64,000 nt of DNA from Anaerolineae bacterium (GTDB taxonomy: Bacteria; Chloroflexota; Anaerolineae; Aggregatilineales; Phototrophicaceae), in the NCBI GenBank assembly GCA_022842885.1, contig JALHOR010000002.1:1-64000 (forward strand). The letters run 5' to 3'. The position numbers were made by a program, and so were the translations under genes. A model generated the notes under the pieces. That model saw only the letters and a program-made list of their open reading frames with translations, did no database searches and had not been told where the DNA came from. Below are positions 1 through 64,000 of this stretch, in pieces; the stretch's first letter is position 1, and every line of letters starts with the position of its first letter.

Positions 1-1063
1 TACCAACGGTGGTAAATGTATTGGACGGATTAACGGTGGGGCTTTCCTGCCCATTGCCGAAATCCCATTTATAACCCGTAATCGTTCCAGTAGATTGATT
101 CACGAAATTCACGGTTAAAGGCGCGACCCCGCTGATTTTATCTGGCACAAAAGCGGCAGTGGGGGCGTTCAAACTCGTAACGCTGATTTGGCGGGTGACA
201 TTGGCTTCGCCGCCGGGACCGCGCACCAACAGCGACACATTATAAACACCCGGTTGGGTGAAAGTCTGAATCGGGTTGAGTTCGGCACTGGTGTTGCCAT
301 TGCCAAAATTCCAGAAATAGGACGAGATGTTGCCTTGCGATTGGTTGAAGAAACGCACGACCAGCGGCGCAGTGCCAGATGTGAAATCTTGGGTGAATGC
401 CGCAATCGGGCGGTCAATGCTAGGTGTATTGGAGGGTACTGGTGTTGGGTTGCGATTTTGAATTTTGATATTATTCACGACGGTGGTTTGCTGGCTGCCA
501 TCACGCAAGAACACGCGCAGCCGCACCTGATAAAAGCCATCCGATGAACCACCTGTATTGGTGTTCCAGATGCCCAGAATATTATTCAAAACCGGTGTTT
601 GCACGATGCCCGTAATCGGGAACCACAGATTATTCGGGTTCGGGTCGGGACCGAATTCTAGGCGATATTGCAAAAATTGGGGATGAATGGCAGACCCCAA
701 AATTTGCACATTGCCGGCGACCACATTGCCCGGCAGCGGCGACAAAATCACAATTGAAAGCGGCATGGATGTTGCTGTTGGCAGCGCATTTACGGGCGGC
801 AATACCACCTGTGCCGTTGGAAACACCGAAATGCGCGTTGGAAACGGAATAGTAGTGGTAGTAGCGACTGCTTGCGATGTCGGAATCGCGTTAGGCAGCA
901 GCGTCCGGGTAGCAGCAAGACCGGGCGTGTTTGTGGGTTGCTCCGTAATGGCGATTGGGGCATTTTCCGGCACACCCAAATTGCACGCTGCGACGAGTCC
1001 GATAATGGCAAGCAGGGCGAGCCACAATCGCAGCGGTGGGATAGCCCTGATATGTTGGCGCAT
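1..1063 (-). CDS. PKD-domain lipoprotein, partial (runs off the left edge)
   Basis: An open minus-strand frame starts at the ATG complementary to 1061-1063 (AAAGG lies upstream) and stays open to the window edge, giving about 354 residues without a stop. The N-terminus is a lipoprotein signal: a basic start, a hydrophobic stretch, then GLVAAC with the lipid-acceptor Cys at residue 27. A Thr/Pro-rich linker follows (residues about 35-100), then an Ig-like region with a G-N-V-V-A-G-N turn, then two PKD domains recognised by YFWNFGNGNTS and YKWDFGNGQES. PKD domains are beta-sandwiches common in surface proteins. The product is probably an exported, membrane-anchored binding or structural protein; any catalytic domain would lie outside the window. 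No substrate can be named. Confidence 0.85.
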   Translation of the reverse strand, partial: MRQHIRAIPPLRLWLALLAIIGLVAACNLGVPENAPIAITEQPTNTPGLAATRTLLPNAIPTSQAVATTTTIPFPTRISVFPTAQVVLPPVNALPTATSMPLSIVILSPLPGNVVAGNVQILGSAIHPQFLQYRLEFGPDPNPNNLWFPITGIVQTPVLNNILGIWNTNTGGSSDGFYQVRLRVFLRDGSQQTTVVNNIKIQNRNPTPVPSNTPSIDRPIAAFTQDFTSGTAPLVVRFFNQSQGNISSYFWNFGNGNTSAELNPIQTFTQPGVYNVSLLVRGPGGEANVTRQISVTSLNAPTAAFVPDKISGVAPLTVNFVNQSTGTITGYKWDFGNGQESPTVNPSNTFTTVG

Positions 1064-1241
1064 GAGAGACCTTTCTCGTAAAAGTTATGACATTTCTTTA
1101 ATTATAACCGTTCCCCACTTTCTGGCGATACGCCGATAACCTGACGACAATGCTACGCTTGCACTAATGCTGAATTGAGAACCTATCGCTATAATCATGT
1201 GCATGTTGTTCGGACAGATTTATTGAAAGCGGGATTATGGC

Positions 1242-2033
1242 ATGGACTTAAATTTACGTGGTGCGAAAGTGCTGGTGACAGCGGCGAGTCAGGGATTAGG
1301 TAGGGCAACGGCACGCCAATTTAGCTTAGAAGGGGCGCAGGTTGTCATTAGCAGCCGCAGCCTAGAAAAATTACAGACTGCCGCCTCCGAAATTAATCAG
1401 GAAACGGGCAATCCCATTTTTACAATCGCTGCTGATGTTTCCGATGCTGTTGCTGCGACCAAATTGGTGAATCATGCGGCTGAGATGCTTGGTGGGTTAG
1501 ACATCCTCATCACCAATGCTGGTGGACCCCCCGGTGGCAAATTCGTTGATTTTGAACTCGATGCTTGGAAATCTGCGATTGATTTAACGCTGCTGAGTAA
1601 TGTAACTCTCATCAAGGCGGCGCTGCCCTATTTGCGCCAATCCTCACGGGCGGCAGTGCTGGCAGTCGTCTCAATTGCTGCCAAAGAACCAATGGATAAT
1701 TTGACGCTCTCGAATGTCATTCGTCCGGCAGTGGTGGGTCTCACCAAAACGCTCTCGTTTGAATTGAGTAAAGAGGGCATCCGGTTTAACAGTCTTTTGC
1801 CCGGTATCACCGAAACAGACCGGATTATTCATCTCGCTGAATTTCGCGCTCAACAAAACAATATCACCGTTGAAGAAGCGAAGGCGCGTATGTCGGCAAG
1901 CATTCCGTTGGGGCGCATCGGCAAGCCTGAAGAATTTGGCAATGCTGCTGTCTTTTTATGTTCACCAGCAGCAGGCTTTATCAACGGCGTAGCATTATTG
2001 GTGGATGGTGGCGCATCGCATAATATTTTGTAA
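1242..2033 (+). CDS. short-chain dehydrogenase/reductase with a non-canonical active site
   Basis: 263 residues, the normal length of a classical SDR. The N-terminal Rossmann motif is TAASQGLGRA (about residues 13-22) and the NAGG motif is near 92-95, so NAD(P) binding is expected. The usual catalytic Tyr-x-x-x-Lys is not there: in the matching segment (LSNVIRPAVVGLTKTL) Ser and Arg stand in the Tyr and Lys positions, while the preceding VVSIAA serine is kept. The C-terminal PLGRIGKPEE and VDGG motifs are standard for FabG-like SDRs. A subgroup of 3-oxoacyl-ACP-reductase-like SDRs has this type of replacement, so the gene is not simply damaged. The substrate is unknown. It stands alone, 213 bases before lutA. 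Confidence 0.88.
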   Translation: MDLNLRGAKVLVTAASQGLGRATARQFSLEGAQVVISSRSLEKLQTAASEINQETGNPIFTIAADVSDAVAATKLVNHAAEMLGGLDILITNAGGPPGGKFVDFELDAWKSAIDLTLLSNVTLIKAALPYLRQSSRAAVLAVVSIAAKEPMDNLTLSNVIRPAVVGLTKTLSFELSKEGIRFNSLLPGITETDRIIHLAEFRAQQNNITVEEAKARMSASIPLGRIGKPEEFGNAAVFLCSPAAGFINGVALLVDGGASHNIL

Positions 2034-2047
2034 AGTGCTGAGGATGA

Positions 2048-2082
2048 AGTTAAAAGTTAAAGGTGTAAAGTTAAAAGTAAAA
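2048..2082. repeat. heptamer direct repeat array
   Basis: Five consecutive 7-base units: AGTTAAA, AGTTAAA, GGTGTAA, AGTTAAA, AGTAAAA. Three are identical and two diverged. The array lies in the gap between the SDR gene and lutA. It could be a slippage-prone simple repeat or a set of regulator half-sites on one helical face; the sequence alone does not decide. Confidence 0.6.
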
Positions 2083-2142
2083 CAACTTCTTGCGATGATT
2101 TGATATTCATCAATAGAACTTGTTTCAAAATCTCTTTTGCAA

Positions 2143-2162
2143 GGGCGAGGCATATCTCGCCC
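2143..2162. other. intergenic GC-rich hairpin
   Basis: GGGCGAG / CTCGCCC with the 6-base loop GCATAT, about 85 bases before lutA. There is no T tract on either side, so it is not a convincing terminator. It resembles the hairpin at 14953-14980 and may belong to a dispersed palindrome family. Confidence 0.55.
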
Positions 2163-2246
2163 CGACTGAAAGAAATGAACTTTGAAATGGCTTCTAGCCA
2201 AAAGCTAATAGCTGAATGTGAAATTGTTGATTGATTAGGATGAAAA

Positions 2247-3038
2247 ATGGTATTACCAGAACGCGAATCGCCGGTGGGCAAAAAAGTTTCGTTTTTTGTC
2301 ACCTGCATTATGGATATGATTTATCCCGACACAGGCATGTCGGTTGTGGAAATTTTAGAATATTTGGGTGTGGTAGTAGATTTCCCTGAAACGCAAACAT
2401 GCTGCGGGCAACCGGGTTTTAATTCCGGCTATCGAGATGAGGCAAAACAAGTAGCAACTCAATTTTTACGCGCCTTCAAAGATGCCGAAGTGATTGTGAC
2501 GGCATCGGGTTCTTGCGGGGCAATGGTGCGCCATGAATATCCGGCATTGTTCGCTGATGACCCGCAATGGTCAGCCGCCGCGAATCGCGCTGCTGCCATC
2601 ACTTGGGATTTGACCGAATTTATCGTAGATGGGCTTGGCATTACTGACTTGAAATTGCGTTTGCCGCAGCCGAAAACGTTTGCGTTTCATGATGCCTGTC
2701 ATGGCTTGCGCTTGTTAAAATTGGGTGGGGCAGCGCGAACTTTGGTGAACCATATTGAAAATGCGACGGTAATGGAATTGAAAGATTGTGATGTGTGCTG
2801 TGGTTTTGGTGGTTTATTCAGCGTGAAAATGGCAGAAGTGAGCAATGCCATGTTGACCAAAAAAATTGAACAAATTAATGCCTGCCCCGCTGAGACCATT
2901 ATCACCGGGGATGTCAGTTGTTTAACGCAGATGAATGGTGGTTTATCACGGCAAAAATCAGCAAAACGAGTGGTGCATGTGGCAGATGTCTTGGCGGAAG
3001 GGTTAAAGGGAAAACGGGATGGAGATTCAATCAAATAA
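2247..3038 (+). CDS. lutA: L-lactate oxidation Fe-S protein LutA
   Basis: 263 residues of the heterodisulfide-reductase-like CCG family. Two cysteine-rich CCG modules are visible: FFVTCIMDM with TCCGQPGFNSGY in the first half, and FHDACHG with CDVCCGFGGL in the second. In Bacillus, LutABC together oxidise L-lactate to pyruvate; LutA is the CCG Fe-S subunit thought to pass electrons on. The chosen start is about 13 residues longer than in typical LutA; AGGA lies 8-9 bases upstream. The reading frame overlaps lutB by 20 bases, so the two are probably translationally coupled. The lutABC order is canonical. Confidence 0.93.
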   Translation: MVLPERESPVGKKVSFFVTCIMDMIYPDTGMSVVEILEYLGVVVDFPETQTCCGQPGFNSGYRDEAKQVATQFLRAFKDAEVIVTASGSCGAMVRHEYPALFADDPQWSAAANRAAAITWDLTEFIVDGLGITDLKLRLPQPKTFAFHDACHGLRLLKLGGAARTLVNHIENATVMELKDCDVCCGFGGLFSVKMAEVSNAMLTKKIEQINACPAETIITGDVSCLTQMNGGLSRQKSAKRVVHVADVLAEGLKGKRDGDSIK

Positions 3039-4428
3039 TTTTGTGTCGTTATCAGCGATTGCTATTCGTAACAGCGAAATGCAAAAAGCGGTGTCGAAAG
3101 GCACACGCAATGGGTATGACAAACGTCTCGCTGCCATGTTTGCTTATGGCGAAGAACATGGCGAAGCGATGCGCCAACAAGCCGCTGAAGCCAAACGCCG
3201 CGCATTACGCCAACTGCCGGAATTATTGGAGATGGCGGAAGCCAATATGCAGGCAAATGGCATTCATGTCTTGTGGGCGCTGGATGCAGATGAAGCCAAT
3301 CGCCAAGTGATGGACATTATCAAGCGGCATGAGGTGAAGCGCGTTGCCAAAGGCAAAAGCATGGCAACGGAAGAAATTGGGCTGAATCATGTTTTAGAGA
3401 CAAACGGGATTGATGTGGTCGAAACGGATTTGGGCGAATACATCATCCAACTGAATCATGAGCCGCCTAGCCATATCGTCGCTCCAGTGATTCATAAGAC
3501 CAAAGAAGAAATCCGCGATATTTTTATCGAAAAATTGAATATGCCCCCCACCGATGATGCCGCTGAAATGGTGGCATTCGCCCGAAAAAAATTGCGTGAT
3601 ATTTTTCTTTCAGCAGATTTGGGCGTTTCCGGCGGCAATTTTATCATTGCCGAAACAGGTACGCTGTGTTTGGTCGAAAATGAGGCGAATGGACGCATGT
3701 GTACCACCATGCCGCGTGTCCATGTGGCGGTTGTGGGCATCGAAAAAATGGTGGAAAATTTTGAAGATTATGCCACCCTGACGCAGGTTCTCCCGCGTAG
3801 CAGCACTGGGCAGCATATGACAGTCTATACCAGCATGATTAACGGTCCCAAACGTCCGGGCGATGCGGATGGTCCTGAGCATGTCTATGTCATTTTGCTG
3901 GATAACGGGCGCAGCGATATTTATGCGACGAAATATGCCGAGGCTTTGGCATGTATCCGCTGTGGGGCGTGCCAGAATGCTTGCCCGGTGTATCGCTCTA
4001 CGGGTGGTCATGCTTATGGCTGGGTTTATGGTGGACCTATTGGCGCGGTTTTAACGCCGCTGTTTGTGGGTTTGGATAAAGCGAAACCGCTGCCACAAGC
4101 CAGCAGTTTGTGTGGTAGCTGCAAACAAGTTTGCCCGGTGGATATTGATTTGCCGCGTATGCTGCTGGATTTACGGCATGATACGATTCAGCAGGGGTTA
4201 GGTGATACGCTTTGGAATCTCGGTATAAAATCATGGGCATGGGGCAATAGTTCGCCGCGCTTGTTTGAGATGGGTGGTATGGCGGCACGCTTAGGGCAAG
4301 GGGTTATCGGGCAAAATTTGCCTGCACCGTTGGGTGAATGGACAAAATTTCGTGATTTCCCGTCCTTCGCCCCCAAGTCGTTCCGGCAGTTGTGGCGAGA
4401 ACGGCAGAAAGCACAGGCACAATCATGA
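3019..4428 (+). CDS. lutB: L-lactate oxidation Fe-S protein LutB
   Basis: 469 residues, the usual length. The N-terminal two thirds is a LUD domain (GTLCLVENEANGR and the preceding FIIAETG are typical), followed by a bacterial-type ferredoxin module with two CxxCxxxCP clusters: CIRCGACQNACP and CGSCKQVCP. In the Lut complex this protein carries the electron-transfer Fe-S clusters. It overlaps lutA by 20 bases and its TGA overlaps the lutC ATG, which supports a single co-translated operon. I see nothing unusual in the motifs. Confidence 0.94.
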   Translation: MEIQSNNFVSLSAIAIRNSEMQKAVSKGTRNGYDKRLAAMFAYGEEHGEAMRQQAAEAKRRALRQLPELLEMAEANMQANGIHVLWALDADEANRQVMDIIKRHEVKRVAKGKSMATEEIGLNHVLETNGIDVVETDLGEYIIQLNHEPPSHIVAPVIHKTKEEIRDIFIEKLNMPPTDDAAEMVAFARKKLRDIFLSADLGVSGGNFIIAETGTLCLVENEANGRMCTTMPRVHVAVVGIEKMVENFEDYATLTQVLPRSSTGQHMTVYTSMINGPKRPGDADGPEHVYVILLDNGRSDIYATKYAEALACIRCGACQNACPVYRSTGGHAYGWVYGGPIGAVLTPLFVGLDKAKPLPQASSLCGSCKQVCPVDIDLPRMLLDLRHDTIQQGLGDTLWNLGIKSWAWGNSSPRLFEMGGMAARLGQGVIGQNLPAPLGEWTKFRDFPSFAPKSFRQLWRERQKAQAQS

Positions 4429-5066
4429 ACAGTCGCAATACGATTTTGAAAAAATTGCGTGCCACGCAAACTCCTTTTACCGATGTCGCGCCTATCGAAC
4501 AGCGCCGGAACATGGTGCCGCTGGCAGAAACAACGCCTGATGCCCTCACTCAGCGATTCATAGCCGAAGCAGAAAAAATTGGCTGCCGCGTCTATGCCGC
4601 TGAAGATGCGGCAGCAGCGTTTGAGCGCGTGTTTGCCTTGCTCAACGGCGATAAACAAATTTCGGCATGGGATGACGCATTTTTGCCTATGCCAGAGTTT
4701 TCCGAAACTTTAAAAACGGCGGGTATTGAAATTACTGCGTCAGATAACGGGCAGGTGCGTCTGGGGATTACGGGTATAGATGCGGGTTTAGCATCTACGG
4801 GCAGTCTGATTTTTTCCAGCGGACACGGCAAATATCGCACGGTATCGCTGCTGCCGACGGTCTATGTTGCCATCATGACGACTAACCAAATCGTTGCCGA
4901 TTTTGAAACATGGGTTGCGTTGCAAAAAGAGCGTGGTTTAGACCAGTTTCGCCAATCGAGCAATACCGTGATTATTTCTGGTCCTAGCAAGACTGCTGAT
5001 ATTGCCCAAGAACTCATTTTGGGCGCCCATGGTCCTAAAGAAGTTCATATTATTCTGCTGCCATAG
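4425..5066 (+). CDS. lutC: lactate utilization protein LutC
   Basis: 213 residues from the ATG at 4425, which overlaps the lutB stop as ATGA; an upstream in-frame GTG at 4392 is less likely. The protein is a stand-alone LUD domain: TGSLIFSSGHGKYR in the middle and ISGPSKTADI...GAHGPKEVHIILLP at the C-terminus are the family signature. LutC is the third subunit of the lactate oxidation complex; its exact biochemical role is unsettled. A SulP transporter gene begins 17 bases after its stop, so lutABC and that transporter may form one transcript. Confidence 0.93.
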   Translation: MNSRNTILKKLRATQTPFTDVAPIEQRRNMVPLAETTPDALTQRFIAEAEKIGCRVYAAEDAAAAFERVFALLNGDKQISAWDDAFLPMPEFSETLKTAGIEITASDNGQVRLGITGIDAGLASTGSLIFSSGHGKYRTVSLLPTVYVAIMTTNQIVADFETWVALQKERGLDQFRQSSNTVIISGPSKTADIAQELILGAHGPKEVHIILLP

Positions 5067-5083
5067 CATACAAGGCATTCGCC

Positions 5084-6760
5084 ATGCAGTGGTTCAAACG
5101 TCAGCAAAAAACTATTTTTTCTGACCTCTTAGCTGGCTTAACCGGGGCAATTGCTGGCGCACCGCAAGCGATGGGTTTTGCGCTGATTGCGGGGGTGAGT
5201 CCGTTGTATGGGTTATATGCGGCGATTGTGCCAGCCATCATCGGCGCATTATTTTCGCGCTCCATTTTTATGACGATTGCCCCCACGAATGTTTTGATGC
5301 TATTGGTAGGGGTAGCTTTAGCATCTTATGGCTACCCTGACCCGCCGCTGCCCTTGTTTACGCTCACGGTGATAGTTGGGGTTTGGCAAGTGGTTTTTGG
5401 CGTGTTTCGCTTAGGTAAACTCACAGAATTTGTCTCGAATGCGGTGATTCTGGGATTTGTGACGGGTGTTGCTGTGCTGATTATGTTGGGACAGCTTGAC
5501 CATCTCACGGGCTATCACATCCAAGTTGAAGGCAGCACACTGGTGAAGGCATGGGACTGGTTGCTGCATTTACCGCAAAGCCATCCTGAAACCACATTTT
5601 TGGGTGTTTTGTCTATCATACTGATTTATGGACTGCATCATACGCGGCTGAAATATGTGGCAACGCTAGTGGCAATTGCTGTAACGGGTGTTATGGTTAG
5701 CGCCTTCAATTGGACAGATGTCGCATTAGTTCGTGATATGGCAGCGATTCCTTCGGGTTTGCCTGCTCCCGTTTTGCCCGATATGCGCTATATCCTTGAT
5801 TTGCTGCCCATTACTTTTTCGATTGCCATCTTGGCGTCTATTCAAAGTGCCGCCATCATCAACAATATGCGTGATGTAGACGGCACTACCCCGCACATGT
5901 CGCGGGAATTTTTGGCACAAGGCATTGCCAATATTTGCGGCGGCATTTTTCAGGCATTGCCTGCTAGCGGGTCATTATCACGCACTGCGGTGAATTTGAG
6001 TGCCGGGGCAAAAACGCGCTTGGCAAATTTATTTTCCGGCGTGTTTATTGCGTTTCTTTTGCTGGGCGGCGCATCAGTGTTGGAGTCTATTACGCTGCCA
6101 GCATTAGCCGGGCATTTGATTGTGGCGGCGGCAACCATGATTGATTACAAGGCGATTGGCATGGTATGGCGTGTTCGTCCGTCTGCCCGCGTTTCGATGG
6201 TCATCACTTTTTTGGCAACGCTGCTTTTGCCCTTAGAATATAGTATTTTTGTGGGGATTATTCTGTCACTGGTATTGTATCTTTATAGTTCAGCACAAAA
6301 CATCACCGTTGTGCGCTTGCTGCCTACAGATAATCATCATTATCGGGTTGCGCCTATCCCGGAAAAAATGCCATGTAATGAACCCATCGTTTTATCTGTT
6401 TCCGGTAACTTATACTTTGCAGCAGTGCCGCGTCTTGAACAGCTATTGCCTGACCCAACCCATTGTGACCATCCCGTCGTTATTTTACGCTTGCGTGATA
6501 ACCCATATTTGGGCAGCACCGGTATCAAGATGTTGGAACGCTATGCCCGCCGCCTGCGCGAAAAAGGGGGGAAATTGATTTTATCGGGGATTGGCTCTGC
6601 TGTGCGTCAGCAGTTAGAGAGTACCAATGCTTTAGAACGCTTGGGTCAAGAAAATATTTTTTACGAAGAAGAAGTCATTTTTTCCGCTACTGAAAAAGCC
6701 ATTGCCTATGCCCAAACTTGGCTGCGCTCATTAACAACACCTACGCCAAGTTCAACGTAA
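5084..6760 (+). CDS. SulP-family anion transporter with STAS domain
   Basis: 558 residues. The first ~400 form a multi-helix membrane domain of the SulP/SLC26 type, opening with LAGLTGAIAGAPQAMGFALIAG and the GLYAAIVPAIIGALF segment. The last ~120 residues are a cytoplasmic STAS domain (VLSVSGNLYFAAVPRLEQLL, then LGSTGIKMLERYARRL). SulP proteins move sulfate, bicarbonate or C4-dicarboxylates. The position 17 bases after lutC, with AAGG before the ATG, suggests co-transcription and raises the possibility that this copy carries lactate or another organic acid. That is inference from context only; sulfate remains equally open. Confidence 0.9.
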   Translation: MQWFKRQQKTIFSDLLAGLTGAIAGAPQAMGFALIAGVSPLYGLYAAIVPAIIGALFSRSIFMTIAPTNVLMLLVGVALASYGYPDPPLPLFTLTVIVGVWQVVFGVFRLGKLTEFVSNAVILGFVTGVAVLIMLGQLDHLTGYHIQVEGSTLVKAWDWLLHLPQSHPETTFLGVLSIILIYGLHHTRLKYVATLVAIAVTGVMVSAFNWTDVALVRDMAAIPSGLPAPVLPDMRYILDLLPITFSIAILASIQSAAIINNMRDVDGTTPHMSREFLAQGIANICGGIFQALPASGSLSRTAVNLSAGAKTRLANLFSGVFIAFLLLGGASVLESITLPALAGHLIVAAATMIDYKAIGMVWRVRPSARVSMVITFLATLLLPLEYSIFVGIILSLVLYLYSSAQNITVVRLLPTDNHHYRVAPIPEKMPCNEPIVLSVSGNLYFAAVPRLEQLLPDPTHCDHPVVILRLRDNPYLGSTGIKMLERYARRLREKGGKLILSGIGSAVRQQLESTNALERLGQENIFYEEEVIFSATEKAIAYAQTWLRSLTTPTPSST

Positions 6761-6897
6761 GGCAAACTTGTATAAATTGCTGCCCAAAAGTTAAAATTCT
6801 ATGGGCGGTTTGAATAAATACCTTGCTTTTTAACCTAAAACATTCCACACTCTACCCCTAGCCAGTCCGCGAAAAGAGAGTTAGGTGAAACAGTCCG

Positions 6898-6932
6898 ATG
6901 GTCTCCCAATTTGATTTCCACGGTCCAAATTG
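6898..6932 (+). other. apparent 1-base deletion at the start of sucA
   Basis: An ATG at 6898, with AGGTG 10 bases upstream, opens a short frame reading [11 protein letters not shown], which matches the usual N-terminus of 2-oxoglutarate dehydrogenase E1 (F-x-G-P-N-x-G-Y-V-L-E-L-Y). The rest of that motif, [10 protein letters not shown], is in the next frame and begins at 6933. Adding one base in the AATTGGG run joins the two. In the downstream frame a TGA at 6912 blocks any longer start. Confidence 0.75.
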
Positions 6933-9692
6933 GGCTATGTGCTTGAACTTTATGAAAAGTATCGCCATCAGCCAGATTCAGTAGATGCTGCGACGCGCCG
7001 TTTTTTCGATAATTGGTCGCCCCCGACGATTACCAATGGCACCAATGGCAGTCCTGTCGTTGTTGCGCCATCGGTAGATTTTATGAAGGTGGTAGGTGCG
7101 GTCGGTTTAGCGCAGTCTATCCGCCAATTTGGGCATCTTAAAGCGCAGATTGACCCGTTAGGGTATCCGCGCCCCGATGACCCGGAATTATATCCACAAG
7201 CGCACAATATCACCGATGATGATTTGCGCGATATGCCCGCTAGTTTGATTGATAGTCCAGCGGCATCAAACGCCCAAAATGCTTTAGACGTGATTGAAAC
7301 GCTGCGCGAGATTTATTGTTCTTCTATCGGCTTCGATAATGAACATATTCGCTTGCCAGAAGAACGCCAATGGCTGCGCGAAGCCATAGAATCGCGCCGC
7401 TATCGTTATACCCTTGACCATGACGATGCTGTGGCGCTTTTGGAACGCTTAACCCAAGTGGAAGCGTTTGAGCAATTTTTGCAGACAACCTTTCCTACCA
7501 AATATCGCTTCTCCATAGAAGGCTTGGATATGATGATTCCGATCTTGGATGAAATCATCTTCCATGCTGCCGATGGTGGCACAAAAACCGTCGCTATTGC
7601 CATGGCGCATCGCGGACGGCTAAATGTGTTGGCACATATCATGCATAAACCCTATCGCCAAATTTTGGCAGATTTCCATGACCCGTTGGTGGCACAAGAA
7701 AAAGTGCAGGCGATTGGTTGGACGATTGGTGATGTGAAATATCATAAAGGGCTGCGGCATCGTTTCGATAAAGATGCTGAACACAGTTTGATATTAACGA
7801 TGCCCCCTAATCCAAGCCATCTTGAACAAGTGAATCCGGTTGCTGTGGGCATGGCACGCGCTGCTGGTACAACCGCAAACCGACGCGGCGCACCCGAATT
7901 TAACGCCGGAAATACGATGCAAATTCTCATTCATGGGGATGCGGCATTTCCGGGGCAGGGCATTGTTGCTGAGACATTTAATCTCTCGCGGTTGCCGGGT
8001 TATTTTACAGGCGGCACGATTCATATCATCGCCAACAATCAACTCGGATTTACAACGCTTCCCCGCGATTCGCGCAGCAGTCTTTATGCCAGTGACCCGG
8101 CGAAAGGCTACCGTGTTCCTATCATTCATGTGAATGCCGATGACCCGGCAGCCTGTATGGAAGTGGCGCGGATTGCTTTTGCTTTCCAGCATCAATTTGA
8201 AAAAGATTTCTTGATTGATTTGGTGGGGTATCGGCGCTATGGGCATAATGAACTGGATGAGCCGGGTTTCACGCAACCCCTGATTTACCAGCGCGTGCGG
8301 CAGCATATCCCTGTGCGCCAATTGTGGATAAAGACGCTCACACAACGCAGCAAAGTAACCCCAGCACAAGCCGATGCGATGCTTGCCGAATGGCAGAAGA
8401 AATTACAAGCAGAAAATGGTGCCGTTGCCGAAGAAGATATGGTCGGGGAACGCCCCAAAGACCCACCGCCCGGTGCTGCTCGCCAAATTGTCACTGCTAT
8501 TGATGAAACCCGTTTGCGTGGTTTAAATGCGGGCTTGGCAGCGACACTAGAAGGATTTAATTTTTATTCGCCGCGCTTGCAAAAAGCCATCATGAGCCGC
8601 CGCGATATTTTTGATGACCCGGAAAAACCCGTCATTGATTGGGCAATTGCCGAAGAATTGGCATTCGCGTCTATTCTGGAAGATGGCACGCCTATTCGCT
8701 TGACCGGGCAAGATAGTGAACGCGGCACTTTCAGCCATCGTCATGCCGTTTTATATAACGCGCAAACAGGCGAACCGCATACGCCGCTGCAATTATTATC
8801 CCAAGCAAAAGCTGCCTTTGATGTTCGCAACAGTCCCTTATCAGAAGCGGCAGCAGTCGCCTTTGAATTTGGGTATAACGTGCAATCCCCGGAAACACTG
8901 GTCATCTGGGAAGCGCAATATGGCGATTTTGTCAACGGCGCTCAGATTATGATTGATGAATTTGTGTTATCTGCCCGCGAAAAATGGGGGCAAACACCTT
9001 CGATGGTGCTGCTGTTGCCGCATGGTCATGAGGGTGCTGGTCCCGACCATTCTAGCGCCCGCCCAGAACGCTTCTTGCAGATGGCAGCAAAAACCAACCT
9101 GCGGATGGCAAACTGCACCACCGCCGCCCAATATTTTCATTTGCTGCGGCGGCAGGCGCTCTTGTTAAAGACCGACCCCTTGCCATTGATTATTATGTCG
9201 CCCAAAAGTTTGCTGCGGAATCCGGTCATTTCTTCAACGATTACCGATTTGACCGAAGGCAGATTCCAACCCGTAATTGATAATACGCAAGCTGACCCGA
9301 AAGAAATCACGCGCTTGGTGTTATGCAGCGGTAAATTCTACTATGATTTGGTGGGGAGTGAGCTACGTTCTCAATACCCACATGTGGCGGTGGTGCGTGT
9401 CGAACAGTTGTATCCGTTCCCAATGGCAGATATTTCAGCGATTGTGGCGCGTTACCCGAATGTCACCCAAATCGTTTGGGCGCAAGAAGAACCGAAAAAT
9501 ATGGGGGCGTGGGAATTTATGGGCTATCGCCTGAAAAAATTGGTTGGCATCGGCATTCCGGTCAATTATGTGGGGCGGCGGCGGAGTTCCAGCCCGGCAG
9601 AAGGCTCAAAAACCGCGCATAATGTCAATCAATCTATGATTGTAGAGTATGCGTTCAATTGGACATTTACCCGCAATGCGTCGGAGGATTAA
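6930..9692 (+). CDS. sucA: 2-oxoglutarate dehydrogenase E1 component
   Basis: 920 residues, close to the family's 930-950. It decarboxylates 2-oxoglutarate with thiamine diphosphate and passes the succinyl group to E2 in the TCA cycle. Visible motifs: [13 protein letters not shown] (about 225), [14 protein letters not shown] with the later IIANNQLGF (about 335-370, the TPP/metal site), [10 protein letters not shown], and the C-terminal transketolase part with [20 protein letters not shown]. As written the frame can only begin at TTG 6930; the natural start is probably the ATG at 6898, joined through a one-base frameshift. The stop is followed after 2 bases by the E2 gene. No E3 is present here. 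Confidence 0.93.
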
Positions 9693-9694
9693 GC

Positions 9695-10897
9695 ATGGCA
9701 GTCAATATTATCGTCCCGGAATTGAGCGAATCGGTGGTTGAAGCCACTGTCGCCGATTGGCTGAAAAAAGTCGGTGATAAAGTGGCAGTGGGTGATGTGC
9801 TGGTGATGTTGGAAACAGATAAGGTAACGCTGGAAGTGTCCGCAGAACAAGCCGGAGTATTATCCAATATCATTCGCCAAACAGGCGATGATGTGAAACC
9901 GCATGACATTTTGGGCGTGATTGATGCAGTCGGCAGTGTGAGTGCATCAGTATCGCCTGCTGCTCCGGTTGCGGTTGCCTCTACAGAAGCGGTCGCCCGT
10001 CCAGAAACAACCAAAGCCACACCTGTCGCGCAGCGTGTGGCAGAAGCTAACAATGTAGATTTGGCAAAAGTGCCAGCAGGGGATGGCAAGCGCGTGACCA
10101 AAAACGATGTTCAGAATTTTATCGCGCAGCCAACGCCGGGAATCATCCAACCCGCGCCAAAAGCGGCTGCCCCTAGCGCGATTTTGCCTGCCAACACCGG
10201 GCGCGAAGAACGCATTCGCATGTCACGCCGCCGCCGCACGATTGCAGCGCGTTTGGTGGAGGCACAGCAAACTGCCGCCATGCTGACGACGTTTAACGAA
10301 GTGGATATGAGCGCGGTGCAGGCACTCCGGCAGCGGCGCAAAGATGCCTTCAAAGAAAAATATGGCATTGGCTTAGGGCTAAGTTCATTCTTCGTCAAAG
10401 CCACGATTGGCGCTTTAAAAGCCTTCCCGCGTTTGAATGCCGAAATTGATGGCGATGATATTGTCCTCAAGCATTATTATGATATTGGCATTGCCATCGG
10501 TGCCGAAGAAGGGTTAGTTGTCCCGGTGTTGCGCGATGCCGATAGAATGTCATTCGCGCAAATCGAAAAGCACATCCGCGATTATGCCAAACAAGTGGAA
10601 GATGGCAGTTTGCCAATCGAAGCGTTGCGCGGCGGTACATTTACGATTACCAATGGCGGCGTATTTGGTTCGTTGATGAGTACACCCATTTTGAATTATC
10701 CGCAGGTGGGGATTTTGGGGCTGCATGGCATCAAAGACCGCCCAGTAGTGATTAATGGCGAAATCGTCATTCGTCCGATGATGTATATGGCGCTGACGTA
10801 TGACCATCGCATTGTAGACGGGCGCGAATCAGTACAATTTTTAGTGAAAATCAAAGAATTGGTCGAAGACCCTGAATCGTTACTGATTGAGGGATAA
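9695..10897 (+). CDS. sucB: dihydrolipoamide succinyltransferase (2-oxoglutarate dehydrogenase E2)
   Basis: 400 residues from ATG 9695, which has GGAGG 7 bases upstream. Order of domains: an N-terminal lipoyl domain with the lipoylated Lys in ETDKVTLEV (about residue 44), an Ala/Pro-rich linker, a peripheral-subunit-binding domain ([16 protein letters not shown]...GKRVTKNDV), and a C-terminal acyltransferase domain ending in [13 protein letters not shown] with the catalytic His and Asp. The motif set and the pairing with sucA identify it as the succinyl rather than the acetyl transferase. It forms a two-gene operon closed by a terminator at 10925. The E3 lipoamide dehydrogenase must be elsewhere. 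Confidence 0.95.
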
Positions 10898-10924
10898 TTC
10901 TTGCTCTAATGCGCTAAATTTCAG

Positions 10925-10957
10925 CCCTGCACTCTTAAGGTGTGGGGTTTTGTATTT
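10925..10957 (+). terminator. intrinsic terminator after sucAB
   Basis: CCCTGCAC and GTGTGGGG pair over a 7-base loop (two G-U pairs allowed), followed by TTTTGTATTT. It lies 28 bases after the sucB stop and just before the ribosome binding site of the next gene. Confidence 0.7.
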
Positions 10958-10971
10958 CTAGGAGATATTTC

Positions 10972-12018
10972 ATGTCTATTTTGACGTATTTTAGTCCACA
11001 TCATGCCTTGCATAACCCACCACATGAATTTATGCACGGTCAATTTGTGCCATATTTTGAGATGCCGTCGCGGATTGATTATTTGCGGCAGGGGTTAGAA
11101 ACATCTGGGTTGGTCAGCATTCAAGAGCCATTGCTGCAAATCAGTAAAGAGGCTTTAACGAGTGTTCATGACCCGAATATGATTGCCTATTTAGAAATGC
11201 TTTCTGGCAATGTGACCACTATTTTGCAGAAATCATTTGAGATGTATCGAATCGAGAGCGATGAAAACGGTTATTTTTACGAATCCAGTTTTCCCAAGCG
11301 GCATTATGGCAGCAAAACAGATAAGCCCGATTATTATATTTGCGATAGCACCAGCCCTGTTGGCAAAGATACGTGGCAAGCCATTTTGTATTCGGCAAAT
11401 TTGGCATATTGTGGCGCGTTGGCGTTATTAGATGGCGAAAAACGAGTGTATACCATGTGTCGTCCACCGGGGCATCATGCCGGGCGCGATTTTGCCGGAG
11501 GGTATTGTTATTTGAATAATGCCGCTATCGCTACTGCCCAATTGCTCAAACTGGGCAAAGTGGCGATTGTGGATGTGGATTATCATCATGGTAATGGCAC
11601 GCAAGATATTTTTTGGGATGAGCCGCGAGTATTTTTTGCATCGTTGCACGCTGACCCTGCTGTTGATTATCCTTATTATGCTGGTTATCCCGATGAAACC
11701 GGTGGCGAAGGGGTATCTTTGGTGAATGTGCCACTCCCGCACGGCACAGGTGAAACGGAATATCTATCCGCATTGAAAAAAGTGTTGATGCAACTGCGCG
11801 ATTTTCAGCCGGATTTTCTGGTGATTTCGTTGGGGTTTGATACCTATAAAGATGACCCGATGGCACGATTTCAATTGGATATGAGCAGTTATCGCCGGAT
11901 GGGGCAGATGTTCAATGGGCTGCAACTGCCGACGTTATATGTGCAGGAAGGTGGTTACTGCATCGAAAAATTGGGTGAGATGGCAACCGCATTTTTTCAG
12001 GGTGTATTGGCGGAGTAA
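10972..12018 (+). CDS. acetylpolyamine amidohydrolase-type deacetylase (histone deacetylase superfamily)
   Basis: 348 residues from ATG 10972 with AGGAG upstream; an in-frame GTG at 10942 is less likely. It is a zinc-dependent deacetylase of the arginase/deacetylase fold: CRPPGHHAG (163-171) supplies the tandem histidines, DVDYHHGNGTQDIF (201 on) supplies Asp203 and His205 as metal ligands, and LGFDTYKDDP (about 290) the second metal Asp. Length, the FPKRH segment near 107-111, and the overall layout match bacterial acetylpolyamine amidohydrolases better than eukaryotic-like HDACs. It would release free polyamines from acetyl derivatives. A SET-domain gene follows after 8 bases, and a full polyamine importer lies just beyond, convergent. 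An acetyl-lysine protein substrate cannot be excluded. Confidence 0.88.
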   Translation: MSILTYFSPHHALHNPPHEFMHGQFVPYFEMPSRIDYLRQGLETSGLVSIQEPLLQISKEALTSVHDPNMIAYLEMLSGNVTTILQKSFEMYRIESDENGYFYESSFPKRHYGSKTDKPDYYICDSTSPVGKDTWQAILYSANLAYCGALALLDGEKRVYTMCRPPGHHAGRDFAGGYCYLNNAAIATAQLLKLGKVAIVDVDYHHGNGTQDIFWDEPRVFFASLHADPAVDYPYYAGYPDETGGEGVSLVNVPLPHGTGETEYLSALKKVLMQLRDFQPDFLVISLGFDTYKDDPMARFQLDMSSYRRMGQMFNGLQLPTLYVQEGGYCIEKLGEMATAFFQGVLAE

Positions 12019-12026
12019 GGGATGGC

Positions 12027-12536
12027 ATGTTACACAAATATGTAGTGGTGCGGGATAATGATGTCATTGCTGGCACAGGCTTGGTGGCAATTGGCGAAAT
12101 CAAAGCAGGCGAAATTGTGAGCCAGTTAGAGCCAAATCAGCCGATGCTGCTGATTGCTGATGTCCTGAAAATGACGCCAGAAGAACAAGACAAAGTATTA
12201 TTTTATGGCTATCAATGCAGCGAAACGCATATCGTCAACGAGACAGGCGACGAAAAATACATGAATCATGCTTGCGACCCCAATACTTGGTGGGGTGACG
12301 ACAATACTATGATTGCTCGCCGTGATATTCAAGCGGGTGAGGAACTGACTTACGATTATGCGACAACCGAAATTGCGGTGCCGTTTGAGATGGATTGTCA
12401 TTGTGGAAGTGATAGTTGTCGCGGCAGAGTGACGAACCGGGATTATCTGGATAGCGATTGGCAGGCGCGTTTTGGAACACATTTGCCGCAGCACACTCTG
12501 AAAGCAATAGAACGGGCGAAACAAGACCGAGAATAA
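12027..12536 (+). CDS. bacterial SET-domain protein (putative lysine methyltransferase)
   Basis: 169 residues. The SET signature is complete: GTGLVAIGEIKAGEIV near the N-terminus, YMNHACDPN (78-86) and GEELTYDYA (104-112) forming the SAM-binding pseudoknot, then a post-SET-like cysteine set C124, C126 and C131 in CHCGSDSCRG. SET proteins transfer methyl groups from SAM to lysine side chains. The gene begins 8 bases after the deacetylase stop and is almost certainly co-transcribed with it. The substrate is unknown; small bacterial SET proteins are seldom characterised. A terminator shared with potA follows. Confidence 0.88.
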   Translation: MLHKYVVVRDNDVIAGTGLVAIGEIKAGEIVSQLEPNQPMLLIADVLKMTPEEQDKVLFYGYQCSETHIVNETGDEKYMNHACDPNTWWGDDNTMIARRDIQAGEELTYDYATTEIAVPFEMDCHCGSDSCRGRVTNRDYLDSDWQARFGTHLPQHTLKAIERAKQDRE

Positions 12537-12542
12537 TTGACA

Positions 12543-12572
12543 AAAACACGGAGCAGACAACCTCCGTGTTTT
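12543..12572. terminator. bidirectional terminator between the SET gene and potA
   Basis: A perfect 11-bp stem AAAACACGGAG / CTCCGTGTTTT with an 8-base loop. The A/T flanks give T tracts on both strands. It separates two convergent genes. Confidence 0.9.
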
Positions 12573-12582
12573 GTTTTTGGCA

Positions 12583-13704
12583 TTAGTCTGTCAGGATGCG
12601 GGCATTGGTTGTATCCCATAAGACTTTTACGGTTTGCATTTCGCGGAATGCCAATGATTTTTGATATTCGGTATTTTGTACGCGCACCGTCAAATCAATA
12701 TCATTGCCGATTCGCACGATATAGCGGGTATCAGTGCCGATATAATACACTTGCCGCACTTGCCCATTTATGATGTTGAGGTTATCTGTCGATTCGATGA
12801 CTTCATCATAAGCTCGCAGCATAATCCGTTCCGGGCGAATAGCCACCACAACTTCACCGCTATCTACAACATCCTGATGACTGAGCAGTGCTTGAATGAG
12901 TGTTTCATTGTCTAAGCGTACTGTTCCTGATTTGTTGCTGTGGGCTACGAGTTGCCCAGACAAAAAGTTGGTTTCGCCGATAAAATCCGCCACAAAACGA
13001 TTGGCAGGAGTCTCATAAATTTCATCGGAGCGCCCGACCTGTAACACATGCCCGCCATCCATCACGGCAATGCGATTCGCCATCGTCATGGCTTCTTCTT
13101 GGTCATGGGTGACGAACACAAAGGTAATGCCCAATTCTTGCTGCATGGTTTTGAGTTCAAGCTGCATTTCGCGCCGCAATTTTAAATCCAAAGCGCCTAA
13201 TGGCTCATCGAGCAGCAATACGGAAGGTTGTTTGACCAATGCCCGCGCCAATGCGACGCGCTGCTGTTGACCACCGGAAAGTTCACGGGGTTTGCGTTGC
13301 GCGATATGCGGCAGTCGTACCATTTCCAATGCGGACATTGCCCGGTCACGCGCTTCTTTTTTATCTACCCGTGCCATTTCCAACCCGAACATGACATTTT
13401 GAAAGATGGTCATGTGGGGGAATAGCGCATAATCCTGAAACACCGTATTCACCGGACGATGATAAGCAGGAACTCCTTGCATTGGTTCGCCATCAATCAA
13501 GATTTCGCCGCTGCTAGGCTGTTCAAAGCCAGCAATCATTCTGAGAGTGGTGGTTTTGCCGCAGCCGCTGGGTCCCAACATGGCAAAAAATTCGCCATCG
13601 TAAATATCCAACGAAATGTTATCCACGGCTCTCACCGGTTTATCGCCACGGCGTGCTGGAAATTCTTTGACGACATTCCGCAAACGAACTTTGACTTCGC
13701 TCAT
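12583..13704 (-). CDS. potA: spermidine/putrescine ABC transporter ATPase PotA
   Basis: 373 residues. ABC ATPase with Walker A GPSGCGKTTT, signature LSGGQQQRVALARAL, Walker B LLLDEPLGALD and the His switch FVTHDQEEA; the C-terminal ~120 residues form the TOBE regulatory region (VVAIRPERI). Typical PotA length. The start ATG has AGGAG 5 bases upstream. It is the last gene of potB-potC-potD-potA; a hairpin with a T tract precedes it and may reduce its expression relative to the binding protein. PotA powers import of polyamines from the medium. Confidence 0.93.
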   Translation of the reverse strand: MSEVKVRLRNVVKEFPARRGDKPVRAVDNISLDIYDGEFFAMLGPSGCGKTTTLRMIAGFEQPSSGEILIDGEPMQGVPAYHRPVNTVFQDYALFPHMTIFQNVMFGLEMARVDKKEARDRAMSALEMVRLPHIAQRKPRELSGGQQQRVALARALVKQPSVLLLDEPLGALDLKLRREMQLELKTMQQELGITFVFVTHDQEEAMTMANRIAVMDGGHVLQVGRSDEIYETPANRFVADFIGETNFLSGQLVAHSNKSGTVRLDNETLIQALLSHQDVVDSGEVVVAIRPERIMLRAYDEVIESTDNLNIINGQVRQVYYIGTDTRYIVRIGNDIDLTVRVQNTEYQKSLAFREMQTVKVLWDTTNARILTD

Positions 13705-13720
13705 TGTGACTCCTGTGTAA

Positions 13721-13754
13721 TTAAAAAGGGACAGGCGTTAGCACACCTGTCCCC
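13721..13754 (-). terminator. terminator or attenuator between potD and potA
   Basis: On the minus strand GGGACAGG / CCTGTCCC pair over a 10-base loop and are followed by TTTTTAAT. The element lies inside the operon, 25 bases downstream of potD and ahead of the potA ribosome binding site. It could let the binding protein be made in excess over the ATPase. Confidence 0.7.
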
Positions 13755-13778
13755 ATGGTTCGGACTATAGAGAAGTGC

Positions 13779-14885
13779 TTATGACCCGGCTAAAATCAGG
13801 ATTTCATCCCAAGCGTCGTTGTAGGCTTGTTCAGCATCGCCAACATCTGCCAAGAACCACATGTTTGCCAAGGCTTCTTCGGAAGGGGCAGTCGCAGGGT
13901 TTGTCAAAATCGCGGGGTCAATGAAACCGCTATCAATCGCTGCTTGGTTGGGTGTGGCATAGGTTGTGAAATTCACAATCATTGCCCCCACTGCCGGGTC
14001 AAGAAGGTAATCCATAAAGACCTCAGCCAATGCCGGATTTTGTGCGCCAGTGGGGACGAGCATACTGGCAACATCGGCAACCCCGCCTTCTTCAGGGATA
14101 ACATACGAATAAGTATCGCATTCGCAGGTGGCAATCAGTTGATAAATATCGCCGCTGTATTCCACGACAATATCTACTTCACCACGTTCCAGCATCAACT
14201 GACCATCATCATCATGAATATCTACGACATTGCTGCTGCGTTGGAGCAGGAAATCACGCGCTTGGGCAATTTCATCGGGGTTTTGGCTGGTCGGTTCAAA
14301 ACCGAGCAGTTTGAGCGCCACAGAGAGTGATGAACGTGAATCGTTCAGCCAAGCAACCGGTCCATTGTAGTTATAAACTTGTTCCCAAGAGGTAATCGTT
14401 TCGCCCACTTTTTCGACATTGTAGGCGATGCCGGTTGTTCCCCACAAATACGGTACAGAATATTCGTTTTCCGGGTCAAACGATAAGCCGCGCCAGCGTT
14501 CCGCGATGTTGACAAAATTTGGAATATTGTCGAGATTGATGGGCATGATTAATTCTTCGCGTAGCATCGTCGGGATGATGTATTCATTGGCAAATGTCAC
14601 ATCAAAACCGGGGTTGCCTTGGCGCAACCGAGCGACCATCGCTTCGTTGCCTTCAAAAGTGTCATAATTGACGGTTACACCACACAGCCGTTCAAAATCT
14701 TCAACAGTGGTTTCGCCAATATAGGTTGACCAGTTGAAGACATTCAGGGTTTGCCCCTCAAAACCTTCGGGGCATGTCCACACAATGTCGTCGGCAGTAG
14801 GCGGCACAAAATCATCTTGGGCAACCAAAATGCCCACGCCACTCAGCAACACCAATAGCACCAAGATAGTCCGTAGTTTCAACAT
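13779..14885 (-). CDS. potD: polyamine ABC transporter substrate-binding protein PotD
   Basis: 368 residues from the ATG at 14885, with AAGGAG upstream; an in-frame start 8 codons earlier is less likely. A signal peptide (MLKLRTILVLLVLLSGVGILVAQ) is present, without the lipobox Cys that would anchor it. The mature protein shows the PotD/PotF pattern: LNVFNWSTYIG near the N-terminus, then TFEGNEAMVARLRQG and LMLERGEVDIVVEYSGD. It captures spermidine or putrescine outside the membrane for PotB/PotC. The first residues of the binding motif (NWSTYI) match polyamine binders; specificity between polyamines cannot be read. Confidence 0.9.
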   Translation of the reverse strand: MLKLRTILVLLVLLSGVGILVAQDDFVPPTADDIVWTCPEGFEGQTLNVFNWSTYIGETTVEDFERLCGVTVNYDTFEGNEAMVARLRQGNPGFDVTFANEYIIPTMLREELIMPINLDNIPNFVNIAERWRGLSFDPENEYSVPYLWGTTGIAYNVEKVGETITSWEQVYNYNGPVAWLNDSRSSLSVALKLLGFEPTSQNPDEIAQARDFLLQRSSNVVDIHDDDGQLMLERGEVDIVVEYSGDIYQLIATCECDTYSYVIPEEGGVADVASMLVPTGAQNPALAEVFMDYLLDPAVGAMIVNFTTYATPNQAAIDSGFIDPAILTNPATAPSEEALANMWFLADVGDAEQAYNDAWDEILILAGS

Positions 14886-14952
14886 AAAGAGATACTCCTT
14901 ACACTTCAAGCTAAATGCAGCATGATTAGAATGTACTTCAAAATCACTTCTG

Positions 14953-14980
14953 GTAGGGTCGGAGTATACCTCGACCCTAC
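14953..14980. other. intergenic hairpin between potC and potD
   Basis: GTAGGGTCG / CGACCCTAC form a perfect 9-bp stem over a 10-base loop. No T tract follows on the minus strand, so it is more likely an RNA-stabilising or dispersed palindrome than a strong terminator. It resembles the hairpin at 2143-2162. Confidence 0.6.
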
Positions 14981-14989
14981 TTCTAAAAT

Positions 14990-15907
14990 TTAGGAACGCC
15001 CAAGACTGCGATTCTGCAACAGCAGCGAGATACCAATCAACACGGTTGAAATAATCAACATGAGGGTCGAGATGGCGTTAATATCGGGCGTCACCGAAAC
15101 CTTTAGCAAGCCATATACAAAAACGGGTAGGGTGGTGGTGCCAATGCCCGACAAGAAAAATGTAACGACAAAATCATCTAGTGACAAGGTAAATGCCAGC
15201 AATGCGCCCGCTAGAATGCCCGGAATCATCAAGGGAAAGGTAATGCGCCAAAATGTTTGCCAGCCATTAGCGCCCAAATCATTCGCTGCTTCTTCGAGGC
15301 GTGGGTTCATATCTGCCAAACGCGCCCGCACCACAACCGCCACATATGAGATGTTAAACACCACATGCCCGATGATAATGGTCCCAAAGCCCGGCAAAGC
15401 ACGAGTACCGCTGGATTGTTCGATAAAATCAAACACGATTTTGAAGAACATTGCCAAGGATACCCCTTGTGTAATTTCCGGGATAATCACGGGTAGCAGC
15501 AGTAAGCCTTCGATATAGCGTTTGCCGGGGTAGTTGCCGCGTGCCAAACTGAGGGCGACCATCGTCCCTAGCAAAGTTGAAATGAACGTTGCGGCGAACC
15601 CCACAAACAGGCTGTTGCCTAGCGAACTCAACATCAAATCGGTGGCAAATGAGGCTTCACCGCCCGCTGCCCCCGTGAGGATATTTTCATACCATTTGAA
15701 TGTGAAGCCGTGCCAGCTATTCACGGTGCGAGCATCGTTAAATGAGAAGACAACCAACAAGACAATCGGTGCCCACAGGAAAAAATACCCGGCAAGCGAG
15801 ATAAACCAAAAGCCTGTTTTGCCAATACCTGTCGTTGCTGGATAACGACGCCGAATTCCTGCTCGTTCTAACGCTAGAGTAGAGCGATTAATGACACTGT
15901 TTGCCAT
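14990..15907 (-). CDS. potC: polyamine ABC transporter permease PotC
   Basis: 305 residues from the ATG at 15907 (MANSVINRS), one base after the potB stop; the longer in-frame start at 15940 would overlap potB. Six membrane helices are expected, and the cytoplasmic EAA loop that contacts the ATPase is present (EEAANDLGANGWQTFWRITFP is the region). LSLDDFVVTFF near the C-terminus is a PotC/PotI hallmark. The N-terminus is about 40 residues longer than usual and Arg-rich, of unknown meaning. It forms the inner-membrane channel with PotB. Confidence 0.92.
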   Translation of the reverse strand: MANSVINRSTLALERAGIRRRYPATTGIGKTGFWFISLAGYFFLWAPIVLLVVFSFNDARTVNSWHGFTFKWYENILTGAAGGEASFATDLMLSSLGNSLFVGFAATFISTLLGTMVALSLARGNYPGKRYIEGLLLLPVIIPEITQGVSLAMFFKIVFDFIEQSSGTRALPGFGTIIIGHVVFNISYVAVVVRARLADMNPRLEEAANDLGANGWQTFWRITFPLMIPGILAGALLAFTLSLDDFVVTFFLSGIGTTTLPVFVYGLLKVSVTPDINAISTLMLIISTVLIGISLLLQNRSLGRS

Positions 15908-15908
15908 G

Positions 15909-16763
15909 TTATTTTTCCCCGCCAGACCGTATATAAGCAAATAAAGGCACGATAACCAGCGATAACATCACCACCGAGACGGCTGCCCCTAATGGTAAAT
16001 TGCCTGTCCCCCGGAATTGGCTTTGAATCAGATTGCCAATCATGAAACCATCACGCCCTCCCAGTAAATCGGGAGTCACAAAAGCGCCAATGGCGGGAAT
16101 AAACACCAGCACGCAGCCAGCCAACACCCCCGGAAGGGTCATAGGCAGCATGACGCGCCAAAACGTATGCCAGTAATTCGCGCCCAAGTCTTGGGCGGCT
16201 TCTACATAGCGAAAATCAAAACGTTCAACGGAGGCGTAAATGGGCAGCACCATGAAGGGCAAAAACCCATAGACCAACCCCAATAAAACGGCAAATTCCG
16301 TATTCAAGAGTTGCAATGGTTCGGTGATGAGACCGAGACTGAGCATGAAATTATTGATAATGCCTTCGCGCCCTAGCAGCATTTGCCAAGCGTATGTCCG
16401 AACCAGAAAGTTCGTCCAAAAAGGCAGGATAATCAGGAACAGGGCAAAGCGCCGCATACTTGGGTTTTGGCGCGTGCGGATAAACAATGCCAAGGGATAA
16501 CCCACGAGCAAACAAATAAATGTGGTGAGAAAGGCAATCCACACTGAACGTTGGAGAACAGTGCTGAAAACGCCAAACGTGCGTTGGTAGTGGTCAAGCG
16601 TAAAGGGTAGTTCCGGGTTGCCACCTGAACCACGAGTCATCACGCTAATCACGATAATGAGCAACGCCGGGGCAATGAAGAAAATCACCAGCCATAAGAG
16701 GGCTGGAACCGACAATAGCAATTCGTTATGTTTGCGTCGAAGCGTCGTCAGCCACAGCGCCAT
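15909..16763 (-). CDS. potB: polyamine ABC transporter permease PotB
   Basis: 284 residues, the usual length. The first helix is in LLLSVPALLWLVIFFIAPALLI; the EAA loop is VEAAQDLGANYWHTFWRV, and FIPAIGAFVTPDLLGG near residue 225 is typical of PotB/PotH. It is the first gene of the operon, reading away from the divergent gene at 17054. The 290-base divergent gap should hold its promoter. Confidence 0.92.
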   Translation of the reverse strand: MALWLTTLRRKHNELLLSVPALLWLVIFFIAPALLIIVISVMTRGSGGNPELPFTLDHYQRTFGVFSTVLQRSVWIAFLTTFICLLVGYPLALFIRTRQNPSMRRFALFLIILPFWTNFLVRTYAWQMLLGREGIINNFMLSLGLITEPLQLLNTEFAVLLGLVYGFLPFMVLPIYASVERFDFRYVEAAQDLGANYWHTFWRVMLPMTLPGVLAGCVLVFIPAIGAFVTPDLLGGRDGFMIGNLIQSQFRGTGNLPLGAAVSVVMLSLVIVPLFAYIRSGGEK

Positions 16764-16849
16764 GGAATGTTACCCTCAAAGGTAGAATCGTGTACAAATG
16801 TCATATTCGTTTCTCCTGCGATATCACCTTTGCGTTTGGACGCATGTTT

Positions 16850-16925
16850 CAGAGGGGACAGGTGATTACCCTGCTCTGATAAACAGCAGTAATCAGTAGA
16901 GTTGTCTAGCGAATGTGTTTATAAT
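16850..16925. promoter_or_regulatory. divergent control region with hairpin and a -10-like box
   Basis: The 290-base gap 16764-17053 separates potB from the divergent secreted-protein gene. A broken hairpin at 16850-16878 pairs CAGAG with CTCTG and CAGG with CCTG around a TGATTAC loop. A perfect TATAAT stands at 16920-16925 on the plus strand but has no good -35 box at the right spacing. The rest is AT-rich and shows nothing I can name. Confidence 0.35.
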
Positions 16926-17053
16926 ACGCGCTTTCTGTGAATATGCAATATTTTAACTGCCATTTTAACGATGAATTTATGTTTCTTAACACTCGCAAAG
17001 ATAAAGCGATTTATAGTAGGACTGTGGTGGTATTTGTTTAGGAATGTGTAGTT

Positions 17054-18976
17054 ATGCGCTCATTATGGTGGTGGTGGTTATTCGGTTTTTTGGTGCTGCC
17101 GCTGTCGGCACAGGTAGATAAAGGCAGCCTACCTGTCGGGGTGGTGATGACCGATTCGCTGGCACATGATGAAAGCCATTGCTACCGCTTGCCGATTATC
17201 AGCCAACCACGAGTTACCTTGGAGCTTGCGGCAGAGAACATAAACGATATATTTTATGGTTATCTTGTGGATGCCAACCAGCAATTGATTACCCCCGTCG
17301 CCAAAAATTTCATAGAGAAGCGGCTGATTCAAGTGTATCAACTTTCAGATACCACCCCTTTGGTATTTTGTATTGAAGGAAGTGGGCAATATACAGTGCG
17401 CTTAAACTCAGAGGATGCGCTGCAAGCAGTTATGGGCAGTATTGCCACTGGAGATGACATCCGGGGGCGTTTAGAAGCGCCGTTAAATCACCTCTATACA
17501 CTCAAGGTTGCCGCTAACGCGGTCATAACACTAGAGTTGACGAATAATCGTCGCTCGATTGTGATGCAAATTTTGGATGAAGACGGTAGTGTAATTCTGC
17601 CCGTTGCCGAGCGTATAACAGGTAGTAATTTCATGCAGGTCTATACATTGGTCAGTCCGCAAACGGCTGCGGTCAGGCTGCAAGGCATCGGTGATTATCG
17701 GTTGCGGCTATTTGATGATGACCTGCTGCGCGAATTTGTCGGTGAGATTAACTTAGACGAGTCGGTTTCTGGTGTGGCAACAGCAGAACGCAGTCGTGTA
17801 TATCAATTGGTGATAGATGAATCAACATCACAGGTAGTCAGTATGATGCTTGAAGGTGTCACCGATGGAATTGTGGTGCGAAATGCGAACAACCAACGGA
17901 TACATGAGCAGAAGCATTTCCGGGATGGTACAACCTACACCGCTGTTTTTGAATTAAATGGGAATACCCAATATCAAATCGAAGCTGTCATTCGGGGTAA
18001 CTATACGCTCACAGTACAAACGGGCGATGCCAGCCTGTCATTAGCGCAAACGTTGTTTGCCAATGATGTTCTTTATGCCAATCTAGCAGTTGGGCGTACC
18101 CCTGTTTACCTCTTGGATATTCCAGAAAATACAGAAATTTTGCTCACGCTGGTCTTATTTGGCGGCACAATTTATGAGGCTGCACCACTGATTATCAGTG
18201 CCGATGGGATTGTGACTCCAGCATCATTTTTACCCTTCACTACAAATCAGTTGCGTTTATCAATTACACCCAAAGGTGAACCACCGTATTCATTTGTTCC
18301 GACGATTACGGGAGCGCATGTGATTAGTTTAGTCACGACGGGCAGCCTTCCAGAAAAATCTATTCGGATTCGTTTGACGACAGACAGCACCAATTTACGC
18401 AGCGGTGCAACTATAGATGCACCTATTCTGCGCGAGGCAAGTGCAGGCACAGAATTATTGGCGGTTGCCCGCAATGATAAAGGCGATTGGCTTTTGGCGC
18501 TGACCGGTGATGGTTTAATGGTTTGGGTATTTGGGCAGCTTGTGACCGTTATTAATCCGAATCAGGATATAGCTGAGTTGCCACTTGCGCCGCGGCAAAC
18601 ACCACTGCCCACTGCTACGCCTGAACCAACGCTCACGCTAACTCCTACTGCGACGGCAGCGCCTGTGGTGCTACTATTAGAGACGCCACCACAAACCACA
18701 GAGTTACCTCAACCCACACTCACACCAACGGCATTACGACCGATTATTTGTACGATTAGTTCTGGCGGGGGTGTCAATATTCGCTTGGGACCAGGGGTAA
18801 CTTACGACGCTGCCGGGGCGTTAACTGCCGGGCAAATTCGCGGTGTGATTGGGCAAGCCAGCGACGATGAAAACAATATTTGGTGGCAATTGGCAGATGC
18901 TACATGGGTGCGCTCGGATTTGGTACAAGAAATTGGGGATTGCACGACTGCACCATTAGTCGAAATTGCTGAGTAA
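17054..18976 (+). CDS. secreted protein with repeated beta-domains and two SH3-type domains
   Basis: 640 residues. Signal peptide at 1-20 (WWWWLFGFLVLPLSAQ). The next ~420 residues look like repeated beta-rich modules built on Y-x-L-x-V/L and Y-x-V/L-R-L (for example HLYTLKVAANAVITLEL and RVYQLVIDEST), resembling bacterial pre-peptidase C-terminal-type domains. Then a bacterial SH3 domain (STNLRSGATIDAPIL, about 455-510), a Pro/Thr linker, and a second SH3 domain (GVNIRLGPGVTYDAAG, about 570-630). Such proteins sit outside the membrane and bind peptides or cell wall. No catalytic motif is seen; the function is unknown. Confidence 0.85.
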   Translation: MRSLWWWWLFGFLVLPLSAQVDKGSLPVGVVMTDSLAHDESHCYRLPIISQPRVTLELAAENINDIFYGYLVDANQQLITPVAKNFIEKRLIQVYQLSDTTPLVFCIEGSGQYTVRLNSEDALQAVMGSIATGDDIRGRLEAPLNHLYTLKVAANAVITLELTNNRRSIVMQILDEDGSVILPVAERITGSNFMQVYTLVSPQTAAVRLQGIGDYRLRLFDDDLLREFVGEINLDESVSGVATAERSRVYQLVIDESTSQVVSMMLEGVTDGIVVRNANNQRIHEQKHFRDGTTYTAVFELNGNTQYQIEAVIRGNYTLTVQTGDASLSLAQTLFANDVLYANLAVGRTPVYLLDIPENTEILLTLVLFGGTIYEAAPLIISADGIVTPASFLPFTTNQLRLSITPKGEPPYSFVPTITGAHVISLVTTGSLPEKSIRIRLTTDSTNLRSGATIDAPILREASAGTELLAVARNDKGDWLLALTGDGLMVWVFGQLVTVINPNQDIAELPLAPRQTPLPTATPEPTLTLTPTATAAPVVLLLETPPQTTELPQPTLTPTALRPIICTISSGGGVNIRLGPGVTYDAAGALTAGQIRGVIGQASDDENNIWWQLADATWVRSDLVQEIGDCTTAPLVEIAE

Positions 18977-19147
18977 TGTGAATTGTTATGCCATTTTTTC
19001 AGAATTTATGGTTGAATTAAACTAGGTTCTGTGAAGTTTATCACAACTAAAATTCTTCCGAATTTAAATTTCCTACTCAATGAGTGATTTATTACTCAGG
19101 CTTTTTGCAACGAAAAGCAACTATTTAAAGCATCAGAGGGACACTGT

Positions 19148-22100
19148 ATGAAGGCATTCTTTGATTTGGTAACGCGGCTGTCCATGCGTTTTCGCTGGTT
19201 GACGCTGGCGTTAGTCGTACTGGTGATGGTGGTCGGTACGGTGGCGGGGTTGGAATTGCAACAAGAATTATTGCCGCCGATTGAATTTCCCCAGACATTT
19301 ATTTTGGCAAATGCAGGCGGCATGACAGGCGAGCAAGTATTAACGGTTGTGACGGCACGCCTAGAAGCCGAATTAGCGACCATCCCAGAAATTGTGGATA
19401 TTTCATCTACAACGAATGGGGCATTTGGTGCGTTTATTGTTGCTGCGAATGATTTTGGGCTAAACCAAGAAAAATTGCGTCAGCGTATCCAAACCGCTTT
19501 GGATAAGGTGTGGTTCCCACAGCGGGCGATTCTCCCCGCTGATGGGCAGGATGGGCGTGAATTTGCTCAATCGCTGCTAAACGATTTTACACCAGAGATG
19601 CTGTTGTATTTTGCCAAAGCCAACCCCACTTTCTTGTTCCAGTTATCCCCAGAATTATGGGCAGCCCTGCCGGATGACACTGTGCAAGCCGGGATGGCGT
19701 ATTTGGCGCAGCAAGTTTCTGAGAGTACCAGTGCGAAAAGTGCGCTGCAAAGCCTGATTGAACAGGAATTTGTGCCGCAGTTAAACGCGCTGGATATTGT
19801 TGCTAGCGTTCAGATTAGTGGTGGACAAACGCTCCCAGAAGAAGGGGCAACACAAGTCGCTGCTGCGCCTGTAGAGGGTGAACAACGGAGTTTGCTGCTG
19901 CAACTTTCTCCCAAGGTGTGGACGGTGGTCAAAGCCCGACTTGCTGGCGTAGATGCGCTGGATGAAAGTGCTATCGAAGTGCTGAAAGCAGTAGAAATTA
20001 CTGTGCCGGATGCTGCACCTGCGTTGCCGGAAAGTTGGCAAACTGAATATTTCCACGATGTGACCGATTTACAAGAAATGGGGTCGTTGGCGGCTTCGGT
20101 TGCGACGGTCTTAAATGATTTTCTGGAAACTGGTGAGATTGCGGGTGCGTTGGGACGGACGGACGATTTAACACCCGATACGCTTGCCCAAATGTTGGCG
20201 ATTGAACCTTCGCTCGTTGAATATTTTGAAGCAGACCATCTGGTGGCAATGTCACCAGAGGTATTTGCTGCTCTGCCTGCTGAATTCATTGCTGGTTTAG
20301 ATAGTTTTACTCGTGATGAATTGGCAGCGAAAGCCTTGGCAGAAAGCATCACGGGCGAAGTGGCAGATATTCCACCAGCACGTCTTCCGGCGGCATGGCG
20401 TATTTCCCCGCCGCAGTTGTTATCGTTTAGCTTTGCTGATATTCCTTTGGCGACCTTTAGTGTGTATAGCACGAGCGAAGGTGCCGCACAGGTGGCAGAT
20501 GCTGGCACAGGTGCTGAAACCAATTCAGAAGGTGGTGCTGGCGGTGGTGGCTTAACGGGATTATTGACGGCAATCGGCGGCATATTTGCCGGGGGCAATG
20601 CCGATAATGAATTGGCATTGGGTGATGCTTGGTCTGTTCTAGCGAATCGTCTCCAGTTTGCGAATCAGTCCTTAGAAACGGCTGATGATATTTTGACGCT
20701 AGGCAATGGTCAGGCATCGTCAGTATTAAACATCATGAATGCCAGTGTTCCCGCACAATTTACTGGCTATGAAATTCGTTTGCTTGATAATCTAACGCCA
20801 GCGATTGTTGCCTATTTTGCCGAACGAGAACCTGATTTTTACGCCAATTTGGATGCTGCGGTTTTGCTGAAATTTTCGCCGGAAGTATTACAAGCACTGC
20901 CCGATGATGTTCTCAGCACCCTTGATGCTGAAACTGCCGCGCAAGTACAGGCAATTGCCAACGGCGATTCACCATCGGCTGCGGCAGCTTTGGGGGATGC
21001 TGGCGGTAGTGTGACGATACCGGCTGACCCAACGGCTCCGGCATTAAATTCGCAGTGGCAAACCATCGCCCAATTTGTGCCGGGCGTAAAAGAACTGAAC
21101 AATGCCTATGATTTGTTCCGTTTTCCGAATGCGATTGGAACGCCGGGACAGTTTATCAACGGTCTATTTGAGTCACCGCAGGGGGCAAACTTCGCTCCGA
21201 ATCTTTTGGGCAATATGAGCGTTGAGGCATTTGCTTATATCGCAGAACAAGACCCCAACTTCATCAACGAATTGACTCCGCAGGCACTTGTATTGTTCTC
21301 GCAGGATGTTTTTAACACCTTGCCGGAAGATGCCCAGAAACGCGCCAAAGAAGGGGAACGTTTCCGTCCGACGACAACCGTCACGCGCACCAATGGTAAT
21401 CCGAGTTTATTGGTGACGGTTTTCAAAAATGGTGATGCCAACACCGTAGAAGCCTTCTATCAAGTCAAAGAACTGATGGATGAACTGGATGCTCGTGATG
21501 AAGCGATTGGTGTCTCAATTGCTTTTGAACAATCTAGCTTTATCGAAGAATCCATCGCCGGGGTGATTAAAGAGGGGACATTGGGCGCCTTATTCGCCAT
21601 TATTGTCATCCTCATCTTCCTGAGTGGTGGTGTTTGGCGGCGAACCGGACGCAATATGACGGGTATCGTCCTGATTGTTATTTTTACTATCGCCTTTGCG
21701 ATTGTGATTTTCGGCAATTTAGCGGCGAATAATGGCGATTTCGGCGCAGCATTCTACAATGCGGATGTCTTGCTGCGGGCGCTGACATTGATGGGGATTG
21801 GGGCGGGGTTATTTATTTTGTTATTCCCCGGTCAATTGCCGTATCCTTCGTGGCGCAGCACGTTGGTCATTGGGGTGAGTATCCCATTATCGGTCTTTGC
21901 AGCGTTAGCCATGATGCATTGGATACCGCCGGTTGTGAATAATGCTTTGGCGGGATCAGCCGAATCATCATCTTTCCTAACGTTTATGCTGCGCCTGTTC
22001 CCCCAGAGCATCACGCTCAACATCATGACGCTTTCTGGGCTGACTGTGGCAATTGGGCGCGTTGTGGATGACTCGATTGTGGTGCTGGAAAATATCTTCA

Positions 22101-23737
22101 AGCAGATTGAAACGGGCATGGATAAACGTGAAGCGATTTTATCCGGCACGCGCGATGTCTCGGTGGCTATTTTTGCGGCAACAGGCGTGACTGTGATTGT
22201 ATTCTTGCCGTTGGGTTTGACAGGCGGCTTGATTGGTGAATTCTTCTTGCCGTTTGGGCTGGCAGTCACGTATGCCCTGTTAGCGTCATTTGTGGTGGCG
22301 ATTACAGTTGTGCCAGTGTTGGCAGAATTGTTTATTCCCGCACACGATGTTCCCGAAGAAGGGGTCAGTTGGATGCAGCGCCTTTATACCCCTGCGCTGA
22401 ACTGGGTGCTGAAAAATAATGGCACGCGCTGGGTGATGATTGTCTTGGCGTTTGTATCCTTTGCTATCGGCGGAGCATTGTTTGCTGGGCGTCCATTTGC
22501 TTTTATTCCGGCATTGGGTGAGCCGCAGTTGGGCATCGCTGTTTCTATGCCCGCCGGAACGACCATTCTGGAAACCAATGCGCTGGTAGAACAACTTGAG
22601 GAATATTTGGAAGCGACTATCCCAGAAGACGAATTAATCACTATTCGTTCTATTGTTGGTGGTGGCGGTTTGGGCATTGAAGCACTCGTGGGTGGCGGTG
22701 GTGGCGTGTCTGAAAATGCGGCTGATATTACTGTTGGGATTGAATCGCAAGAAGTTCTGGAAGAACTAACGCCCGAAATTCGTGCCAAAGCTGAAGAAAT
22801 TTTTGGGGTAGACAACGCGGTAGTCTCTGCCGCGACAATTTCCAGCCAAGGTTTTGGTGGGTTTGAAGTGGTGTTGGCAGGACCTGACCAAGAAGTATTA
22901 GAGGCACTCGACGCGCAGATTATCGCTGCCCTGAGTGAAGTTGAAGGATTAACGAATGTCAGCAGCAATCTAACATTGGCAAGTGCCGGAGGCGATGCGG
23001 TAACGTATATTCGCACCAATCAATCGCCAGCAGTCGAATATACGGCTGAAATCGAGTCGGATGATACGATTGGCGTGACCAGCCGTGCTTTAGAATCAGT
23101 TCGTGCCAAAATAGAACTGCCGGAAGGGGTGACACTTGGACAAGGGTTCAACAGCCAACTCCAATCCGAAGGCTTTAGTGGTGTCTTTGTGGCGATGGGC
23201 ATTGCTATTTTAATCGTGATTGTGATTTTGGTAGTGCTGTTCGGCTCACCGATTTATTGGTTGGCGATTATCCTCAGCATTTTGGTTGCCCCGGTGGGTG
23301 CAGCCGTAGCACTGACTGTCACAGACCGCGTATTGGGTATTTCGGCGCTCATTGGGTTGTTGATGCTGTTAGGGCTAGTGGTGACAAATGCTGTCGTGTT
23401 GATTGACCGCGTGGGTGCTAATCGTTATGAACGCAAAATGCCGCTGCGCGAATCGCTCATGGAAGGCGGCAATCGCCGTGTTCGCCCGATTTTGATGACG
23501 GCGCTGGCAACCATTATTGCGCTGATTCCGTTAGCAATGGGGTTATCTAAAGGTGCCATTATTGCATCGGAATTGGGGACAGTCGTGATTGGCGGGATTA
23601 TCAGCAGCACTTTGTTGACGTTGTTGGTAACACCTGCGGCATATTATCTGTTGACGCCCTTGCATGAAGGTATTGCGGGTTTATTTGGGCGGCGCACAAC
23701 AGCCAATACACAGAATACACCTGATAAACGAAAATAA
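19148..23737 (+). CDS. RND-family transporter with a large repeat-bearing insertion
   Basis: 1529 residues, about 500 more than a normal AcrB/MdtB-type RND protein. N-terminal helix RWLTLALVVLVMVVG, then the first porter domain (ELLPPIEFPQTF). The membrane core is clear from residue 800: GRVVDDSIVVLENIF carries the proton-relay aspartates, then PLGLTGGLIGEFFLPFG, and the second half ends with GLLMLLGLVVTNAVVLIDR. Residues about 130-740 are extra and contain four copies of a ~42-residue motif (near 146, 340, 547 and 687) of the form LTPxxLxYFAxxxPxF...LxxFSPEVxxALPxD, with a Gly/Ala linker around 450-480. Such insertions would sit outside the membrane. Substrate unknown; no membrane-fusion or outer-membrane partner is adjacent. 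GAGGG precedes the ATG. Confidence 0.9.
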   Translation: MKAFFDLVTRLSMRFRWLTLALVVLVMVVGTVAGLELQQELLPPIEFPQTFILANAGGMTGEQVLTVVTARLEAELATIPEIVDISSTTNGAFGAFIVAANDFGLNQEKLRQRIQTALDKVWFPQRAILPADGQDGREFAQSLLNDFTPEMLLYFAKANPTFLFQLSPELWAALPDDTVQAGMAYLAQQVSESTSAKSALQSLIEQEFVPQLNALDIVASVQISGGQTLPEEGATQVAAAPVEGEQRSLLLQLSPKVWTVVKARLAGVDALDESAIEVLKAVEITVPDAAPALPESWQTEYFHDVTDLQEMGSLAASVATVLNDFLETGEIAGALGRTDDLTPDTLAQMLAIEPSLVEYFEADHLVAMSPEVFAALPAEFIAGLDSFTRDELAAKALAESITGEVADIPPARLPAAWRISPPQLLSFSFADIPLATFSVYSTSEGAAQVADAGTGAETNSEGGAGGGGLTGLLTAIGGIFAGGNADNELALGDAWSVLANRLQFANQSLETADDILTLGNGQASSVLNIMNASVPAQFTGYEIRLLDNLTPAIVAYFAEREPDFYANLDAAVLLKFSPEVLQALPDDVLSTLDAETAAQVQAIANGDSPSAAAALGDAGGSVTIPADPTAPALNSQWQTIAQFVPGVKELNNAYDLFRFPNAIGTPGQFINGLFESPQGANFAPNLLGNMSVEAFAYIAEQDPNFINELTPQALVLFSQDVFNTLPEDAQKRAKEGERFRPTTTVTRTNGNPSLLVTVFKNGDANTVEAFYQVKELMDELDARDEAIGVSIAFEQSSFIEESIAGVIKEGTLGALFAIIVILIFLSGGVWRRTGRNMTGIVLIVIFTIAFAIVIFGNLAANNGDFGAAFYNADVLLRALTLMGIGAGLFILLFPGQLPYPSWRSTLVIGVSIPLSVFAALAMMHWIPPVVNNALAGSAESSSFLTFMLRLFPQSITLNIMTLSGLTVAIGRVVDDSIVVLENIFKQIETGMDKREAILSGTRDVSVAIFAATGVTVIVFLPLGLTGGLIGEFFLPFGLAVTYALLASFVVAITVVPVLAELFIPAHDVPEEGVSWMQRLYTPALNWVLKNNGTRWVMIVLAFVSFAIGGALFAGRPFAFIPALGEPQLGIAVSMPAGTTILETNALVEQLEEYLEATIPEDELITIRSIVGGGGLGIEALVGGGGGVSENAADITVGIESQEVLEELTPEIRAKAEEIFGVDNAVVSAATISSQGFGGFEVVLAGPDQEVLEALDAQIIAALSEVEGLTNVSSNLTLASAGGDAVTYIRTNQSPAVEYTAEIESDDTIGVTSRALESVRAKIELPEGVTLGQGFNSQLQSEGFSGVFVAMGIAILIVIVILVVLFGSPIYWLAIILSILVAPVGAAVALTVTDRVLGISALIGLLMLLGLVVTNAVVLIDRVGANRYERKMPLRESLMEGGNRRVRPILMTALATIIALIPLAMGLSKGAIIASELGTVVIGGIISSTLLTLLVTPAAYYLLTPLHEGIAGLFGRRTTANTQNTPDKRK

Positions 23738-23758
23738 ATTAGCGTACAACCTCTAATT

Positions 23759-23791
23759 AAAAAGGACGCCCTGTGTAGGTGCGTCCTTTTT
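23759..23791. terminator. bidirectional terminator between the RND gene and the oxoamine synthase
   Basis: A perfect 11-bp stem AAAAAGGACGC / GCGTCCTTTTT with an 11-base loop between two convergent genes; A/T flanks provide T tracts on both strands. Confidence 0.92.
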
Positions 23792-23819
23792 GATTTTACA
23801 TCGTGTTGAAAACGAGTGC

Positions 23820-25034
23820 TTAGGCGGGTTCTCTGGTTGGGATTAAATCGAGCCGTTCTCCCACCTCTTTGAATGCGATTAATGCCCGGTCAAGATGTTC
23901 ATAGGTGTGTGTTGCCATATAACTGGTTCGCAAAAGGCAGGCATTGGGTGGGGTTGCGGGCGGAATAACCGGATTAGTATAAACACCTGCTTCAATGAGC
24001 GCCGCCCATGTTATGCCTGTGAGGTATTGTTCACCGATGATGACGGGAATAATGGGGGTGACACTGTTGCCCGTATTAAAACCGAGTTCTTGCAAATTGC
24101 GACGCATATAATCGGCATTTTGCCAAGTGCGTTCAACATGCTTTGGTTCGTTTTCGATAATATCTAGGGCTGCCAACACAGCAGCGGCATTCGGTGCTGG
24201 TAAAGCAGCCGAGAACATTAATGGTCTAGCATGGTGTTGAATATAATGGATGGCATCGGCAGAACCGGCGATAAACCCACCAATTGAGGCGAAACTTTTG
24301 CTAAAGGTTCCCATGATTAAATCAACATCGTCTGTTACGCCAAACTGAAAGGCTGTGCCGCGCCCTTTGCCAGTCACACCGACACCATGAGCGTCATCCA
24401 GCAGCAAACGCGCATTATGATGTTTGCAGATTTCGATAATTTGTGGCACAGGCGCTAAATCGCCACCCATGCTATAAACACCGTCAATGATGACAAGTTT
24501 ACCGGCATCATCAGGAATTTTGCTCAATACACGGTCTAAATCGTCAACATCATTGTGTTTAAAGCGTTTCATTTCCCCGCGTGACATCATAACGCCATCT
24601 ACAGTACTGGCATGTGCCTCTTTATCGAGGATAGCATAATCGCCTTTGCCAAGAATTGCCGTAACAGTGCCGACATTGGTTTGATAGCCTGTAGAAAAAA
24701 CAAGAGCCGCCTCTTTGTTGACAAAACGTGCCAAACGGCGTTCCAATTCCAGATGCAGTTCAAGGGTGCCATTTAAGAAACGTGACCCGGTTACGCTTGT
24801 GCCGTAGCGATGGAGTGCCTCTTCAGCAGCACCACGCACGCGAGGGTCTGTGGTTAGCCCCAGATAATTGTTGGAACCTAACATCACCACGTCTTTGCCT
24901 TCAAAAGTGGCTGTAACCCCTTCAGAATCGCTTAATGCTCGGAAAAAGGGATAAATTCCCATTTTCATTGCTTCTTTAGCTTCAGTGAATCCGCCTATTT
25001 TGTCAAATAAGTCCGCCACTTTGGTTACTCCCAT
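23820..25034 (-). CDS. PLP-dependent alpha-oxoamine synthase (KBL/AONS/SPT-like)
   Basis: 404 residues. Fold type I aminotransferase that condenses an amino acid with an acyl-CoA with loss of CO2. Motifs: SNNYLGLTTDPRV (about 53), HRYGTSVTGSRFLNGT (about 76-90), the PLP-contacting DDAHGVGVTGKGRG and the Schiff-base Lys in TFSKSFASIGGF (about 246). Family members make 8-amino-7-oxononanoate (biotin), 2-amino-3-ketobutyrate (threonine) or 3-ketosphinganine. No biotin, threonine dehydrogenase or sphingolipid gene is next to it, so the substrate stays open. The extended N-terminus with FFRALSDSEGVTATFEGKDV is frequent in the CoA-lipid type of the family. Confidence 0.88.
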   Translation of the reverse strand: MGVTKVADLFDKIGGFTEAKEAMKMGIYPFFRALSDSEGVTATFEGKDVVMLGSNNYLGLTTDPRVRGAAEEALHRYGTSVTGSRFLNGTLELHLELERRLARFVNKEAALVFSTGYQTNVGTVTAILGKGDYAILDKEAHASTVDGVMMSRGEMKRFKHNDVDDLDRVLSKIPDDAGKLVIIDGVYSMGGDLAPVPQIIEICKHHNARLLLDDAHGVGVTGKGRGTAFQFGVTDDVDLIMGTFSKSFASIGGFIAGSADAIHYIQHHARPLMFSAALPAPNAAAVLAALDIIENEPKHVERTWQNADYMRRNLQELGFNTGNSVTPIIPVIIGEQYLTGITWAALIEAGVYTNPVIPPATPPNACLLRTSYMATHTYEHLDRALIAFKEVGERLDLIPTREPA

Positions 25035-25248
25035 CTATCGCCTGAATATATATGAATATTGATCGCGGAATACTTCCGTTGTTGAGTCCGATACGCTTAG
25101 AATGATAACAGTGTAGCAATGATTTATAACTTTCACAACGACTTGTATTTCAGAACCCCTATTTGTGAAAATGGTTACTTGCATATCGGAAATTAATTGC
25201 GCTAGAATAGGCAGTGTTGAGATAAGAGGCACAGGAGAAGGTGTTCGT

Positions 25249-25497
25249 ATGTCTGGTTTGACTTTGAAACGGCTGATTGTCGTGGCAGTATCGCAAGTGC
25301 TGGGCGCAATACTGACGGTTTTGTTGGTGGGACCCGGCTTTGATATATTGGGTGTTTTGTTACAAATTCCGGCAATTCGTGGGATTAGCACGGCGACTTA
25401 TGGGTCGCTGTATTTTCTGGCGACTTCTATTCCGATAGGGCTTACCATTATGATTTGGATGGATCAATTTGTTGATACCCGCATCCTGCCAGATTAA
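25249..25497 (+). CDS. small two-helix membrane protein
   Basis: 82 residues from ATG 25249, with AGGAG 11 bases upstream. Two hydrophobic helices (LIVVAVSQVLGAILTVLLV and YFLATSIPIGLTIMIWM) joined by a short loop with a Gly-Pro-Gly turn; short charged C-terminus (DQFVDTRILPD). No family is recognised. It is a monocistronic unit with its own terminator. The ribosome site, the clean membrane pattern and the terminator support a real gene. Confidence 0.7.
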   Translation: MSGLTLKRLIVVAVSQVLGAILTVLLVGPGFDILGVLLQIPAIRGISTATYGSLYFLATSIPIGLTIMIWMDQFVDTRILPD

Positions 25498-25519
25498 TTG
25501 ATTTGAATTGGATTTATCA

Positions 25520-25546
25520 AAAACCCGCTTTGATGCGGGTTTTTTG
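25520..25546. terminator. terminator between the small membrane protein and the polysaccharide deacetylase
   Basis: AAAACCCGC / GCGGGTTTT with a 6-base loop and a TTTTTTG run, placed between convergent genes; functional in both directions. Confidence 0.9.
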
Positions 25547-25550
25547 TTGC

Positions 25551-26351
25551 TCAGAAATTTTTTAGCAAGTGAGCTAATCCAGCAACACCGGTTTCGTTGG
25601 TAATTCGCAAGCGCGGTAGTTCATAATAATTGTCGGTGGTGTGTAATGTTCCGGGTTGGGTTGTGACAGCACGTAAAATGTCGGTCGTTTGTAGCGTTTC
25701 TAGTGTACGAACGTCATATTTTCCACCTGGAAAACAAAAAAAGCGGGTTTGCTGGTTGGTGTGGGCGTTTAAACTCTCGATGCTTCCTAAAATTTCGTGA
25801 ACCAAAAATTCATAACTGCGTCCGCGCAAATCGGGATGTGTTTTGGTATGAGATTCCATTTGCATATCTGCTGCTGCCATCGCTTGGATTTGTTCCCAAG
25901 TCATATAACCGGGGGCAGCCCGGTCAGCAAATTCTGTGATAATAAAAAATGTTCCGGTATAGCCAGCCTTTTGTAAGAGTGGAAAAGCTGCTGTAAAGTG
26001 GTCGGTATAGCCATCATCAAAGGTTAAAATCACGGGTTTTGGGGGTAAGGGTGCGCCGATCATAAGGGCATCATGTAATGCATGGAGAGAAATAGTGTCG
26101 TATTTTTCGGCACGGAGATAGGCAAGGTGTTGTTCAAATAGATTAGGATCTAAGGATAGGTTGATACGATAAATGTCGGCATTCGGTGGCGGCGGACTGA
26201 TATAGTGATACATCAAGATGGGAACACGCACGCGGCGCAGCGTGCCATCGCCAGCAATCACAGGTATAGGATTATCCGCATGAATGATAGGTACATGCGA
26301 AAGACAACACAGCAAAAGACTTATTCCCAAAATCAAGATATTATTTCGCAT
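25551..26351 (-). CDS. secreted polysaccharide deacetylase (NodB/CE4 family)
   Basis: 266 residues with a signal peptide (ILILGISLLLCCLSHVPIIHA). The NodB domain is complete: motif 1 TFDDGYTDHF (about residues 113-122) gives the catalytic Asp and metal Asp, motif 2 SHTKTHPDL gives the two metal histidines, and FFCFPGGKYD gives the substrate-groove Arg/Pro motif variant. These enzymes remove N-acetyl groups from chitin-like polymers or peptidoglycan outside the membrane. The N-terminal PILMYHYIS segment is typical of the secreted PgdA/YadE-like subgroup. Convergent with the small membrane gene and divergent from the CobW-family gene. Confidence 0.92.
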   Translation of the reverse strand: MRNNILILGISLLLCCLSHVPIIHADNPIPVIAGDGTLRRVRVPILMYHYISPPPPNADIYRINLSLDPNLFEQHLAYLRAEKYDTISLHALHDALMIGAPLPPKPVILTFDDGYTDHFTAAFPLLQKAGYTGTFFIITEFADRAAPGYMTWEQIQAMAAADMQMESHTKTHPDLRGRSYEFLVHEILGSIESLNAHTNQQTRFFCFPGGKYDVRTLETLQTTDILRAVTTQPGTLHTTDNYYELPRLRITNETGVAGLAHLLKNF

Positions 26352-26369
26352 AGTCAGTAAACAAATAGA

Positions 26370-26398
26370 CTGAAAATTGTATGGATAACCCGTATAAT
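26370..26398 (+). promoter_or_regulatory. likely promoter of the CobW-family gene
   Basis: CTGAAA at 26370-26375, a 17-base spacer and a perfect TATAAT at 26393-26398, 40 bases before the start codon. Confidence 0.45.
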
Positions 26399-26438
26399 GC
26401 TTTACATTATCGCCAACTTATCATAGAGGTTTACAACG

Positions 26439-27491
26439 ATGATTTCTAGTTCGCGTATACCCTTAACCATCATTACGGGTTTTTTGGGAGCAGGTAAAAC
26501 AACCTTGCTTAATCATATTTTGCATGGTCAGCATGGTCAACGAATTGCGGTACTCGTCAACGATTTTGGTGCGGTTAATATTGATGCTCGCCTAATTGTT
26601 GGTGTTCAAGGGGAGATGGTAAGTTTAGCGAATGGTTGTATTTGCTGCACTATTCAAGGGGATTTGTTGGCAGCAGTAGAAAATCTATTGAACCAAGCTG
26701 AACCGCCCGAATATCTTATTGTGGAAACCAGTGGTGTCTCTGACCCGGCACAGATTGTTCTAACATTTGCGCGTTCAGCTTTACAGCATAAGGTTTGGAT
26801 TGATGGTATTTTAACGGTTGTAGATGCCGAGCAGTTTTTATCTTTATCAGGACAACAGAAAACATTGGCACAAGGGCAGGTGAAAGCGGGGGATATTATC
26901 ATCTTGAACAAAACTGATTTGATTCAAGAAGCCGAGTTGGAGACCATTCGGCACTGGATTCGTGGTTTTGTTCCACAAGCACGGATTTTGGAAACCTCAT
27001 TTGCCCAAGTACCATTAGAAATCATGACCAGTATCAATCTTGATAGAACAAAAAATTTGCCAAGTGGTAGTGACCTAGATATTCATGTTCATGCTGTGAA
27101 TGATGACCATCATGACCATGACCATAGTTTAGTGTTTAATACTTGGTATTGGCAGAGCAATAACCCTGTAAAATTGTCGGCACTGCGACAGGTTTTAGAA
27201 GAATTGCCTTTAACTATCTTTAGGGCAAAAGGGGTTGTTTATCTAAATGAGATGCCAGATAAAAAGAGTGTGGTGCAAGTCGTCGGTAAACGAATTAGCC
27301 TAACCTTGGGGGATGATTGGGGTGATGTTCAGCCATTTAATGAGATAGTTGTCATTGGTGAGGAAGGTAGTTTGGATACGATTGTTTTACAAACACAATT
27401 TGATAATTGTAAAGTTGGTGCTGTTGCCGCGCCTGAAGCAGCGCAATGGGTGGGAAATGTTCTGCGTTGGTTACGGGTGAAAAAGCCATGA
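26439..27491 (+). CDS. CobW/COG0523-family GTPase (metal chaperone)
   Basis: 350 residues. G-domain with Walker A GFLGAGKTTL (about 15-24), the metal-binding CxCC motif in NGCICCTIQGDL (about 70-75), switch VETSGVSDPAQI and the NKTD base-recognition motif. A His/Asp-rich stretch (DIHVHAVNDDHHDHDHS, about 215-231) precedes the CobW C-terminal domain. Family members load Zn or Co into target enzymes. The histidine stretch argues for a zinc-type member, but no Zur box or client gene is seen next to it, so the metal is inferred. A promoter candidate lies 40 bases upstream. Confidence 0.92.
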   Translation: MISSSRIPLTIITGFLGAGKTTLLNHILHGQHGQRIAVLVNDFGAVNIDARLIVGVQGEMVSLANGCICCTIQGDLLAAVENLLNQAEPPEYLIVETSGVSDPAQIVLTFARSALQHKVWIDGILTVVDAEQFLSLSGQQKTLAQGQVKAGDIIILNKTDLIQEAELETIRHWIRGFVPQARILETSFAQVPLEIMTSINLDRTKNLPSGSDLDIHVHAVNDDHHDHDHSLVFNTWYWQSNNPVKLSALRQVLEELPLTIFRAKGVVYLNEMPDKKSVVQVVGKRISLTLGDDWGDVQPFNEIVVIGEEGSLDTIVLQTQFDNCKVGAVAAPEAAQWVGNVLRWLRVKKP

Positions 27492-27642
27492 AAACGCTAT
27501 AGATATAGCCAGTATTTTTTCGCGTAGTCAATAACCACTAAAGCATTTTAAATATTAAATTCTGTTAAGTATCTGTACCAAATTTCACAAAAAGACAGCA
27601 ACCGATAGGTTTTGAAAGTTTTTCCATGCTAGATTTAGCAGC

Positions 27643-28947
27643 ATGGACACGAAAAAATCATCTCGACTCGCTGAATTCTACAAACGCTCCATTGAAGAGC
27701 GCCTCCATATTGTAGCTGATTGGTCTAATCTTTCAGTTGATGATATTGAGGTGCTGAAAAACATCGGTAGCTTTGATACCACCCAAGCCAATCATATGAT
27801 TGAGAATGTTATCAGCATTCATGGTTTGCCTTTAGGTATTGCTACAAACTTCCTTATTAATCACCATGATTACCTCATTCCAATGGTTATTGAAGAACCA
27901 TCAGTAGTAGCTGCGGTGAGCAACGCTGCAAAAATGTTTCGTGCTGGAGGTGGTTTTACAACCAGCAGTGATGACCCCGTTATGATTGGACAAATTCAGG
28001 TTTTGGATGTTTTGGATATTGAGACAGCTAAAAATAATATTTTAGCTGCTAAAGCTATGCTGCTGGCAGAAGCTGACAAAACAGGAGGTAGCATCGTCAA
28101 ACGGGGTGGCGGTGCAAGAGATATTGAAGTTCGGATTATTCCAAATACCTCTATCGGAACAATGCTAATTGTGCATTTGCTCTTCGATACTCGTGATGCG
28201 ATGGGAGCAAATGCTATCAACACCGCCGTTGAACATCTGGCACCCTTCATCGAAGAATTAACAGGTGGACGGGTTAATTTGCGTATCTTGAGCAATCTCA
28301 CCGATAAACGCAAAGCCCGCGCTGAAGGCATGATTCCAGCCAGTGAACTCACCAGAGGTAATATCACAGGTGAACAGGCTGTAAAATCCATTATCGAAGC
28401 TGGTATTTTCGCAGAAGTTGACCCTTATCGGGCTGTCACACACAACAAAGGCATTATGAACGGCATTGATGCTGTTGTGCTTGCCACAGGCAACGATTGG
28501 CGTGCTATTGAAGCTGGCGCTCACGCCTTCGCTGCGCGTGACGGGCAGTATCGAAGTTTAACGCGGTGGTGGCAAGATGATGATGGCAATCTGTGTGGTG
28601 CGATTGAATTGCCATTAGCCGTTGGGATTGTGGGCGGGGCAACGAGAGTACATCCCACCGCGCAAGTAGCAATGAAAATCTTGAATGTCCAATCGGCACA
28701 GGAATTAGCGGAGGTGATGGCAGCGGTTGGACTGGCACAAAATCTAGCAGCAATGCGAGCATTAGCAACGGAAGGTATTCAGCAAGGACATATGCGAATG
28801 CACGCTAAACAATTGGCAGTCGCTGCGGGGGCAGTGGGCGATCAAGTTGCCCAAATTGTGCAGCAGATGAGCGATGAAAAGAATATTCGTCTGGAACGAG
28901 CAAAAGAATTGGTACACCAACTCAATGGAGCAGACCATGACTCATAA
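27643..28947 (+). CDS. mvaA: hydroxymethylglutaryl-CoA reductase, class II
   Basis: 434 residues, the length of class II (bacterial) HMG-CoA reductase. Catalytic residues are all visible: Glu in [11 protein letters not shown] (about 84), [11 protein letters not shown], Lys in THNKGIMNG, Asp in [12 protein letters not shown], and His in [15 protein letters not shown] near the C-terminus. It reduces HMG-CoA to mevalonate. It opens a five-gene set with HMG-CoA synthase, thiolase homologue and DUF35 parts, a layout also found in archaea. The frame overlaps the next gene by 11 bases. The cofactor (NADH or NADPH) cannot be read. Confidence 0.95.
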
Positions 28948-30001
28948 TGGGTTATTGATGAAACCGGATAGGCAAGTGGGCATTGTCGGCTATGGTGCTT
29001 ATATTCCGCGCTATCGTTTGCCGGGGGCAGAAATTGCACGGGTGTGGACAGGTGGTTTAAACGAATCTCCTGTCAAAGAAAAAGCAGTGGCAGGAATAGA
29101 CGAAGATGTAGCAACAATGTCTATCGAAGCTGCCCGCAATGCCTTAAAACGAGCGCAAATTGACCCAACCGAAATCCGCGCTGTATGGGTGGGCAGCGAA
29201 AGTCACCCGTATGCTGTAAAACCCACTAGCACAATAGTGGCGGAAAGTATTGGAGCATCGGGGCATATTGAAGCTGCTGATTGGGAGTTTGCGTGCAAAG
29301 CAGGTACAGAAGCAGTACAAGCCTCCATTGGGCTGATTGGCAGCGGTATGGGTAAATATGCGCTGAGTATTGGTATGGACACAGCGCAAGGTAGACCGGG
29401 GGATGCTTTGGAATATACCGCCGCATCGGGCGGTGCGGCATTTTTGCTGGGTCCGGTTGAAGAAGCCTGTGCCGTTTATCAGGGCAGTTATAGTTTTGTC
29501 ACGGATACACCGGATTTTTGGCGGCGTGCCGGTGAAACATATCCGAGTCATGGCGACCGCTTCACAGGTGAACCGGCATATTTCAACCATACGCTGACGG
29601 CAGCAAAACAACTGATGGAACTAATGGGAGCAACTGCTAGTGATTATCGCTATGTGGTGCTGCATCAACCGAATGTGAAATTTCCTTCGCGGGCAGCACA
29701 ATTGCTGGGCTTTAAACCGGAACAAATTCAAACAGGATTATTGGCAAACGAGATTGGGAATGTGTATTCCGGTTCGTGCATGGTGGGATTAACAGCCGTG
29801 CTAGACGAGGCACAAGCGGGAGATCGTATCCTGATGGTGAGTTATGGCAGTGGTGCTGGCTCCGATGCATTTGATTTGGCGGTAACGGAAAAAATTGAAG
29901 CAAAACGGCATTTAGCCACTCGCACACAAGACTACATCCGACGGCGCACCCTCATTGATTATGGTTTATACACACGCTATCGCGGCAAACTGAAGGACTA
30001 A
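28937..30001 (+). CDS. archaeal-type hydroxymethylglutaryl-CoA synthase
   Basis: 354 residues from ATG 28937, chosen because GGAG lies 6 bases upstream; it overlaps mvaA by 11 bases. The nucleophile is intact: Cys120 in [11 protein letters not shown]. The catalytic His is in [14 protein letters not shown], and [12 protein letters not shown] and [12 protein letters not shown] are family motifs. It joins acetyl-CoA to acetoacetyl-CoA. In methanogens this enzyme is held in one complex with a thiolase and a DUF35 protein so that the thiolase equilibrium is pulled forward; the same three components follow one another here, though the thiolase is degenerate. Confidence 0.93.
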
Positions 30002-30006
30002 AAATC

Positions 30007-31158
30007 ATGCGAAAAACAGCCATTACAGGCATCGGGATGACGCCCGTCAGTGAACATTGGGGCATTAGTTTACGCGAATTGGCAGCAGAAGCGGGGCAAA
30101 AAGCCCTAGACGATGCTGGACTGCAAACGGTGGATGCTTTGTATGTGGCAAATGCCTATGGCAGCACATTCAATTATCAAACTCATCTTGGGGCATTGAT
30201 AGCTGATTACCTTGGGCTGAGTGGTATAGAAGCCTACAGCATTGAGGCAGCCGATGCATCCGGGGGGGCTGCGTTACGGACAGGGTATCTAGCAGTCGCT
30301 TCGGGTGCTGTGGAAACGGCATTGGTCATTGGTGTTGAAAAAGTAACGGATATTGTGGGGAGTGACCGAACACGAGCGCGAACAGTAAGCTTGGATGCTG
30401 ATTATGAAACGCCGCATGGGGCAACCTTGACGGCGATGGCAGCTTTGCTCATGCGGCGCTATATGCATGAATACGGACTAGAGTTGAGTGCCTTTGAAGG
30501 TTTCAGCATCAATGCTCATCAAAATGGACAGCGTAATGAATTAGCAATGTATCGGAACGCACTACGGGCGGGGGCATTTGGCAAGGCACCGATGATTTCT
30601 GAACCTGTGAGTTTATTTGATGGTGCGCCAGATGCCGATGGCGCAGCAGCGGTTGTGATTACATCGGCGGAGTGGGCAGCCGATACTTACCCAGCGCCAG
30701 TCGAAATTGCTGGGAGCAGCGTAGCAACCGATGCGTTCATGTTGCAAGAACGCATTGATCCTCTCTATCTTAAAGCTGTTGCCTTGAGTACACAAAAAGC
30801 ATTAGAACAAGCTGGAATAAGCAATCATGATGTTGATCTTTTTGAACCGCATGATGCCTTCACCATTTTGAGTGCTTTATCTTTAGAAGCGGCAGGTTTT
30901 GCTGAACGAGGTAAGGGATGGGAAATGACGGGTCAAATTGGATTGACAGGTCAACTCCCGATGACCACTTTTGGGGGTCTTAAGAGCCGCGGTAATCCAG
31001 CAGGTGCGAGTGGGATTTATCAAGCTGTCGAAGCCTGTTTGCAATTGCGGGGCAATGCTGGCAACAATCAAGTGGCAAATGCAAAAACTGCTCTCATCCA
31101 AAATTTAGGTGGGCTGGCAAGTACAGCCATAACCCATGTACTTGCGCCATACCAGTGA
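30007..31158 (+). CDS. thiolase-family protein lacking catalytic residues (archaeal acetyl-CoA acetyltransferase homologue)
   Basis: 383 residues. It aligns end to end with the archaeal acetyl-CoA C-acetyltransferase of the HMG-CoA synthase complex: GIGMTPVSEHWG, ALIADYLGLSG and a YLAVASG helix are kept. The nucleophile position is changed: EAADASGG where the family has EAACASGG (Asp83). HDCFT has become HDAFT (Ala284), and the C-terminal GHP motif has become SRGNPAGASG (Asn330). With three active-site motifs altered, normal thiolase chemistry is not expected. The frame is open and the gene sits 5 bases after HMG-CoA synthase, so it is likely maintained, perhaps as a scaffold. A sequencing fault is unlikely because three separate codons differ. 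Confidence 0.88.
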   Translation: MRKTAITGIGMTPVSEHWGISLRELAAEAGQKALDDAGLQTVDALYVANAYGSTFNYQTHLGALIADYLGLSGIEAYSIEAADASGGAALRTGYLAVASGAVETALVIGVEKVTDIVGSDRTRARTVSLDADYETPHGATLTAMAALLMRRYMHEYGLELSAFEGFSINAHQNGQRNELAMYRNALRAGAFGKAPMISEPVSLFDGAPDADGAAAVVITSAEWAADTYPAPVEIAGSSVATDAFMLQERIDPLYLKAVALSTQKALEQAGISNHDVDLFEPHDAFTILSALSLEAAGFAERGKGWEMTGQIGLTGQLPMTTFGGLKSRGNPAGASGIYQAVEACLQLRGNAGNNQVANAKTALIQNLGGLASTAITHVLAPYQ

Positions 31159-31289
31159 CATTTGAGAGACATTGCAAGCCTCTCAAGAGAAAATTGACAG
31201 GTTTTGAGAGATTTGCGGCTTTAAAATCACATCAAGTTGTGAAGAAATGCACAACCATTACGTCGTATAACAACAAAGGGAAAAATACC

Positions 31290-31454
31290 ATGCAAGTCGC
31301 ACGCTACTGGCGCATGAAAAACCACAACTATCGTTTGGAAGGCATTCGCTATACCAATGGTGCTATTCGCATCCAACCGCGTCCGGCAACACCCGAACAC
31401 ACCGATGTTGACATTGTAACGAACAAACGCGAAGCCGAAGTTGTAACAGCCTAG
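31290..31454 (+). CDS. N-terminal half of a split DUF35 protein (cysteine-free zinc-ribbon relic)
   Basis: 54 residues from ATG 31290 (AGGG upstream). It resembles the start of DUF35 proteins: VARYWRMKNHNYRLEG and IRIQPRPATPEH match the usual helix and the rubredoxin-like segment. The four zinc cysteines of that segment are gone; the peptide has no Cys at all. It ends at TAG, 18 bases before the next start, in the same frame as the OB-fold gene that follows. The 131 bases before it, from the thiolase stop, hold no other gene. Confidence 0.7.
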   Translation: MQVARYWRMKNHNYRLEGIRYTNGAIRIQPRPATPEHTDVDIVTNKREAEVVTA

Positions 31455-31472
31455 AAAACGGAGACAGTCATC

Positions 31473-31769
31473 ATGACGATGCCACACATTTCATCCACAT
31501 ACGATACCTTTACCTTCGCCGGGACGGGCAAAATCTACAGCTATACAACACTCCAAGATGCCCCTGCGGGTTTTGATGAGCAAGCGCCCTATGTGCTGGC
31601 ACTGGTAAAGTTAGATGAAGGTCCCATGGTGACGGCACAAATCACAGACTTGGATGGTTCCTTGGCAATTGGTGATAAGGTAGAAATGGTCACGCGGAAG
31701 TTGATGACGGAAGGTAGCAAAGGGATGATTGTTTACGGGTATAAATTCCGCAAAATTGCCAACGACTAA
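31473..31769 (+). CDS. OB-fold half of a split DUF35 protein
   Basis: 98 residues. GKIYSYTTLQDAPAGF, LALVKLDEG and YGYKFRKI are the hallmarks of the DUF35 OB-fold. In methanogens the intact DUF35 protein binds CoA intermediates and holds thiolase and HMG-CoA synthase together. Here the OB-fold is its own gene with GGAG 9 bases upstream. Read through the TAG at 31452-31454 the two parts would make about 159 residues, close to a normal DUF35 protein. It closes the mevalonate operon and is followed by a strong terminator. Confidence 0.8.
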   Translation: MTMPHISSTYDTFTFAGTGKIYSYTTLQDAPAGFDEQAPYVLALVKLDEGPMVTAQITDLDGSLAIGDKVEMVTRKLMTEGSKGMIVYGYKFRKIAND

Positions 31770-31789
31770 ACACACCTAGAATAATAACA

Positions 31790-31816
31790 AAAACGCCTCA
31801 TGATGAGGCGTTTTTT
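31790..31816. terminator. terminator after the HMG-CoA operon, shared with the ABC ATPase
   Basis: A perfect 11-bp stem AAAACGCCTCA / TGAGGCGTTTT with a 3-base loop and TTTTTTG tail between convergent genes; active in both directions. Confidence 0.92.
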
Positions 31817-31836
31817 GTTGCGGCTATAAGACCGAA

Positions 31837-32973
31837 TTAGGCTCTGGCAGCCGCTTCTTTTTGTTTGTGGTCAAAAGCAAGCGAGAGTTCTGTATTGCGA
31901 TCAAACAGGTGCATATTGTCTAAGTTGAAAACAATACCCATGCGGGCACCGACGCGGGCTTTGGTACGCGGGTCGGTACGAGCAATAAAGTTTTTACCGC
32001 CTTCTTCCAGATAGATAATCATTTCATTGCCCATTTGTTCAACCACTTCGACGTTGCTTTCAACTTGAGCAGGAATGATACCGGGCGGCAGGAATTCCAC
32101 ATCATGAATATCTTCGGGACGAATGCCGAGGATAACTTCTTTGCCAGAATGACTTCTGAAGGGGGCAGCTTTGGCAGGCGGAACTGCAATTTTAAACACG
32201 CCTGTATCTACAACCAATGCTTCTCCATCTGGTTTCAACTGAGCATCAAAGAAGTTCATGGATGGGCTACCAATGAAACCAGCCACGAAAACATTATGCG
32301 GATTGTGATAAAGATTATACGGGGTATCAATTTGTTGCAGTTTGCCCGCGCTCAATACACAGATGCGCGTTCCCATCGTCATGGCTTCCACTTGGTCATG
32401 GGTTACATAGATGAAAGTAGTTTCCAGACGTTGATGCAATTTGCTAATAAATGAACGAGCTTCCACGCGGAGTTTGGCATCTAAGTTAGAGAGGGGTTCG
32501 TCCATCAAGAAGACGGCTGGTTCACGGACGATAGCACGCCCAACTGCCACACGCTGCCGCTGACCGCCGGAAAGTTGGCGGGGGCGACGGTCTAACAGAT
32601 GGTCAATACCGAGACTTTTGGCTGCTTCGTTCACACGCTGGTCAATGATTTGGCGCGGGGTTTTCCGTAATTTTAAACCGAATGCCATATTATCATAGAC
32701 TGTCATGTGGGGATACAACGCATAGCTTTGGAATACCATGGCAACGTCACGGTCTTTTGGGGCTACATTATTGACAACCCGGTCACCAATCAAGACACGC
32801 CCATCACTGATTTCTTCCAGACCTGCTAACATACGCAAACTGGTGGATTTCCCACAGCCGGACGGACCGACAAAGACCAAAAATTCTTTATCAGCCACTT
32901 GGATATTGAAGTCATTGACGACAACAAGATCCCCATAACGTTTATAAACGTGGTCAAAAGTTACGCCTGCCAA
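31837..32973 (-). CDS. ugpC: sugar ABC transporter ATPase (UgpC/MsmK/MalK type), orphan
   Basis: 378 residues. Walker [11 protein letters not shown], signature [14 protein letters not shown], Walker [12 protein letters not shown], switch His in [11 protein letters not shown], then the long MalK-type regulatory domain ([14 protein letters not shown]). The start is a TTG at 32973 with GGAGG 7 bases upstream. No permease or binding protein is near; this family is known to serve several sugar importers from one ATPase gene, which is the likely role. The symbol is a family label, not a proven glycerol-phosphate specificity. Confidence 0.88.
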
Positions 32974-33163
32974 AATAAACCTCCATAAGGGACGCAGTTT
33001 AAATGTTTTTTGGATAGTTTACACAAAGATTTTGCAGAATGCAAAAATGCGCTTCTATCGCAGACATTATAACGTGTGTCAAGGATTTTGCAAAAAATTG
33101 TCAACAAAAAGTGTTATCATTAATCTGCATGTGCGATTTATCACAACCGAAGCGAGAAACACC

Positions 33164-34408
33164 ATGTCTGATTCAATCAATGCCGAAATTATTGCCATTG
33201 GGACAGAGATTTTATTGGGGGAAATCACAGATACGAATTCTGTCTATATGGCGCAACAATTACGGCAAATAGGTATTAACCTATATTTTATGACCAGTGT
33301 CGGCGATAACATTGGACGAATTGCCAGTGCTATCCAAATTGCGATGAGTCGTGCCGATGTGGTCATTACTTGCGGTGGTCTGGGACCAACAGTGGATGAT
33401 ATGACGCGGCAAGGAGTGGCAATGGTCACAGGGCGCGACTTGGTGTTTCATCAACACTTGTTTGACCAGATAGCCGCCCGGTTTGCATCTTTCCGCGCCC
33501 AAATGACGGAGAACAATCGCCAACAGGCGTATCTGCCGGATGGCGCAATCCCGATTGAAAATCCTGTCGGGACAGCCCCTAGTTTTATTGTCGAGCATGA
33601 AAAAAATGTAATTATCAGTTTGCCGGGTGTGCCGCGTGAGATGAAATATTTGTTGGGTGAGGCAGTGCTGCCCTATTTACATAAAAAATATGCCTTGGGG
33701 ATTATCAAAGCGCGAGTGCTAAAAACGGCTGGCATTGGCGAAAGCGCCTTAGACGAAATGATTGGCAAGGAACTTTTAGAAGGCAGCAATCCCACCATTG
33801 GGTTGAATGCTCATCATGGGGTGATTGATGTGCGGCTGACTGTAAAAGCGGAAAATGATGCGGAAGCCGATCAACTATTGGATGTGGGTGAGCAGAAAGT
33901 CCGCGAAAAGATAGGGGACTTTATTTTTGGCAAAGACAAAGAAACGCTGGAAGAAGTGCTAATTCGCCAGTTCCAATCAGAAGGGGCAACACTGGCAGTT
34001 TTGGAAGCGGGTATTGGCGAAGGGGTGATTAGTCGGCTACAGGCAGTTGCCGGGGGCAGTGATATTCTGGCGCATACCGAAGTTTATTCCCACCCAGATA
34101 AAGTTTATGAGCAATATTCTCAGTTCGATACACTCTCTTTTCGTGATTTTGCTGACCAAGCGGGTGAGTGGTTGTGCAATCAATATGATACCGATGTAGC
34201 GATTGTGATTTTAAGTTTGCCCGACGTGGGCGAAAATGCCGATAATCGTGTTGAAGCAACGGCGATTGCGGTTTACAGTCCACATCGGCGGCAGTCGCGG
34301 GGGTATGGCTTTGGTGCCAAAGCTGACATCACTCGTGATTGGGTCAGTCGTTGGACGATGGCGGTGGCGTGGCGCATGATAAAAGAGCAATCCGAAACTG
34401 AAGAATAA
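33164..34408 (+). CDS. cinA: CinA-family protein with a degenerate nicotinamide-nucleotide amidase domain
   Basis: 414 residues from ATG 33164; a longer in-frame start at 33032 reads non-conserved sequence. The N-terminal MoCF-like domain (ADP-ribose pyrophosphatase region) is well kept: IIAIGTEILLGEITDTNS, ITCGGLGPTVDDMTR, SLPGVPREMKYLL. The C-terminal PncC amidase domain is altered: where functional enzymes have AESCTGG, this reads LEAGIGEG, so the catalytic Ser is missing. The rest of that domain (GGSDILAHTEVYS) is recognisable. The protein is divergent from the ABC ATPase and followed by the PyrF-like gene after 33 bases. Confidence 0.9.
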   Translation: MSDSINAEIIAIGTEILLGEITDTNSVYMAQQLRQIGINLYFMTSVGDNIGRIASAIQIAMSRADVVITCGGLGPTVDDMTRQGVAMVTGRDLVFHQHLFDQIAARFASFRAQMTENNRQQAYLPDGAIPIENPVGTAPSFIVEHEKNVIISLPGVPREMKYLLGEAVLPYLHKKYALGIIKARVLKTAGIGESALDEMIGKELLEGSNPTIGLNAHHGVIDVRLTVKAENDAEADQLLDVGEQKVREKIGDFIFGKDKETLEEVLIRQFQSEGATLAVLEAGIGEGVISRLQAVAGGSDILAHTEVYSHPDKVYEQYSQFDTLSFRDFADQAGEWLCNQYDTDVAIVILSLPDVGENADNRVEATAIAVYSPHRRQSRGYGFGAKADITRDWVSRWTMAVAWRMIKEQSETEE

Positions 34409-34441
34409 ACTTGATTAGAGCGAAAGTGAGTATGAGATTGT

Positions 34442-35053
34442 ATGGCGTGGCATGAGTTTGTACAGCGATTAGAGACTATCCAGCAAAAACACCAAACCAA
34501 TGTTGCGCTCAAATTAAATCCGCGAGTGGCATTGTTGCCACACCCAATCCAACGGTATGATGATCCTTTTTTGCCATTTGGCAAAGCGGTGATTCAGGCA
34601 ACCCGCGATTTGGTTTGCGCCTATGTGTTTGATTTGGCAGCCTACTTAAGTGTTGGTGCCGCCGGGGCAATTGCGCTGGAAAGAACGATTGCCTATTTGG
34701 CGGGCGATGTTCCAACGATTTTACATGCGCCTTTTACTGGGCAAGGTTATTCGGCAATGGCGGACTCAACTGGATTTGGGGTCAGTGCTATCACGGTTGT
34801 AACAGATGGGGATTTACAATTTTATCTCCAAAATCCACCCTTTGCGGCGTTCCAGATGCGCGATGATGATGTTGTGCCAAAACAAGGTGGGAACTATTTT
34901 GCCGCTGCTAATACTATGTATTTACATGGCGAACAAAGCCAGATTCTGACAATGCGCGTGACGGGAGATGATATTTTATACGGGAATGGCACCAATGAGT
35001 TTGCCGATATGTTGCGGCAAAGCATAGAGCAAATGAGGCATCATGATCACTGA
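34442..35053 (+). CDS. PyrF-like protein without catalytic residues (orotidine-phosphate decarboxylase homologue)
   Basis: 203 residues, shorter than type 2 OMP decarboxylase (about 270). The family frame is visible in FGKAVIQATRDLVCAY and ALERTIAYLAGDVPTIL, and in the C-terminal ILYGNGTNEFAD. The catalytic parts are replaced: the VGLDP strand reads VALKLNP, the CAYKPQ lysine segment reads CAYVFD, and the DAKRGDIG active-site motif reads HAPFTGQG. It therefore cannot decarboxylate OMP by the known mechanism. Its frame is intact and it overlaps the PyrE-like gene by 11 bases, which suggests selection for a shared, non-catalytic or regulatory role. An unrelated TIM-barrel function cannot be excluded. 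Confidence 0.75.
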   Translation: MAWHEFVQRLETIQQKHQTNVALKLNPRVALLPHPIQRYDDPFLPFGKAVIQATRDLVCAYVFDLAAYLSVGAAGAIALERTIAYLAGDVPTILHAPFTGQGYSAMADSTGFGVSAITVVTDGDLQFYLQNPPFAAFQMRDDDVVPKQGGNYFAAANTMYLHGEQSQILTMRVTGDDILYGNGTNEFADMLRQSIEQMRHHDH

Positions 35054-35564
35054 TGGCTTAGTATATCGCTTATTGGAAGCGGGTTTATTGCAACCGGGTA
35101 TTTTTGAAAAAGATGCTGATGCACTTTGGCATTGGCGCTTAGATATGCTGCCATCTTATCCTGAATTATTGGCAATGGTGTCAGCAAGCATAACGGAGAT
35201 GATTCAAGATATGCCGATAGACCGATTGGTGTGTTCACCAGCAGCATTGCCATTGGGTATATTGGTGAGCGCGGAAACGCAGTTGCCCTTGGTCTACAGT
35301 CGTGGGCAAGGGGAAACGCCGGTTTATGATTTAGTTGGCGCGTATGATATTGGGCATCCGGCGTGTTTGTTGGTTTATAAAACAAGTGAACCAGATATTG
35401 AATCCATTATTCGTAGTGGGCAAAGTGTGGGGCTGAATGTTTTATCGGTTATGGCACTTGTGGATGATGCACTGCCATCTTTAACAGTGCCGCTGCATTC
35501 GATATTGCACAGTTCGGATATTGAGGGTGTACTGCGAACTACGTTCAAAAATGGGGGCATCTAA
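35043..35564 (+). CDS. PyrE-like protein without PRPP motif (orotate phosphoribosyltransferase homologue)
   Basis: 173 residues with a PyrE start (VYRLLEAGLLQPGIFEKDADALWHWRLDML, here the orotate-binding segment is changed) and the helix SYPELLAMVSASITEMI. It keeps the GILVSAETQLPLVYSR strand-helix, but the RKxxKxHG lysines after it are absent (GQGETPVYD), and the PRPP loop VIEDVITTGG is replaced by LVYKTSEPDIES. GLNVLSVMALVDD marks the following strand. The residues that bind PRPP are thus lost. GAGG stands just before its ATG. Pairing with the PyrF-like gene mirrors the normal pyrF-pyrE order. Confidence 0.72.
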   Translation: MITDGLVYRLLEAGLLQPGIFEKDADALWHWRLDMLPSYPELLAMVSASITEMIQDMPIDRLVCSPAALPLGILVSAETQLPLVYSRGQGETPVYDLVGAYDIGHPACLLVYKTSEPDIESIIRSGQSVGLNVLSVMALVDDALPSLTVPLHSILHSSDIEGVLRTTFKNGGI

Positions 35565-35590
35565 AAAGGCGGGTTTTTTCTGCCCGCCTT
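35563..35590 (-). terminator. lepA terminator
   Basis: On the minus strand AAGGCGGG / CCCGCCTT pair over a 9-base loop and are followed by TTTTTAG. It lies 10 bases after the lepA stop and overlaps the stop of the convergent PyrE-like gene. Confidence 0.88.
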
Positions 35591-35599
35591 GTCGTGGTT

Positions 35600-37405
35600 T
35601 TAATCGTCGTCACTCAGGCTTAGAAGCGCCATAAATGCTTCTTGCGGCACTTCCACGCTGCCTACCATCTTCATGCGTTTTTTGCCTTTTTTCTGCTTCT
35701 CTAGCAATTTCTTCTTGCGGGTGATGTCGCCACCATAACATTTCGCCAAAACATCTTTGCGGACGGCACTGATATTGGCACGCGAAATGACCCGTTTGCC
35801 GACAGCAGCTTGCACTGGGACAGCAAACATTTGGCGCGGAATCAGTTCCTTGAGTTTAGAGACGAGTTTTTGCCCTTTATGATAGGCGTCATCCTGATGG
35901 ACGATAAGCGCCAAGGCGTCTATGGGTTCGTTATTGACCAGAATATCCAACTTTACTAAATCACCGGTGCGATACTCATCAAATTGATAATCGAGACTGG
36001 CATAACCCTGAGTAATGCTTTTCAGGCGGTCATAAAAATCAATGATGAGTTCCGATAGAGGCAGTTTGTAATGCAAAATGACGCGGTTGGCATCCAGATA
36101 TTCGGTATTGATGACTTCACCACGTTTTTTGACGACCAAATCCATGATGGAACCAATATAATTTTGCGGCGCATAGATTTGGATTTTCATCCAAGGTTCG
36201 CGGATTTCATCAATTTGATTTTCGTCGGGTAATGCCGCCGGGCTGTCTATGCTAATAAGGCTGCCATCGCGCTTGAGGATGCGATATTCTACGCTAGGCG
36301 CCGTCGCCAGAATATCTAAATCGTATTCACGTTCTAGGCGTTCCTGCACGATTTCCATGTGGAACAATCCCAAAAAGCCCACGCGAAAACCAAAATTCAA
36401 TGCCTGCGATGTTTCGGGTTCGTACTGCAACGAAGCATCGTTAAGCTGCAATTTTTCGAGTGCGTCCCGCAGTTCGGCATAATCGTCATTGTCAGTGGGA
36501 TAAATGCCCGCAAAGACCATCGGTTTAATTTGCGAATAACCGGGCAAGGGAGCAGTAGCTCCACCAAAAGCAAGCGTCACGGTATCACCTACGCGGCATT
36601 CCCGTACCGATTTTAAGCCAGTAGCAATATAGCCGACTTCGCCAGCACTCAAATTTTCAATCGGTTGCATAGCAGGCGTGAAAATACCCATCTCAACTGT
36701 TTCAAATTTGGTGTCGGTAGCAATAAGGCGCAGAACATCGCGCTTATTTACCTTGCCATCCACAACCCGCACATAAGCAACGACGCCTTTATAAGCGTCA
36801 TAATGCGAATCGAATACTAAGGCTCGCAAAGGGGAATCTATATCACCAGCGGGTGCGGGAACTTGCTGAATAACCTGTTCTAAAACATCTTGAATACCAA
36901 TGCCATTTTTAGCCGAAATTCGCAGCATATTGGCGGCGGGTGTGCCAAGCAGTTCTTCTACTTCGACAGCTATCTCATCCGGGCGGGCAGCCGGCAAATC
37001 TATCTTGTTGATGACGGGCAGAAGCTCTAAATCTTGCTCTAGTGCCAAGTACACGTTGCTCAAGGTTTGGGCTTCAATGCCTTGGCTGGCATCTACAACC
37101 AAGATCGCCCCTTCGCAGGCTTGCAGCGCCCGACTCACTTCATAGGTAAAGTCCACATGTCCGGGGGTATCAATCAGGTTAATGATATACTCTTGCCCGT
37201 CCTTGGCTTTGTATTGCATACGGACAGCCGAGGCTTTAATCGTGACGCCTCTCTCGCGTTCCAAATCCATACTATCCAAAAGCTGCTCCTGCATATCGCG
37301 GTTGCTGACGGTTTGCGTCAGTTCCAACAAGCGGTCTGCCAGCGTGCTTTTGCCATGATCAACATGGGCAATGATACAAAAATTCCGAATTCGGCTCTTA
37401 TCCAT
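35600..37405 (-). CDS. lepA: elongation factor 4 (LepA)
   Basis: 601 residues, the standard length. Translational GTPase with G1 AHVDHGKST (about 13-21), G2 RGVTIKAS, G3 DTPGHVDF, G4 NKIDLPAA, then domains II, III, V and the unique LepA C-terminal domain ending in [17 protein letters not shown]. It acts on stalled or misplaced ribosomes by back-translocation. Its start lies 75 bases after the tlyA stop; whether it belongs to the tlyA transcript is open. Confidence 0.97.
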
Positions 37406-37480
37406 CTTGAAAATAATTAACTCCTACACCTGATAAACACCGTCATTATACTGGTATGAGACTCCAAAATGTAGGCAGCA

Positions 37481-38266
37481 TTATTCCGCCGAAAATAACT
37501 GCTCAAGCGCAGGGTCTATATCAATGGGGGAATGACTGTTACCTTGATGAAACCACGCCAAAAATTCGATGTTGCCAGCGGGACCCTTAAGAGGTGATAG
37601 CGTAATCCCAGCGACAACAAACTCTTGCTGCTGGGCAAACTGCAAAATATCGCGTACCACACGCTGATGCACATCACTATCGCGTACCACGCCGCCTTTA
37701 CTTAGCTCTTTTTTGCCGGCTTCAAATTGGGGTTTGATGAGGGCAATGACATCAGCAGTTTCAATCAGCCATTTTTTGACGGGCGGCAGCAATAATTTGA
37801 GCGAAATAAACGAAGCATCAATCACAGCTAGCGTCACTTTTTCGGCTAACTGCTCCACATAACGCGCATTCGTCCGTTCCATGATGATAACGCGCTCATC
37901 AATGCGAAGTTTATGAGCAAGCTGCCCATAGCCCACATCAATCGCGTAGATTCGTGCTGCGCCATGTTGCAGCAAACAATCGGTAAAGCCGCCTGTGCTG
38001 GCACCCACATCCACACAAATCCGCCCGGTGACATCAAATTGAAACGTTTGTAGTGCGCCCGCTAATTTATCGCCGCCGCGGCTAACGTAAAGCGGCATGG
38101 CTTTCACAGTAATGGTTACATCGGGCGCAAAACGAGTCCCGGGTTTATCTACCATGACCTGATTAACGGAGACTTCGCCCGCCATAATCATGCCTTGCGC
38201 TTTGGCACGGCTTTCTGCCAAGCCGCGCTCATGCAGCAAAATATCTAACCGTTGTTTATCTGCCAT
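37481..38266 (-). CDS. tlyA: TlyA-family 2'-O-methyltransferase / S4-domain protein
   Basis: 261 residues. N-terminal S4 RNA-binding domain (RLDILLHERGLAESRAKAQG), a linker (YVSRGGDKLAGAL) and a FtsJ-like methyltransferase with the SAM motif DVGASTGGFTDCLL (about 86-99) and ALIKPQFEAGKKELSKGGVV. TlyA methylates 16S and 23S rRNA in Mycobacterium; some homologues act on tRNA or as haemolysins by association. It begins exactly at the stop of the upstream protease gene (TAATG overlap), so translation of the two is coupled. Confidence 0.93.
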   Translation of the reverse strand: MADKQRLDILLHERGLAESRAKAQGMIMAGEVSVNQVMVDKPGTRFAPDVTITVKAMPLYVSRGGDKLAGALQTFQFDVTGRICVDVGASTGGFTDCLLQHGAARIYAIDVGYGQLAHKLRIDERVIIMERTNARYVEQLAEKVTLAVIDASFISLKLLLPPVKKWLIETADVIALIKPQFEAGKKELSKGGVVRDSDVHQRVVRDILQFAQQQEFVVAGITLSPLKGPAGNIEFLAWFHQGNSHSPIDIDPALEQLFSAE

Positions 38267-40500
38267 TAGCCATCTCGCGTGAGTGGAATAACAAGTTTGA
38301 TGGGGCTGGTATCCTCTGCACTAATTTCCAACCCATCGGCAGCAACGGGTAAATAGCCTTGTGCGGCAACCAAGGCACTGTAAGGTGCGCCGATTTGTAA
38401 AGTGCGGTCAATTTCAAAATTACCATCCTGATCTGTAATCGCCAACGCATAAATCTGGTCTTGATTCCAAGCAAATTCACGCACAGAAAATTCTTCGCTA
38501 ATCAAAATAAACGAAATGCCTTCAATGCCTTTACCCGTTTCGGCATCAAGGATGCGCCCTTGCAACTGCACGCCACCCGCCTGCGCCAGCCGATTGATTG
38601 CCAACTGACCAATGCCAATACTGACCTGTGCAGTCTCTAATAAAATATTGTTGATTAACAAATCCAGCGTGTATGTGCCATCAGGCAAGCCGCCGGGGGC
38701 AGTTAGGCGTACTGTAAAATCAACCCCTTGTTCTTGGCTGCTCCAAGGGCGCGTTTCTTCATAAAAAATATCGTTATCCACACGCCAACGGATTGTCCAA
38801 TTGGTGCCGGGGGTAATGCGTTCCCAATCGAAACGGGCATAGAGGGTATTGGCACCATCTGGAAAGGTATTGGCGGCGGCTGTCTCGGGCAATTCTAACG
38901 GGTCGTCGGTGCGGATAAATTCAAGATTGCTGAATACACGCGGGACTGCTCCAGCTTGTGTCCCGGCAACCACAAAAGACCCGGTGGTCGTTAAGAGCGA
39001 ATTGAGGTAAACATCCACGCGATAGGTGCCGGGGATAAGTCCTTCTGGCGGGCGCAGACTGACCGGATAAGCGCCGTTTGCACCATCGGCTTCGCGCCAA
39101 ACATCATCGGTTCGCGCAATTTGCAGCCCATTGTATGACCAAATCACTGTCCAAGGTAAGCCGGGCTGCATATTCTGGTAGATAAAACGCGCCGTAGCAA
39201 TTGGTGCGGTGGGCAGCACATAACCGTTGCCTTGTAGATTGCCAGCTTCATCCAAGATGCCAAAAGCTGGATTGGTGAAGGTCGGAATAGTTTGCGTGGG
39301 ACCCCCGACAAGAATACTGCTGCTGGCAGCAGCAATACCATTGATGTATAAGCGAAATTCATAAATACCATTGGCATAATTCACGCCGTCTGCGCCGATA
39401 TACCACAAACCGCGTTCACCACCACTCCAGCGCACAGGCGGCAAATCGAAGGCTTGCGCCGGAACCCCATCCACTGTCACGCGCAATTCGTAAATTGTTT
39501 CGGGTGTCATATTGGCATAATCAAAAAAGAGAAACAAACTATCAGTGCCAGCCGGGGCGCTGCCGATAACCGTTGTGGGTAAATTTTCGACAACAGCCGG
39601 AGCAAAAAATAACCCTGCAAAAGTTGCTTCGCCAGCCGGAGCAATTTGGAATCCGGGCGATGTTAAGGTTTCTACACTTAGGTTCAAAGAGGCACTTCGC
39701 AGCAGCGGACGCGCATCATTGGCAGGGCGCAAGACACTAATAAAATCGCCAATTGGCACACAAGAGTCATTCCGGTTGATAAATCCATCCCCATTAACAT
39801 CTTCCAGCAACCGACATTCGCCACCGGCTTCTAGGTTCAAGAGTGCTGCTGTTGGCACACCGACCAACTGCCCACGTTGGTTATAAGCACCACCACCAGA
39901 AATGACCCCCGGCAGCGGTACAGCGGCAGCTACTTTGAACCAAGCACGGTCATCGCCACCCGGTTCATCAAAAAAACTCAAAATGCTGCCCGATGCTAAT
40001 GATACTGGGGCATTCCCAGTATCAGGATAACCAGCAATGATGATAGTTTCATCCAGTGCCACCAATGATGAATCAGCGAGTTCAACGAAAGGCAATACGG
40101 GCAGGGTTGCCGGGTCAATCAAGCGTCCGTCTAATTGGCGCGTGATTCTCAGCAATGCCAAATCCAAACCGGTATTCGCTTGAACAATCTCAGCGCGATA
40201 ACGCGGCACAGGGGGTTCGTTAATATTCAGCGACATCGCAATAATGAGGGTATCGCCATCACACCGATTGCTTTTGACCGTGTTGTGGGCATTGGTCAGA
40301 ATAAGCCCATCGTAACGAACAATCGTGCCTGACCCCACACAGGCGATACTCAGATTATCGCTGTGTGCCTGTATGATATAAACCGTCGCTCGTTGAATGC
40401 GCTCTAAATCAATCGTAGCAGTGTTTTGTGCTTGCAAAAGCAGTGGCACAACAATGATGAGAAGCAAAAACGCTGTGAGAAAAAGGATTAAACGCCGCAT
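38266..40500 (-). CDS. secreted trypsin-like serine protease with Ig-like repeats
   Basis: 744 residues. Signal peptide at 1-24. Protease domain of the S1 type: His72 in LTNAHN, Asp113 in GLDLALLRI, Ser201 in PGVISGGGAYN; the Ser loop differs from the usual GNSGGP. A calcium-loop-like DVNGDGFINRND (234-245) is inserted after the active Ser. Then three tandem beta-modules marked by FFDYANMTPET, FIYQNMQPGLPW and FDWERITPGTNW, each with a YxLDVYLN-type strand, and a C-terminal carboxypeptidase-regulatory-like domain (GRILDAETGKGIEG...TDQDGNFE). A cell-surface or secreted protease is likely. Substrate unknown. Confidence 0.85.
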   Translation of the reverse strand: MRRLILFLTAFLLLIIVVPLLLQAQNTATIDLERIQRATVYIIQAHSDNLSIACVGSGTIVRYDGLILTNAHNTVKSNRCDGDTLIIAMSLNINEPPVPRYRAEIVQANTGLDLALLRITRQLDGRLIDPATLPVLPFVELADSSLVALDETIIIAGYPDTGNAPVSLASGSILSFFDEPGGDDRAWFKVAAAVPLPGVISGGGAYNQRGQLVGVPTAALLNLEAGGECRLLEDVNGDGFINRNDSCVPIGDFISVLRPANDARPLLRSASLNLSVETLTSPGFQIAPAGEATFAGLFFAPAVVENLPTTVIGSAPAGTDSLFLFFDYANMTPETIYELRVTVDGVPAQAFDLPPVRWSGGERGLWYIGADGVNYANGIYEFRLYINGIAAASSSILVGGPTQTIPTFTNPAFGILDEAGNLQGNGYVLPTAPIATARFIYQNMQPGLPWTVIWSYNGLQIARTDDVWREADGANGAYPVSLRPPEGLIPGTYRVDVYLNSLLTTTGSFVVAGTQAGAVPRVFSNLEFIRTDDPLELPETAAANTFPDGANTLYARFDWERITPGTNWTIRWRVDNDIFYEETRPWSSQEQGVDFTVRLTAPGGLPDGTYTLDLLINNILLETAQVSIGIGQLAINRLAQAGGVQLQGRILDAETGKGIEGISFILISEEFSVREFAWNQDQIYALAITDQDGNFEIDRTLQIGAPYSALVAAQGYLPVAADGLEISAEDTSPIKLVIPLTRDG

Positions 40501-40501
40501 A

Positions 40502-41098
40502 TCAAAAATCCAGCGTGCTTAAAAATTGTTCAAAACGAGAAAATTCGCGGTCATAAATATCCGATTGCGCCCGAAATGTGATAATCAAGGCTTGCCCGCG
40601 ACTTAAAGTAATAATATCCAATCCAGCAACCACAACCGGAACGCCTGCTTGGAATGGACCGGTATCCCGATTCACATAACTATAGGCGATGGCTTGCGCC
40701 GGCGTCTCATTTCGCAACATATAAGATTCGATAGATAAAACACTGTAATCGGTGAAGGTTTGCGCCCGGATTAGTGCTAGGCGGTCAGCTAAGTTGCGCT
40801 CCGTTGTGGCTGAACTTACAGGTTGAATGGTGATTTGGATAGTGGTCTTAAAACCGGGTTGGGTCATATCACGCACACGGAAAATAGAATTTTCACCTGT
40901 ATCCAGCAGCCAATTTGCCGGATATAAAGCGGTGATACCTGCCTGAACATTGTTGTAGGGCGTAACCGCATTCAAAGTGTTTTCACGCACGTTAAGACCA
41001 TATAAAAATAATACCAATGCTGTGATGATGGTGAAAGCATTTGCCCATCGCTGGCGTGGCGTTTCGCTGGAGATACCTTCAATAACAATGATGCCCAT
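40502..41098 (-). CDS. membrane-anchored protein of unknown function
   Basis: 198 residues. One N-terminal helix (FTIITALVLFLYGLNV, about 22-37) follows a short cytoplasmic part; the remaining ~160 residues, starting GITALYPANWLL, would lie outside. The outer part has the layout of PsbP/DUF1795-like proteins (Tyr-Pro-x-x-Trp, then beta strands ending FEQFLSTLDF), but I give this only as a suggestion. It ends 1 base before the protease start, inside a tight operon with a PrsW-like gene and tlyA. Confidence 0.75.
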   Translation of the reverse strand: MGIIVIEGISSETPRQRWANAFTIITALVLFLYGLNVRENTLNAVTPYNNVQAGITALYPANWLLDTGENSIFRVRDMTQPGFKTTIQITIQPVSSATTERNLADRLALIRAQTFTDYSVLSIESYMLRNETPAQAIAYSYVNRDTGPFQAGVPVVVAGLDIITLSRGQALIITFRAQSDIYDREFSRFEQFLSTLDF

Positions 41099-41104
41099 CG
41101 GCGT

Positions 41105-42013
41105 TTACTCCTGCCCGCGCTGAATATCTTCTTCGCGGCGGTCAGCGGCACGATACAAAAATGCCAAAATCACGAGTGGCACGACTAGCACTGCCACAAC
41201 AAATCCAATGGCAAAATAAGGGCGAGTGGCACCGCCATCTAGTGTCAAAGTTGCATTCATCAAACCAACGCGCAACGGGATGGCAATGCCGTTCACGAGG
41301 GCAGCCAATACCAATGTGAAGGGCAGCAAAAAAACTGCGGCATTTCCTAGCAAAGTTTCCATCCAGCCATAGCTAATGATGGCGCTGCCCACCAAACACA
41401 ACACATTAACACCTAAGATGCGTAATGCCGCCGCGTCAGGTGTTGCCAAAGGCTGGTTGAGAGCAAAATGCAGATTCAACATCAGTGCATAACCGCTAGC
41501 AATCGCGGCTGCATAGGCAATACCATCTAACCGTACTCGAAAATATGCGGCGGGTAAGGCATATCGCAGCACAAGATACTTCAAAAATTCTTGTACGATG
41601 CCTGTTGTCACCGTATAGCCGATGATACGACTGAGTGCTGGTTCCAGCGATAACCACCGTTCAGGTTGCAAAAAATTTTCAACCAATGGAATGCCAATAG
41701 CACTGGCAATTAAACTGCTTAGGACAAATACAGTGACAAGCTGTGGACGCGATTCTTTGGCAGTATTTTCCGCCAAACGCGAAAATATCAGCCATAACCC
41801 CGCTGGCAAGAGTGCCAAAGTGATGTTGAGGGGTGAGCGAAACACTTCCGGTACTTGAACCCCCAAAAATGCCACCGCTACATACAAACCCACCGTAACA
41901 CCAATTAAAATACTGTATTCAGTTGTAATGCTTCGCCAAACCCGCCGATAGGGATAAATATCTTCTTCTTCTCTTGGCGGGGTAATCAGGCGGGGACGAT
42001 TGAAGGTTGTCAT
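41105..42013 (-). CDS. PrsW-like multi-spanning membrane protein
   Basis: 302 residues from ATG 42013; a TTG two codons earlier is possible. About eight hydrophobic helices. Two PrsW-family segments can be seen: VQEFLKYLVLRYAL, corresponding to the EExxK active-site region but with Gln for the first Glu, and DGIAYAAAIASGYALMLN, the conserved Asp-Gly helix. PrsW is a membrane protease that cuts anti-sigma factors in Bacillus. The Glu-to-Gln change makes activity uncertain. It is the first gene of the operon leading through the protease to tlyA. Confidence 0.72.
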   Translation of the reverse strand: MTTFNRPRLITPPREEEDIYPYRRVWRSITTEYSILIGVTVGLYVAVAFLGVQVPEVFRSPLNITLALLPAGLWLIFSRLAENTAKESRPQLVTVFVLSSLIASAIGIPLVENFLQPERWLSLEPALSRIIGYTVTTGIVQEFLKYLVLRYALPAAYFRVRLDGIAYAAAIASGYALMLNLHFALNQPLATPDAAALRILGVNVLCLVGSAIISYGWMETLLGNAAVFLLPFTLVLAALVNGIAIPLRVGLMNATLTLDGGATRPYFAIGFVVAVLVVPLVILAFLYRAADRREEDIQRGQE

Positions 42014-42098
42014 GGTCAAGCACTTGTGCTGAAATTAATCGTCGCTAGAATTTGTTATTCAATCCATAATGATAGAACGAAATGAACAAAGGTCAACC

Positions 42099-43691
42099 AT
42101 GCGCTTTTTCCGTGTTTTATGGCTGTTAGGAATATTGAGTGCTTGCACGGGCAATGCGCTGCCAGTTAGCGAAACAACGCCCTATAAGCTGTTTTATGGC
42201 TTAACCCTGAGTGTTAGTGGTATTGATCCTCATATTAATCAAAACGCCGAACTCGGTATCGTGCTGCGCCAAGTGTATGATACGTTGGTTTATCGCCATC
42301 CTGAAACACGCGAATTTGTGCCGGGTTTAGCTACTTCGTGGACAATTTCTGAAGATGGGCTGATTTATACCTTTAAGCTGCGCGAGAATGTGACGTTTCA
42401 TGATGGCACATTGTTCAATGCGGATGCCGTCGCAGCAAATTTAGAACGTATCATGAACCCGGAAACAGCTTCGCAGCGGGCGCGATTACTCTTAGGACCG
42501 CTAACAGCCTATCAAGTTGTAGATAATGCCACCATCAATCTGATTCTTTCAGAACCTTATAGCCCATTATTGGATGGTCTTAGCCAAGTCTATACCGCTA
42601 TTGCCAGCCCCAAGGCGCTCAAAGAATATTCACTGCTGCGCTATCAATATCATCAGGTAGGGACGGGTCCATTTAAGTTTGTTGAATATGTTCCTGAAGA
42701 TCGCATCGTGATTCGCCGCAATCCAGATTATGCATGGCAACCTGATTTTTATGCTCCATTGGCAGAAAACGCCGTGCAAGAAATTGAATTTCGGTTTTTC
42801 CGTGACCCAGCAACACGGGCAGCCGCTTTAGAAAGTGGTGATGCTGATGTGATGGGCGAATTGTTGCCACTAGATGCCCGTGAACTTGCCAATAATCCAG
42901 AATTTACGGTCGTTCCAGCAGCTATTCCGGGGCAACCGTTGCAATTTTATATGAATACAGCACAACCACCGACGAATAATTTGGCAGTGCGGCAGGCGCT
43001 TATCTACGCGACCAATCGTAACGCCATTGTGGATGCTGTCTATCAAGGATTTTCACCCATTGCTTGGGGTCCTTTAGCTGCTGTTACGCCGTTTTACAAT
43101 CCGGGTGTTGTGGATGTATATGCCTATAATTTAGACCAAGCACAGACATTATTAGCTGGGGCTGGTTACGAAGATAGCGATAATGATGGTATTCTGGATT
43201 TAAATGGCGCACCGCTGGAAGTGACGGTTATTCAGCCAGCGTGGGGCTTAGTGCCAGAAGTAACACAGTTTTTGCAAGACCAGTGGCGTAGCGTCGGCAT
43301 TCGGGCGGTGATTGAGCCAGTACCGGGGTTTACATCGCTGCTGGAAGAAGTCGAAAAAGGCGAATACAACATGGTATCGTTTGATGCTTTTGGGCTTGAC
43401 CCGGTGGTGTTGAATGCGCGTTATTTGAGTAGTGGCACTGTCAATTGGACTGGCTTTAGCAACCCTGAGTTAGATAATTTGTTGTTAGAAGCCGCCCGCC
43501 AATCGGATAACGAACTGCGCCGCGTGGCATATGGGCAATCTCAAGCCATTATCATGCAGCAAGCCTTGATATTGCCAATTCGGGATTATGTGAACCTCAA
43601 TGCTCATAGCAATCGTATCAGCGATTTGCGCTTTGACCCCTACGGTTGGTTTCCGTTGTTATATAACGTAACCATAACACCTGATGATTAA
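42099..43691 (+). CDS. oligopeptide/dipeptide-type ABC substrate-binding lipoprotein
   Basis: 530 residues from ATG 42099, chosen because it leads straight into a lipoprotein signal (MRFFRVLWLLGILSAC) with the anchor Cys at residue 16; an in-frame ATG lies 10 codons earlier. Family 5 solute-binding protein: GIDPHINQNAELGIVLRQVYDTL, LATSWTISEDGLIYTF, VTFHDGTLFNADAV, and a DSDNDGILDLNG calcium-like loop near 375. It binds peptides, opines or nickel outside the membrane. Its stop overlaps the next gene by 8 bases. No ATPase genes follow the two permeases. Confidence 0.92.
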   Translation: MRFFRVLWLLGILSACTGNALPVSETTPYKLFYGLTLSVSGIDPHINQNAELGIVLRQVYDTLVYRHPETREFVPGLATSWTISEDGLIYTFKLRENVTFHDGTLFNADAVAANLERIMNPETASQRARLLLGPLTAYQVVDNATINLILSEPYSPLLDGLSQVYTAIASPKALKEYSLLRYQYHQVGTGPFKFVEYVPEDRIVIRRNPDYAWQPDFYAPLAENAVQEIEFRFFRDPATRAAALESGDADVMGELLPLDARELANNPEFTVVPAAIPGQPLQFYMNTAQPPTNNLAVRQALIYATNRNAIVDAVYQGFSPIAWGPLAAVTPFYNPGVVDVYAYNLDQAQTLLAGAGYEDSDNDGILDLNGAPLEVTVIQPAWGLVPEVTQFLQDQWRSVGIRAVIEPVPGFTSLLEEVEKGEYNMVSFDAFGLDPVVLNARYLSSGTVNWTGFSNPELDNLLLEAARQSDNELRRVAYGQSQAIIMQQALILPIRDYVNLNAHSNRISDLRFDPYGWFPLLYNVTITPDD

Positions 43692-44571
43692 TATTCTGCG
43701 GTTCGCCGCGTCAGCGGTTTTAACCCTATGGTTGGCAGCATCTTTAACATTTGTGGCGCTGCGCTTGCTACCCGGTGATGCGATTCAGGCACAATATTGG
43801 GAAGCCAGCGCAGAATTGCAAGCGACTTTACGCCAGAATTTACATTGGGATGAGCCGATTGGGGTGCAATACGCTCGTTTTTTGCTGGCTTTGCTGCGCG
43901 GCGAATTGGGGGTTTCACTATATACAGGCAGACCTGTTACGGAAATATTGGCAGAACGCTTCTTGCCAACCACAGAATTGGCGTTCTGGTCATTAAGCAT
44001 TGCTGTGGTATGGGGGATTTTAGGAGGCATCATCGCTGCCATAGATATAACAGTTATTTCGGCTATTTTCCGGCTGATAATTGGTTTAGCGGTAAGTGTG
44101 CCAATTTATTGGACGGGAACGCTGGTAATTTTTGTGGTAGCGATACATCTTGGGGGAGTTCGAGAGAACAGCGCCTTACCCGCCTTGGTGTTGGGATTTC
44201 ACACCGGTGGCGTGATTGCTCGTAGCGTGCAATCCAACATTCAGGATATAAAACAGGCTGATTTTGTTCGCACCGCCCACGCCAAAGGGCTATTTCCATC
44301 CTATATCGTGGTACAGCATATCTTGCGGGTGAGCTTGTTACCCGTTGTTCACATGATTGCTTTGCAAGCCGGATTTTTATTGAGTGGCGCAGTCATCACT
44401 GAAAGTTTGTTTCAGCGGGCAGGCATCGGGCTGTTGCTATTAGATGCTGTTCAAGGGCGTGATTATCCAGTGGTGCAGGGTGTTGTTCTCATGATTGCCA
44501 CCGTTTTTATTCTTCTGAATCGTTTTGCTGAACTTTTGACTCATCAGCTAGACCCGCGCTTAAACTCGTGA
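43684..44571 (+). CDS. ABC transporter permease, DppB/OppB type
   Basis: 295 residues with six helices. The N-terminal ASLTFVALRLLPGDAI and the EAA-like loop in VRTAHAKGLFPSYIVVQHILR are typical of the B permease of peptide importers. It overlaps the binding-protein stop by 8 bases and the next permease by 4 bases (GTGA). It would form the channel with the following gene. Confidence 0.9.
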   Translation: MINILRFAASAVLTLWLAASLTFVALRLLPGDAIQAQYWEASAELQATLRQNLHWDEPIGVQYARFLLALLRGELGVSLYTGRPVTEILAERFLPTTELAFWSLSIAVVWGILGGIIAAIDITVISAIFRLIIGLAVSVPIYWTGTLVIFVVAIHLGGVRENSALPALVLGFHTGGVIARSVQSNIQDIKQADFVRTAHAKGLFPSYIVVQHILRVSLLPVVHMIALQAGFLLSGAVITESLFQRAGIGLLLLDAVQGRDYPVVQGVVLMIATVFILLNRFAELLTHQLDPRLNS

Positions 44572-45341
44572 TTCGCATTTCTATTCTTATCTTGATTTGT
44601 ATCATTCTTATAATATGGGCAGCCCCCTTGCTGATACGTTTTGACCCCATGCAAACGGACGCCAGTAACACGCTTTTAGCGCCTTCGCCTAAGCATTTAC
44701 TAGGCACAGATTATTTAGGGCGCGATGTGTTGAGCCGTGTTTTATATGGTGGACAGCGCACTTTGATTATCACATCATTGGCGGCACTGGCTGGGTTAAT
44801 CATAGGCGTGGGTATTGGGTTAATAGTCGGCATCAGTTCGCCATTGATAGCGGCGCTTTTGATGGGGGTTTTAAACGCATTATTGGCATTTCCGCCGTTA
44901 GTGCTGGCATTGGTCACGTTGACACTCTTAGGACAAAGTGATGCTGCGTTGGTTTTGGCGGTGGGGTTGGCTCAAACCGCCAGCGTAGCACAAGTCATGC
45001 GTGCGGGGGTGCAAACAATTCTTATTCAAGATTATGTGTTGGCAGCAAGAGCGCAAGGTGCGACTGCGTGGCGCATCATTTACGCCCATATTTTGCCGGG
45101 TATTCAATCAACGGTGTTGGTCTATGGGGTGATTGTGTTCGGTTATTGCTTGTTCAATAGTGCCGCATTAAGTTTGTTAGGGCTGGGGAGCGCACCGGGG
45201 ATACCCGATTGGGGGGTGATGCTGGCAGAAGGGCGCAATTCGTTTCGGGCAGCCCCTTGGGTAGCCTTCGCGCCGGGGATGCTGATTACAATCGTGATTT
45301 TGTGTTTGAATACCCTGGTAGATAATCTCAATCAGTGTTAG
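44568..45341 (+). CDS. ABC transporter permease, DppC/OppC type
   Basis: 257 residues from a GTG start overlapping the previous stop. Shows HLLGTDYLGRDVLSRVLYGGQRT, the DppC signature, the EAA loop in VLAARAQGATAWRIIYAHILP and a C-terminal PDWGVMLAEGRN segment. It is a little short (normally about 280-300), lacking most of the cytoplasmic N-terminus. Its stop overlaps that of the convergent isopentenyl phosphate kinase gene by 4 bases, with no terminator between them. The DppD/DppF ATPases must come from elsewhere. Confidence 0.9.
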   Translation: MIRISILILICIILIIWAAPLLIRFDPMQTDASNTLLAPSPKHLLGTDYLGRDVLSRVLYGGQRTLIITSLAALAGLIIGVGIGLIVGISSPLIAALLMGVLNALLAFPPLVLALVTLTLLGQSDAALVLAVGLAQTASVAQVMRAGVQTILIQDYVLAARAQGATAWRIIYAHILPGIQSTVLVYGVIVFGYCLFNSAALSLLGLGSAPGIPDWGVMLAEGRNSFRAAPWVAFAPGMLITIVILCLNTLVDNLNQC

Positions 45342-46123
45342 CGCCCAATGCGTGTTCCTAAAATTGGCTGATGCAATAATGCGGATTGGAGTAAACCGGG
45401 CGTTTTGCCATTAAAAATCAAAATACTTAAAGCCGATTTTGCCTGCGTTAATGCCAACATATCCTCCACTTTAGTGAGCATCCCCCCCGTAACATCTACC
45501 CCCGCTGAACCACCCAAAGCAGGTTTTATCGCTTCAAAATTAGCAGGAGTGATGTTTGGTATCACTTGCTGTTGCAAATCATAGACGCCATCTACTTCGC
45601 CCAATAGCAAAATACGACTCACAGGCAAATGTTCAACGAGATAAGTAAAAATGGTTTCCGTTGAGATAATCGTGCCGCCGCGCACCGCATCAAATGCCAC
45701 ATCGCCATACACTAAGGGGATAAGCTGTCGCGCCAAGGCGCTTTCGATGTTGCCCAATGCCATCTGCGTAATATTACCATCCTGCGCGATTGCTGATGCT
45801 GATGGTTGCACCCGAAATATTGGGAGTCCTGCCGCGTGCAGCACTTTTGCCACAAGATAATTGAGTTCAGCAGCGATGGTGGCGACACTGGCAAAACCGC
45901 GCCATTGTTCTGGTGTTTGCACACCTGCCATTGTGTTATGTTGCTTCGCCTCAAAATGCCCAAAAGACCCGCTGCCATGCCCAATAATCAGCGGCATAGT
46001 AGGTTGCTGGGCGATAGCCCCCGCAATCTCTTGGGCGATACGCTGCATCGCATCTTCGCGGAAACTGGCACGAATCGTCTTGTCGGTGATGAGTGAACCG
46101 CCCAATTTGACCAGCGTAATCAT
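45338..46123 (-). CDS. isopentenyl phosphate kinase
   Basis: 261 residues of the amino-acid-kinase fold. LVKLGGSLITDK opens the domain; IIGHGSGSFGHF (about 46-57) includes the His that marks isopentenyl phosphate kinases; VYGDVAFD and DVTGGMLTKVEDML are further family motifs. It phosphorylates isopentenyl phosphate to IPP, the last step of the alternative mevalonate route known in archaea and in Roseiflexus. Its start overlaps the mevalonate kinase stop as ATGA. Together with the decarboxylase at 48060 it indicates that route here. Confidence 0.93.
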   Translation of the reverse strand: MITLVKLGGSLITDKTIRASFREDAMQRIAQEIAGAIAQQPTMPLIIGHGSGSFGHFEAKQHNTMAGVQTPEQWRGFASVATIAAELNYLVAKVLHAAGLPIFRVQPSASAIAQDGNITQMALGNIESALARQLIPLVYGDVAFDAVRGGTIISTETIFTYLVEHLPVSRILLLGEVDGVYDLQQQVIPNITPANFEAIKPALGGSAGVDVTGGMLTKVEDMLALTQAKSALSILIFNGKTPGLLQSALLHQPILGTRIGR

Positions 46124-47046
46124 GCCTTGTTCGCTCCCATCAAACTTGTTTCATAAACTCGAACTGCACCCGCCGCCAATAGTGCCGTTTTTACAGTGGG
46201 TAACGTCTCCGGCGTGACCAGCGCCAGCATATTGCCGCCACGCCCACCGCCGGATAATTTTGCCCCTAATGCGCCGGCTTGTAGGGCGGCGTTCACCAAG
46301 TTATCGAGTTCGGGTGATGATACCGTCAGTTGTTGCAAATACTGGTGATTTTGTGTCAACAATGCGCCAATGGTTTCAGCATTGCCGGTTTGTAACTGCT
46401 GTTGAATGTCGCACACTAGCGCCCCAATAGCATCCAAAATCGGCTGAATTTTTTCTGGGTCGTGTTCGTATAAGCGGCGCACATCCCCGACTGAAATTTT
46501 GGTGGGGGCGGGTATGCCTGTATCCGCAATGAGAAAATGCAGCGGTGTATTGATACTGATAAACTCCACCGCTTGATTCCGTACAAAATAAATCGGACGT
46601 TCATACACAATCACGGTATTATCAATGCCGCTTGGTGTGCCGTGATGCATTTTTTCTACTTCATAAACCAGTTGATTAATCGTTTCAACAGGCAATGTTT
46701 TTCCAGCGATTTGGCACAAACAACGGGCAACTGCCGCTGAGACTGCTGCACCACTGCCTAAGCCGCTGGCAACCGGAATAGTAGATGTAATATGCATTTC
46801 AACCGGGGGTGGTGCAATATGTAGAGCATCCAGCGTCAAACGAGCAATTTGAGTGATAGCAGCATCAGCTGCCAAATCTAGGATTTGCAGCCCGGTATCT
46901 GCCAGCGTGAACATGAGTTGTTCGGCAGGTTTGGCGCTGACCATCACTCGTAAATCGCTGACAGGCACGGCAATCGCGGGTTGCCCATAAACGACAGCGT
47001 GTTCGCCACACAAAATCATTTTTGCACAGGCACTCGCGGTTATCAT
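46120..47046 (-). CDS. mvk: mevalonate kinase
   Basis: 308 residues, GHMP kinase fold. Motif 1 CGEHAVVYGQPA (about 13-24), the ATP loop PVASGLGSGAAVSAA (about 90-104), the catalytic-Asp motif HGTPSGIDNT and motif 3 KLSGGGRGGNM are all present, and are those of mevalonate rather than phosphomevalonate kinase. It converts mevalonate to mevalonate 5-phosphate. It overlaps both neighbours by 4 bases (ATGA), which gives strict coupling with the UbiA-type and IPK genes. Confidence 0.94.
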   Translation of the reverse strand: MITASACAKMILCGEHAVVYGQPAIAVPVSDLRVMVSAKPAEQLMFTLADTGLQILDLAADAAITQIARLTLDALHIAPPPVEMHITSTIPVASGLGSGAAVSAAVARCLCQIAGKTLPVETINQLVYEVEKMHHGTPSGIDNTVIVYERPIYFVRNQAVEFISINTPLHFLIADTGIPAPTKISVGDVRRLYEHDPEKIQPILDAIGALVCDIQQQLQTGNAETIGALLTQNHQYLQQLTVSSPELDNLVNAALQAGALGAKLSGGGRGGNMLALVTPETLPTVKTALLAAGAVRVYETSLMGANKA

Positions 47047-47966
47047 GCTTGCACCAACCGAGGTAACACATACAACAGTGCGATAAAGGTCAGCCCAAAT
47101 AACACAATTGCAATTTGTAATGGGCGGTCTTTGAGTAAGACTTCATCCGGGGCACTGCCTTCACCGCGTACATGAATCAGGTAAAGATAGCGAAACAAGC
47201 CATACACCACATACATTACGGTAATCGGTGTTAGATTTACTCCCGCAACCCGAATCACCGTATCGCGCTCGATTGTATAGAGTAGATAGGTGATGAGCGT
47301 GGATGTTGTGACCATTCGCAGCATGTCATCCAATAACGGCAAATTATAATGCTGAAAAATGGGGCGTGTTTTGACCGCATTTTCGCCCAACGTCACCAAT
47401 TCTTGCCGCCGCTTGCCGACCACCAGAAAGAGTGCCAATAGAGCAGTACAGGCATATAACCAAGGCGAGAAATTCTCAACATCAATCACCACCACCCCAG
47501 CGACCACGCGCAGTACAAAACCCGCCGTGACAGTTAGCACATCCAGCAGCACGATATTTTTTAGCACAAAAGAATAAAGAATCTGGATGAGCAGATACAC
47601 CAACAAGACCACTGCTAGTTTCCAACCCCAGACCGGATGAATAAACCATGTCACCACCAATGTGACCAACGGGATGAGGATAGCGGCAGCAATGGCTACA
47701 TTGATAGGCAGTTGACCAGAAGGCAGCGGACGGTCTTTTTTGCGGGGATGCTGGCGGTCTTTTTCAATATCTACCAAATCATTGATGATATAGACCGTGC
47801 CGGACAGCAAAATCATCGCAAAGCAAGCATATAATACATTTGCCAGCGAGTCGGGTTTAAATAATTTGCCATCAAAGACAATTGCTGGGAACACAAACAA
47901 CACATTTTTCGTCCATTGGGTTGGACGCATCGTGCGGATAAGACCTGTCAGTGCCTGCAAAGGCAT
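47043..47966 (-). CDS. UbiA-family prenyltransferase (decaprenyl-phosphate phosphoribosyltransferase type)
   Basis: 307 residues with 8-9 helices. The first Asp-rich motif is NDLVDIEKDRQHPRKKDRP (about 62-80); the N-terminal RPTQWTKNVLVF-like stretch (here MRPTQWTKNVLFVFP) and the second motif LGENAVKTRP place it with the DPPR synthase-like group, which joins a polyprenyl phosphate to phosphoribose for arabinose donors. Quinone-type transfer cannot be excluded. As first gene of the ubiA-mvk-ipk operon it would use the isoprenoid product of the pathway made by its partners. Confidence 0.88.
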   Translation of the reverse strand: MPLQALTGLIRTMRPTQWTKNVLFVFPAIVFDGKLFKPDSLANVLYACFAMILLSGTVYIINDLVDIEKDRQHPRKKDRPLPSGQLPINVAIAAAILIPLVTLVVTWFIHPVWGWKLAVVLLVYLLIQILYSFVLKNIVLLDVLTVTAGFVLRVVAGVVVIDVENFSPWLYACTALLALFLVVGKRRQELVTLGENAVKTRPIFQHYNLPLLDDMLRMVTTSTLITYLLYTIERDTVIRVAGVNLTPITVMYVVYGLFRYLYLIHVRGEGSAPDEVLLKDRPLQIAIVLFGLTFIALLYVLPRLVQA

Positions 47967-47996
47967 AACTCCAGAATAAGCTAATTCGCGGGTAGC

Positions 47997-48026
47997 ATTA
48001 TAGCGCAGTTCTCGCTACGCTGTATA
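47997..48026 (-). promoter_or_regulatory. putative promoter of the ubiA-mvk-ipk operon
   Basis: On the minus strand TATACA, an 18-base spacer and a perfect TATAAT (complement of 47997-48002) lie 31 bases before the UbiA start, within the 93-base divergent gap shared with the decarboxylase gene. Confidence 0.4.
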
Positions 48027-48059
48027 TCATATTCATCTATTTATTTTTCGGGGGTTCTC

Positions 48060-49031
48060 TTGAAAACCGCGACTGCACGAGCGCATCCCAACATCGCATT
48101 TATTAAATATTGGGGCAACCAAGATGATGTCTTGCGTTTGCCTGCAAATTCGTCACTCAGCATGAACCTTGATGGCTTATACACCCAAACCACCGTGATT
48201 CCTGATGAAACATTGTTTTCCGATGTATTGGTGCTTAACGGTGAAATTGCCAGCGGCAAATCGTTAGAGCGCGTCGTGACTCATCTGAATATGCTGCGGC
48301 AGCGATGCGAAATAGTGACGCATGTCCGCGTTGAATCTGCTAATAATTTTCCAACAGGCACGGGCATCGCGTCATCAGCATCAGCATTTGCGGCGCTGAC
48401 GGTGGCAACCGCCGCTGTATTTGAAATATCCATGACGGAACGCGAATTAACAACATTGGCGCGGCGTGGGTCAGGGTCAGCATCGCGCTCTGTGCCAACC
48501 GGGTTTGTGGAATGGCACGCCGCTGATACGCACGCCGACTCGTTTGCCGAAAGCATTGCTGCGCCGGAGTACTGGAATTTGGTAGATGTAGTTGCTATTG
48601 TGAGTGACCAGCATAAAGCTACCGGGTCACAAGAAGGGCATACTACCGCTGCGACCAGCGACTTGCAAATTGCACGAGTCAATGGCGCAGCAGATAGATT
48701 AATGCGCTGCAAACAGGCATTTTTGGCGCGTGATTTTGCCACTTTTGCCGAAGTAGTCGAACTTGATAGTAATTTGATGCATGCCGTCATGATGACGAGT
48801 CGCCCACCATTATTTTATTGGCTGCCGACCACGTTAGATATTATGCAGCGCGTCCGTGCATGGCGCTCACAAGGGCTGAATGTATGTTATACCTTGGATG
48901 CCGGACCCAATGTGCATTGTTTGTGTACGGCTGATGCTGCCCCCGAAATTCAACGTCAATTACAACAAGTTGCGGGTGTGATGGACATCAAAATAGCAAC
49001 ACCGGGCGGTGCGGCTGTTGTTATTGTGTAA
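48060..49031 (+). CDS. mevalonate 5-phosphate decarboxylase-type enzyme (MDD family)
   Basis: 323 residues from a TTG start. GHMP-fold decarboxylase: ANIAF-like start (HPNIAFIKYWGN), LPANSSLSMNL, the phosphate loop NNFPTGTGIASSASAFAA, RRGSGSASRSV and the catalytic Asp in LDAGPNVH. The Lys after KYWG in classical diphosphomevalonate decarboxylases is Asn20 here. Because an isopentenyl phosphate kinase is encoded next door and no phosphomevalonate kinase is seen, the likely substrate is mevalonate 5-phosphate, giving isopentenyl phosphate; a diphosphate substrate remains possible. It is divergent from the ubiA-mvk-ipk operon. Confidence 0.9.
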   Translation: MKTATARAHPNIAFIKYWGNQDDVLRLPANSSLSMNLDGLYTQTTVIPDETLFSDVLVLNGEIASGKSLERVVTHLNMLRQRCEIVTHVRVESANNFPTGTGIASSASAFAALTVATAAVFEISMTERELTTLARRGSGSASRSVPTGFVEWHAADTHADSFAESIAAPEYWNLVDVVAIVSDQHKATGSQEGHTTAATSDLQIARVNGAADRLMRCKQAFLARDFATFAEVVELDSNLMHAVMMTSRPPLFYWLPTTLDIMQRVRAWRSQGLNVCYTLDAGPNVHCLCTADAAPEIQRQLQQVAGVMDIKIATPGGAAVVIV

Positions 49032-49093
49032 GAGTTTTTGAATATTTTTAGCGAATATTCAGGTTTTCAGCGGGAAAGCAGTGGTTAGGTCTA

Positions 49094-49123
49094 TTGCTTC
49101 AAAACTCAATACCGGACTATAAT
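49094..49123 (+). promoter_or_regulatory. likely promoter of rseP
   Basis: TTGCTT, an 18-base spacer and a perfect TATAAT at 49118-49123, 58 bases before the start codon. Confidence 0.45.
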
Positions 49124-49181
49124 GCAACTACACCCGCGCATAGCCGGGGTGACAACAAACCAGATATGAAGGACAGGACAA

Positions 49182-50675
49182 ATGCTGGAATTTTTGCTTC
49201 AGAATGATTTTATATCGGCGTTGATTGCGTTTGGGATTGTCCTGATTCCGGCAGTCATCATTCACGAACTCGGTCACTTTTTGGCGGCGAAGATGGTGGG
49301 CATCACCATTCTGGAATTTGGTGTTGGGTTTCCGCCACGCATGTTTCGCTTGTTTAATTGGGGCGAAACCGAAATTACCATTAATTGGCTGCCTATCGGT
49401 GGGTTTGTGCGTCCCATGGGCGAAGATATGATTGGTCCCGTCAATAATGACGCTAATGATGCGGATGAGCCAGAAAAACGTAAAAATACCCCGCCTGAAG
49501 ACGAAGGGTATATCAGTGAACGCGATGAACTTATCGCCAGAGGGTATCCGCCTGGGAAAATTAAGGCACTCAACGAAGCAAAGCCGCTACAGCGAATTTT
49601 CTTCATGTCGGCGGGCGCATTCGCCAATTTTGCCACTGCCATTTTCCTGTTTACGGTCATTGCTTTGATTGGCTTGCCCAAAATTGTGGGGGCGCGGGCG
49701 CAGATTGTGTATTTCCCGCCCGATTCGATGTATGCTGGTCAGGATGTACAACCCGGTGATGCTGTTGAGCAAATCAATGGCGAATTATTTGCTGATATGT
49801 CCACATTTTTTATGACATTGGCAGAAGCCGAAACACCCGTTACGCTGACCTTGCGTAGCTTGGAAACGCTCGACACCTACACGATTGTTGTCACTCCCGA
49901 TTTTGACGATACAACCGCGTATGTATATGTTGCCGGGGTAGCAGAAGGCTCACCCGCTGATGAAGCGGGCATATTGGCGGCAGATTTGATTGTGGCAGTT
50001 AATGGGCAGCGTTTACCCGTGAGCCATAATCCAACCGAAGCCTTGCAGAAAATCGTAGCAGAACAGGCAGGTCAAACTCTCCAATTAACACTCATGCGCG
50101 AAGGTGCAACCTTTGAAACCAGCCTGACGCCACGAGTTGACCCACCGCCCGGCGAAGGACGGCTTGGTCTCGCTATCGAATCACAATATGCGACTAGCGA
50201 TGGCATCCGTTACACGGATACCAGCCCACAAGTGGAAAATATCCCACAAACCCCCGCTGATGCCGTCAAATATGGTCTAACGCGCACGGCGACGACGCTT
50301 GGCATGATTGTCGAAATTCCGATGAAATTGATTCAAGGGGCGATTAGCCCAGAAGAAGCTCGTCCAGTGAGCATCATCGGCATTAGTCAAGTCGGTGGAA
50401 AATTCTTGCAGCAAAGCATCCGCGATGGCAACCCTTCGATTATCCTGAATTTCATTGCGTTGGTCAGCATTTTCTTGGGTTTTACCAATTTGCTGCCCAT
50501 CCCGCCGATGGATGGCGGACGCATTGTGTTTGTGATAGCGGAAATGCTGCGTGGTAAACCGGTGCCATTTGAAATCGAAAATATGGTATATCGGATAGGC
50601 TTGGCAATTTTGCTATCGCTCGGTGTGCTGGTGATCCTCTATGATATTTTCAATCCGTTCAAACTGCCTTCGTAG
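49182..50675 (+). CDS. rseP: RIP metalloprotease RseP-type (site-2 protease)
   Basis: 497 residues, longer than usual (about 360-450). The zinc motif HELGH (28-32) lies in the first helix; the C-terminal NLLPIPPMDGGRI supplies the third ligand. A charged, Asp/Glu-rich insertion with NDANDADEPEKRK sits at about 88-100 in the loop after the first helices. Two PDZ-like regions follow (PGDAVEQING, then GSPADEAGILAADLIVAVNG). RseP cuts membrane-bound anti-sigma factors or leftover signal peptides inside the membrane. Good promoter candidate and two hairpins downstream suggest a single-gene unit. Confidence 0.93.
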   Translation: MLEFLLQNDFISALIAFGIVLIPAVIIHELGHFLAAKMVGITILEFGVGFPPRMFRLFNWGETEITINWLPIGGFVRPMGEDMIGPVNNDANDADEPEKRKNTPPEDEGYISERDELIARGYPPGKIKALNEAKPLQRIFFMSAGAFANFATAIFLFTVIALIGLPKIVGARAQIVYFPPDSMYAGQDVQPGDAVEQINGELFADMSTFFMTLAEAETPVTLTLRSLETLDTYTIVVTPDFDDTTAYVYVAGVAEGSPADEAGILAADLIVAVNGQRLPVSHNPTEALQKIVAEQAGQTLQLTLMREGATFETSLTPRVDPPPGEGRLGLAIESQYATSDGIRYTDTSPQVENIPQTPADAVKYGLTRTATTLGMIVEIPMKLIQGAISPEEARPVSIIGISQVGGKFLQQSIRDGNPSIILNFIALVSIFLGFTNLLPIPPMDGGRIVFVIAEMLRGKPVPFEIENMVYRIGLAILLSLGVLVILYDIFNPFKLPS

Positions 50676-50687
50676 TTGCGGTAGTGG

Positions 50688-50784
50688 CAGTGAGTATCTT
50701 GCTCACTGAGGTAAGAGATTTCAACCTCATTGGTTCTATATAAATCTGTGATGCTCCCGATGAAACAATTCGGGAGCATTTGTG
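50688..50784 (+). terminator. two tandem hairpins after rseP
   Basis: CAGTGAG / CTCACTG (50688-50708) and a longer ATGCTCCCGA / TCGGGAGCAT (50751-50779) with a 9-base loop, followed by TTTGTG. The second is the likelier terminator; its T tract is short. Confidence 0.6.
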
Positions 50785-50833
50785 ATAAAATCTTCAGCCA
50801 TACAATCAACTCTATGAGTGAAAAGGACATCCT

Positions 50834-51826
50834 GTGAAACATCCTGAACTGGATTTCGAGGACGATGATGATATTCGCCCGCGTCCATCGCTGGATGAAG
50901 TCATTGAAGCCCTGAAGACCGATACCGTGCCGGGACCAACATTGTTGTACGGGCTTTCCGATTTGGAAGATGAGGCATTAGAAAAAATCCGCGAAGTCTG
51001 GGGCAACCTAGACGCCAATCAGCGCCGGATAATCATGCAAATGTTGGTAGATGTGAGTGAAACCAATTATGAATTGAATTATGATTCAATGGGTTTCATG
51101 GGGTTAGGGGACGCCGATGCGGAAGTGCGTCAAGTTGCGATTGAAGTGTTGAACGAAAATGAGACCATCACCTTGATGAATCGTCTCATTCGCATGGCAG
51201 AGCAGGATAAATCAATCCTAGTACGTGCCGAAGCCACACGCACATTAGGACGTTTTGTGTTAATGGGTGAATTGGGAGATTTATCGGACACTGATTTTCG
51301 GCGTGTGCAAACCAGTGTTTTACGATTACTCAATGATGAGAAACAACCCACAGAAATTCGGCGGCGGGCGCTGGAAGCGATTGCCAATTGCAGCCACGAG
51401 GTTGTGACCCCAACCATCACCGCTGCCTATAACAGCGGCGATGACCTCATGAAATTGAGTGCGATTATCGCTATGGGCAACTCTGCCGATGAACGCTGGG
51501 AAACAATCGTTTTGCAAGAACTGGATAGTGATGATGCCGAGATGAGCAACGCGGCAGCGCGTGCCGCGGGTGAATTGCAATCCGTTGAGGCTGTGCCACA
51601 CCTTATTCAGATGCTGCAAACCTCTGACCGCGATGGTCAAGAGATTGCTATCGGTGCCTTGGGCGAAATTGGCAGCAAAGAAGCCATTCGTGCTTTGACG
51701 GCTGCGCGTGAACGGGCTGAGGATGCCGAAGATGAGGAAATGGAAACCCTGATTGAAGATGCGCTTGGGAATGCGGCGCTGGTCGGGGGCAATTGGATGA
51801 TGGCGGATCTGGAAACGGATAACTAA
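50834..51826 (+). CDS. HEAT-repeat protein
   Basis: 330 residues from a GTG start with AAAAGGA upstream. The first ~40 residues are very acidic (LDFEDDDDIRPRP). The rest is alpha-helical HEAT-like repeats, seen in DADAEVRQVAIEVL, SILVRAEATRTLGRF, DLMKLSAIIAMGNSAD, MSNAAARAAGELQS and DGQEIAIGALGEIGSKEA. Such proteins serve as binding scaffolds. No enzyme motif and no specific family can be named. Confidence 0.85.
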   Translation: MKHPELDFEDDDDIRPRPSLDEVIEALKTDTVPGPTLLYGLSDLEDEALEKIREVWGNLDANQRRIIMQMLVDVSETNYELNYDSMGFMGLGDADAEVRQVAIEVLNENETITLMNRLIRMAEQDKSILVRAEATRTLGRFVLMGELGDLSDTDFRRVQTSVLRLLNDEKQPTEIRRRALEAIANCSHEVVTPTITAAYNSGDDLMKLSAIIAMGNSADERWETIVLQELDSDDAEMSNAAARAAGELQSVEAVPHLIQMLQTSDRDGQEIAIGALGEIGSKEAIRALTAARERAEDAEDEEMETLIEDALGNAALVGGNWMMADLETDN

Positions 51827-51841
51827 GGGTTTATAAGATGG

Positions 51842-51862
51842 TGGGCAGGAATATCCTGCCCA
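51842..51862. terminator. hairpin between the HEAT-repeat and SCP2 genes
   Basis: TGGGCAGGA / TCCTGCCCA form a perfect 9-bp stem with a 3-base loop between two convergent genes. No T tract, so termination is only probable. Confidence 0.5.
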
Positions 51863-51870
51863 TTAGTACC

Positions 51871-52200
51871 TTATGCCATCTGGAACATAGTCGTCATCTT
51901 TAGACCGAGTTCCATGTTATTAACTTTGATTTTGCCCATCATAAAGGCTTGCATTGGGCTAACTTTGCCTGTGACCATCGCGTAAAAATCTTCGTCTTTG
52001 GCTTTCAGCACCATGGCGGCATTTTCGATAGCCCCTTCGCCATGTTCGCACTCGCCATTGGCAATTTTCAGCCAGAACAAACCGCCATTCTCGCCACTCA
52101 AATCAACTTGAATGATGGCATCAACGCCTTTGGCTTTATCTGGCTGAAACCGCTGCTGCATTTGGGGGAATACTTGTTGCATTTCTTCTTTGGTGGGCAT
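51871..52200 (-). CDS. SCP2 sterol-carrier-domain protein
   Basis: 109 residues from the ATG at 52200 with GGAG upstream; longer in-frame starts would run into the promoter of the divergent gene. It is one SCP2 domain: IIQVDLSGENGGLFWLKIANG, a CEHGEG turn, ADMVLK-like strand (AAMVLKAKDEDFYAMVTG) and the SPMQAFMMGKIKV helix. SCP2 domains bind lipids or fatty acyl chains in a hydrophobic tunnel. The ligand is unknown; no fatty-acid genes are next to it. Confidence 0.88.
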   Translation of the reverse strand: MPTKEEMQQVFPQMQQRFQPDKAKGVDAIIQVDLSGENGGLFWLKIANGECEHGEGAIENAAMVLKAKDEDFYAMVTGKVSPMQAFMMGKIKVNNMELGLKMTTMFQMA

Positions 52201-52300
52201 TGCGCCATCTCCTGCGAAATATTCAGAACAGGTTAAATTAAACGAAGATGTATTATAATGCATCTCAACGCACACTTGCACCTTAAAAGGGCAGGATACC

Positions 52301-53605
52301 ATGAAAAAATTATTGTTCATTTTATTGTGGATAGGTCTCTTAGGGGTGAGCAGTCAAGCACAAGAAACGGGTGAATTGCAGCCGAATTTGCCCGGAAAAA
52401 TTGCTTTTATTGGCGCGGATTATAATGTTTATGCTGCCAACTTTGCTGATAGTACAACGACCCAATTAACTCAAGATGGCTCAAATCAAGTTCGTTATCA
52501 ATGGCCCACTTGGTCGCCGGATAACCGCCTTGCGTATTTTTGCTGCGATTTGCAATATGCCAGTAGTCTTACCACCAGCGCCTTTATTTCACAGGATGGG
52601 GTTGAACCGGGGCGTGCCGTGTTTGAAGGGCAAGCTGAATCCATCATTTATGCCTCATGGTCACCTGCGGCTTGCTCAGAGGCAGCCGATTGTCACGATT
52701 TGGCATTGTTAGTCAACGACGCTATGAATGGCAACATACGGATAGACCTTATCCGCGATTATCTTGATTCTTCGGATGATGCCCAAACCATTGCCCAAGG
52801 CGCACCTTTTTACTACAACTGGAATCCTGCCGGAACGCAACTTGTTTTTCATCGTAATAATCGGCGTGTAGATGTATATGATGTGTCTGCTCAAGAAGTC
52901 TTAGCTGATTCTCAGCAAACATCGTCTGGGACATTCCAAGCGCCAGCATGGTCGCCTGTGGATGACCGTATTTTGGCAGGAACGCCCGGCGATGAAGACC
53001 GCAAAACCCATTTAACCATCACCGCCGGGGACACATCCCAAAATTTGTTATCAAATTTAACCGGCAACGTCTCGTTTTTGTGGTCGCCAGATGGGAATTA
53101 TGTGGCGTATCGGGCAATTAGCGAAGGCAACTTTGGCGCGTTATTTGTTGTGGATGCCATCAGCGGCGAAGTGGTGAGCCGCAGCAGCACCAGCGATGTG
53201 ATTGCTTTTTTCTGGTCGCCGGATAGCCAACAAGTTGCCTATATCACCTTTGCGACGCCTGCCGGGTCTTTTGATGCTCAAATAACACCACAACGCCAAA
53301 CGATTGATTTTGTACAAAATACGGATGGATTGGCATGGTCTACGCTCAATATCGAGACCGGATTGAATCGCAATTACAGCAGTTTTTTCCCAACTTCCGA
53401 AATGGTGTATCTCCTGTTATATTTTGACCAGTTTGCAACCAGTCATCATGTTTGGTCGCCCGATAGCAGTTATTTGGTCTATTCAGAAGTGACAACATTA
53501 GGCAGTCAGCCGCAACCCGTGATTAACATTCTTGATGTGCGCCAAGCCAATAGCGTTCCCTTGACGATTGCCCGCGGGGTGTTTGCCATATGGAGCATGA
53601 AATAA
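52301..53605 (+). CDS. secreted TolB-like beta-propeller protein
   Basis: 434 residues with a signal peptide (LLFILLWIGLLGVSSQA). Seven blade motifs of the WSPDxxxxAY type can be counted: WSPDNRLAY, WSPAACSEA, WNPAGTQLVF, WSPVDDRIL, WSPDGNYVAY, WSPDSQQVAY and WSPDSSYLVY, which fits a closed seven-bladed propeller. Such proteins bind peptides or polysaccharide outside the membrane. It is followed after 1 base by the LysM/M23 gene, so the two are surely co-transcribed. Confidence 0.85.
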   Translation: MKKLLFILLWIGLLGVSSQAQETGELQPNLPGKIAFIGADYNVYAANFADSTTTQLTQDGSNQVRYQWPTWSPDNRLAYFCCDLQYASSLTTSAFISQDGVEPGRAVFEGQAESIIYASWSPAACSEAADCHDLALLVNDAMNGNIRIDLIRDYLDSSDDAQTIAQGAPFYYNWNPAGTQLVFHRNNRRVDVYDVSAQEVLADSQQTSSGTFQAPAWSPVDDRILAGTPGDEDRKTHLTITAGDTSQNLLSNLTGNVSFLWSPDGNYVAYRAISEGNFGALFVVDAISGEVVSRSSTSDVIAFFWSPDSQQVAYITFATPAGSFDAQITPQRQTIDFVQNTDGLAWSTLNIETGLNRNYSSFFPTSEMVYLLLYFDQFATSHHVWSPDSSYLVYSEVTTLGSQPQPVINILDVRQANSVPLTIARGVFAIWSMK

Positions 53606-53606
53606 G

Positions 53607-55205
53607 TTGAGACAACGCAGCCTGTTTGTGATGATGCCTCTGCTGCTCGTGTTGACCGCCTGTGTGCGTGACCAGCCGCAGATTATTGTGATTACCGCGA
53701 CTTTCCCGTCGCAAGTGGTGGAGGTTGTGCCAGCAGATTATACACCACCGCCAGCGCCGATTGTGCCACTGGCATTATCGCCCGTGCCAGATGTGCCTGC
53801 CAGCAATCCAACCTTGGATACTGTTCAAGGTCAAACCGCCGAACTGGTGACAGACCATACCGTTCAACCGGGTGACACCTTGTTTGAAATTGCCCAAAAA
53901 TATGGTGTAAGTCTTGAATCCCTCTTGACGGTAAACAATATTACGGATGCCAATATTATCGCTGTGGGGCAAGTTATCAAGCTGCCACCAGCACCTTCGC
54001 AAACAACACCTATCTTCAAAATTATTCCCGACAGCCGTTTGGTGCGTGCGCCCGGCAGCAAAGCCTTTGATATAGCTGGGTTTATCGCCACCCAACCCGG
54101 CTATATTCGCCAAGCTACTGATGAAGTAGGCACACGGCAAGCCAATGGCGCAGAATTAAAATTGACGCTGACTGCCGCCCAAGTGCTAGAACGGGTGGCA
54201 CTTGAATACAGTGTTGACCCGCGTTTGCTGCTAACAATTTTAGAATATCGCGCTGGTTGGTTGAGTAATTTGCAGTTGCAACCAGACCAAATCACCCATC
54301 CGTTGATAACCATTGCCAATTCAGGCGGCATAGACCGCAGTGGTTTGTACCGGCAGTTGGCATGGGCAGCAAATGAACTGAATCGCGGGTATTATGCTTG
54401 GAAAACACGCGGCTTAAAACTGTTGGAAATGGCTGATGGCACACGCCTCACTTATGCTAGCGGCTTGAACGCGGGTACGATTGGTGTGCAGTATTTTCTT
54501 TCGCTGAACAATATCAAAGCCATTTGGGAACGCGATGTCAGCCAGAATGGGTTATATCGTATTTATTATGCCTATTTTGGCGATCCATTTTTGCAAGCGG
54601 TTGACCCCTTAGTCCCCATCACCTTAGAGCAACCGCCACTCACATTGCCCTTTGCGGCAGGCAAAATTTGGTACTTTACCGGGGGACCGCATGGTGGTTG
54701 GAATGGCGGCAGCGCATGGGCAGCCTTGGATTTTGCCCCGCCGGATGAACGCACTGCCGAAATGCCGTTATGCCATACCTCCAAATACCCAGTAACTGCT
54801 GTTGCGCCGGGCGTTATTGCTCGCAGCGGTGATGGCGTGGTCATGCTTGATTTGGATAATGATGCCGATGAATCAACGGGATGGACAATTTTTTATTTGC
54901 ATCTGACCGATGTGATTGCGCCGGGAAACCAAGTGAATACAGGCGATATTTTAGGGTATTCATCGTGTGCTGGCGGTTTTTCGACAGCGACCCACTTGCA
55001 CATTGCCCGCCGTTTTAATGGCGAATGGCTACCCGCCGATTGCAGTCAATGTATTCCCGGTCATGAACGCCCGGCATTTGTGATGAGTGGTTGGACAACG
55101 ATTGGGATTGCGAATGCTGAATATCAGGGCTATTTGGATAAAGACACGACCCGTTTGCAAGCAGAACAAGGCAGAACTAATCCTGTCAATCAGATTTCAT
55201 GGTGA
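53607..55205 (+). CDS. LysM and M23-peptidase lipoprotein
   Basis: 532 residues from a TTG start one base after the previous stop. Lipoprotein signal MMPLLLVLTAC (Cys19). A LysM domain (HTVQPGDTLFEIAQKYGV, about 91-135) binds peptidoglycan; a middle region (LEYSVDPRLLLTILEYRAGW) follows; the C-terminal ~150 residues are a LytM/M23-like domain: the first metal His and Asp in PHGGWNGGSAWAALDF, and HLHIARRF with the HxH. It probably cuts peptidoglycan cross-links. An activator role, as in EnvC-type proteins, is possible if a ligand is altered. Its last 7 bases overlap the SH3 gene. Confidence 0.9.
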   Translation: MRQRSLFVMMPLLLVLTACVRDQPQIIVITATFPSQVVEVVPADYTPPPAPIVPLALSPVPDVPASNPTLDTVQGQTAELVTDHTVQPGDTLFEIAQKYGVSLESLLTVNNITDANIIAVGQVIKLPPAPSQTTPIFKIIPDSRLVRAPGSKAFDIAGFIATQPGYIRQATDEVGTRQANGAELKLTLTAAQVLERVALEYSVDPRLLLTILEYRAGWLSNLQLQPDQITHPLITIANSGGIDRSGLYRQLAWAANELNRGYYAWKTRGLKLLEMADGTRLTYASGLNAGTIGVQYFLSLNNIKAIWERDVSQNGLYRIYYAYFGDPFLQAVDPLVPITLEQPPLTLPFAAGKIWYFTGGPHGGWNGGSAWAALDFAPPDERTAEMPLCHTSKYPVTAVAPGVIARSGDGVVMLDLDNDADESTGWTIFYLHLTDVIAPGNQVNTGDILGYSSCAGGFSTATHLHIARRFNGEWLPADCSQCIPGHERPAFVMSGWTTIGIANAEYQGYLDKDTTRLQAEQGRTNPVNQISW

Positions 55206-56032
55206 AAAACCGGATGAAAAAACATCTTTTGTTGCTTATTGTTCTCATATTGGGATTGAGTTTACCGATTTTTGCCCAAGATGCCATTGCTCAAGTACGC
55301 ATCACTGCTACCCCGGTTTTTGCTGTTATCCCAACATTAACTTTACCCGCTACTGAGATTGCCATTGCGACACCCACTGTTACCATTACACCCACCCCAC
55401 AAGGGGCTGCGTTGTTAGAAATGTCGCCTGATGCCACCGATGTCAATATTCGTTCAACACCGGAAATTGTTGAGGGTAATGTTCTTGGCAAAATGGAGCG
55501 CGGCGTGCAATATGTGGTTGTCGGTCGGTATGAACAATGGTGGCAATTTATCTATCCTAATTCACCAACAGGTTTCGGTTGGGCATTTGACACATTGGTT
55601 GCCATTATTGGTAATGAAAATGATGTGCCGCCCGTCACGAATCCGTTTAATGCTGCCCCGGTGGCAGCCGCACCCGCCATCCTTGATGCGGCATCCCTTT
55701 CGCTGACGTTGGCTGCCAGCACCTTGACGCCCGGTGCAGAACTCACCCTCAATGCTGAATCGCGCTTGCTACAAGCCCCGACTATCAATCCCGAAATTGC
55801 AACGGTTGTGGCGTTGGCAAATAACCAAGAGTTGCCGACTTTTACGCCGCCAGCAGAAGTTGCGCCGCGCACTAATGGCGGGCTAGGAAGTGTGGACACT
55901 GCCCCCACGCCGGATGTTTTATTAGAAGCAGTTTCAACAATTACATCAGGTAATTTACCCCCGATGGTGCCGATTTTGTTATTGGCAGCAGGGGGATTGT
56001 TAGGTTTATTGGTAAGCACGTTACGGCGCTAA
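55199..56032 (+). CDS. exported SH3-domain protein with a C-terminal membrane anchor
   Basis: 277 residues; starts at ATG 55199 (or 55214, which gives a cleaner signal peptide KKHLLLLIVLILGLSLPIFA). One bacterial SH3 domain (DVNIRSTPEIVEGNVLGKM...WWQFIY, about 80-135), then a low-complexity Ala/Pro/Thr region and a C-terminal helix (MVPILLLAAGGLLGLLV) ending in RR. The layout is that of a cell-surface protein anchored at its C-terminus. It is the last gene of the TolB-like, LysM/M23, SH3 operon. Confidence 0.82.
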   Translation: MVKNRMKKHLLLLIVLILGLSLPIFAQDAIAQVRITATPVFAVIPTLTLPATEIAIATPTVTITPTPQGAALLEMSPDATDVNIRSTPEIVEGNVLGKMERGVQYVVVGRYEQWWQFIYPNSPTGFGWAFDTLVAIIGNENDVPPVTNPFNAAPVAAAPAILDAASLSLTLAASTLTPGAELTLNAESRLLQAPTINPEIATVVALANNQELPTFTPPAEVAPRTNGGLGSVDTAPTPDVLLEAVSTITSGNLPPMVPILLLAAGGLLGLLVSTLRR

Positions 56033-56039
56033 AATACAA

Positions 56040-56066
56040 ACAGCCCAGAAAAACTGGGCTGTTATT
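56040..56066. terminator. hairpin between the SH3 and HesB genes
   Basis: ACAGCCCAG / CTGGGCTGT with a 5-base A loop between convergent genes, followed by TATTG; a modest terminator. Confidence 0.65.
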
Positions 56067-56092
56067 GTCATCCACTATTTTGAATTGAGTGT

Positions 56093-56539
56093 TTAGTAGC
56101 TGCTGCTGCACGAACTGCAACCGCCACCGCTGGCACTGGTTTCTTCGCCGCCTTCTTTGCCTTTGAAGGAATGTCCGCAACCACAGCTAGACGCGGCATT
56201 GGGGTTATCAATGCGGAAACCGCCACCGATGAGGCTGTCTACAAAATCAATGGTCGCGCCCTTCAGGTAAATCATGCTGGTGGGGTCAATCAAAAGCTGC
56301 ACGCCATCTACCGCCACTACTTTATCAAATTCTTGGGCTTGGGCTTCAAACGCCATGCCATACTGCATCCCAGAGCAACCGCCGCCTGTTACGAACACGC
56401 GCAGGGCATGGTTGGGAATATTACGCTGTTGCAGCAAATTACGAATCACTGCCACAGCCGAAGGAGTCACAGTCAAAACCGGAACATCTACCGGAATATC
56501 TATAATTTCGAGTTGTTGTTCTGCCATTGCCATCACCAT
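56093..56539 (-). CDS. HesB/IscA-type Fe-S cluster carrier with a Cys-rich tail
   Basis: 148 residues. A-type carrier: the first Cys in VTGGGCSGMQYGM (about 50-62) and the CGC pair in SSCGCGHSF near residue 120 are the three cluster ligands. A C-terminal addition rich in Gly, Ser and Cys (GGGCSSCSSSY) is not part of the standard domain. It passes Fe-S clusters to target enzymes. GAGGAG lies about 11 bases before the ATG at 56539. It sits just downstream of a SufR-like regulator gene on the same strand and has its own promoter. Confidence 0.92.
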   Translation of the reverse strand: MVMAMAEQQLEIIDIPVDVPVLTVTPSAVAVIRNLLQQRNIPNHALRVFVTGGGCSGMQYGMAFEAQAQEFDKVVAVDGVQLLIDPTSMIYLKGATIDFVDSLIGGGFRIDNPNAASSCGCGHSFKGKEGGEETSASGGGCSSCSSSY

Positions 56540-56583
56540 GAGTTCTATTTCTCCTCAATTTGGGGTTCTGAAAGGTTGAATAA

Positions 56584-56613
56584 ACTATAACATACAAAAC
56601 GCAGCAGCGTCAA
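56584..56613 (-). promoter_or_regulatory. promoter of the HesB-type gene
   Basis: On the minus strand TTGACG (complement of 56608-56613), an 18-base spacer and TATAGT (56584-56589), with the start codon about 45 bases on. Each box has 5 of 6 consensus bases. Confidence 0.65.
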
Positions 56614-56634
56614 TAAAACAGACAAATGTCAGCA

Positions 56635-57273
56635 TTATTCTGTGACGATGCAGGGAATGAAATAGGAGCAAGAATTATCCCCGGCGGCAATGCGTGATTG
56701 CAAACGGGGTATCACCCCCAATAATGCTGAAATCAGGCGCATATCCATGTAGCACAAAGCATCATTGTCGTGCGAGATGTGATGATAGGGGCAATTCACT
56801 GTATGCAAAATGTAGCCTTGTTCAGCAGTTTCCCAATAGGCTTCATATCCATTCTCATTCAAATAGGCGATAACACTATCGAGTCGGTCTTGTATCGAAC
56901 CGGCGGCAATACCAGCTTCCTGCGCCATTTGCTGCGCGACCCCTTCCAGAATGACATTCACGCCTTGCTGCGATAAATGTTTTTCGATTTGGTCAAGCAA
57001 CCCGGCGGCTAATTTTTGATAATTGCCCGGAAAATAAGCGATACCGCGTTCTGTAAGGCGGTAAACGTGGCGGGGGCGTCCGGGACTTTCCCGATGCTGC
57101 ATCCGGGCTGCATCTACCAACCCACTTTCTTGCAAGCGCGTTAAATGATGCCGCACTGTGACCGGGGTAATCTCATCACCCCGTCGTTGGCGTAATTCTT
57201 CAACCACATCATCTACGGTGGCTTCGCTATGTGTTCTGAGGATTTCTAGGATTTGCTGCCGTGTTGCCTGCAT
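56635..57273 (-). CDS. SufR-like winged-helix regulator with Fe-S-type cysteines
   Basis: 212 residues from the ATG at 57273; ATGs at 57312 and 57315 are alternatives. N-terminal DeoR/ArsR-type HTH (TRQQILEILRTHSEATVDDVVEEL, then VRHHLTRLQESGLV) and a linker with RPRHVYRLTERG. The C-terminal part holds cysteines in HTVNCPYHH, DALCYMD and NSCSYFIPC, matching the Fe-S-binding pattern of SufR-type repressors. SufR senses cluster supply and represses Fe-S assembly genes; the HesB-type gene just downstream fits that. A -35 and -10 box sit right at the region once taken as the N-terminus, which favours the shorter start. Confidence 0.82.
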   Translation of the reverse strand: MQATRQQILEILRTHSEATVDDVVEELRQRRGDEITPVTVRHHLTRLQESGLVDAARMQHRESPGRPRHVYRLTERGIAYFPGNYQKLAAGLLDQIEKHLSQQGVNVILEGVAQQMAQEAGIAAGSIQDRLDSVIAYLNENGYEAYWETAEQGYILHTVNCPYHHISHDNDALCYMDMRLISALLGVIPRLQSRIAAGDNSCSYFIPCIVTE

Positions 57274-57319
57274 AAATCTCGCATCCGGGCAATTATTTTT
57301 GACAATCGCCATCATCAAA

Positions 57320-57348
57320 ATGATAGCTTTTCGCCTATCTATTGTCAA
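57320..57348 (-). promoter_or_regulatory. promoter of the SufR-like gene
   Basis: Perfect TTGACA (complement of 57343-57348), a 17-base spacer and TATCAT (57320-57325). Transcription would begin near 57313, close to the ATGs at 57312-57315, so a leaderless message is possible. Confidence 0.75.
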
Positions 57349-57371
57349 ATCCAGAGGCGATATGCTATGAT
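57342..57371 (+). promoter_or_regulatory. promoter of pheA, overlapping the divergent promoter
   Basis: TTGTCA (57342-57347), an 18-base spacer and TATGAT (57366-57371). The -35 box shares bases with the -35 box of the opposite promoter through the palindromic TTGTCAA. Confidence 0.6.
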
Positions 57372-57418
57372 GTGCCGCTTAGAATTTATCATATCATCAT
57401 CATCTTGGGGAAAGCACT

Positions 57419-58255
57419 GTGCCGGACATTGTTGCATTCCAAGGAATTCAGGGCGCAAATTCTGAGATTGCCATTCGTCAACATTTTGACGATGCTGTTG
57501 AGATTTATCCCTGCTCCGATTTGAACGAATTATTTGATACGCTGAACACCAATAAAGTCACCTGCGGTTTGTTACCCGTCGAAAATTCTGTCGCCGGGGC
57601 AGTCAGCGGTGCCTATGAATTGTTGATGGACAGCGATTTACGGATTCAGGCAGAGATTATCCTGCATGTGCATCATGCGCTGTTGGTACTACCGGGCATG
57701 ACCATCAAAGATATTCAGTGTGTGCGGTCTCATCCGCAAGCCTTGGCGCAATGTGAGCGTTATTTGCGCCGACATCACCTAAAACCCATCTCTTGGTATG
57801 ATACCGCTGGGGCAGCCCGCGATTTAGCCCGCGATAAAGAACCCGGTATGGGTGTTATTGCCAGCACATTAGCAGCGCAACTCTACGGGTTAGATATTGT
57901 AGCATCGGAAATTGAAGATGCTCCTTTTAATCTAACGCGCTTTTTTGTGTTAGGGCATGATACGCCGCTGCGTGGGGAATACAATAAAACATCGCTGATT
58001 TTTGCAGTTCGCAATCGCCCCGCCGCATTGTATGAATGCTTAGGTGAATTTGCATCGCGTGGTATCAACTTGACCAAAATCGAATCGCGCCCACGGCGTA
58101 ACCGCCCATGGGAGCCGATTTTTTATGTGGATTTTGAAGGGCATTGGGAAGATCCCATATGTCAGGAATTGCTCATCCAGCTTGTGCAAAAAGCATCATT
58201 TCTGAAGATGCTTGGCTCTTATCCAGCCGTCAAAAATGACTCTGTAGGGATTTAA
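57419..58255 (+). CDS. pheA: prephenate dehydratase
   Basis: 278 residues from a GTG start. Catalytic domain: VAFQGIQGANSEIA-type start, GLLPVENSVAGAVSGAYELL, and YDTAGAARDLA; then the ACT regulatory domain with the ESRPRRNRPWEPIFYVDFEGH effector motif (about 220-240) that senses phenylalanine. It makes phenylpyruvate for Phe synthesis. Only the dehydratase is present; there is no chorismate mutase fused to it. Asd begins 3 bases later, so these two are one transcript. Confidence 0.94.
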   Translation: MPDIVAFQGIQGANSEIAIRQHFDDAVEIYPCSDLNELFDTLNTNKVTCGLLPVENSVAGAVSGAYELLMDSDLRIQAEIILHVHHALLVLPGMTIKDIQCVRSHPQALAQCERYLRRHHLKPISWYDTAGAARDLARDKEPGMGVIASTLAAQLYGLDIVASEIEDAPFNLTRFFVLGHDTPLRGEYNKTSLIFAVRNRPAALYECLGEFASRGINLTKIESRPRRNRPWEPIFYVDFEGHWEDPICQELLIQLVQKASFLKMLGSYPAVKNDSVGI

Positions 58256-58258
58256 CAC

Positions 58259-59341
58259 ATGCAAAAAATAGATGTCGCCATTTTAGGGGCAACCGGGGCA
58301 GTCGGACAGCGGTTTATCCAGTTGTTAGATAATCATCCTTGGTTTCGGGTGGCAGAACTCGCGGGTAAAGCCAGCGCAGGCAAAGCCTATGGTGAAGCTG
58401 TGAATTGGATTTTGGATGATAATCCACCGGATGACATCCTAAATATCACCGTGAAAACACTGGAAAGCGAATTCACATCGCCCATTGTGTTTAGTGCGTT
58501 GCCTAAAGATGCAGCGATCCCATTAGAGTTTGAGTTGGCAGCAACCGGACATATTGTATGTACCAACGCTTCTGCAAATCGCATGGTGGACGATGTGCCG
58601 CTTTTGCTGGCAGATATTAACGCCGACCACCTGCAATTGGTGGATGTTCAACGCGCAAAACGTGGTTTTACCACTGGGGCAGTCATCGCTAATTCCAATT
58701 GTACGGTGATGCCTGTCGTGATGGCACTCGCACCGTTAAAACATCTGGGCATTCGCAGATTACTCACCGTGAGCGAACAAGCCATCAGCGGGGCAGGTTA
58801 TCCCGGTGTGGCATCGCTGGATATTCTGGATAATGTGATTCCGTTTGTCAGCAAAGATGAAGAAGAAAAGATGGAAACGGAAGCCCGTAAAATGCTCGGT
58901 GATTTTGCAGGCGAAACCATCCAGACATTAAATGCTGTTTCGAGCGCCACTTGCACCCGTGTCCCCGTAATTGATGGGCATTTGGTCAATATCTCGGTTG
59001 AACTGGCGGAAAAACTGCCTTTTGATGAGATTATTCATTTGTGGGAAACATTTGCCGCCCCGCATGATGTGGCACAGTTGCCATCTTCACCCGCGCATCC
59101 AGTTCAATATTTGCCGCAGCAAGACCGCCCACAAATCCGGCGTGACCGCAATGCTGGTGATGGGATGATGGCTTCAATCGGGCGGTTGCGTGAATGTCCG
59201 ATTTTGGGGTATAAATTTGCAGCATTGGCACATAATACCATTCGTGGCGCAGCGGGCAGCAGCATCCAGAATGCGGAATTATTGGCAGTACGCGGTTATA
59301 TTCGTGATTTTAATCCGGCAGCAGTGGCTGCTGGTGCGTAA
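58259..59341 (+). CDS. asd: aspartate-semialdehyde dehydrogenase
   Basis: 360 residues, archaeal/fungal-type ASADH. NADP-binding GATGAVGQRF (about 10-19), the catalytic Cys in SNCTVMPVV, and GAGYPGVASLDIL with the catalytic Gln/His set downstream (DGHLVNISVEL). It reduces aspartyl phosphate for lysine, threonine and methionine synthesis. It follows pheA after 3 bases; no other lysine or threonine gene is next to it. Confidence 0.94.
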   Translation: MQKIDVAILGATGAVGQRFIQLLDNHPWFRVAELAGKASAGKAYGEAVNWILDDNPPDDILNITVKTLESEFTSPIVFSALPKDAAIPLEFELAATGHIVCTNASANRMVDDVPLLLADINADHLQLVDVQRAKRGFTTGAVIANSNCTVMPVVMALAPLKHLGIRRLLTVSEQAISGAGYPGVASLDILDNVIPFVSKDEEEKMETEARKMLGDFAGETIQTLNAVSSATCTRVPVIDGHLVNISVELAEKLPFDEIIHLWETFAAPHDVAQLPSSPAHPVQYLPQQDRPQIRRDRNAGDGMMASIGRLRECPILGYKFAALAHNTIRGAAGSSIQNAELLAVRGYIRDFNPAAVAAGA

Positions 59342-59425
59342 AAAGAGCCGTAAAACGTATCTCACTGGCTGAATATGGGTTAGTAGAGATATATCCGTTT
59401 GGTTAGGTTTTGGGGAGCGATGTGA

Positions 59426-60627
59426 ATGCGCGTATTTATTGCCGGGATTGATGGCTACTTGGGATGGGCGCTGGCGCAGTACATGACCGCACGCGGGCAT
59501 GAAGTCGCTGGTGCGGATAACATGCTGCGACGGGAATGGGTGGAAGAAGTCGGCAGCATCAGCGCGATTCCGGTTGCCAGCCGTGAAGACCGTTTACAGG
59601 CGTTCAATGAACATTATGGCAAAGACCTTGATTTTCGTGATGGTGATTTATGTGATTACGAATTTTTGACGGCATTCTTTGAAGAATTTCAGCCCGAAGC
59701 CATTGTCCATCTAGGGCAGATGCCGTCTGCGCCGTATTCGATGATTGACCAGAAACATAGTGTTTGGACGCAAGTCAACAATATCACATCTAACTTGAAT
59801 TTGTTGTGGGCAATGCGCGAAGTCGTGCCGGATGCTCATCTCGTCAAGTTGGGAACAATGGGCGAATATGGGCAGCCCAATATTGATATTGCCGAAGGCT
59901 TTTTTGAGGTGGAGTATCGTGGGCGCAAGGATAAACTACCCTTTCCGCGCCAACCCGGTAGTTTCTACCATCTCAGCAAAGTGCATGATTCGCACAATAC
60001 GCACTTTGCTACCAAAATCTGGAAATTGCGGGCAACCGACATCATGCAAGGGGTTGTTTTCGGTACGCAATTCCCCAGCATGAAAGATGATGATCGTTTA
60101 CGCACACGCTTGGATTTTGACCAATGCTTCGGTACAGCGATTAATCGTTTTGTGTGCAAGCTGCTGTTGGGCATCCGCTGACGCTGTATGGAGCCGGCAC
60201 GATGAAACGTGGATTTTTGCCGCTGCGCGATTCGATGCACTGCCTGACATTGGCAGTAGAACATCCCGCAGCAAAAGGCGAATTCCGTGTGTTTAACCAA
60301 TTCGCTGAAGCCTATAGCATCGCCGAATTGGCGGAAATGACCCGTGAAGTCGGCACAGAATTGGGTCTTGATGTGGAAATCAATCATTACGATAACCCGC
60401 GTCAAGAACTTGAAGAACATTACTATAATCCTGACCGCGAAAATCTGTTGAAAATTGGCTATGAGCCGTCGCAAGATGTGAAATCCGAAATGCGTTTGAT
60501 GCTAGCGGATTTGTTACCACATAAAGCCCGCATCATGGAAAAAGCCGAAATTCTTGTGCCAGATATTCGTTGGGATGGCACGCGGCGGCGTTCTGCGGTT
60601 ATCAAAGAGGCTGAACCGGTGCAGTAA
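59426..60627 (+). pseudogene. sqdB: UDP-sulfoquinovose synthase-like gene, split by a frameshift
   Basis: SqdB-type extended SDR of about 400 residues (sulfoquinovose for sulfolipid). The first frame (59426-60181) has GIDGYLGWALAQYM for NAD, the KLGTMGEYG active-site Thr, and FYHLSKVHDSHN with the YxxxK pair. It leaves frame near 60148-60151; the remainder is read from about 60154 (GHPLTLYGAGTMKRGFLPLRDS) to 60627. Adding one T to the TTTT run at 60148-60151 gives an uninterrupted NRFCVQAAVGHPL, exactly the family sequence. So either the gene is broken or the base is a sequence error; intact coding after the break favours the latter. GGAG lies 9 bases before the ATG. Confidence 0.88.
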
Positions 60628-60709
60628 TTCAGCATGGTTGAGTATGATAGCGCGGGGCGAAAGTCCTGCGCTTTTAATTTGCCTTATCGTTATGTTGCGA
60701 GGTGTGGAT

Positions 60710-62023
60710 ATGATTCAGTTTCGTGAGTTGAGTCGTCTGTCTGCCGAAGAAAAAGCACGCATCATGCGCCGTGCTGAACAAGATATTCGTAATCTGCTGC
60801 CGCTGGCGCAAGAAGTGATAGACCGTGTACGAACCGAAGGGGATGCAGCGGTTGTAGATTATGCCCGGCGGTTTGATGCTAAAAATTTTGAGGCGCCGAT
60901 GTTGCGGGCAACGCCGGAGCATTTTGCAGCGGCGCGGTCGCGGGTGAGTGCCGAAGTAATTGCCGCGATTGAATTGGCACATGAGAATATTGCAACGTTT
61001 CACCACGAACAATTGCCCGAAAAAATGTGGTTTACTGAAGTGAAACCGGGCATTATGGCAGGCGAAAAAATCTCGCCAATTGCCAGTGTTGGACTCTATG
61101 TGCCACGCGGCAAAGGGGCTTTTCCATCAGTGATGCTCATGTTGGCAACCCCGGCAAAAGCCGCTGGTGTGCCGCGTATTGTGGTGGTCACACCCCCTAC
61201 GCCCGAAGGTACACCCGATGATGCCTCATTGGTGGCTGCCGAAATTTGTGGTGTAGATGAAGTTTATGTTGTGGGTGGGATGCAAGCCGTCGCAGCGTTG
61301 GCATATGGCACGGAAACGATACCGAAAGTGAATAAGATTATTGGACCCGGCAGCAGTTACGTCTCGGCGGCAAAACGCTTGCTCTACGGCGTCGTGGATG
61401 TTGGTTTGCCCGCAGGTCCCAGCGAATCCATTATTTTGTGCGATGAACATGCTGACCCTCGTTTGGCAGCATTGGATTTGTTGGTCGAATCTGAACATGG
61501 ACCCGATTCAGCGGGAACATTGGTCACGCACAGCCGCGCTGTTGCCGAAAAAGCCCTCGAAATTTTACCGCAATATATCGCCGAATTACCCGAATGGCGG
61601 CGCAAATTTGTGGAAACGGTGCTATCCAATTACGGCGGCATCCTGCTCACCAATAGTCTGGAAGAATCGATTCAATTTGTGAACGATTATGCGCCGGAAC
61701 ATTTGGAAGTATTGGTCAAAGACCCCTTCATCGTGCTAAATAAATTGCAAAATGCGGGCGAAATTTTGCTTGGTGAAATGACGCCGATTCCGACAGCAAA
61801 TTATGCGTTGGGATTGAATGCGATTTTGCCAACAGGGGGATTCGCTAAAACATTCTCATCCGTCAGCGTTTGGGATTTCCTCAAGCGTACCGGCGTTGGT
61901 TATCTCTCGCGTGAGGGCTATGATTCATTGCAAGGGGCAGTCGCAACGCTGGCAGATTATGAAGATTTCCCGGCACACGCGCTGGCAATCCGCAAACGCA
62001 ATCAAATTTTAGGCATCGAATAA
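60710..62023 (+). CDS. hisD: histidinol dehydrogenase
   Basis: 437 residues from ATG 60710 with GAGGTG upstream; an in-frame start at 60554 would extend into the sqdB end. Motifs: GLYVPRGKGAFPSV, GPGSSYVSAAKRLLYG, the metal/substrate site AGPSESIILCDEHADP and SEHGPDSAGTLVT, then YAPEHLEVLV near residue 340. It performs the last two oxidations of histidine synthesis with zinc and NAD. HisG is at the window end on the other strand, so the his genes here are not one operon. Confidence 0.95.
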   Translation: MIQFRELSRLSAEEKARIMRRAEQDIRNLLPLAQEVIDRVRTEGDAAVVDYARRFDAKNFEAPMLRATPEHFAAARSRVSAEVIAAIELAHENIATFHHEQLPEKMWFTEVKPGIMAGEKISPIASVGLYVPRGKGAFPSVMLMLATPAKAAGVPRIVVVTPPTPEGTPDDASLVAAEICGVDEVYVVGGMQAVAALAYGTETIPKVNKIIGPGSSYVSAAKRLLYGVVDVGLPAGPSESIILCDEHADPRLAALDLLVESEHGPDSAGTLVTHSRAVAEKALEILPQYIAELPEWRRKFVETVLSNYGGILLTNSLEESIQFVNDYAPEHLEVLVKDPFIVLNKLQNAGEILLGEMTPIPTANYALGLNAILPTGGFAKTFSSVSVWDFLKRTGVGYLSREGYDSLQGAVATLADYEDFPAHALAIRKRNQILGIE

Positions 62024-62035
62024 TCCACACATGAA

Positions 62036-62053
62036 AGGGCGCAATCGCGCCCT
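62036..62053. other. hairpin after hisD
   Basis: AGGGCGC / GCGCCCT with an AATC loop, 12 bases after the hisD stop and before the next start. No T tract; it could weaken read-through or act on translation of the next gene. Confidence 0.5.
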
Positions 62054-62072
62054 GATAACTCTCAAAAAGCCT

Positions 62073-63314
62073 ATGACCGATACACTCCAAAAAATCCGTG
62101 ATTTGCAGTTCAGCGATAAGCCAACTGCCGAAGCCTTGCTCATTACTTTTTTGCGGCAAAATACGCCGTTTGACGTGCTGCACGTAGAACTCACGCCCAA
62201 AGCGATTTCGCTCAATTCCTTCAACGGTTTTATGACGCTGCGCGATAACACCCGTTATTTTTTTAAGACGCATACTGAATCGAACACGGTCATTGATGAA
62301 TACTACAATGCCGAACTACTGGCAAATGCGGGGTATCCCATCATTCAGCCGATTTATAAATCCACTGAACCGGGCAAACAAATCCTGATTTACGAAGTGA
62401 TTCCAGACAAGTCGGTTTTTGACATCGCGTGGGATATTGAGAATGGCGATGATACCCATTTTGCTGCATTGACCGAAGCGCAGCACAAAGCCGATGATGA
62501 TTTGCTGTTTTTATATAGGCGTACCCACCGCATTAAAAAATATGAACAGGTTGATTCGTCGCCGATTCACCAGCTTTTTTATCATCGCTTGGTTGGGGGG
62601 CGGTTGGATAATTTTTATGGGGCATTATCCGGCGACAAACATAAATTTTTTCATCTGCCACACGGTCAAGTCAGCACTGCCGAAGTACGCCGCGTGCGCT
62701 GGGTGATTAACGGGCAAGTCTATCATGAAACGTTGAATCACATTATTTTACGGGCTATTGACCAATTGCGCCCCAAAGATAATCAGCAAGAAACCATCAT
62801 TGGGCATGGCGACGCGCATAATGGCAATGTCTTTTTTCGTGCAGATGAACACAGCTTATTGTATTTTGACCCGGCGTTTGCTGGCGAACATCATCCATTG
62901 CTAGATTTGACAAAACCGCTATTTCATAATGTTTTTGCTATGTGGATGTACTTCCCACAAGAGATGCAAACAAAAACGCAAATTTCGCTGGAAATTAAAG
63001 ACGACACTTGGTACGTGAATTATGTATATCCGCTGCACCCGGTGCGCCAAATGTTTTTGGAGAGCAAAATCAATCGGGTGCTTGCGCCATATTTGGCAGC
63101 GAATTATACGAAGGATGATTGGCGCATATTCTTAAAATCGGCGTTGTTTTGCTGCCCATTTTTGACGATGAATTTGGCTGATAATGAGCGTTTTCCACCA
63201 GAAATCAGTTTATTGGGTTTGGCAATGTCTATCGAGATGGGTGCGGAAAGCCACGAAAAACGCAGCTTGATAGATAAAATTTTGGATGATGTTGAATTGC
63301 CTAAAACATCATAA
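62073..63314 (+). CDS. aminoglycoside-phosphotransferase-fold (kinase-like) protein
   Basis: 413 residues from ATG 62073, chosen because the ATG at 62031 lies inside a hairpin. Kinase-like core: the nucleotide Lys in FFKTHTESN, then HGDAHNGNVFF (catalytic loop) and DPAFAGEHHP (the metal Asp motif). This is the APH/choline-kinase fold. Proteins of this kind phosphorylate small molecules or sugars; no substrate motif is clear here. It is followed by a symmetric hairpin and faces hisG tail to tail. Confidence 0.82.
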   Translation: MTDTLQKIRDLQFSDKPTAEALLITFLRQNTPFDVLHVELTPKAISLNSFNGFMTLRDNTRYFFKTHTESNTVIDEYYNAELLANAGYPIIQPIYKSTEPGKQILIYEVIPDKSVFDIAWDIENGDDTHFAALTEAQHKADDDLLFLYRRTHRIKKYEQVDSSPIHQLFYHRLVGGRLDNFYGALSGDKHKFFHLPHGQVSTAEVRRVRWVINGQVYHETLNHIILRAIDQLRPKDNQQETIIGHGDAHNGNVFFRADEHSLLYFDPAFAGEHHPLLDLTKPLFHNVFAMWMYFPQEMQTKTQISLEIKDDTWYVNYVYPLHPVRQMFLESKINRVLAPYLAANYTKDDWRIFLKSALFCCPFLTMNLADNERFPPEISLLGLAMSIEMGAESHEKRSLIDKILDDVELPKTS

Positions 63315-63334
63315 GGACACGGCACAGCGTGTCC
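63315..63334. terminator. hairpin between the kinase-like gene and hisG
   Basis: GGACACG / CGTGTCC over a 6-base loop between convergent genes, directly after the TAA of the kinase-like gene. No T tract, so a weak or accessory terminator. Confidence 0.45.
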
Positions 63335-63347
63335 CGTCAAAATGCCT

Positions 63348-64000
63348 TTAACCGAGCATTTCCAGCAATTTTTGATATGTTTCGGATTGTTCCATGAAGA
63401 TATAGCGCACAGGCAACGCCGTCGCATTAGTTCCACCAATCAAGCGCAAATATTCAATGGCTGGCAAGAGATTTTTTTGCCCAATACCAATCGTGACGGT
63501 GTACCAAGTGCCATTGCTATCGCCCCGGTGGGTGCTGTAAATCGGGGCAACGGTGGGTCCCAATAAGCCGCGTGTCAGCGGATTTTGGGCGATAAGTGCT
63601 GTGACGGCTTCTGCTGATTCACCGCGTACATCTACCGTAAGCTGATAAAAATTACGCGCCGTCAATGCCGCATCAATATATTCGCACATCACACGCACAG
63701 TTGGCAGTGCCGCTGGATGCTGTTTAAGAATACGCCGATTGCCAATCAAGCAAGATTGCGCTTCGATAACGGTACCGTCTTCAATCTGTTTGAGATGGTT
63801 TTCGCGTAGCGTTGTACCTGTTTGGGTCAAATCTACAATAATATCGGCATAACCAATCGTCGGCGCGGCTTCAATTGAGCCTTCAGCATTCACCAATGTA
63901 AAATGATGAATTTGGTGGCGGTGCAAAAATTGTCGGGTGAGTCCAGTATATTTGGTAGCAATCCGCAAATTGCGCCCTTTGTTTTCGCGGAAGTCCAGCG
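63348..64000 (-). CDS. hisG: ATP phosphoribosyltransferase HisG, partial (runs off the right edge)
   Basis: The frame is open to the window edge, so only the C-terminal part (about 217 residues) is seen. LDFRENKGRNLRIATKY near the edge is the HisG segment before the catalytic core; GYADIIVDLTQTGTTLREN is the PRPP-loop helix; the last ~75 residues (VTVDVRGESAEAVTALIA, LLGPTVAPIYS) are the C-terminal regulatory domain of the long form (HisG-L) that binds histidine. It starts the histidine pathway by joining ATP and PRPP. The start codon lies outside the window. Confidence 0.93.
   Translation of the reverse strand, partial: LDFRENKGRNLRIATKYTGLTRQFLHRHQIHHFTLVNAEGSIEAAPTIGYADIIVDLTQTGTTLRENHLKQIEDGTVIEAQSCLIGNRRILKQHPAALPTVRVMCEYIDAALTARNFYQLTVDVRGESAEAVTALIAQNPLTRGLLGPTVAPIYSTHRGDSNGTWYTVTIGIGQKNLLPAIEYLRLIGGTNATALPVRYIFMEQSETYQKLLEMLG

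Follow-up and report, generated by a model that had tools for sequence, protein, structure and literature searches.

The window (the whole 64,000-nucleotide stretch of Anaerolineae DNA analyzed here) carries a mevalonate operon in which genes for HMG-CoA reductase, HMG-CoA synthase (HMGS), a thiolase homologue and a two-piece DUF35 protein follow one another on the forward strand, and three further genes of the pathway lie downstream. The features are:

27643–28947 (+): HMG-CoA reductase (class II / TIGR00532 type), the operon's first gene, at the same position in related loci
28967–30001 (+): archaeal-type HMGS with Glu78, Cys110 and His233 intact; nearest solved chain 6esq_I (E 5.9e-128)
30007–31158 (+): archaeal-type thiolase homologue (putative pseudo-thiolase) whose nucleophilic Cys is replaced by Asp83 and whose GHP His is replaced by Asn330; AlphaFold2 model built
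30253–30255 (+): codon 83, Asp replacing the nucleophilic Cys (translation, alignment)
30994–30996 (+): codon 330, Asn replacing the GHP His (translation, alignment)
31290–31454 (+): N-terminal DUF35 piece, 54 aa, comprising the helix/docking segment and the former zinc ribbon; 36 loci have a homologous ORF in the corresponding position
31473–31769 (+): OB-fold-only DUF35 protein (PF01796), 98 aa; the genome's sole PF01796 match
45338–46123 (−): isopentenyl phosphate kinase (NF040647), same pathway
46120–47046 (−): mevalonate kinase (TIGR00549), same pathway
48060–49031 (+): (di)phosphomevalonate decarboxylase family member (TIGR01240 / near NF040704), same pathway

The listed ORF of HMGS opens at 28874, and the family match runs from about 28970. 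Directly upstream of the operon lies a CobW/ZigA-type metallochaperone GTPase (26439–27491, +).

The thiolase ORF encodes 383 amino acids with no internal stop and begins 5 nucleotides after the HMGS stop (30001), as the preliminary description of this DNA had stated. That description listed three altered active-site motifs, and alignment to the thiolases of Pyrococcus furiosus (7yvy) and Methanothermococcus thermolithotrophicus (6esq) bears out two of them: the nucleophile motif reads EAADASGG (Asp83) instead of EAACASGG, and the GHP motif reads GNP (Asn330). The third, HDAFT for HDCFT, is rejected as a lost motif; Ala284 is also found in 96% of the Cys-containing relatives and in 7yvy and is thus no lineage-specific loss, and within our set Cys at this position is confined to the methanogen sequence. 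The closest solved sequence, P. furiosus PFC_04095 (7yvy, about 46% identity), shares HDAFT with the window thiolase but retains both the Cys and the GHP His. As judged by the best family model, NF004720, which matches over its full length with 379.7 bits (E 1.3e-113; cut-off 420), the protein is homologous to the archaeal-type family (PRK06064 / AcCoTHIOL_METTL) yet falls below the curated cut-off, and it lacks both the Cys of EAACASG and the GHP His of that family.

Relatives were collected by a scan of GTDB contigs (80 sequences) and supplemented from whole-genome searches and fetched regions. In the resulting tree of 118 rows, the Cys-less thiolases form a single clade of 79 rows (SH-aLRT 99); two Cys-less rows fall outside it (L058, L131), and 37 rows carry the Cys–His pair. 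The clade is drawn from Anaerolineae and allied Chloroflexota and contains a Promineifilum (L053). Within the clade, position 83 is (weighted) Asp in 62%, Glu in 27% and Gly in 8%, with Gln and Asn as minor variants; Asn occupies position 330 in 86%. The automatic annotation "acetyl-CoA acetyltransferase" is probably wrong across this whole bacterial clade.

No aligned Cys-less copy contains an internal stop, and dN/dS is 0.03–0.11 in most closest pairs, with similar values in Cys-containing relatives. A single 79-row clade combined with low dN/dS argues for one old, retained change instead of decay, and the loss of Cys appears to be one ancient event kept under purifying selection. Chance, a single-genome peculiarity or an assembly error was rejected because the Cys-less state is common to 79 members. 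Neutral decay beside Cys-keeping relatives, which the preliminary description had named as the pattern that would speak against its reading, was not found, and pseudogene decay was rejected on the same stop and dN/dS evidence. A gene drifting toward loss would account for a thiolase that evolves faster than its HMGS partner (see below), but it is scarcely credible for a roughly class-level clade of uninterrupted frames with low dN/dS and conserved new residues.

An AlphaFold2 model of the thiolase (40 homologues; pLDDT 93.7) superposes best on the complex-bound thiolase chains 6et9_C and 6esq_A (TM 0.96, rmsd 1.4 Å). The thiolase fold is thus predicted to be intact, and the nearness of the model geometry to 6et9/6esq would count in favor of a complex subunit. 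The altered pocket is itself conserved in the Cys-less clade: Asp/Glu83 (89%), Asn330, Ala207 (100%), Ala145, Phe322, His282 (96%). Ala207 lies in the SPxxDG loop and is Ser in Cys relatives; the GGLKxRG loop and His282 are retained. Such conservation would not be required by a simple loss of function, and counts against a purely passive scaffold. It is also the reason to consider that the former thiolase pocket has acquired a new, non-covalent chemistry in which Asp/Glu83, His282 and Asn330 act on a CoA thioester (e.g. by decarboxylation, aldol/retro-aldol reaction or hydrolysis), an explanation that we regard as unlikely. The residue constellation is novel and conserved across a class-wide clade, and Asp, Glu, Asn and Gln could each position a carbonyl group in the oxyanion hole, the role played by Gln in the decarboxylating KSQ domains. 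There are also precedents for thiolase folds with other chemistry, with or without DUF35, in Ltp2, Sal and perhaps the trypanosomal SLP (TbSLP): Sal has Gly at the Cys place and is an aldolase, and TbSLP decarboxylates malonyl-CoA at 0.005 per s (PMC12329534). Ltp2–ChsH2(DUF35), Sal–Shy(DUF35) and TbSLP resemble the window protein in having a thiolase fold with the Cys repurposed or missing and, in the first two, a DUF35 partner, but they differ in their Tyr-based YDHF/YDCY motifs, their pathways and the lack of an HMGS partner (PMC12329534). The window motif is HDxF (HDAF) and lacks the aldolase Tyr. Further arguments against new chemistry are that residue 83 varies across the clade (D/E/G/Q/N), that the gene still adjoins HMGS and has not moved to another neighborhood, and that the thiolase has nearly twice the evolutionary rate of HMGS.

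That the protein is still a thiolase, by means of another nucleophile or an aspartyl-thioester/anhydride intermediate, would agree with the retained fold, His282, GGLKxRG loop and operon position. We nevertheless consider this highly improbable: the His of the Cys–His pair is gone as well, the SPxxDG Ser is Ala throughout the clade, ordinary thiolases are available in the genomes, and replacement of Cys by Ala or Ser in the related PhlC abolished activity (PMC6392133).

The partner enzyme, in contrast, is intact. The HMGS cysteine that the preliminary description had reported as preserved is accompanied by the other catalytic residues, and Glu78, Cys110 and His233 are all present in 73/73 Cys-less operons and 18/18 Cys operons. 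Of 82 Cys-less thiolase copies, 73 have HMGS directly upstream, and several of the exceptions are short or contig-cut loci; in the window the thiolase, HMGS and DUF35 genes are adjacent. The thiolase/HMGS rate ratio is 1.8–1.9 in the Cys-less clade versus 1.04–1.06 in Cys operons; the contrast holds in every HMGS identity band (1.56–1.97 versus 0.97–1.12), and summed branch lengths likewise show the faster thiolase in the Cys-less clade. Taken together, these rates indicate that constraint is relaxed on one subunit only, the thiolase.

The third subunit has also changed, a point absent from the preliminary description. DUF35 is a single polypeptide, combining a Cys4 zinc ribbon with an OB fold, in Cys operons as well as in many of the Cys-less ones. 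The window and its family do not have this form; their DUF35 is split into a Cys-free piece and an OB-only protein. The 54-residue piece begins MQVARYWRMKNHNYRLEG, contains no cysteine and has no match in Pfam or NCBIfam; its counterparts in the 36 loci measure 53–62 aa and are conserved at the protein level. Other arrangements include a split DUF35 that retains the zinc cysteines (L111, L122 and L143), a one-piece DUF35 without cysteines (L114) and, in some families, a DUF35 located elsewhere in the genome. In L037 (9314–9964) and L145, a short N-terminal DUF35 gene lies directly before a full-length one, an arrangement that suggests that the split may have arisen through duplication and complementary loss. 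The idea that another zinc DUF35, encoded at a different locus, compensates for the split one was rejected: the genome's single PF01796 match leaves no further DUF35 of this family to fill in.

The DUF35 structures known by 2019 were all zinc-binding (PMC6996347). PhlB packs its N-terminal tail, as far as Arg28, into buried contacts with both partner enzymes (PMC6392133), and for this reason the retained DUF35 segment counts in favor of a scaffold. The split genes keep the docking segment and drop the zinc, as might be expected if a thiolase-facing function was lost and assembly was retained. The remodeling of the bridging DUF35, and its location elsewhere in the genome in some families, could alternatively mean that the thiolase homologue has left the HMGS complex and acts as a stand-alone CoA-thioester sensor or pathway regulator. 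We give this little credence, as adjacency to HMGS is largely kept and the loci still encode the DUF35 segment by which both partners are bound in PhlABC.

What remains is the source of acetoacetyl-CoA. The archaeal-type mevalonate set, i.e. mevalonate kinase, a phosphomevalonate-type decarboxylase and isopentenyl phosphate kinase, is encoded entirely within the window; the family scores of the decarboxylase are compatible with either a mono- or a diphosphate substrate. An archaeal-type mevalonate pathway in some Chloroflexota has been published (PMC3857490; PMC13001223). DXR is absent from all 13 genomes tried, including that of the window, and mevalonate is therefore very probably, or at least likely, the sole isoprenoid route as read from gene content; with the mevalonate genes present and no DXR, HMGS must work. 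The genome encodes three conventional thiolases whose Cys and GHP motifs are intact; one of them leaves its contig before the last motif and one is of the biosynthetic PhaA/AtoB kind, so that the search for a second thiolase proposed at the outset had a positive outcome. An acetoacetyl-CoA synthetase was rejected as the source, as no match in the genome exceeded the cut-off. Scored as present when above the TIGR01930 cut-off, a conventional thiolase occurs in 38/40 genomes with the Cys-less operon thiolase versus 11/20 with the Cys form (Fisher 0.0004, uncorrected for kinship), a contrast that is suggestive and statistically weak because it reflects essentially one loss event. Of the two exceptions among the 40 genomes, G005 has a thiolase fragment only, and G029 has no conventional thiolase and a separate Cys-type paralogue without adjoining HMGS; G029 counts against supply by an ordinary thiolase.

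In the methanogen complex the CoA site is formed at the interface of all three proteins (PMC6392133), and a thiolase subunit could therefore aid substrate docking to HMGS without any chemistry of its own. Based on these observations, we propose, as the probable though by no means assured explanation, that the pseudo-thiolase is retained as a structural or CoA-docking subunit of HMGS, with acetoacetyl-CoA coming from an ordinary thiolase. The preliminary description had offered such a scaffold as one possibility, and it gains support from the single ancient loss under purifying selection, the faster evolution relative to an intact HMGS and the three conventional Cys-thiolases. Covalent thiolase chemistry would have been lost once, in the ancestor of a large Anaerolineae-centered clade, and the dead thiolase kept as a structural, probably CoA-thioester-docking subunit for a still active HMGS. 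The subunits would still assemble, the pseudo-thiolase would bind CoA, and acetoacetyl-CoA would be supplied by ordinary thiolases elsewhere, here most likely by the PhaA/AtoB-like enzyme on contig 44. In a later step, the bridging DUF35 would have come apart into two proteins, a short docking peptide devoid of Cys and an OB domain. A plausible advantage would be that a dead site could not cleave bound acetoacetyl-CoA to acetyl-CoA. A broader version, possible but rather doubtful, is that the entry complex of the mevalonate pathway has been remodeled class-wide, such that, for HMGS, a non-thiolytic pocket (acid 83, Asn330, Ala207, Phe322) either holds acetoacetyl-CoA or performs a new CoA-thioester reaction, the DUF35 being zinc-free and in two pieces.

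The textbook example of acetoacetyl-CoA channelling is the archaeal thiolase/HMGS complex; a clade with an apparently dead thiolase and an intact HMGS amounts to a natural experiment in which the structural contribution of the thiolase to the channel is separated from its catalytic one. The loci form an evolutionary series: (i) Cys thiolase with one-piece zinc DUF35; (ii) Cys-less thiolase with the same; (iii) Cys-less thiolase with split DUF35 that has its zinc cysteines; and (iv) Cys-less thiolase with split DUF35 without cysteines. Each step is open to purification and testing.

The archaeal complex (Vogeli et al. 2018) has thiolase and HMGS chains homologous to those encoded in the window, and both systems show gene adjacency and an OB-fold DUF35; its thiolase chain fits the window model at TM 0.96; the window differs in a thiolase without Cys and His and in a split DUF35 whose zinc cysteines are gone. 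The Friedel-Crafts acylase PhlABC (5m3k) is likewise a three-part thiolase/HMGS-like/DUF35 assembly with one dead catalytic subunit, but as a mirror image: it is the HMGS-like PhlA that has lost its Cys and Glu, and the thiolase-like PhlC is the active enzyme (PMC6392133). Dead subunits in the superfamily (PhlA) and Cys-less thiolase folds are thus already known. A literature search of partial coverage yielded no account of a mevalonate operon with a clade-wide dead thiolase, of an inactive thiolase within an HMGS complex or of a split, zinc-free DUF35.

Sulfolobus tokodaii ST0096 (4yzo) is also an archaeal-type thiolase without Cys, but it has Ser at the Cys place by alignment, keeps the His and is about 29% identical to the window thiolase; it represents an independent Cys loss in an archaeal thiolase-like protein. 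In L131 (G032:C44), a distant thiolase homologue has Pro at the Cys place (IENGPASGG) and lies near a DUF35-like zinc ribbon + OB protein. A second, Cys-containing archaeal-type thiolase paralogue without nearby HMGS occurs in several same-family genomes (L059, L117, L118, L119, L125 and L128). Finally, peatland Myxococcales MAGs (L074, L077 and L079) carry a Chloroflexota-like HMGS–thiolase(Cys)–DUF35 operon nested among Anaerolineae sequences, possibly as a result of horizontal transfer or of a binning error.
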